A stretch of 23,922 nt of DNA from the IMG/VR virus record IMGVR_UViG_3300034375_001686, positions 1 through 23,922 of that record. One strand, given 5' to 3'. The notes beneath the pieces were generated by a model. The model ran no database searches. It was not told the DNA's origin and was given only the letters and a program-made list of their open reading frames with translations. The stretch comes from a virus. This document shows, one piece after another, positions 1-23,922 of this stretch. The translations under genes and the position numbers were made by a program. Within the stretch, counting starts at the first letter, position 1. Every line of letters begins with the position of its first letter.

Positions 1-151
1 TCCTATTCGTTGGGGCGCGGCATGGCACATATCAAACATAGCCCAGTTTAAAGGCAGTATGGAAGAAGCTATGAATGAGTATGTTGATACAAGAAGGACT
101 CAAGGTCGTAGGCCATTCATCGACGGTCCACATTTTGAATTGATGGTATAA
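1..151 (+). CDS. 3' end of an unidentified phage gene (partial)
   Basis: An open frame enters from the left edge (first full codon at base 2) and stops with TAA at 149-151, giving the last 49 residues, which end in GPHFELMV. I do not recognise the family. The next gene looks like a P22 gp10-type protein, and in P22 the gene before gp10 encodes the gp4 neck/head-completion protein. A small neck or adaptor protein is therefore a reasonable guess from gene order, but nothing in the visible residues proves it. The start lies outside the window. Confidence 0.6.
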   Translation, partial: PIRWGAAWHISNIAQFKGSMEEAMNEYVDTRRTQGRRPFIDGPHFELMV

Positions 152-261
152 ATTGTTCGGTTTATTTTAAAAAATAGGATAACTGTACAATTGTTCGGCT
201 TAAACCTAAGTCTAGTATAAATAGAACAAATGTGTATAATCTTCCCAATAGGAGGTTTCTG
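152..261 (+). promoter_or_regulatory. Intergenic region with two copies of TTRTTCGGNTTA and possible promoters
   Basis: This is the only sizeable gap inside the virion module. It carries TTGTTCGGTTTA at 153-164 and TTGTTCGGCTTA at 191-202, 38 bp apart and in the same orientation. Each TTGTTC half is followed 19 bp later by a -10-like hexamer: GATAAC at 178-183 and TATAAA at 216-221. The 19-bp spacing is long for a sigma70 promoter, so the copies may be operators or a phage-specific promoter element rather than a plain -35. The Shine-Dalgarno AGGAGG at 250-255 serves the gene starting at 262. Confidence 0.45.
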
Positions 262-2382
262 ATGCCGCTACAAAAACTTCAATTCCGTCCCGGTATCAAC
301 CGTGAAACTACGTCTTATACCAATGAAGGCGGCTGGTTTGACATGGATAAGGTGCGGTTTCGCTTTGGATACCCTGAAAAAATTGGGGGTTGGATTCAGC
401 AGTCCTCTAACTCTTTCCTTGGTACGGCTCGTGCATTGCACCCTTGGGTGGCGTTAGATGGAACTAATTATCTTGGAGTAGGTACTAACCTTAAATACTT
501 TATAAACGAAGGAACTCAGTATTACGACATTACGCCTATTCGCCTTACAACAGATGCTGGTGATGTGGTGTTCGGCACAGGCGCTGACACGCTGGATGGG
601 GCAGTGCTGGCTGCTGATGAGTCAATTACTTTAACTAGCTCTTCAGGGTTTCCTGCCTCTGGTTTGATTAAGATTGGAAGCGAAGAAATAACTTACGCTG
701 CCATTTCATCTAATACACTAACTGGTTGCACTAGAGGACAAAACGGAACTACGGCTGCGGCACACGCAGATGATGCTGCTGTTACTTGTACGACAATCAC
801 CGTAACCGATTCCAACCACGGCGCACTAAATGGAGACTTTGTAACCTTTTCAGGTGCAGCTTCATTAGGTGGCGTAATAACAGCGGCAGTTTTAAACCAA
901 GAATACGAAATAACTGACATTATAAGTGATGATGCTTATCAGATTGAAGCTAGAACTGTCTCTACTATTCCTTCAATAACAACCACAGACGGCTTAAACC
1001 CAACCTTTGTGTTCGCCAATACATCAGATAGTGGCAATGGTGGCGGATCAATCGTTGGCGCGTACCAAATTAACACTGGTCTTGACACAACCATTTCAGG
1101 AAACGGTTGGGGCGCAGGATCATGGAGTCGTGGCACTTGGAACTCTAGTGCCGACTTAACAGCCTCTGGACAAACTCTACGCATTTGGTCCCATGATAAT
1201 TTTGGAGAAGACCTTGTTATTAACGTGAGAGATGGTGGACTGTTCTACTGGGATAAAAGCAACGCAAGTGGCGTTAATGGTAGGTCTGTTTCTCTTTCAT
1301 CACTAGCAGGAGCAAACAAAGTTCCTACTGTAGCCAAGCAAGTTATGGTATCTGATAAAGACAGACACGTTATAGCATTTGGCTGTGACCCTGAAACAGC
1401 CGAAGGAACACAAGACCCCTTGTTAATTCGCTTCTCTGATCAAGAAAACATTGTTGAGTGGCAGTCACTTGTGACCAATACCGCTGGTGATTTGCGCATA
1501 GGTTCAGGTTCTAAAATTATAACCGCTATAGAAACACGTCAGCAAATATTGGTGTACACAGATGTTTCTTTGCACGCCATGCAGTTCTTAGGGCCACCAT
1601 TTACTTTTGGTATTAATTCTATTTCTGAAGGAATAACAATAGCAGGTCCTTTAGCTGCAATAGCTGTAGAAGATAACGTATTCTGGATGGGCGCAGAGGA
1701 GTTTTACGTCTACGGTGGTAGCGTTCAAAGGCTTCCTTGCTCTGTTAGGGACTATGTATTTACAAACATTAACACTGACCAGCTAGAGAAAGTTACTGCT
1801 GGCGTAAACTCTGCATTTGCCGAAGTAACTTGGTTTTATCCTTCTGCCTCTAGTGCAGAAAACGATAGCTATGTGACATACAACTATCAACAGAAGATAT
1901 GGTATTATGGCACACTTGGTCGAACTGTGTGGCTAGATCGTGGTGTAAACGCAGATCCAATTGCGGCTGGCACAGATCATTATCTGTACTTACATGAAAT
2001 TGGATTTGACGATGGAAGTACAACTCCTGCCACAGCTATTGCTGCCTTTATAGAAAGCAGTCAGATGGACTTGGGAGAAGGCGAACAATTTGCGTTTATG
2101 CGCCGTTTAATACCTGATTTGACGTTTAGAAACTCAACAGCAGACGCCCCAAGTGCTACTATGACGCTTAAAGTCAGGAACTTCCCCGGAGGAAACTATC
2201 TTGACTCTGATGCAAGTTCAGTTGCAAAGACAGCAAGCGTTCCAGTAGAACAATTTACCGAACAGGTATTTGTTCGACTTAGAGGTAGGTCATTCGCCTT
2301 TAGAATTGATAGCTCAAACACAGGGGTTGCATGGAGATTAGGTTCTCCAAGAGTTGACATCAGACCTGACGGGAGACGTTAA
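262..2382 (+). CDS. Virion structural protein, P22 gp10-like (packaged DNA stabilisation/neck) candidate
   Basis: 706 aa. I chose the ATG at 262 because AGGAGG lies at 250-255; an ATG ten codons upstream has no ribosome site. The N-terminus (RPGIN at 9-13, then FDMDKVRFRFGYPEKIGGW at 26-44) resembles the opening of phage proteins often annotated as P22 gp10-like DNA-stabilising proteins, which plug the portal/neck. Residues about 119-170, containing GFPASGLIKIGSEEITY and TGCTRGQNGTTAAAH, look like a small beta-rich module that recurs in many phage tail and fibre proteins, here inserted in the N-terminal third. The remainder is Ser/Thr/Gly-rich and probably beta-structured. It opens the virion operon and overlaps the next start by one base (TAATG). 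The structural role is fairly sure; the gp10 identity is inferred. Confidence 0.7.
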   Translation: MPLQKLQFRPGINRETTSYTNEGGWFDMDKVRFRFGYPEKIGGWIQQSSNSFLGTARALHPWVALDGTNYLGVGTNLKYFINEGTQYYDITPIRLTTDAGDVVFGTGADTLDGAVLAADESITLTSSSGFPASGLIKIGSEEITYAAISSNTLTGCTRGQNGTTAAAHADDAAVTCTTITVTDSNHGALNGDFVTFSGAASLGGVITAAVLNQEYEITDIISDDAYQIEARTVSTIPSITTTDGLNPTFVFANTSDSGNGGGSIVGAYQINTGLDTTISGNGWGAGSWSRGTWNSSADLTASGQTLRIWSHDNFGEDLVINVRDGGLFYWDKSNASGVNGRSVSLSSLAGANKVPTVAKQVMVSDKDRHVIAFGCDPETAEGTQDPLLIRFSDQENIVEWQSLVTNTAGDLRIGSGSKIITAIETRQQILVYTDVSLHAMQFLGPPFTFGINSISEGITIAGPLAAIAVEDNVFWMGAEEFYVYGGSVQRLPCSVRDYVFTNINTDQLEKVTAGVNSAFAEVTWFYPSASSAENDSYVTYNYQQKIWYYGTLGRTVWLDRGVNADPIAAGTDHYLYLHEIGFDDGSTTPATAIAAFIESSQMDLGEGEQFAFMRRLIPDLTFRNSTADAPSATMTLKVRNFPGGNYLDSDASSVAKTASVPVEQFTEQVFVRLRGRSFAFRIDSSNTGVAWRLGSPRVDIRPDGRR

Positions 2383-2696
2383 TGTCAAGAAACTTAGTTC
2401 TACCATTTTTCCCTATACCTCCAGAGGAGTACAATCAGGAATACATGGCAGAAATAATGCGTTCATTTACTGTGTATTTGACCCAAATACAAAACCCCGG
2501 AGAGGGTCGCAACACGAATTTAACCCTTACAAACTTGCAAACAGACGATCAGGGGTTAGAACCGGGGGCTTTATTTAACTACAGGGACGCGTCTGGAATG
2601 ATGGGATTTGTAAAGATTGCAGTAGCAGATACTTCTAATTTAAGGGGCAATACAGCCACAAGTGGAGTAGGAGCCGTAACGGTGACAATATCATGA
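2382..2696 (+). CDS. Small hypothetical virion-module protein
   Basis: 104 aa, starting at the TAATG overlap with the preceding stop. The N-terminus is hydrophobic and proline-rich (LVLPFFPIPPEEYNQEYM). The middle contains a polar stretch with an NLTLTNLQTDD pattern, and the end is Gly/Thr-rich and looks beta-structured. I do not recognise a family. Its place between the neck-like gene and the ejection-type genes suggests a small head-tail or tail accessory protein. The in-frame overlaps on both sides make it a real, translationally coupled gene. Confidence 0.75.
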   Translation: MSRNLVLPFFPIPPEEYNQEYMAEIMRSFTVYLTQIQNPGEGRNTNLTLTNLQTDDQGLEPGALFNYRDASGMMGFVKIAVADTSNLRGNTATSGVGAVTVTIS

Positions 2697-2923
2697 CAGA
2701 TACAATTATTACGATGAATGACGGCTCTAAATGGCGTCCTTCTAACAGTAGAGATACTGTTTCTTGCGTAAACTGTGAAAATGAGGTAGATACACCTCAA
2801 GAAATTGCGTCCTATCCAGATGGAAACTGCCCAGATTGCGGTGAAAACTGGACAGGATCAGAGTCAAGAAGTACAAATATTCGGGTTACGGCTCCTGATC
2901 CGATTTCTGGATCAACGCTCTAG
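2693..2923 (+). CDS. 76-aa zinc-ribbon protein
   Basis: It starts at an ATGA overlap with the previous stop. Two CxxC knuckles are visible, C25-x2-C28 and C46-x2-C49 (CVNC and CPDCGENW), spaced as in a short zinc ribbon. The N-terminus and the C-terminal tail are polar. No catalytic residues are apparent. Zinc ribbons of this size bind nucleic acid or a protein partner. Within a virion operon it could be an assembly factor, but that is inference. One of three zinc-knuckle micro-proteins in the window. Confidence 0.75.
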   Translation: MTDTIITMNDGSKWRPSNSRDTVSCVNCENEVDTPQEIASYPDGNCPDCGENWTGSESRSTNIRVTAPDPISGSTL

Positions 2924-2974
2924 TATTTTAAAGGAACATTTGGTAACTTAAATTAAATGGTCGCGAGGTTTAAT

Positions 2975-4072
2975 ATGCAAGGCATGTCACAATACGGTAG
3001 AAACGGTGATACAATGATGGCACATGTCGCTCCGGGCGAGATGGTTGTGCCGCAAGAAGTATTGCAAAGTAACCCTCAAGTTACTCGCGGCTTGGGAATG
3101 GCATTTGAGGATGTTGGCGCTGATCCTTTGCGATATACAGTTGGTTCTGGTCAAAACAGTATGAACCCAACGACAGGGCAACCTGAGTTTTTCTTCGATA
3201 AATTAATTCCTTTCCTAACGAAAGCCGCCTCAAATCCTATAGTTCAAGGCGCTATTGGGAATGCTGCATTAAGAAAGATACAAGGTAAAGACGTTCGCCT
3301 TCGTGACGTTTTGCTTGGCGGTGTGGGCGGTGCTACCATTGGTGGATTTACTGGTAGAGGCACTGGCATGAGTGGCCTTGATAGCTTGTTGGGGTTAGAC
3401 CTTGATAGCGGTGATGCGTTAACGCAAGCTGTTAATAATGTGACTCAAGGTAGTGGAACTGGTTCTATAGATGCTGCAAAAAACTTTGCAGGTAATATAA
3501 CTTCATCCGGTGCGACTGGTTCTAATCAGGTGGCGCGAGGTGAGAACCTCATGGGTTTAGGCGAAATGTTTGGCACTGATCCAAGCAAGGGTGGTTTTTT
3601 TGCTAATGCTTTAAATACACCGATTGGTGAGTCTTTGGCATTTGGTCTTGGCTCTAAAGTTTTAAGTATGTTGTTTCCACCTGATGACGAAGAAACAGAC
3701 GAAGAAGCAGCAACGCGCAGATTCAATGAAAGCTATGCAGAAAAAAGAAGTAACCCTAGCCGTTTAATTCTTGCTAATACACAGCGACCATCAGGAACGG
3801 CACAACAAATTGAAGAGTATTTAGCGCAAAACCCATCTCCAAATTCTAGTTTGGTTCAACTAAATAAAGGTGGCCCAGCGTATTACCCGCGTAGAGATGG
3901 TGGCATTATGCCAAGCGAAGGCTCTGGCACAGAAGACGATGTTCCTGCTATGTTAACCGCAGGAGAATTTGTAATGACAAGAGGCGCTGTTGAGGGCGCA
4001 GGAAACGGTGATTTAAATCAGGGCATACAAGAAATGTATAGCATGATGGATGATCTGGAGAGGAAAGCGTAA
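2975..4072 (+). CDS. Virion protein with paired PGE-type motifs (internal/ejection or tape-measure-like)
   Basis: 365 aa. The first ATG of the open frame is at 2957, but GCGAGG at 2963-2968 fits a start at 2975. Residues 11-26 (GDTMMAHVAPGEMVVP) and about 323-336 (VPAMLTAGEFVMTR) are two versions of the 'hLTPGEhVV' motif widespread in phage tail and internal virion proteins, here one at each end of the protein. The centre is Gly-rich (about 120-150) and includes GGVGGATIGGF, a possible membrane-interacting glycine zipper, followed by an acidic stretch near 245-255. It lies in the block of long virion genes. A DNA-ejection or tape-measure role is inferred. Confidence 0.65.
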   Translation: MQGMSQYGRNGDTMMAHVAPGEMVVPQEVLQSNPQVTRGLGMAFEDVGADPLRYTVGSGQNSMNPTTGQPEFFFDKLIPFLTKAASNPIVQGAIGNAALRKIQGKDVRLRDVLLGGVGGATIGGFTGRGTGMSGLDSLLGLDLDSGDALTQAVNNVTQGSGTGSIDAAKNFAGNITSSGATGSNQVARGENLMGLGEMFGTDPSKGGFFANALNTPIGESLAFGLGSKVLSMLFPPDDEETDEEAATRRFNESYAEKRSNPSRLILANTQRPSGTAQQIEEYLAQNPSPNSSLVQLNKGGPAYYPRRDGGIMPSEGSGTEDDVPAMLTAGEFVMTRGAVEGAGNGDLNQGIQEMYSMMDDLERKA

Positions 4073-5868
4073 TGTCTACTGCCAGCCAATATGATACAAG
4101 ACAAAGTGTTATTCAGCAAAAACCACAATACATTGAAGATATTGATCAGGCCCTTCTTGGTAAATACTTTGGTGAACCTCTTAAAGAAGGCGATGAATAT
4201 ACTGATCCACAAACAGGTGAAACGCGAGTTTTAGAAGCAGGTGATCCTATAATCGGTCAGCTTATGGGCGGCACGATGGATGATCCATCTATCTTTAATA
4301 TTCCAGACTATGTTCAAGCTGGAGAGCAACGACTTGACGCAGAAGGCAATGTAATTGAAGCCAGCCGCACTCCCGGCGCTGCTGATCTTCAGAATACAGT
4401 GGCTGCAACATTTGGAACAGAAGAAGGCCGTGACGATTTCATGGGGCGTTACGATCCATATTTCTTGGACGAAACCGACACACCTAAATACTTACCAGAG
4501 GCAGCTACTGCGTTGGGCGCTGGCAAAACAAGTATAGAGAAAGGTCTTGCAGATTACTTTCCAGACGCAAAGACTTACCTTGATGCTGGTCGTGGAACTA
4601 CTGGCGCAAAAGGAATTTACGACACTGCGTTGTCAGGTGTTCGTGATGATATAGGAAAAGGTACAGATACCTTTGATGCCAAAACTCGCTCTGACTCGTT
4701 GCTTGGTGATGCTCAATCAACTGTAAAAGGTGGATTGGGTCAGTTTACTCCAGAGAGTATAGACTCTGGTGGTAAGTTTGGCGCAGAGACGGCGTTTGAT
4801 CGTAGGACAGGCCGTGCGTTTGAACTAGCAGAACAGGGGCTTGGTAAGTTCGATCCTACTTCGGCTCAAGAGTTTATGGACCCGTACAAAGAACAAGTCA
4901 TTGATGCTGCAATGAAGCGCATTGATCGTGAAGGCTCAAAGATGCGACAGGCTGGTGCTGCGCAAGCAATCAGTGCAGGAGCATTTGGCGGTTCTCGTTC
5001 AGGCGTTCAGGCCGCAGAAACAGAAAGAGCCATTTCAGAGCAAAAGCAGAACACCATAGCTGGATTGTTGTCTCAAGGATATGACAAGTCGATGGCTAAC
5101 GCTATGGCAACAGATGAAGCAGGGCGCAAACGTGCGCTGCAAGCGTCTGGTGTTACAGGTCAGTTGGGTGCAACAGGTGCAAACTTAGAATCATCAGCCT
5201 TTTCAGACGCAGCGAGACGCGGCCTAGCGGCGGCAACTACTGAAGGCCAGATGGGTCAAAAAGCCTACGAAGACGCCATGAAGAGGCAATTAGGTGCAGG
5301 TCAAGAGCTTGGACGCCTTGGCACAACGCAATTAGGTGCGGAATCAAAGGCATTTGAGTCTGGCGAAGATCGTATGCTCAAAGCGGCTGATATGTATCGT
5401 AGCATGGGGCTATCTAGCGCAGAAGCGCAATTGCGTGCTGCTGAAGATGTGAAGAAACGTGACCTAGAAGCGGGACGCCTTACAGGTGGCCTTGGTCAAT
5501 CCTATGGTCAAATGGGCGGTATGCAGGCTGATATTGGTCGAGCATACGGTCAATTAGCTGGTGGTGCTGCTGATATTGGTAGGGTCTATGCGGGTATGCA
5601 GCCTGCGGATATGGGCTTTATGTACGAAATGGGTGGCAAACAGCGTGCATATGCTCAACAGCTTGAAGACATGGGCCGAAAGAATGTTCTTAATCAAACG
5701 CAGCAAGCGTTAGCTCCATATAGTTATGGACAAACATTCTTGACAGGCTCTCCATCTGCTTCAATGTATGGTGAGTTTACGAATACACCACAAACAACCC
5801 CAGACCCGTTTATGCAAGGAGTTGGAATGTACACCAACATGCAGGGCATTAACCAATTGACAGGGTAA
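4072..5868 (+). CDS. Internal virion/ejection-type protein (GAFGGSR family)
   Basis: 598 aa, starting at a TAATG overlap. The middle contains FMDPYKEQVIDAAMKRIDRE (268-287) followed by GAFGGSRSGVQAAETERA (303-320). This pair of motifs is typical of a large family of uncharacterised internal/ejection proteins of podoviruses and marine phages. From about 280 to 520 the chain is Ala/Gln/Glu/Gly-rich with helical heptad-like spacing. Near 480-510 a short repeat (ADIGRAYGQLAGG, then ADIGRVYAGM) occurs. The tail is Thr/Pro/Tyr-rich. There is no signal peptide or obvious enzyme motif. The family role is inferred from motif and position. Confidence 0.65.
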   Translation: MSTASQYDTRQSVIQQKPQYIEDIDQALLGKYFGEPLKEGDEYTDPQTGETRVLEAGDPIIGQLMGGTMDDPSIFNIPDYVQAGEQRLDAEGNVIEASRTPGAADLQNTVAATFGTEEGRDDFMGRYDPYFLDETDTPKYLPEAATALGAGKTSIEKGLADYFPDAKTYLDAGRGTTGAKGIYDTALSGVRDDIGKGTDTFDAKTRSDSLLGDAQSTVKGGLGQFTPESIDSGGKFGAETAFDRRTGRAFELAEQGLGKFDPTSAQEFMDPYKEQVIDAAMKRIDREGSKMRQAGAAQAISAGAFGGSRSGVQAAETERAISEQKQNTIAGLLSQGYDKSMANAMATDEAGRKRALQASGVTGQLGATGANLESSAFSDAARRGLAAATTEGQMGQKAYEDAMKRQLGAGQELGRLGTTQLGAESKAFESGEDRMLKAADMYRSMGLSSAEAQLRAAEDVKKRDLEAGRLTGGLGQSYGQMGGMQADIGRAYGQLAGGAADIGRVYAGMQPADMGFMYEMGGKQRAYAQQLEDMGRKNVLNQTQQALAPYSYGQTFLTGSPSASMYGEFTNTPQTTPDPFMQGVGMYTNMQGINQLTG

Positions 5869-5877
5869 GAGACAAAC

Positions 5878-7722
5878 ATGGCTGATCCTTTAACAGACGC
5901 TTACAATCAACAACTTCAAATACGCAATATTCCTTTAACTAAAGGTCAACAGATTTTGAAAGGATTAGGCGAGACAGGGGTGTCTGGACCCTTGAGCCTG
6001 CCATATGCGTTAACTCAGAAAGTAGCTTCTGGACTTTCTAAATATATGAGTTCTCCAACTGATTTTGTTGAAGATGTTCGGTCTGAAGAAATAGATCTAA
6101 CTGATCCTCGCGTAGCTGGTGTTGAACTTGTGGATATTTTTGATGATTTAGGTATGCCAGATTTTGTGCCTGATGACTTGGGTATGGGTGAAAAATTCAC
6201 ATACGACCCAACTGGTGAAGGTAAGACTAAAAGTTTTTCAGATGCAAAGGACTTTCAGGCGGAAATAGAGGCGCTGGGAACCGTTGGTGGTCGGGGTAAA
6301 TTCGCTGAAAATCCTACAGAAAGAGGGGATTACCTTAAAAAAGAAAAAGAAGAACAACGCAGTCTTGCCGCAGAAGCATTCAGGGAGAAAGAGAAGCAAC
6401 TTGTAGATAGCCAAGGTGGTTTAAATTCTATGAGTGTTGCTGACTCAAAAAATTCAGCCGAACAATTGTTCGCTGCATCTATGGAAGATTTCATTAGCGG
6501 TGTTCGCGGCAAAGGTCCTGAAACAAATAAAGTTCGTGACATAGAAGAATACAAAGACGAGTTTTTCAAAGCCACAGGAATAAAAACACCGGGAAAAGTA
6601 AATGCTGGTGCGGCTCTCATGGCGGCTGGCGCAACTATGATGCAGAACCAAATGGGCGGGAAAGGCTTTCAAGGCTTTATGCAAACAATGGGAGAAGCCA
6701 CAGACAAAGCATTGCCTGAGTTAATTAAAGCGCGTGAAAAAGTTGATTTGGAGAGCAGAGCGGCTGGCAAGTATGCTATTGATATGCGCAATTCAGATCA
6801 AGCAACTGCACTGGCAGCTAAAGAAAAAGCTATGCAGCGTGCAGACTATTACATCGTTCCAAAGTCAAACGATGTCACAGGGTTTTTAGCGGGTGTTGGT
6901 GAAGGCAACGGTAAGCTGGAGTCATTAAGTAAGTATGAGCTTAACGCTTTGCAAAGTGACCCTAAGTTTAGAGAACAGTTCGACGTATTGCCCGGATCAA
7001 TGTGGGGTAAAATTGTTGATGAAGCTATGAAAACTCCAGAAGCTAAAGAATATTACGACACAAAGGCTCCTAGAAAAATTGAACTTTTTGGAGAAGGCGC
7101 TGGTGACATGTTTACTATTGAAACATGGCGAGCATTGCCCCAATCGGGTAGAGAAAACCTTCTTGTGGGAACAGGTCAAGATGCTTATCAGGGTCTGTCG
7201 CGTGCGGCTAGAGACATTAACAAGGCTAAACAACAATTCATTACTGGAATGGGATTAGCTGAAGGCGTAAACATTTTTAGATTTGGCGTCGATAAGCTAG
7301 ACTCATTGGCTTCAACTCTTGGCTTTAACATGAGAGAAGGCATAACGCCAACTCAGCAACTTGAGTTCATCTTAGATAAACTGCAAGCACAAAACGCACC
7401 AGAGATTTTAGGTGAGGCGGGTAAAACAATTTCAGATGCAGACCGCGCAAGGGTTGCTCAAATTGTAGGTGAGTTGCGTGGTGGTAGCACGGCTGATGAA
7501 ATCACATACAAATTAAATCAACTCTTTAATGACATCATCATTAAAAAAGAAGAAACGATTTTAGGTGCTTTAAGTACACTGGATAGATATTCTGGAAGAG
7601 ATATTGCTTCACGATTGTCAGATGGTCCTTTAGGAGAAAAAGAACAAACTGAACTTGAAGGTTACTTATCAAGCCTAGAGTTTAAGAAAAATACAACGCA
7701 AATCTCTGGAGCAAATAAATAA
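5878..7722 (+). CDS. Large helical virion protein, probable ejection-type
   Basis: 614 aa, starting 9 bp after the previous stop behind an AAGAGA ribosome site. The N-terminal 200 residues are acidic and Lys/Glu-rich with predicted coiled-coil character (KKEKEEQRSLAAEAFREKEK). Residues about 240-290 contain an Ala/Gly/Met-rich helix (AGAALMAAGATMMQNQMGG) followed by a charged helix. This resembles the 'GAALMxAGxxM' segment seen in phage proteins next to the GAFGGSR family. The C-terminal half is helical with no recognised enzymatic motif. Gene order (365/598/614/1017 aa) parallels P22 gp14-7-20-16 only in kind, not in sequence. Confidence 0.6.
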   Translation: MADPLTDAYNQQLQIRNIPLTKGQQILKGLGETGVSGPLSLPYALTQKVASGLSKYMSSPTDFVEDVRSEEIDLTDPRVAGVELVDIFDDLGMPDFVPDDLGMGEKFTYDPTGEGKTKSFSDAKDFQAEIEALGTVGGRGKFAENPTERGDYLKKEKEEQRSLAAEAFREKEKQLVDSQGGLNSMSVADSKNSAEQLFAASMEDFISGVRGKGPETNKVRDIEEYKDEFFKATGIKTPGKVNAGAALMAAGATMMQNQMGGKGFQGFMQTMGEATDKALPELIKAREKVDLESRAAGKYAIDMRNSDQATALAAKEKAMQRADYYIVPKSNDVTGFLAGVGEGNGKLESLSKYELNALQSDPKFREQFDVLPGSMWGKIVDEAMKTPEAKEYYDTKAPRKIELFGEGAGDMFTIETWRALPQSGRENLLVGTGQDAYQGLSRAARDINKAKQQFITGMGLAEGVNIFRFGVDKLDSLASTLGFNMREGITPTQQLEFILDKLQAQNAPEILGEAGKTISDADRARVAQIVGELRGGSTADEITYKLNQLFNDIIIKKEETILGALSTLDRYSGRDIASRLSDGPLGEKEQTELEGYLSSLEFKKNTTQISGANK

Positions 7723-10700
7723 TGGATGACCGCACCAAGCTAACATTATTTAGAGGCATAAAGTCTGGAGCTTTAAACGACAGGCAAAAGTTGGATGCGT
7801 TTAGGGCCATAGAAAGCGATGCAGCAAACGAAGATGTTGTGGATTTAATAGGTTCTCTTTCATTTACAACATTAGGTAAGGGCAAAACTCTTAACGAACT
7901 GGTTGATGAACGCCAAGGGCGTGACCGCGAGAGGTTTGATTACTCTAAAGGTGCTGACGGCAAGCTCCGCTCTCTTATGTCTTTTGGCGAGACAGAAGGT
8001 GATCGTGAGGCTATCTTATCAAGACTGGTGGGAGAAGACGGTTATGTGCGTGATCCATCAGGTCAGCTTGCTTTAACGCAATCTGGTCAGGAAGCTCGCG
8101 GCATGGAGCCTATCGGCAAAAACCTTGTTATCGAAGACGAAGGTTTTAGCGCAAGAGACTTCTCTGACTTTGCGGGAATTGTTCCAGAAACTGTTGGTTC
8201 TATAGCAGGCGCTATAATCGGTGGTGGGCCGTCATTTGGCCTTGGTGCTGTAGCTGGTGCTGGTATTGGCGCAATGGTTGGTCAGTCACTGGAAGAGGCT
8301 CTTGAGTCATTCTATGGCGTGCAGACACAAGACTTCGGTGAAGTAGCCCGTGACGTAGCCATAGAAGGCGTTATAGGCGCTGGCGGTGAAGTATTAGGCG
8401 CAGCGATTATCGGCGCTGGACGAGGCATAATAGGCGCTGGCAAGAACGTAGCAGGCCGCGTCGGTGGGCGAAGTCCAGCAGAGGAATTGGCTGACGAGCG
8501 TTTAGTCAGAATGGAAAGCCTTGTAAGTCGTGATTACATTCCATCTCTTGAAGCAATGGGTGCTCCAAGACCCGCAGCTTATGGTCAAAAGTTTGTTGAA
8601 AACGCAGGCAAGGTGATGGGACGTATTGACAACAATACGAACCAAGCGTTGATCGACAAAGCAAAGTTTCTTGATGGAATTAACGATGACGCTGTAAGTG
8701 AAATAGGTGAAGATGTTGTTTGGTATGCTCCTGCTAAATTTGCAAGGCTCAGAAAAGCTAGAAACGATGCGCAAAAAGGTATTTTTAACGCCGTAGACGA
8801 TGCAATGGATTTAATGTCTTCTTCTTATGACAAGTCCATTCCATTAAACACACAGGCTTTAAGCAGTATAACGAAAGCATTTCAAGCTGGAAATGAGAAT
8901 GCTGTTTCTAACTTCCGCGCTATAGATGACATGCTTAATCAAATTCAATCGACTGTAACGGGTGCGAGCGGCAGACAAGTTATGAAGAAGGGGGGTCAGC
9001 TAGATATATTTAACGTAACTCCAATAAAAAACCAACTTACAGATTACATGAATGAAATGCGTAACTTAGCTGATCCTGCTGTTGACGGCGCAGAAGTCTT
9101 TTTGCGTGGAACAAGCGGCGGTGGTGCAACATTTAATGAAATGGCTATTTTGCGAAAGCAAATAAATGACAGTCTTTATTTTGGAGGCAATGTTACCACT
9201 AAAGGGCGTAACATTTTAGATAAAGTGCGAAACCAAATTGATGAGATGATGGATGCAGACACTATCATAGATGACATTAGGATAAACACGACGGGTCTTT
9301 TTGCAGAAGACAAAATTCTTCTTAAAGAGGCAGCGGCTCAAAGAAAATTTGCCATGAAGAACTATCGTGAGTTTAGGCAGAAATACGACAAGCTCGCTGA
9401 TTTAAGCATCATTAGATCAGTTGATAATCTCCAAGACTTTGAGGGATATGGCGCAAGAGAAATAGCTGATAAGTTTTATGATAAGGTAATTAAGGCCAAC
9501 TCTCCAGCGCGTCTTCAGTCTGTGCTAGATGCCTCTGATAATCCCAATGCCTTAAACGATATGTTTGCTCGCAGATACTTGGAAGATGGCTTGGACTTCG
9601 CAGGAAGAAACGATGTAGACCCAACTAAATTTGATGGTCGTAAGTTTTACAACCATGTCAAAAAGCTAGGTGATACAGGTCGTGTTTTGTTTGGTGATGA
9701 ATGGGGCCAAGTTCAAAAAGTTGCTAAAGATATAAGTGGCGCTCACACTCGCAAAGGAATTTCTATTGAAGATGTCCAAAACGCGACTGATGCAGTGGGT
9801 GGTGAATCAAGCATAGTGAAGTCAATGCAAAATATGTTAGCTAAACAAAACGAACTTAATGACGCTTTAAAAACTACAGTAATTAAAGATATTAACGCTG
9901 GGACTTACGAAAACTATGACTCTGTTGTTAAGGCTTTAACAAGTCCAAACCTCACTCAAAGTGAAGTCATAAAAATAATGAAATTTTTCGATGGAAATCC
10001 GAAAATGAAAGACAACATGAAAAATGTTGTATTGCAAGATATTTTGTCTGTTGTGGATGATCAAGTGTTCGCAAGCCCACAAGCTGCAAGCTCATTGAAG
10101 GACACTTTGTCGGGTTATAAGCGTGGCACATTAAGACAGATATTAGGAGAGGACACTTCTGATGCTTTGTATGGATTTGCTGACGATTTAGTTGATCTTG
10201 GCGATGTCGGAAAAGAAGGCTCAATTGCAGCGGGATCACTTTGGGCGAACATGTTTAAACATCCTATAAACACACTTGGCTCAGTCGGTAAAATTAAATT
10301 GTTTGCAAACGTGCTAGGAACAAAAGGAACTGCTCAAAGATATTTGCAGATGCGCCGTGCCGCAGGAAATAATCCTGAGAATCAATCACAAGCTATGATA
10401 AATATCTTAAATCAATCGTTAGTGGAAGAAGGCGTGGATGTTGGATCAGCAGCATCAAAAGCAGGAAGAATAATTAAACCAATTGCATCAGCAGCAAGTC
10501 AAAGCAGCAGAGCATTTAAAAATGCTGCGCCTCGCGCTTCGGGACTTGGATCATATGAGAAGCCCGGTCAAACCCGAACAAATGTTCAACCTCCTCTCAG
10601 AATGCCAAGCATTCCTGTTCCTGAAGTATCAATGCCTTCTGTATCAACAGAACCCATGAGTCCAATTCAAATGTTGCAAAGAAACGTGCAGAGCGAGCTT

Positions 10701-10775
10701 AGAAAACGCGCACGCGAAAACCCAGCAGTGGCAGCAACACTACTGGGCGGTTTAGGCAACGCTGGACTTCTTTAG
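7722..10775 (+). CDS. 1017-aa internal virion/DNA-ejection protein candidate
   Basis: It starts at a TAATG overlap and is the longest gene in the window, the last of the virion block. Two Gly/Ala-rich hydrophobic stretches (about 151-187 and 213-240, with patterns such as AGAIIGGG and GAIIGAGRGIIGAG) look like glycine zippers able to insert in a membrane. The rest is a long mostly helical body ending in a Pro/Ser-rich linker (about 930-985). No lysozyme or transglycosylase motif is apparent. Size, last position and membrane-active segments fit the largest ejection protein (compare T7 gp16 or P22 gp16 in role). This function is inference; a virion protein is likely. Confidence 0.6.
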   Translation: MDDRTKLTLFRGIKSGALNDRQKLDAFRAIESDAANEDVVDLIGSLSFTTLGKGKTLNELVDERQGRDRERFDYSKGADGKLRSLMSFGETEGDREAILSRLVGEDGYVRDPSGQLALTQSGQEARGMEPIGKNLVIEDEGFSARDFSDFAGIVPETVGSIAGAIIGGGPSFGLGAVAGAGIGAMVGQSLEEALESFYGVQTQDFGEVARDVAIEGVIGAGGEVLGAAIIGAGRGIIGAGKNVAGRVGGRSPAEELADERLVRMESLVSRDYIPSLEAMGAPRPAAYGQKFVENAGKVMGRIDNNTNQALIDKAKFLDGINDDAVSEIGEDVVWYAPAKFARLRKARNDAQKGIFNAVDDAMDLMSSSYDKSIPLNTQALSSITKAFQAGNENAVSNFRAIDDMLNQIQSTVTGASGRQVMKKGGQLDIFNVTPIKNQLTDYMNEMRNLADPAVDGAEVFLRGTSGGGATFNEMAILRKQINDSLYFGGNVTTKGRNILDKVRNQIDEMMDADTIIDDIRINTTGLFAEDKILLKEAAAQRKFAMKNYREFRQKYDKLADLSIIRSVDNLQDFEGYGAREIADKFYDKVIKANSPARLQSVLDASDNPNALNDMFARRYLEDGLDFAGRNDVDPTKFDGRKFYNHVKKLGDTGRVLFGDEWGQVQKVAKDISGAHTRKGISIEDVQNATDAVGGESSIVKSMQNMLAKQNELNDALKTTVIKDINAGTYENYDSVVKALTSPNLTQSEVIKIMKFFDGNPKMKDNMKNVVLQDILSVVDDQVFASPQAASSLKDTLSGYKRGTLRQILGEDTSDALYGFADDLVDLGDVGKEGSIAAGSLWANMFKHPINTLGSVGKIKLFANVLGTKGTAQRYLQMRRAAGNNPENQSQAMINILNQSLVEEGVDVGSAASKAGRIIKPIASAASQSSRAFKNAAPRASGLGSYEKPGQTRTNVQPPLRMPSIPVPEVSMPSVSTEPMSPIQMLQRNVQSELRKRARENPAVAATLLGGLGNAGLL

Positions 10776-10987
10776 TCTTCGATGACTGACGCCAAGCCGC
10801 CTATTCCAACAGGAGGACGGTAATTAGGCTTGGCGTTGACACGCACTTGAATATCCTCGTATGTTTCATCAATCATGCGTGCAAGCTGTCGCCCGATAGC
10901 ACGATCTTCGTGCTCTGCAACAAAGACTAGCTTATCATACGCTTCAATCGAAACACCTACGGATTTATATTTTCCGGGGTTTGGCAT
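10772..10987 (-). CDS. 71-aa ribbon-helix-helix-like DNA-binding protein
   Basis: It is read leftward, against both neighbours. The ATG at 10987 follows AAGGAAA (GGGAAGGAAACTCC before the start). After a short basic N-terminus, KYKSVGVSIEAYDKL (residues 6-20) has the beta-strand/helix pattern of Arc/MetJ-type RHH proteins, and the following helices (AEHEDRAIGRQLARMIDE) complete the fold. The C-terminus (NAKPNYRPPVGIGG) is a flexible tail. Its stop overlaps the tail of the 1017-aa gene by 4 bp, and its start is only 18 bp from the divergent gene. A small autoregulated repressor controlling the divergent DNA-metabolism operon is the natural inference; the fold call is by eye. Confidence 0.7.
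   Translation of the reverse strand: MPNPGKYKSVGVSIEAYDKLVFVAEHEDRAIGRQLARMIDETYEDIQVRVNAKPNYRPPVGIGGLASVIED
10791..10838. repeat. 10-bp perfect inverted repeat at a convergent gene junction
   Basis: ACGCCAAGCC (10791-10800) and GGCTTGGCGT (10829-10838) are exact reverse complements separated by 28 bp. The loop can form a short inner stem (CC..GG pairs). It sits in the 3' end of the RHH-like gene, just past the stop of the rightward virion operon. There is no T-tract on either side, so it is not a classical intrinsic terminator, but it could slow or end transcription from either side or protect 3' ends. Confidence 0.55.
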
Positions 10988-11005
10988 GGAGTTTCCTTCC
11001 CATAA

Positions 11006-11380
11006 ATGACTTTTCCTACTGTATATAATCCCAAGCGGCGTGGGTCAAGACCCAAGTACGGAAACAAGAAAGTAACTGTGCAAGGAATTAAGTTCGACTC
11101 CAAGTGGGAATCAGAACGATATTTATATATAAAGAGCCTTGAGCGTGCGGGTAGGGTGCGCAATCTTGAGCTACAGGTCAGGTTTAACCTACTGGTAAAC
11201 GATCAGAAAATATGCGCCTACATTGCTGACTTCCGCTACGAGAAAGAAAATGCCAACGGTGATTGGGAAACAATTATTGAAGACGCCAAGGGCGTTGAGA
11301 CGCCTGAGTTTAAGCTAAAGAAAAAGCTCATGAAGGCTTGTCTTGGCATAGAAATATTTTTATCTAAAAAAAGCTATTGA
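11006..11380 (+). CDS. DUF1064 family phage nuclease (PD-(D/E)XK-like)
   Basis: 124 aa. KYGNKKVTVQGIKFDSKWES (17-36), LERAGRVRNLELQVRF (45-60), YIADF (72-76) and EDAKG (92-96) match the DUF1064 pattern, a small phage family related to restriction-endonuclease-like folds. The probable metal ligands are E35, D75 and E92/D93 with K95. The length is typical. The ATG at 11006 lacks a convincing Shine-Dalgarno, and no later in-frame ATG precedes the domain, so I keep it. It is the first rightward gene of the DNA-metabolism arm. It probably cuts branched or replicating DNA, which is inferred from the fold. Confidence 0.75.
   Translation: MTFPTVYNPKRRGSRPKYGNKKVTVQGIKFDSKWESERYLYIKSLERAGRVRNLELQVRFNLLVNDQKICAYIADFRYEKENANGDWETIIEDAKGVETPEFKLKKKLMKACLGIEIFLSKKSY
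11020..11048 (-). promoter_or_regulatory. Candidate promoter of the RHH-like gene with overlapping palindrome
   Basis: On the minus strand TTGACC (11048-11043) and TATACA (11025-11020) are separated by 17 bp, a good sigma70 layout, and would start transcription near 11013, upstream of the RHH-like gene. The -35 lies inside a palindrome, TGGGTC-AA-GACCCA (11041-11054), a plausible operator for the RHH protein itself. Both lie inside the first codons of the divergent nuclease gene. Confidence 0.45.
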
Positions 11381-11406
11381 CATGTCCCACTCCCTATGGG
11401 ATAGGT
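11377..11406 (+). promoter_or_regulatory. Candidate promoter before the recombination genes
   Basis: A perfect TTGACA at 11377-11382 overlaps the end of the DUF1064 gene, and a weak -10-like ATAGGT lies at 11401-11406 after 18 bp. A short palindromic segment TCCC-TAT-GGGA (11391-11401) occupies the spacer and could be an operator. The next gene starts at 11440 behind AAGGAA. Confidence 0.35.
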
Positions 11407-11439
11407 AGGGTTCTAGTAATTTAGCGGAAAGGAATCGAC

Positions 11440-11838
11440 ATGGAAAGTCGTGAATTATTTGAGCGTCGAGAAGAACTCAAGCACGTTATCGGTGAGATGC
11501 GTATTGAGCTTAAAGACGTTGAAGAACAGCTATCAGATACATTTCTACCAGTGGCAAAAGACGTACTGCGCTCGCAAGGTAAAGACTTTGGTACTGCCCA
11601 AATCACTGAGGGAAACCAACGTCTAAAAGTCACTGTGGGCAAGAAGGTCACATGGGATCAAGACGGGCTGCGTGACACGCTTAACAACATGTCACCAGAA
11701 AATGCGCAACACTATGGCAAGCTGACGTTTGCTGTAGAAGAGCGCAAATTTACAGCCGCTCCTCCTGCAATCAAGGATGAGCTTGAAGGGTGCCGTACTG
11801 TAGAGGTAGGCAGAGTTACAGTAGAGGAGGTGGAATAA
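11440..11838 (+). CDS. 132-aa hypothetical protein with coiled-coil N-terminus
   Basis: The ATG at 11440 follows AAGGAA. Residues 3-35 are a charged amphipathic helix (LFERREELKHVIGEMRIELK), likely a coiled coil. The rest (KVTVGKKVTWDQDGLRD to the end) is mixed alpha/beta. Small proteins with such a 'KVTWD' segment commonly precede Sak4-type ATPases in marine phages, but I cannot name a characterised function. It overlaps the next start by one base (TAATG behind GAGGAGG), which suggests co-translation and a partner role for the Sak4-like ATPase. Confidence 0.7.
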   Translation: MESRELFERREELKHVIGEMRIELKDVEEQLSDTFLPVAKDVLRSQGKDFGTAQITEGNQRLKVTVGKKVTWDQDGLRDTLNNMSPENAQHYGKLTFAVEERKFTAAPPAIKDELEGCRTVEVGRVTVEEVE

Positions 11839-12701
11839 TGGCTTTACAAATTATCACAGCAGATCAGCGTATCGCTGAGAAGAAAGGTCACAAGATTGTA
11901 GTCTGTGGCGCAAGCGGTGTGGGTAAAACCACACTTGCACGAACTCTTAATCCATCAACAACTTTGTTCATGGACTTGGAAGCAGGGGATACAGCTATTG
12001 AGGGGCATCCTATTGATGTCGTTCGCCCTAGAACATGGGCAGAGTGTCGTGACCTTGCTTGCTTCTTAGGTGGGGCAAACCCATCGTTGGCAGAAGATCA
12101 GCCATATAGCGAATCACATTATAATTATGTGGCGCAGATGTATGGGGACAACTCAGACCTATGGCAGAAGTATGATACATTGTTTGTGGACTCAATTACC
12201 GTTGCAGGCCGTTTGTGCTTCCAGTGGTGTTTACAACAGCCAGAAGTGCGGTCTGACCGATCTGGTAAGCTAGACACTCGTGCAGCGTATGGTTTGCATG
12301 GTCGTGAGATGATGTCATGGCTAACCCACATTCAACACATCCGTTCTAAAAACGTAATCTTTGTTGGAATTCTTGACGAGATTACTGATGAGTACGGACG
12401 CAAGCAATACTCCCTTCAAATTGAGGGAAGTAAAACTGGCCGTGAATTGCCCGGAATTGTTGACGAGGTAATCACAATGTCAGTGTTAACAGGGGATCAC
12501 GGTCAGTATCGTGCCTTTGTATGTCAACCTCTGAACGAATGGGGCTATCCAGCCAAAGACCGTTCTGGCAGATTAGACACATTAGAAGAGCCACACTTAG
12601 GAAAGTTAATTGAAAAAATGAGCAGTGGCTCAAATAAAGCTGACAAAGAATTAGTCTTTGTTGATCCAACAACTCAAACTTCTAGCGAAGGGGAAGCATA
12701 A
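11838..12701 (+). CDS. Sak4-like / AAA_24 RecA-fold ATPase
   Basis: 287 aa with the start at the TAATG overlap; GAGGAGG at 11823-11830 supports this ATG over one further upstream. Walker A is GASGVGKT (24-31) and Walker B is TLFVDS (114-119). The chain is a compact single-domain P-loop ATPase of the AAA_24 type, to which Sak4 single-strand annealing proteins belong. Sak4 proteins usually act with a phage SSB to anneal or exchange strands during replication and recombination, and the next gene is SSB-like, which strengthens the call. It acts in the cytoplasm on phage DNA. Confidence 0.8.
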   Translation: MALQIITADQRIAEKKGHKIVVCGASGVGKTTLARTLNPSTTLFMDLEAGDTAIEGHPIDVVRPRTWAECRDLACFLGGANPSLAEDQPYSESHYNYVAQMYGDNSDLWQKYDTLFVDSITVAGRLCFQWCLQQPEVRSDRSGKLDTRAAYGLHGREMMSWLTHIQHIRSKNVIFVGILDEITDEYGRKQYSLQIEGSKTGRELPGIVDEVITMSVLTGDHGQYRAFVCQPLNEWGYPAKDRSGRLDTLEEPHLGKLIEKMSSGSNKADKELVFVDPTTQTSSEGEA

Positions 12702-13327
12702 TGCTTAATTTAAATAATGTTCCACAAGACCAAAACGCAAGCCAAGAATTTTCTCTCATTCCAAAAGGTACCGTTGTTCGCGCTATAATTGTTGTGCAGC
12801 AAGGTGAAGTAGAATTACCTGAGTTTGGTCAGGGTTCTTGGTTCAAGAAATCTATGAGCACTTCTGCAAAGTGGGCGAACCTAGAGTTCACTATCATTGG
12901 TGGTCAGTTTGATCGTCGCAAGTTTTGGCACAGCGTCTTTGTTGACGGTGACAAAATGGGCGATAGCGGTATGCCGCTTGCCAAGGAGATTGGTTTGCGC
13001 ACACTGAAGTCAATCGTTGAGAGCGCACGCGCTATCGACCCTGCTGATATGTCTCCAGAGGCACAGCAAAGCCGTAACATCTCTGGCATGTTTGACTTGA
13101 ACGCAATGGAGATTTGCGCTAAGATTGGCGTTAAGAAAGGTACGAACGGATATTCGGATAGCAATCAGCTAATGGCTGCGCTTACTCCAAATAACAGTGA
13201 GTATATTGCCCAAGGTCAGGCTCCTATGCAGAATAATACTACGTTAATTGCGTCAGTTCCTGCACAGGCTTCTACACCACAGGCTCCGCAAAATTCTGGC
13301 GCGGTTCCTTCATGGGCAAACAAGTAA
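12701..13327 (+). CDS. ssDNA-binding-like protein (DUF669-type) partner of Sak4
   Basis: 208 aa, one-base overlap with the previous gene (TAATG). The first 100 residues are beta-rich with a FSLIPKGTVVRAIIVVQQGE start and WANLEFTIIGGQFDRRKFWHS, the pattern of phage OB-fold-like DUF669 proteins. After a helical middle, the C-terminus is a Gln/Ala/Pro linker ending in SGAVPSWANK, reminiscent of the flexible tails of SSBs although not acidic. Its position directly after the Sak4-like ATPase is the usual pairing. Binding of single-stranded DNA is inferred from family and context. Confidence 0.7.
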   Translation: MLNLNNVPQDQNASQEFSLIPKGTVVRAIIVVQQGEVELPEFGQGSWFKKSMSTSAKWANLEFTIIGGQFDRRKFWHSVFVDGDKMGDSGMPLAKEIGLRTLKSIVESARAIDPADMSPEAQQSRNISGMFDLNAMEICAKIGVKKGTNGYSDSNQLMAALTPNNSEYIAQGQAPMQNNTTLIASVPAQASTPQAPQNSGAVPSWANK

Positions 13328-13328
13328 T

Positions 13329-13394
13329 CTAGCGGCAGGGCCATTCCGCGCCTGCTAGACCAAGGTACGGGGGGCCTTGGGCCGCGAACCCCCC
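13329..13394 (+). promoter_or_regulatory. Leader with two mutually exclusive hairpins before the helicase gene
   Basis: The 94-bp gap contains three stems. CTAG-cgg-CAGG (13329-13339) pairs with CCTGCTAG (13351-13358). CCAAGG (13360-13365) pairs with CCTTGG (13375-13380). GGGGGG (13369-13374) pairs with CCCCCC (13389-13394). The second and third cannot form together because the G-run is the loop of one and an arm of the other. No T-tract follows, so this is not a plain terminator; an attenuator or RNA-processing element is possible. Confidence 0.45.
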
Positions 13395-13421
13395 ACACTA
13401 TTCTAGCAAATAGGTACAATC

Positions 13422-15116
13422 ATGTTATTAAGACCCTACCAAAAGGTAGCTGTCTCTGACGCGTGTAACGCGTTGGACAAGCATAAGAACACACTCGTTG
13501 TAGCTCCCACAGGGGCAGGCAAAACAATCATGCTCTCCGCGCTTGTAGGCAAGCGCCACAAAGAGGGTAAGAAGGTTTTGATCGTGCAACACCGTGATGA
13601 GCTTGTAAATCAAAACAAGCAAAAGTTTGAGAAGGTTAATCCCTTTTTAACCACAAGTATCGTCAATGGCACAGTAAAGCATTGGGATGGCGAAGCCGTC
13701 TTCTCAATGGTGCAAACAATTTCCCGCGAACGTAACCTTCGTGATCGTCCTAAGTTCGACATGGTGGTGATTGATGAAGGCCACCATGCAGCGGCTCCCA
13801 CATATCGAAGGGTGATCGACGCTGTTCTGGAGGACAATGAGCACGCAGAAATCGTAGGCTTTACCGCTACGCCTAACCGTGGCGATGGCAAAGGATTGCG
13901 CGGCGTATTTAACAACTGCTCTCACCAGATTGAAATCTCAAGCCTGATTAACGAAGGCTTTCTCGTTCGACCAAAAACATTTGTCATTGACCTTGGCGTC
14001 AACAGCCAACTGGATAATGTAACCAAACGCGGCAAAGAATATGACATGGAAGAAGTCGCTGCCATTATGGATCGACAAGTTATTAACGATAGAATTGTTT
14101 GGGAATGGCGCGATAAGGCTGGTGATCGTAAAACAGTAGTCTTCTGCTCAACAGTTAAACATGCCGAACACCTCTGCAATGCTTTCATTGCTGATGGCGT
14201 AAACGCTGATTTTGTAACAGGAGAGACTGACAAGGCTTTAAGAGCGCAAATGCTGCATGATCTGGAGTTTGGTGACTTGCAGGTTGTTGTGAACGTAGCG
14301 GTGCTTACGGAAGGCTTTGACGCTCCTCCTGTGGCGTGTGTGATTTTAACCAGACCATGCTCCCAGAAAAGCACAATGGTTCAGATGATTGGTCGTGGTC
14401 TACGGATTATTGATCCAGAGATTTATCCCGACATCCTAAAGACTGATTGCATCGTCATGGACTTTGGAACCAGCATTATTACGCATGGCAGTATTGATGA
14501 TGCAGCTAACTTGGATGGTCGAGAGAAGTTGGAGGAGGGTGAAGCTCCAACAAAAATTTGTCCAGAATGCGAAGCTGAAGTTCATGCAAGGGTCAGGGAG
14601 TGTCCTATCTGTGGGCATGTCTTCCAGCCGCCAGAGAAGAGCGAATTAGATTCGTTCGTTATGACTGAATATGACATAATGAAAATCTCCCCTTTCTTGT
14701 GGATTGACCCATATGGAAAAGGCACTGTGATCATGGCTACAGGCTTTCAAGGTTTCGCTATGGTAGGCAACATCAAGGATTATTGGATTGCTATTGCGAA
14801 GCCCAACAAGAAGCCTGCAAAGGTTGTTGCAATTGGCGAAAAGGTTCAAGCGATGGCTGCGGCTGATGATTTCTTGCGTGAAGTAGAAGACGGTAGCGCA
14901 GCAAACAAAACAAAGCGTTGGCTTAATGATATTGCGACCCCCAAGCAGAAAGAGCTTTTGCGCAGCAATGGCGTGAAAATAAGCGAAATGGACTTGTCGT
15001 TTACCAAATACAAAGCCGCATGTATGCTGGGGTATTATTTCAATCGTAATGAAATTGACCGTTTAATTGCAAAAAATTGGAAGAAAATTACAGGAGAAGA
15101 TTATGCAGCGCGATGA
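13422..15116 (+). CDS. SF2 DEAD/DEAH-box DNA helicase with C-terminal zinc ribbon
   Basis: 564 aa. The motifs are in order: Q-like LRPYQ (3-7), Walker A APTGAGKT (28-35), DEGH (118-121), TATP (148-151), VVFCSTVKHAEHL (239-251), VLTEGFDAP (294-302) and QMIGRGLR (321-328). This is a full superfamily 2 core of the RecG/UvsW/RadD style. A four-cysteine ribbon (C380, C383, C394, C397) follows, as in RadD/YejH-like helicases, then an approximately 160-residue unassigned tail. It likely remodels forks or recombination intermediates with the Sak4/SSB pair. The start is behind ATAGGT, and its 3' end overlaps the next gene by 14 bp. Confidence 0.85.
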   Translation: MLLRPYQKVAVSDACNALDKHKNTLVVAPTGAGKTIMLSALVGKRHKEGKKVLIVQHRDELVNQNKQKFEKVNPFLTTSIVNGTVKHWDGEAVFSMVQTISRERNLRDRPKFDMVVIDEGHHAAAPTYRRVIDAVLEDNEHAEIVGFTATPNRGDGKGLRGVFNNCSHQIEISSLINEGFLVRPKTFVIDLGVNSQLDNVTKRGKEYDMEEVAAIMDRQVINDRIVWEWRDKAGDRKTVVFCSTVKHAEHLCNAFIADGVNADFVTGETDKALRAQMLHDLEFGDLQVVVNVAVLTEGFDAPPVACVILTRPCSQKSTMVQMIGRGLRIIDPEIYPDILKTDCIVMDFGTSIITHGSIDDAANLDGREKLEEGEAPTKICPECEAEVHARVRECPICGHVFQPPEKSELDSFVMTEYDIMKISPFLWIDPYGKGTVIMATGFQGFAMVGNIKDYWIAIAKPNKKPAKVVAIGEKVQAMAAADDFLREVEDGSAANKTKRWLNDIATPKQKELLRSNGVKISEMDLSFTKYKAACMLGYYFNRNEIDRLIAKNWKKITGEDYAAR

Positions 15117-15390
15117 AATCTTACGACAAGCCGAACAACTTGTGAACGGGAAGCGTGCCGAAGATTATGGCGATGCCTACGAAAACCATTGTAGAATTGC
15201 AGAAGGCTGGAACATTATCTTGCGCAGCGCACTCCTAACGCATGGGGAGATCAGGGCTGTCCATGTGACATTAATGATGGACTGGTTAAAAACTTCGCGT
15301 ATCCTAAACACCATAAACCATGAAGATTCATGGGTTGATAAAGCCGCGTACTCCAGTTTAGGGGCAGAATTTGCGGATAAGGAACAATGA
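15103..15390 (+). CDS. DUF6378-type phage protein
   Basis: 95 aa. I take the ATG at 15103, which has AGGAGA just upstream inside the helicase 3' end, rather than the earlier in-frame ATG. The motif KRAEDYGDAYENHCRIAEGW (17-36) and the later MMDWLKTSRI...DSWVDKAAYSSLGAEF match the small all-helical DUF6378 family found in many phages, often near nucleotide-metabolism or replication genes. The fold looks MazG-like helical by eye, but no catalytic EExxD set is visible. The function is unknown. Confidence 0.75.
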   Translation: MQRDEILRQAEQLVNGKRAEDYGDAYENHCRIAEGWNIILRSALLTHGEIRAVHVTLMMDWLKTSRILNTINHEDSWVDKAAYSSLGAEFADKEQ

Positions 15391-15695
15391 TGCCGCGATT
15401 TGAAATGTATCTTATGTTTGCCGAAAAGGACGAACTAACTGTCGAAACCTCGGAATACAAAATGGTCTGTTGGGTCAACGATCCATCCAACATGATTGAG
15501 GTGCAGAAAACAGCAAACGAAGTAATCGAAGACCACATCGAAGATGCAGAGAAAGAAGTTTTATTCGGAACCGCATCGGTCATGATCGAAGGTGCTGAAG
15601 TTTTAAATATTGGCTTCCGAAACAAAGATGCAGACCCGGAGGAAATTAGCGAAGTCATAGAATTGTTCGGAATACGAGAGGAGACAAGACATTGA
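15387..15695 (+). CDS. 102-aa acidic hypothetical protein
   Basis: It starts at an ATGA overlap with the DUF6378 gene. The sequence is acidic and mixed alpha/beta with no cysteines in a metal-binding arrangement and no membrane segment. EVIEDHIEDAEKEVLFG is a probable helix. No family is recognised. Its tight coupling on both sides inside the DNA-metabolism operon says it is translated; no function can be given. Confidence 0.7.
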   Translation: MMPRFEMYLMFAEKDELTVETSEYKMVCWVNDPSNMIEVQKTANEVIEDHIEDAEKEVLFGTASVMIEGAEVLNIGFRNKDADPEEISEVIELFGIREETRH

Positions 15696-15913
15696 GCGAC
15701 ATACAACCAAAGCCAATTGATGAACTGGCACACATATTGGGCAAGTTCGGATGGGGTACTAGGTTCTCTGACTTAACAGAAGATCAAGTCCACACACTGA
15801 TATTTGGACTACAAGAAGCGAAACAGCTAACAGCGGAGATAAACATTGGAACCCTCGAAGACACTTACTTTAAGTCAACAGGCACTTGGCCCTCTACTTC
15901 AATCCCGTTCTAA
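15692..15913 (+). CDS. 73-aa hypothetical protein with TTG start
   Basis: The TTG at 15692 overlaps the preceding stop (TTGA), with GAGGAGA about 8 bp upstream. The N-terminus contains KPIDELAHILGKFGWGTRFSDL, and the middle has a helix EDQVHTLIFGLQEAKQL. The 3' end overlaps the Cas4-like gene by 68 bp in another frame. No family is recognised. The weak start codon suggests its level is kept low compared with its neighbours. Confidence 0.6.
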   Translation: MSDIQPKPIDELAHILGKFGWGTRFSDLTEDQVHTLIFGLQEAKQLTAEINIGTLEDTYFKSTGTWPSTSIPF

Positions 15914-16628
15914 AACTGATCCAGTAGCGGATCACATAAGGGAAGCAGTAGACAATGCCATAGTTGCAGGGGAAGAGAAGCGTGAAAGACGCGCATACAT
16001 TGGTGCCTCTAGCATTGGTGATGAATGTTCTCGGAAAATACAGTATCGTTATCTAAACTATTCTATTGACCCAGACAAAGCATTTACGGCACGCACATTG
16101 CGCATCTTTCAGTTCGGTCATGAGATCGAAAACTATGCTGCAAAGTGGCTCAGAGATGCAGGCTTTGATTTGCGCACAGAAGATAAAAATGGCAAGCAGT
16201 TTGGATTTTCAATAGCTGATGGCGAAATCAAAGGACACATTGATGGTGTTGTTTGTGACGGGTCTGTCGTTATGGATTATCCTAGCCTATGGGAGTGTAA
16301 GTCAGCTAACGACAGTAAGTTTAAAGGCTTTGTTCGCCACGGCGTAGCAAAAGCAAATCCAACCTACGCTACGCAAATTGCTTTGTATCAAACGTATATG
16401 GACTTATCAGAAAATCCAGCTTTGTTTACTGTCGTAAATAAAAATACGTCAGAAATTTATTATGAGCTAGTGCCTTACGATGCCAAACTTGCTCAAGAAG
16501 CAAGTGATCGTGCAGTAGATATCTTGACGGCTGCAAAAGCTGGTGACATTCTACCTCGTATTGCTCAAAGCAAAGATTTCTTTCTCTGCAAGTGGTGCGA
16601 GTTTAGAGAAACATGTTGGAAAGAGTAG
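15846..16628 (+). CDS. Cas4-like PD-(D/E)XK nuclease with FeS cysteines
   Basis: 260 aa from a TTG at 15846, behind GGAG at 15835-15838; there is no in-frame ATG before the domain. The nuclease signature is H92 (FGHEIE), D133 (GHIDGVV), E150-x-K152 (WECKSAN) and Q177-x-x-L-Y (TQIALYQ). Four cysteines, C61 (GDECSRK) and C248/C251/C257 (CKWCEFRETC), match the split arrangement that holds a 4Fe-4S cluster in Cas4/AddB nucleases. Phage Cas4-like proteins usually act as 5'-3' exonucleases feeding annealing proteins, and here it shares an operon with Sak4/SSB candidates. It is not a sign of a CRISPR system: no repeats or other cas genes are present. Confidence 0.85.
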   Translation: MEPSKTLTLSQQALGPLLQSRSKTDPVADHIREAVDNAIVAGEEKRERRAYIGASSIGDECSRKIQYRYLNYSIDPDKAFTARTLRIFQFGHEIENYAAKWLRDAGFDLRTEDKNGKQFGFSIADGEIKGHIDGVVCDGSVVMDYPSLWECKSANDSKFKGFVRHGVAKANPTYATQIALYQTYMDLSENPALFTVVNKNTSEIYYELVPYDAKLAQEASDRAVDILTAAKAGDILPRIAQSKDFFLCKWCEFRETCWKE

Positions 16629-16635
16629 AGCGATA

Positions 16636-16663
16636 TGGGGCCGCGTGTGGATATGCGACCCCA
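16636..16663 (+). promoter_or_regulatory. Hairpin in the gap before the primase-helicase gene
   Basis: TGGGGCCGC (16636-16644) pairs with GCGACCCCA (16655-16663) with one mismatch and a 10-nt loop. It lies between the Cas4-like stop and the primase start, with no T-tract. Further along, GGATAGTGTGGGTATAGGG (16672-16690) is purine-rich. It may be an RNA-processing or attenuation site. Confidence 0.4.
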
Positions 16664-16698
16664 CATCTAGTGGATAGTGTGGGTATAGGGACAAGATA

Positions 16699-18912
16699 AT
16701 GAATATTAAAAGGTTTGGCAAGTCGCCAAGGGAGTTAGCAGATAAGATTTCAAGGGAAGTTCCAAGGGATGTGCAATTACGCGCTTTGTTTGAAACCTAC
16801 CCAGATGGCATAAGGCGAGGCAAAGAATTTTTGCTCGGATCGTTGCGTGGCGAAAAAGGCCAATCTCTGCATATTAACATTGATACAAGTAGTCCGTGGT
16901 TTCTAACTGGCAAAGATTTTGAGTCAGGTGATGGAGTTGGTGGCATTACTAAAGTTATGAAGGAAGGACGGGGTTGGTCACTTGCAGAAACAGAGGAATA
17001 TTTTAAAAGTTATTTGCCGCAGAATTTTGTGCCTGCGCCCGAAAACATTATTAAGCCGAACAATCCTCAAAACTTTCAGGTCACAAACACTACAGCTACT
17101 AATGGTTTCCAACAACCCGAACAAAAGCCCGTGAAGTCTACCATTGGGCCGGGAACGCCTTTCGAGGACGAATATGTTTATACCGATAAACATGGCGAAG
17201 TCATTGTAACTGTTAGAAAATATTTTGATAAATGCGAGAATGGCGAACTGATCCTAGATAGCACGGGTAAGCCAAAGAAACAGTTTCGTCAGTTTATGGA
17301 TGGTCGGCAAGGAGTCCCTGAACCTCGGCCTCTTTATAATATCCCGAACATCTTTGACTCTGACACAATAATCTGGGTCGAAGGTGAGAAATGCGCAGAT
17401 GCTCTTAGCCAGTTAGGTTACGCTGCAACTTGCACTATCGGTGGCTCTGGTATGTTGTCTGAAAACACAGCTTCCAAGTTCGACTTCGCACCATTGCGAA
17501 ACAAGCATGTAATCCTATGGCCTGATAATGATGCGGCTGGAAAAAAGCTCGCAAACATCGTTCAATCACAGGCGAAAGAAGCAGGCGCGAAGTCTATTTT
17601 GATGTTGCAAATCCCAGCATCTAAGGAAGAAAAGTGGGATGCTGCGGATGCTATTGAACAAGGTTTTAACGTAGAGACTTTTATTAAGTCTCACGAAAGT
17701 AAAGTCAAAAAGCCAATCTCTCTGTTGGATGATAGCCTGCTGATTAACCAATACTTCGTTGGCTCTCCACCAGAGCAAAAGTTTCTTATCGGCAATACAA
17801 TACCGCTAGGCGTTCCTGTTGTGTTCGCTGCTGCTGGTGACAGCGGTAAAGGTATGATGACACTCGACCTCGCCATGAAAGTATCTTCTGGCGCATCTAT
17901 GCAGAACTCTTTCGGTGGTCTGGTTTCAGAGCACGGCGATGCAATTATTCTTACTGCTGAAGATGATAAAGACGAAATGCACAGACGTATCTCGCGCCTT
18001 GATCCTAAAAAGTATCGGGAGCATTATGACCATAAGCTGCGCATCTTACCATTACCAAACCTCGGTGGTGTGTTTCCGGTCATGCAGAAGATCGACAACT
18101 CATATCACATGGGTGAAGAATTTTCTCGTATATATGAACAGATGTTAGAGATGACAAATCTCAAGCTGATCGTTATTGACCCTCTCGCCTCGTTTGTTCA
18201 CGCAGATGTAAATGCTGACCCTGCGGCGGGTGCTGCATTTATGAGTATGCTCGCACAGATGGCAACCGAAACAGGCGCAACTGTTATGGTCAATCACCAC
18301 ATGGCAAAGATCAAAGACAAGGAGCCGATCAAAACACCAGAGGAAGCTCGTAACATGATTCGCGGAACCTCTGCTATTGTTGATGGCGTGCGTGCTGCGT
18401 TCGCTGTTTGGCCTGTAACCGAATCGGTTGCACAGCAACGCTGCAAGGATTTAAACGTACCATATACGCGCAATGGCGTGTTCGATGGCGCAGTCGTGAA
18501 ATCAAACGGGCCAGCGAATAGAGAATTTAGACACTTCATTCGTAACCCGAACACAGGTTTGCTGGAAGATAGATCACAAGACATTGTTGCGGTAAAATTC
18601 TCACTGACGGTTCGCAACAGACTTGATCTAATATTTAAGTTTGTCGAAGAGCGAGAATTATCAGGGCATCCAGTTACAAAAGGTGGCAATACTGATGGTC
18701 TGTACGAAATGGTTCGGATTGCACCAGAAGATGACATGACTGCGGCAAACTTAAAACTTATGAATTTAAGTAGAGATACATTCGAAAAGGACGTTACAAA
18801 GCTGCAAAATGCCAATCGCATCGGGGCATTTAGAGTTACCAGAGTCGGGCCGAAGAAGTTCCTCGGCGTGGTGGGCGGGAGCCTACATAATAATGAACCG
18901 ACTATTGACTGA
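16699..18912 (+). CDS. Bifunctional TOPRIM primase / RepA-type replicative helicase
   Basis: 737 aa. The N-terminal about 110 residues (LLGSLRGEKGQSLHIN, SPWFLTGKDFESGDG) resemble the primase-associated N-domain but lack zinc cysteines. A TOPRIM domain follows, with glutamate in WVEGEKCADAL (226-236) and WPDNDAAG (274-281). The C-terminal RecA fold has Walker A AAAGDSGKG (377-385), Walker B IVIDP (491-495) and sensor VNHHMAKI (531-538), placing it with AAA_25/RepA-like hexameric helicases. It primes and unwinds phage DNA. A DNA polymerase is not in the window, so it must lie elsewhere or be supplied by the host. Confidence 0.85.
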   Translation: MNIKRFGKSPRELADKISREVPRDVQLRALFETYPDGIRRGKEFLLGSLRGEKGQSLHINIDTSSPWFLTGKDFESGDGVGGITKVMKEGRGWSLAETEEYFKSYLPQNFVPAPENIIKPNNPQNFQVTNTTATNGFQQPEQKPVKSTIGPGTPFEDEYVYTDKHGEVIVTVRKYFDKCENGELILDSTGKPKKQFRQFMDGRQGVPEPRPLYNIPNIFDSDTIIWVEGEKCADALSQLGYAATCTIGGSGMLSENTASKFDFAPLRNKHVILWPDNDAAGKKLANIVQSQAKEAGAKSILMLQIPASKEEKWDAADAIEQGFNVETFIKSHESKVKKPISLLDDSLLINQYFVGSPPEQKFLIGNTIPLGVPVVFAAAGDSGKGMMTLDLAMKVSSGASMQNSFGGLVSEHGDAIILTAEDDKDEMHRRISRLDPKKYREHYDHKLRILPLPNLGGVFPVMQKIDNSYHMGEEFSRIYEQMLEMTNLKLIVIDPLASFVHADVNADPAAGAAFMSMLAQMATETGATVMVNHHMAKIKDKEPIKTPEEARNMIRGTSAIVDGVRAAFAVWPVTESVAQQRCKDLNVPYTRNGVFDGAVVKSNGPANREFRHFIRNPNTGLLEDRSQDIVAVKFSLTVRNRLDLIFKFVEERELSGHPVTKGGNTDGLYEMVRIAPEDDMTAANLKLMNLSRDTFEKDVTKLQNANRIGAFRVTRVGPKKFLGVVGGSLHNNEPTID

Positions 18913-18960
18913 TGTGGGAGTATATGGTAATAATACCAAGTTCTAGTAAAGGAGATCATT

Positions 18961-19188
18961 ATGATTACTACATTCGAAGACAGAAAACCAACACTTGAAG
19001 AAGCTCAAGGGATTGTTGGGGGGTTTGTGGAAATGGTTCTACTGCCCAAGGATACTAACGTACAAGTTTTGGTTAATGAAGAAGGACTACTTGAAGATCT
19101 GCCTGTTAACCAAGAAGCATCCGAACTCTGCGGTCAAAAGATCGTCGGGCCAGTCATTGTTTTAAAAGGCGATGCAAAATGGACGTAG
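18961..19188 (+). CDS. 75-aa hypothetical protein after the primase-helicase
   Basis: ATG at 18961 with AAAGGAG about 7 bp upstream; the gap before it holds a small dyad TGGTA-ATAA-TACCA (18925-18938). The protein is acidic and mixed alpha/beta (LEEAQGIVGGFVEMVLLPKD), ending in VGPVIVLKGDAKWT. The beginning resembles small phage proteins of the 'DUF3846' kind (GGYVEMV..), which are common in phages, but the match is by eye only. It begins a chain of four overlapping micro-genes. Confidence 0.65.
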   Translation: MITTFEDRKPTLEEAQGIVGGFVEMVLLPKDTNVQVLVNEEGLLEDLPVNQEASELCGQKIVGPVIVLKGDAKWT

Positions 19189-19334
19189 AAACCGTCCAGA
19201 TACTTGAGAGAATGAAGCGCCAAATGTCTTGGATGAAAAAAGATATGGCGCTTCGTTCTGATGAAAATACCAAACAACAAATAGAGGAGTTAGAGGCTCT
19301 GCTAAATATGTTGGAGAGAAAAATTGCTAAATAA
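19179..19334 (+). CDS. 51-aa coiled-coil micro-protein
   Basis: The ATG at 19179 lies within the 3' end of the preceding gene (10-bp overlap), with AAGG 9 bp upstream. Residues 5-50 form one charged amphipathic helix with heptad hydrophobics (ILERMKRQMSWMKKDMALRS, IEELEALLNMLERKIAK), so it probably dimerises. There is no zinc site and no membrane segment. No family is recognised. The overlaps with both neighbours support translation. Confidence 0.6.
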   Translation: MDVETVQILERMKRQMSWMKKDMALRSDENTKQQIEELEALLNMLERKIAK

Positions 19335-19617
19335 AGTAGAAAAGTATGAGGAACTGTACCGTCAGTTTTGGGAATCGCAAACAAAAAAAGATAAACTAAT
19401 GAATCCCCGCCTTGAAACAAAAAATCCTTACGCAAAAAATGGAGCAAAAACAAAAACCGCACCTAAAATGCTAAAGCTAACTAAAGACGCTGAAATGCTC
19501 AACAAACTTCTAAAAAAAGAATTGTCTTTGAGCGATGCGGCTGACATTATGAACCTAAGTTTGAACTCATTAAGGCAAATAAAGTCAGTGTATAAATTGC
19601 CAAGAACGGTAGAATGA
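19324..19617 (+). CDS. 97-aa helix-turn-helix-like protein with TTG start
   Basis: TTG at 19324 with GGAG about 8 bp upstream; 11-bp overlap with the previous gene. The first 50 residues are basic and helical (KLMNPRLETKNPYAKNGAKT). Residues about 68-95, LSLSDAADIMNLSLNSLRQI, have the helix-turn-helix spacing of a MerR/sigma-4-like recognition unit. It may be a small DNA-binding regulator or replication accessory. The third TTG-started gene in this arm. Confidence 0.6.
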   Translation: MLNKVEKYEELYRQFWESQTKKDKLMNPRLETKNPYAKNGAKTKTAPKMLKLTKDAEMLNKLLKKELSLSDAADIMNLSLNSLRQIKSVYKLPRTVE

Positions 19618-19757
19618 AAAAGATTGAACTACAAAAAGAAGGGGAGTTTCAAAGAAGGCTTGATGCAAATCAGTGCATCAAGTGCCTTCTACCCCTCAAA
19701 AAAATAAGTGAAACAGTACGCAAATGTGAAATTTGCAATCTAACAATTACAAATTAA
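19614..19757 (+). CDS. 47-aa zinc-knuckle micro-protein
   Basis: It starts at an ATGA overlap and ends at 19757, 11 bp before the convergent leftward gene. CIKC (21-24) and CEIC (38-41) form a C2-C2 pair in a Lys-rich chain, so it likely binds zinc and possibly nucleic acid. The first 16 residues are charged and helical. No family can be named. It closes the rightward DNA-metabolism operon. No terminator is visible between it and the opposing gene. Confidence 0.6.
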   Translation: MKKIELQKEGEFQRRLDANQCIKCLLPLKKISETVRKCEICNLTITN

Positions 19758-19768
19758 CTTATATAAAT

Positions 19769-20623
19769 TTAGAATTGACCCATCTGCTGCTGACCGTAAC
19801 CCATAGAATTGTTCGGGTTATATGATCCCATCTGCTGCGGTTGGTACGGATTAGACATTCCGCCATAACCTCCGTAACCACCCATCTGCTGACCCATGCT
19901 ATATCCGCCAAACTGCTGCGGCTGCGGTCTTTGCTGCTGATACGGGTTCTGCTGATAACCACCCATCATGCCATATTGCTGCTGCGGCTGACGCTGCTGC
20001 ATCGGCCCTTGATAAGATGGCCTCTGTGGCTGCTGCATCATCTGTGGTCGTCCAAATCCCTGATAAGGCTGCATACCATTAGGGCGCATACCACCAATAC
20101 CCATCATGCGAGATTGTTGCATGCGAGGCTGCTGCATGCGCTGCATCTGCTGTTCCATCTGTTGAATTCGGTAGTCTTTGTAACCGCCAGTGCCTTCAAA
20201 CGCAGTGCGTAGCTCGCCCATACGATCTTGCTGCTCTTGGTTAGGCTGCATAGACTTCTGATACTCCATCAAAGCCTGATACTGCTCGTTGCCCTCAAAC
20301 GGGTTAGCTGGCTCGGCTCTCTGGCCTTGCTGTTGCATCTGCTGTTGCATCCGTTGAAGAAACGCTTGCTGTTGCTGTTGTTGTTGAATGTTGGGTTGCC
20401 CACCCCTGTTACCCATCATGTTCGCGTTTGAAGTGGTCATATAACTTGGCGCACGACCAACTCTTTGACCCCCAATCGAAGGAGTTACCATAGGTTGTTG
20501 GCCTCCTCGGTTGCCAAAGAAACCTCCAAGACCGCCCATAAAGGGATTATTAGGTCGAGGCTGTGACCTTGGCTGGTTGAATTGACGAACAGAATTGCCA
20601 AAAGGTGACATCATCATGGACAT
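19769..20623 (-). CDS. Low-complexity Q/G/M/P/Y-rich (prion-like) protein
   Basis: 284 aa. I use the ATG at 20623, behind GGAG (TTGGAGATTGCT), because the longer open frame upstream lacks a ribosome site. After a short N-terminus the chain is almost entirely Gln, Gly, Met, Pro, Tyr, Asn and Arg. It has a Q7 run, many Met-Gln-Gln repeats and, at the C-terminus, repeats like GGYGGYGGM and NPYQPQQMGSYNPNN. Only one short region, EQYQALMEYQKSMQPNQEQQ, looks partly ordered. There are no hydrophobic or catalytic segments. The composition is that of intrinsically disordered, phase-separating or aggregation-prone proteins. The function is unknown; a virion or DNA-condensing role is possible. It is last in the leftward operon. 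Confidence 0.75.
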   Translation of the reverse strand: MSMMMSPFGNSVRQFNQPRSQPRPNNPFMGGLGGFFGNRGGQQPMVTPSIGGQRVGRAPSYMTTSNANMMGNRGGQPNIQQQQQQQAFLQRMQQQMQQQGQRAEPANPFEGNEQYQALMEYQKSMQPNQEQQDRMGELRTAFEGTGGYKDYRIQQMEQQMQRMQQPRMQQSRMMGIGGMRPNGMQPYQGFGRPQMMQQPQRPSYQGPMQQRQPQQQYGMMGGYQQNPYQQQRPQPQQFGGYSMGQQMGGYGGYGGMSNPYQPQQMGSYNPNNSMGYGQQQMGQF

Positions 20624-20643
20624 AGCAATCTCCAAAAAGAAAC

Positions 20644-20655
20644 TTATTCGGGTTA
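20644..20655 (+). repeat. TTRTTCGGNTTA motif copy in a 34-bp intergenic gap
   Basis: TTATTCGGGTTA lies in the only gap between the 74-aa gene and the Q/G-rich gene, ending 22 bp upstream of the Q/G-rich start. It is in the same + orientation as the other non-coding copies, i.e. antisense to the local genes. Confidence 0.7.
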
Positions 20656-20657
20656 TA

Positions 20658-20882
20658 TCACCCTTCTTTGATCCAATCAACTCTTCGTTCACCCATGTAA
20701 GAGTCAACAACCATAATTAAAAAAATTGGCAAATCATTTGGATTCAAACCTAAACCGAACAAAAGTTCGCAAACTAAATTACGCGAATCAGATAAAGAAA
20801 CTTTTTCAGGAAGCTGCTGGAGAAGATCACTAATAATCTTCTCCGTTCTTTCTGGATTTAATTGCTCTTTGCTTATGCCCAT
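20658..20882 (-). CDS. 74-aa hypothetical protein following the endolysin
   Basis: ATG at 20882 with AGGAAGGA about 8 bp upstream, inside the endolysin 3' end; a longer open frame reading upstream overlaps the endolysin and is not used. The N-terminal half is charged and helical (ERTEKIISDLLQQLPEKVSL). The middle contains LVCELLFGLGLNPNDLPIFLIMVV, moderately hydrophobic but interrupted by Asn/Pro/Asp, so a clear membrane span is doubtful. No family is recognised. Its place beside the lysis gene hints at a lysis accessory, only by context. Confidence 0.6.
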   Translation of the reverse strand: MGISKEQLNPERTEKIISDLLQQLPEKVSLSDSRNLVCELLFGLGLNPNDLPIFLIMVVDSYMGERRVDWIKEG

Positions 20883-20886
20883 TTTT

Positions 20887-21366
20887 CTAATCCTTCCTAG
20901 ATTTAGGTCTAATGCTGGTCTTAATCGCAACAGGTCGATCATAAGAATAAAAAATATGCTGCCCAACACGAACAATTCTGTGAAGTTTCCTGCGCCAAAC
21001 TGGCTTAACATTCACGGTATGATAGTGATCTGCATCGGTATAAGGCAAGATGTCTGGGTTGTTTATAATCTTAACCGCAAGCTCTTGAGCCTTAACCCAC
21101 GCTACCTCGTCTCTAGGTTTTGGGGTTTTGTTGTTCCGATAGAACGAAAACTGTCGGTCTTGCGTAATAACATTGCACATAGAAGAGGGCCAACGCGGTG
21201 ACTCAATGCGATTGAAAATCACCCGCGCTACCATCAACTTTCCAACATAGGGTTCCCCTCGTGCCTCGTGATACAAAGCAAGCGAAAGACACGCGGCTGC
21301 GGCTATCAAAAGAACATAGCCGTAATTGTAACACCAATTAAGATGTAGAGAAATAAAAGTGTCCAT
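20887..21366 (-). CDS. SleB-like cell wall hydrolase (endolysin) with N-terminal membrane segment
   Basis: 159 aa. LALYHEARGEP (29-39, catalytic Glu34 expected), GKLMVARVIFNRI (42-54), WPSSMCNVITQDRQFSFY (59-76) and ADHYHTV match the Hydrolase_2/SleB family, which cleaves peptidoglycan glycan strands. Residues about 15-31 (YGYVLLIAAAACLSLAL) form a single hydrophobic segment, so it could be a signal-anchor endolysin exported by the host Sec system. The ATG at 21366 has no Shine-Dalgarno. It is overlapped by a small out-of-frame ORF that may couple its translation. The length is typical for phage SleB-type lysins. Confidence 0.8.
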   Translation of the reverse strand: MDTFISLHLNWCYNYGYVLLIAAAACLSLALYHEARGEPYVGKLMVARVIFNRIESPRWPSSMCNVITQDRQFSFYRNNKTPKPRDEVAWVKAQELAVKIINNPDILPYTDADHYHTVNVKPVWRRKLHRIVRVGQHIFYSYDRPVAIKTSIRPKSRKD

Positions 21367-21386
21367 CGGACTAAATGTTTTACCAT
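21306..21386 (-). CDS. Possible 26-aa membrane peptide overlapping the endolysin start
   Basis: ATG at 21386 opens 20 bp before the endolysin start in another frame and stops with TGA at 21308-21306. It has a basic N-terminus (MVKHLVRW) followed by a continuous hydrophobic stretch (TLLFLYILIGVTITAMFF), enough for one transmembrane helix, in the style of tiny holins or pinholin partners. The ribosome site is weak (GAAAG about 9 bp away). Part of the hydrophobicity could be a by-product of the endolysin membrane segment read in another frame, so confidence is low. Confidence 0.35.
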   Translation of the reverse strand: MVKHLVRWTLLFLYILIGVTITAMFF

Positions 21387-21414
21387 AAAATTAACTTTCT
21401 TTTCGTAGCCGCTA

Positions 21415-21744
21415 TTATTTTTCAATACCAAATTTGTACATCCAATTTTGTAAAACCTGATAACTCTTCAAGCCAAGCAACTTAGACGCATCGCTCAAGT
21501 TCTTAGATCGGGTCAATGCACGTTCAACATAATCAATTTTAATTCGGTCAATCGCCGCAGTCACATTAAAATCATCAGGATCAACAGACACTTGTTCGGG
21601 TAAAGTCTGCGGGTTTGCGTCCCGCCAATCCTCGTTTATCTTTAAATTATTCCGAACCTCATCAATGAAACCCATCAAATCACTCTCCGTTTTAATGCCG
21701 TTCAAACGATCAACGACATAGTGCATGCACATTCTATCATCCAT
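21415..21744 (-). CDS. Fis-type helix-turn-helix DNA-binding protein
   Basis: 109 aa. The C-terminal part (68-106), DYVERALTRSKNLSDASKLL then GLKSYQVLQNWMYKFGI, matches the Fis/NtrC C-terminal HTH (HTH_8). The N-terminal 60 residues (MHYVVDRLNGIKTESDLMGF...) are helical and acidic and not recognised. There is no AAA or receiver domain, so it resembles stand-alone Fis-like nucleoid or transcription regulators. The ATG overlaps the preceding 434-aa gene by 8 bp, indicating coupled translation. It probably dimerises and bends DNA. A target could be the 12-bp motif present throughout this phage, but that is only a hypothesis. Confidence 0.75.
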   Translation of the reverse strand: MDDRMCMHYVVDRLNGIKTESDLMGFIDEVRNNLKINEDWRDANPQTLPEQVSVDPDDFNVTAAIDRIKIDYVERALTRSKNLSDASKLLGLKSYQVLQNWMYKFGIEK

Positions 21745-23041
21745 TATTCTTATCCCTTTTAACTCTTAAAATATACTCGTGATCAATTACGCCCAACTCA
21801 GGATCACCGCAAACCATAGGATTAATCCACTTGCGCTCCTTCACGCGACCAAACGTATCCTTGTAAACGCGCCAGTGACCACGCCGAACATGTTGACGCT
21901 TCGGAGAGCCGTTACCAGTAAACAACTGCTCGTAAACAGTCACGCCACGCTTCGGTAACTCAATCTCAATTACCTTAACCTCGCTCTTTGGAACGACACG
22001 ACCCCAACGAACCGAACTAACCTTGGTCGGAGAAGAAGAAACTTCCCGAACAAATCTTGGGTAGTTCAACAACGAAAACACCGCGATTAAAAACCTCAAG
22101 TCTCCTTCCATAGCATGACAAGATAAACTCAACATCTTTCTAATAATTTCTGGGTTTTGCATAACCGGACGCATGTCCTGACACGCAAAAAAATCATGCG
22201 GGTTAACTTGCAGGTTTGGCGTCCACTTTAAAAACTCATCAACCGCAGCATCATTATTATTAATATATGCTCGACCAATTAAAGCGCCCATAAAGTTAGC
22301 TCTAGTATCTTCATTTTCCCGATCACTCATAAAGCTATCTTCGCCAACTTGAAACTTGCTAGACTTTAATGAAACAGGCTCATCGGGATCGTTCGAAAAT
22401 AAGAATGAACACATAGGGCCAGTAATCTTTGGAACATTAGACGTACCATCCAAAGGATCACACATCACCAGAGAATACTCGAAGCAACCGTTGCCATTGT
22501 TGCGGATTAAATAACCAAGCCTATTCGCAACGCTGTCGCGGTTATCATCTACCGGAATACCAGTCTTTTCGAAATTTTCTTGAATACAGTCAAAACGCTT
22601 TAACTCGTCCCACTCAATCCACAAAGTATCAAACGCAGGAATTGCGCGTTCGATCAACTTTGAAAAATACTTCGGGTAAGAAAAACTTAATGCAACAGCA
22701 TGCTCAACAAAATTGTCGGACAACTTCATGCGTTCAGCTTTTGCCATGTCATTGCGAAACGAACGAATAGCAAAATCGCCGCGCTTGCTCTGTCTGTAAG
22801 AGTGCATAGACCTCTTCGGGACTGCCAAGCCAGACAGTACCTCGTTATAAAGATCAATGTTCGAACTACGATCACCCTTTCTCATTGTATGTTTTAAGAT
22901 TTCGCCAGCAGCAGTCAAAGAAACATCATCTCCCTCCTGACGAAGAAAACCTTTATCCTCAAGATCGTTTAACAAATCCTTAGTTTTGTTCGGGTTAAAC
23001 GATTTAGAAGCCCTTTTAATAATATCATTTTTAGAAACCAT
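21737..23041 (-). CDS. 434-aa protein of unknown function with winged-helix-like N-terminus
   Basis: I take the ATG at 23041 (TAATG overlap with the micro-ORF), because GGGGAG lies 8 bp before it; another ATG two codons upstream sits too near that site. Residues about 1-55 (NDIIKRASKSF, DLLNDLEDKGFLRQEG, VSLTAAGEIL) look like a winged helix. The body (60-360) contains conserved-looking aromatic and Asp/Glu residues but no motif I can name. The C-terminal about 45 residues, RRGHWRVYKDTFGRVKERKW then INPMVCGDPELGVIDHEYIL, resemble a tail module seen at the end of various uncharacterised phage proteins. Most of the operon rests on this gene, so it may be a regulator. No enzyme function can be given. 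Confidence 0.7.
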   Translation of the reverse strand: MVSKNDIIKRASKSFNPNKTKDLLNDLEDKGFLRQEGDDVSLTAAGEILKHTMRKGDRSSNIDLYNEVLSGLAVPKRSMHSYRQSKRGDFAIRSFRNDMAKAERMKLSDNFVEHAVALSFSYPKYFSKLIERAIPAFDTLWIEWDELKRFDCIQENFEKTGIPVDDNRDSVANRLGYLIRNNGNGCFEYSLVMCDPLDGTSNVPKITGPMCSFLFSNDPDEPVSLKSSKFQVGEDSFMSDRENEDTRANFMGALIGRAYINNNDAAVDEFLKWTPNLQVNPHDFFACQDMRPVMQNPEIIRKMLSLSCHAMEGDLRFLIAVFSLLNYPRFVREVSSSPTKVSSVRWGRVVPKSEVKVIEIELPKRGVTVYEQLFTGNGSPKRQHVRRGHWRVYKDTFGRVKERKWINPMVCGDPELGVIDHEYILRVKRDKNNG

Positions 23042-23109
23042 TACCATTTCTCCCCAAACACTTTTGCAAATACCTCGTCCAACAGACGCTCCATGTCACG
23101 CTCACTCAT
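23041..23109 (-). CDS. 22-aa micro-ORF with strong ribosome binding site
   Basis: ATG at 23109 overlaps the stop of the preceding zinc micro-protein, with GGAGGAA four bases upstream. It encodes a charged amphipathic helix (starting MSERDMERLLDEVFAK) and its TAA overlaps the 434-aa start (TAATG). It may simply carry ribosomes from the zinc gene to the 434-aa gene (a coupling leader) or encode a short peptide. The good Shine-Dalgarno and exact overlaps favour real translation. Confidence 0.55.
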   Translation of the reverse strand: MSERDMERLLDEVFAKVFGEKW

Positions 23110-23236
23110 CGTCTTCCTCCAGTTCACCAGTTCCATTGCACATATCGCAATCCACATCGCGGAACGAATCAACTTCCACGGTCACTTCTAGTTTGCCGCC
23201 CCCCTTACATTCGGGACAATCAATCACATTTGTCAT
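23102..23236 (-). CDS. 44-aa DnaJ-type zinc-knuckle micro-protein
   Basis: ATG at 23236 with GAGGA about 9 bp upstream, the first gene after the leftward promoter. It contains CPECKGGGKLEV (7-18) and CDMCNGTGEL (30-39), two CxxCxGxG knuckles as in the DnaJ central zinc domain, here alone without J domain or substrate-binding part. The tail is acidic. Similar single zinc micro-proteins occur in phage early genes; they may bind a partner or RNA. It starts an operon of four overlapping genes. Confidence 0.7.
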   Translation of the reverse strand: MTNVIDCPECKGGGKLEVTVEVDSFRDVDCDMCNGTGELEEDDE

Positions 23237-23266
23237 TTGAATTATTCCTCAATCTAGACATGCCCC

Positions 23267-23295
23267 ACATTATCCCACATAAAATAAATTGTCAA
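23267..23295 (-). promoter_or_regulatory. Leftward promoter of the regulator/lysis operon
   Basis: On the minus strand a perfect TTGACA (23295-23290) is followed by AT-rich DNA. GATAAT (23274-23269) sits 15 bp away, or TAATGT (23272-23267) 17 bp away. It lies right after a strong terminator and before the first gene of the operon, so a fresh transcript start is expected here. ATGTGGGATAATGTGGGG (23280-23263), which contains a repeated ATGTGGG, overlaps the -10 and could be an operator. Confidence 0.6.
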
Positions 23296-23316
23296 TAAGA
23301 AAATTTATGTATTTGA

Positions 23317-23359
23317 AATAAAAAAAGCCCCCGACACTAAAAGGACATGTATCGGGGGC
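23317..23359 (-). terminator. Strong intrinsic terminator (leftward)
   Basis: GCCCCCGA (23327-23334) pairs perfectly with TCGGGGGC (23352-23359); loop 17 nt. On the minus strand the stem is followed directly by seven T residues (23326 downward). It ends transcription coming from the right and insulates the promoter at 23295-23267. Confidence 0.85.
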
Positions 23360-23516
23360 GAGTCTAGTATTGAGACAGATCGGGACAAGGTGGATTCCCT
23401 TTCTGCTCCTAACCTATAGCATGGGAATTTTTGGGACGCAACAAAAAAATGCAGAGTTAGTGAAAAAAATGCAGAGTTTACAAGCCGATGATTTGTTCGG
23501 TTTATCTCGGCGGAAC
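23360..23516. other. Gene-free interval between two leftward terminators
   Basis: About 160 bp without a credible gene. Open frames on the minus strand run through both terminators and are rejected. It holds a 16-bp direct repeat (23443-23478), a copy of the 12-bp motif (23493-23504) and a weak minus-strand promoter-like pair (TTGCGT 23439-23434, TATAGG 17 bp further at 23416-23411). A small leftward RNA of roughly 90 nt ending at the terminator at 23327 is possible. Confidence 0.4.
23443..23478 (+). repeat. Two direct repeats AAAAAAATGCAGAGTT with 20-bp period
   Basis: AAAAAAATGCAGAGTT occurs at 23443-23458 and again at 23463-23478, separated by AGTG. The 20-bp period is about two helical turns, which places both copies on the same DNA face, as in operators or iterons. 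No other copy was found by eye in the window. Confidence 0.7.
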
Positions 23517-23567
23517 AAAAAAAACCCCCGCTCAAAATAGGCGGAGGCTTTCATATTATTCGGGTTA
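23493..23567 (+). repeat. Two TTRTTCGGNTTA copies flanking the second terminator
   Basis: TTGTTCGGTTTA at 23493-23504 and TTATTCGGGTTA at 23556-23567 sit on either side of the terminator at 23517-23547, in the same orientation, 63 bp apart. Together with the 153/191 pair and the 20644 copy they make five non-coding copies in the window. Confidence 0.7.
23517..23547 (-). terminator. Second intrinsic terminator (leftward)
   Basis: On the minus strand CCTCCGC (23547-23541) pairs with GCGGGGG (23531-23525) with one G-U pair and a 9-nt loop, followed by eight T residues (23524-23517). It ends the operon of the 31-aa and 53-aa genes. Confidence 0.8.
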
Positions 23568-23576
23568 TGTCGGAGT

Positions 23577-23672
23577 TTACCACCATTGACAAACAACCCC
23601 CACTATCCACAAAATCACAATCAAAAAAATCGTGGCACTAATAATCCAATCTTGCCAATTACCCCATTTCAT
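23577..23672 (-). CDS. 31-aa single-span membrane protein
   Basis: ATG at 23672 with GGAGGAA about 6 bp upstream and a one-base overlap with the preceding stop (TAATG). The peptide is MKWGNWQDW, then a hydrophobic helix IISATIFLIVILWIVGVV, then a short polar end, giving one transmembrane span with a Trp-rich N-terminus. Tiny phage membrane peptides may be holin-like or act on host membrane proteins; no family can be named. A terminator follows 30 bp downstream. Confidence 0.65.
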   Translation of the reverse strand: MKWGNWQDWIISATIFLIVILWIVGVVCQWW

Positions 23673-23833
23673 TATGCTTCCTCCGTAACGTCAATGCGTA
23701 CATGGTAATCATTGGGGAACTGTTGGTCTTCGTCCCAGATACATTCATCAGTCGCAATGCGCTTGGCATCATCGGCATCCTTGGCATAATCAATCCAAAA
23801 GATGTTTGTTTGAACAACCTCAACTTTATACAT
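23672..23833 (-). CDS. 53-aa acidic hypothetical protein
   Basis: ATG at 23833, behind GAGGAGA and overlapping the stop of the upstream gene (TGATG). The sequence begins MYKVEVVQTNIFWIDYAKDA, a beta strand then helix, and ends in a beta segment DYHVRIDVTEEA; a small alpha/beta fold is likely. It is strongly acidic, which is common for phage DNA-mimic or early host-takeover proteins. No family is recognised. Confidence 0.65.
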   Translation of the reverse strand: MYKVEVVQTNIFWIDYAKDADDAKRIATDECIWDEDQQFPNDYHVRIDVTEEA

Positions 23834-23922
23834 CACACTTTCTCCTCAATGCTTTTCTTTACGGCCTCAACCTGTTCGGGTGTCAGCATCATCGCAATCT
23901 CTTCAGCAAGTTTTGTCGCTTG
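23833..23922 (-). CDS. 3' end of a small gene running off the right edge
   Basis: The last 29 residues of a leftward frame are visible, rich in Glu/Lys/Ala and helical (LTPEQVEAVKKSIEEKV at the end). The TGA overlaps the ATG of the 53-aa gene. The start lies outside the window. No family can be given. Confidence 0.6.
   Translation of the reverse strand, partial: QATKLAEEIAMMLTPEQVEAVKKSIEEKV

Follow-up and report, generated by a model that had tools for sequence, protein, structure and literature searches.

A transferable phage gene set between a micro-ORF and a Fis-type gene encodes a probable distant member of the AcrVA2 superfamily

Four overlapping genes and their surroundings

The window, by which we mean the whole stretch of DNA analyzed, comprises the 23,922 bases of an IMG/VR virus record. 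On its minus strand, a gene for a 44-aa single DnaJ-type zinc knuckle protein (zn, 23102..23236) is followed by a 22-aa micro-ORF that overlaps both of its neighbors (micro, 23041..23109), by a gene for a 434-aa protein (21737..23041), and by a gene for a 109-aa protein with a C-terminal Fis-type HTH (fis, 21415..21744), after which comes a gene for a SleB-type cell wall hydrolase (20887..21366, minus strand; PF07486, E 2.7e-22). The genes zn and micro overlap by 8 nt (ATGAGTGA), micro and the 434-aa gene by 1 nt, at a TAATG in which the micro stop codon shares a base with the ATG at 23041, and the 434-aa gene, whose stop lies at 21737, overlaps fis by 8 nt (ATGGATGA); an alternative start of the 434-aa gene, the upstream ATG at 23047, would yield 436 aa. 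Four tightly coupled genes had been described here in the earlier note, and direct reading together with an NG86 comparison of the window with its relative L001 (Ka/Ks 0.07-0.18 across all four genes) confirmed them. Because the close relatives L001-L005 retain the four ORFs up to their contig ends and all four are under purifying selection, we regard them as real genes.

The readings given in the earlier note to the three small genes were likewise upheld. The zn product matches PF00684 with an E of 2.9e-5 (24.7/32.7 bits, under the curated cut-off) and carries two CxxCxGxG motifs, which make up one DnaJ-type zinc site; a DnaJ central domain has four such motifs and two zinc sites, more than this 44-aa protein contains. 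A GGAGG Shine-Dalgarno sequence stands six bases ahead of the micro ATG, and coding is supported by the comparison with L001 (pS 0.72, from 8 synonymous changes at 11 synonymous sites; pN 0.24) and by amino acid identities of 68-73% in L001, L003, L109-L111, and L114. The synonymous divergence of micro (23041-23109) from L001 is far above that of the neighboring genes, and the L001 micro is the version of the L003 type, which suggests a recombination breakpoint inside micro. The Fis-type protein of the window matches the RtcR C-terminus in PADLOC (E 2.9e-9); HTH_8 falls below its cut-off in this protein, as it does in the L110 homolog (16.2 bits), and exceeds it in the 61% identical homolog of L117 (24.1 vs. 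22 bits).

Upstream of zn, direct reading of the minus strand identified a promoter-like site (23269..23295) with a perfect TTGACA -35 element (23295-23290) and an imperfect -10 element, either TGG-GATAAT with its TGn extension (23274-23269, spacing 15 nt) or TAATGT at a spacing of 17 nt, the latter having TAATAT as its L001 counterpart. A consensus promoter scan of the region did not list the TTGACA site. This promoter is conserved in L001 and L002 and replaced in L003 and L004, where, as in L109-L114, a gene for a 100-aa HTH protein abuts zn in its place; the view that one TTGACA promoter drives the operon therefore holds for the window and its closest relatives but not for the phages in which another gene abuts zn. 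The 100-aa protein (L003 2526-2828, L110 2017-2319, L111 2483-2785) combines an HTH at its N-terminus (phrog_323, a D5-like regulator, E 4e-7) with a hydrophobic segment at its C-terminus. The consensus scan also placed a terminator-like hairpin (23327..23346, minus strand) ahead of the operon promoter, such sites being no more numerous than shuffled expectation. A search of the promoter region for a palindromic operator found AT-rich imperfect repeats only, and for this reason we make no claim of autorepression.

Several further features lie beyond the hydrolase gene. The ORF that follows it (20658-21011) overlaps it out of frame, and homologs of this ORF begin near 20880; the extra 43 N-terminal residues form one hydrophobic segment within the hydrolase gene, and the overlap may be due to chance or may be a nested holin-like piece. 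Positions 19769-20710 encode a Gln/Met-rich low-complexity protein that L001 also has at this place; L117 has a protein of similar start. Antisense to the primase-helicase gene, a 221-aa ORF (18294-18959, minus strand) stays open in the window as well as in L001 (8937-9602), probably as an effect of codon usage.

Gene order in related phages

In four sister phages (L109, L110, L111, and L114), zn, micro, and fis persist without the 434-aa gene. The three genes stand in direct succession in L111, where micro runs straight into fis, and the micro/fis junction is intact in all four phages (GAGCGTTGGTGATGGTAGATGATACGATG); L109, L110, and L114 carry extra sequence between zn and micro, with a 159-172-aa ORF there in L109 and L110. 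The zn gene is conserved both with and without the 434-aa gene, and fis is present in L115-L117, where micro and the 434-aa gene are both absent. Fis homologs in phages lacking the 434-aa gene are 61-79% identical. Relatives of the 434-aa protein at 26-44% identity occur in dozens of contigs without Fis, and, outside the close clade, none of the approximately 40 distinct relatives in viral contigs was found to adjoin Fis. Comparison of the window with L003 gave a Ks of 0.27 for the 434-aa gene, as against 0.79 for fis and 1.2 for micro, and the L003 fis differs by a Ks of only 0.11-0.17 from that of phages without the 434-aa gene. The low Ks of the 434-aa gene against that of fis indicates that it moved between lineages and has a separate history. 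We conclude that the 434-aa gene is optional, transferable cargo set exactly between micro and fis.

These observations bear directly on the proposal of the earlier note that the four genes form a transcription switch or a defence/counter-defence complex, for which co-occurrence in other phages had been named as a check. The genes occur separately (in L109-L111 and L114, and again in L115-L117), the outcome that the note had named as refuting, and they differ in Ks, so that the four-gene unit is not supported, whereas the counter-defence direction of the proposal is favored by the AcrVA2 superfamily relationship described below. A single co-evolved transcription-switch complex would fit the overlapping frames and the promoter common to the window, L001, and L002, but with the genes apart in relatives, unequal divergence, and the empty sites of L109-L111 and L114 contradicting it, we consider it extremely improbable.

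The downstream neighbors of the 434-aa relatives differ in most contigs. In L025 and L060 a homolog of the SleB-type hydrolase lies directly 3' of the AcrVA2-like gene, and relatives in L045, L046, and L052 lie in a region with the same downstream families (g117 and an 85-aa family) although they belong to another part of the tree; this suggests that AcrVA2-like genes have entered the region repeatedly. A zinc-knuckle homolog lies upstream of the L050 relative. Inspection by eye of gene names and sequences near the AcrVA2-like genes of L008, L009, L023, L025, L035, L045, L051, and L099 showed DUF932-like, VWA/CobT-like, and MoxR-type ATPase genes. The 434-aa gene overlaps two genes whose products probably bind nucleic acids, and the cell wall hydrolase gene comes after it; this position, as well as the hydrolase genes of L025 and L060, could be explained if the AcrVA2-like protein bound RNA or ribosomes to regulate genes of the phage itself and, with a winged helix ahead of it and a Fis-type protein after it, helped to switch same-strand late or lysis genes. 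Such a role is unlikely, in that sister phages keep the rest of the region without the 434-aa gene, the downstream neighbors mostly vary, and the Ks values speak for transfer independent of the flanking genes.

Family and predicted fold of the 434-aa protein

Searches of Pfam, PHROGs, NCBIfam, and PADLOC returned no family for the 434-aa protein. Under relaxed limits, its tblastn matches lay in the C-terminal third of phage proteins, two of them carrying an AcrVA2 annotation. When the 434-aa protein was compared by profile (hhalign) with nine independent phage proteins (set A3, two of them labeled “AcrVA2” by their depositors), the match reached 98.5% and E 2.2e-15 over residues 92-427 (295 columns). 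A search with the C-terminal alignment located 70 IMG/VR loci, from which 42 distinct relatives were extracted, and 22 relatives taken without the window clade matched the nine phage proteins at 99.5% (E 2.3e-23). No relatives were found by tblastn in plasmids, and the genome collection held one relative-bearing contig, in a Rhodospirillaceae MAG, which is probably viral. The cultured phages closest in their tail protein (Roseobacter CRP-902, Pelagibacter HTVC023P and HTVC027P, and DSL-LC04) yielded no match to the family profile. Two other profile matches were limited in extent: phrog_6160 (322 positions) matches the C-terminal motif only, and a cytidylyltransferase (2xme, E 0.017-0.034 against the profile) was dropped as matching over a short stretch only.

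In order to relate this family to AcrVA2 of known structure, we used a profile of seven bona fide AcrVA2 proteins (set A8) of the type of Shewanella phage Y11 ORF43, which itself matches 7CI1 with an E of 1.5e-72. Against the relatives of the 434-aa protein (set A7), hhalign gave 95.1% and E 3e-8, confined to 68 C-terminal columns around KRxHxRRGHW; the score of 67.1 is well above chance, 100 column shuffles reaching at most 22.9 and the reversed profile 19.6. The direct comparison of A8 with A3 is weak (27.7%), so that the link to AcrVA2 is carried by A7, the shuffles, and the fold. We rejected the 434-aa protein as an AcrVA2 ortholog: no significant full-length sequence match was found, phmmer against 7CI1 recovering the same C-terminal motif at a non-significant E of 0.9 over 26 residues, hmmsearch against 7CI1 giving no significant match (E 0.13), and hhalign covering only the 68 C-terminal columns.

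An AF2 model built from 43 sequences reached a pLDDT of 75.9 and a pTM of 0.70, whereas the first model, from five near-identical sequences, had an overall pLDDT of 37. Foldseek itself found no match to the 434-aa model in the PDB. When 261 Foldseek candidate chains were re-aligned with VIA-align, the two AcrVA2 chains ranked first (7ci2, Z 5.2) and second (7ci1, Z 5.0), ahead of the next at 2.4, with 172-175 residues aligned across model residues 61-379; a Z near 5 is modest. Taken together, sequence ties the C-terminus to AcrVA2 and structure ties the rest, making the 434-aa protein very probably a distant member of the AcrVA2 superfamily rather than an ortholog.

The protein appears to consist of a winged-helix-like domain (residues 1-55; 22877..23041, minus strand) and an AcrVA2-superfamily domain (residues ~61-427). 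The winged-helix-like start described in the earlier note is consistent with the helices and two strands of the first AF2 model (pLDDT 60-74 at the N-terminus) and with HTH_45 on residues 1-55, but the HTH_45 matches are weak and below cut-off in both the window (E 0.0053) and L001 (E 0.00067). This domain belongs to the closest clade only: it is absent from the relatives at 26-44% identity, most relatives start near residue 63 and a few have different N-terminal extensions, and a scan of viral contigs with residues 1-55 returned the same phages only. The middle domain is variable among relatives. Eight positions are invariant in 43 of 43 sequences (alignment A6), namely Asn326, His384, Arg387, Gly388, His389, Trp405, Gly412, and Gly417, and the same alignment defines a C-terminal signature at residues 384-426 (21764..21892, minus strand), in which HxxRGHWR is followed by WINPxxxGDPELG. 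The KRxHxRRGHW motif is also present in the AcrVA2 chain 7ci1, and AcrVA2 proteins carry it in the form PHIRRGHWH. The 434-aa protein is now assigned in kind, as a winged-helix-bearing, mobile AcrVA2-superfamily member.

Possible role and comparison with known systems

AcrVA2 recognizes the nascent N-terminus of Cas12a (LSKT) and causes loss of the cas12a mRNA through a degradation machinery that is unknown, and has been described as the first documented case of prokaryotic translation-dependent mRNA degradation directed against a defence (PMC13131331). According to a 2025 meeting report, AcrVA2 degrades the mRNA of tagged enzymes, which enables down-regulation of Cas9 and Cas12f (PMC12908700). 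By homology, we give about an even chance to the 434-aa protein being an accessory counter-defence or takeover protein with AcrVA2-like action. Under this proposal, a three-gene phage regulatory cassette of zn, micro, and the Fis-type HTH gene would have acquired the 434-aa gene between micro and fis; the variable middle domain would read one specific host polypeptide during its synthesis, and loss of the mRNA under translation would be triggered by the conserved C-terminal HxxRGHW module, so that a host defence or competing protein would never be produced, while the clade-specific winged helix may aid contact with nucleic acid. We infer each of these elements, that is, the counter-defence role, recognition of a nascent peptide, mRNA decay, and a target other than Cas12a. 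Alternatively, the C-terminal motif could serve another use, as a module that binds RNA or ribosomes in general.

With regard to the target, we searched 385 Alphaproteobacteria, a group to which the hosts of the cultured phages closest in tail protein pointed (Roseobacter, Pelagibacter), for Cas12a (TIGR04330) and found none over the cut-off, in a search where no control gave a signal and for a phage whose host is not established. The known function of AcrVA2 may therefore not apply here, and Cas12a is a poor candidate for the target. A related reading is that the 434-aa protein is an anti-CRISPR against Cas12a itself and the Fis-type protein an Aca-like autorepressor. Superfamily membership would agree with it, as would the resemblance to acr-aca operons, in which an anti-defence-like gene is followed by an overlapping HTH gene: here fis lies directly downstream in one operon with an 8-nt overlap, and another small HTH-like ORF overlaps the end of the L023 relative. 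In contrast to an aca gene, however, fis is a backbone gene that is present in phages without the cargo and is not tied to the 434-aa gene; together with the Cas12a search above and a middle domain, the would-be peptide holder, that has no detectable sequence similarity to AcrVA2, this renders the reading very improbable.

Returning to AcrVA2-like action on another target, we tentatively suggest, as a possibility somewhat less probable than the counter-defence role itself, that AcrVA2 belongs, as one branch, to a large superfamily of phage proteins that use co-translational mRNA decay to silence host proteins differing from member to member and that combine a conserved C-terminal effector with a variable nascent-peptide reader, and that the branch in the window would have a target other than Cas12a and would have gained a winged helix. 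Neither Pfam nor PHROGs has a named entry for the family, which is spread over dozens of viral contigs and turns up where Cas12a seems rare, and this makes it a testable question whether co-translational mRNA silencing is a general phage weapon with swappable targets. For phage annotators there is also a caution, in that the label “anti-CRISPR AcrVA2” needs evidence of a Cas12a target.

Among known systems, AcrVA2 (PDB 7CI1/7CI2), which binds Moraxella bovoculi Cas12a and has a close homolog in ORF43 of Shewanella phage vB_SbaS_Y11, is likewise a phage accessory gene product, has the C-terminal KRxHxRRGHW region in common with the 434-aa family (the 95.1% match), and supplies the top two structural matches to the model. 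It differs in that the N-terminal and middle domains are alike in fold without detectable sequence similarity, in that the 434-aa protein has the extra winged-helix domain and a C-terminal tail that runs on with WIxPxxxGxxxLG, and in that Cas12a is an unlikely target of the latter. The proteins of Planktothrix phage Pag-Yong1, Citromicrobium phage vB_CbaS-RXM, and Caulobacter phages C1 and CcrSC, annotated as “AcrVA2” or hypothetical, lack the winged helix, lie in other gene neighborhoods, and are 15-21% identical to the window protein, but share its architecture over approximately 300 residues (98.5-99.5%).
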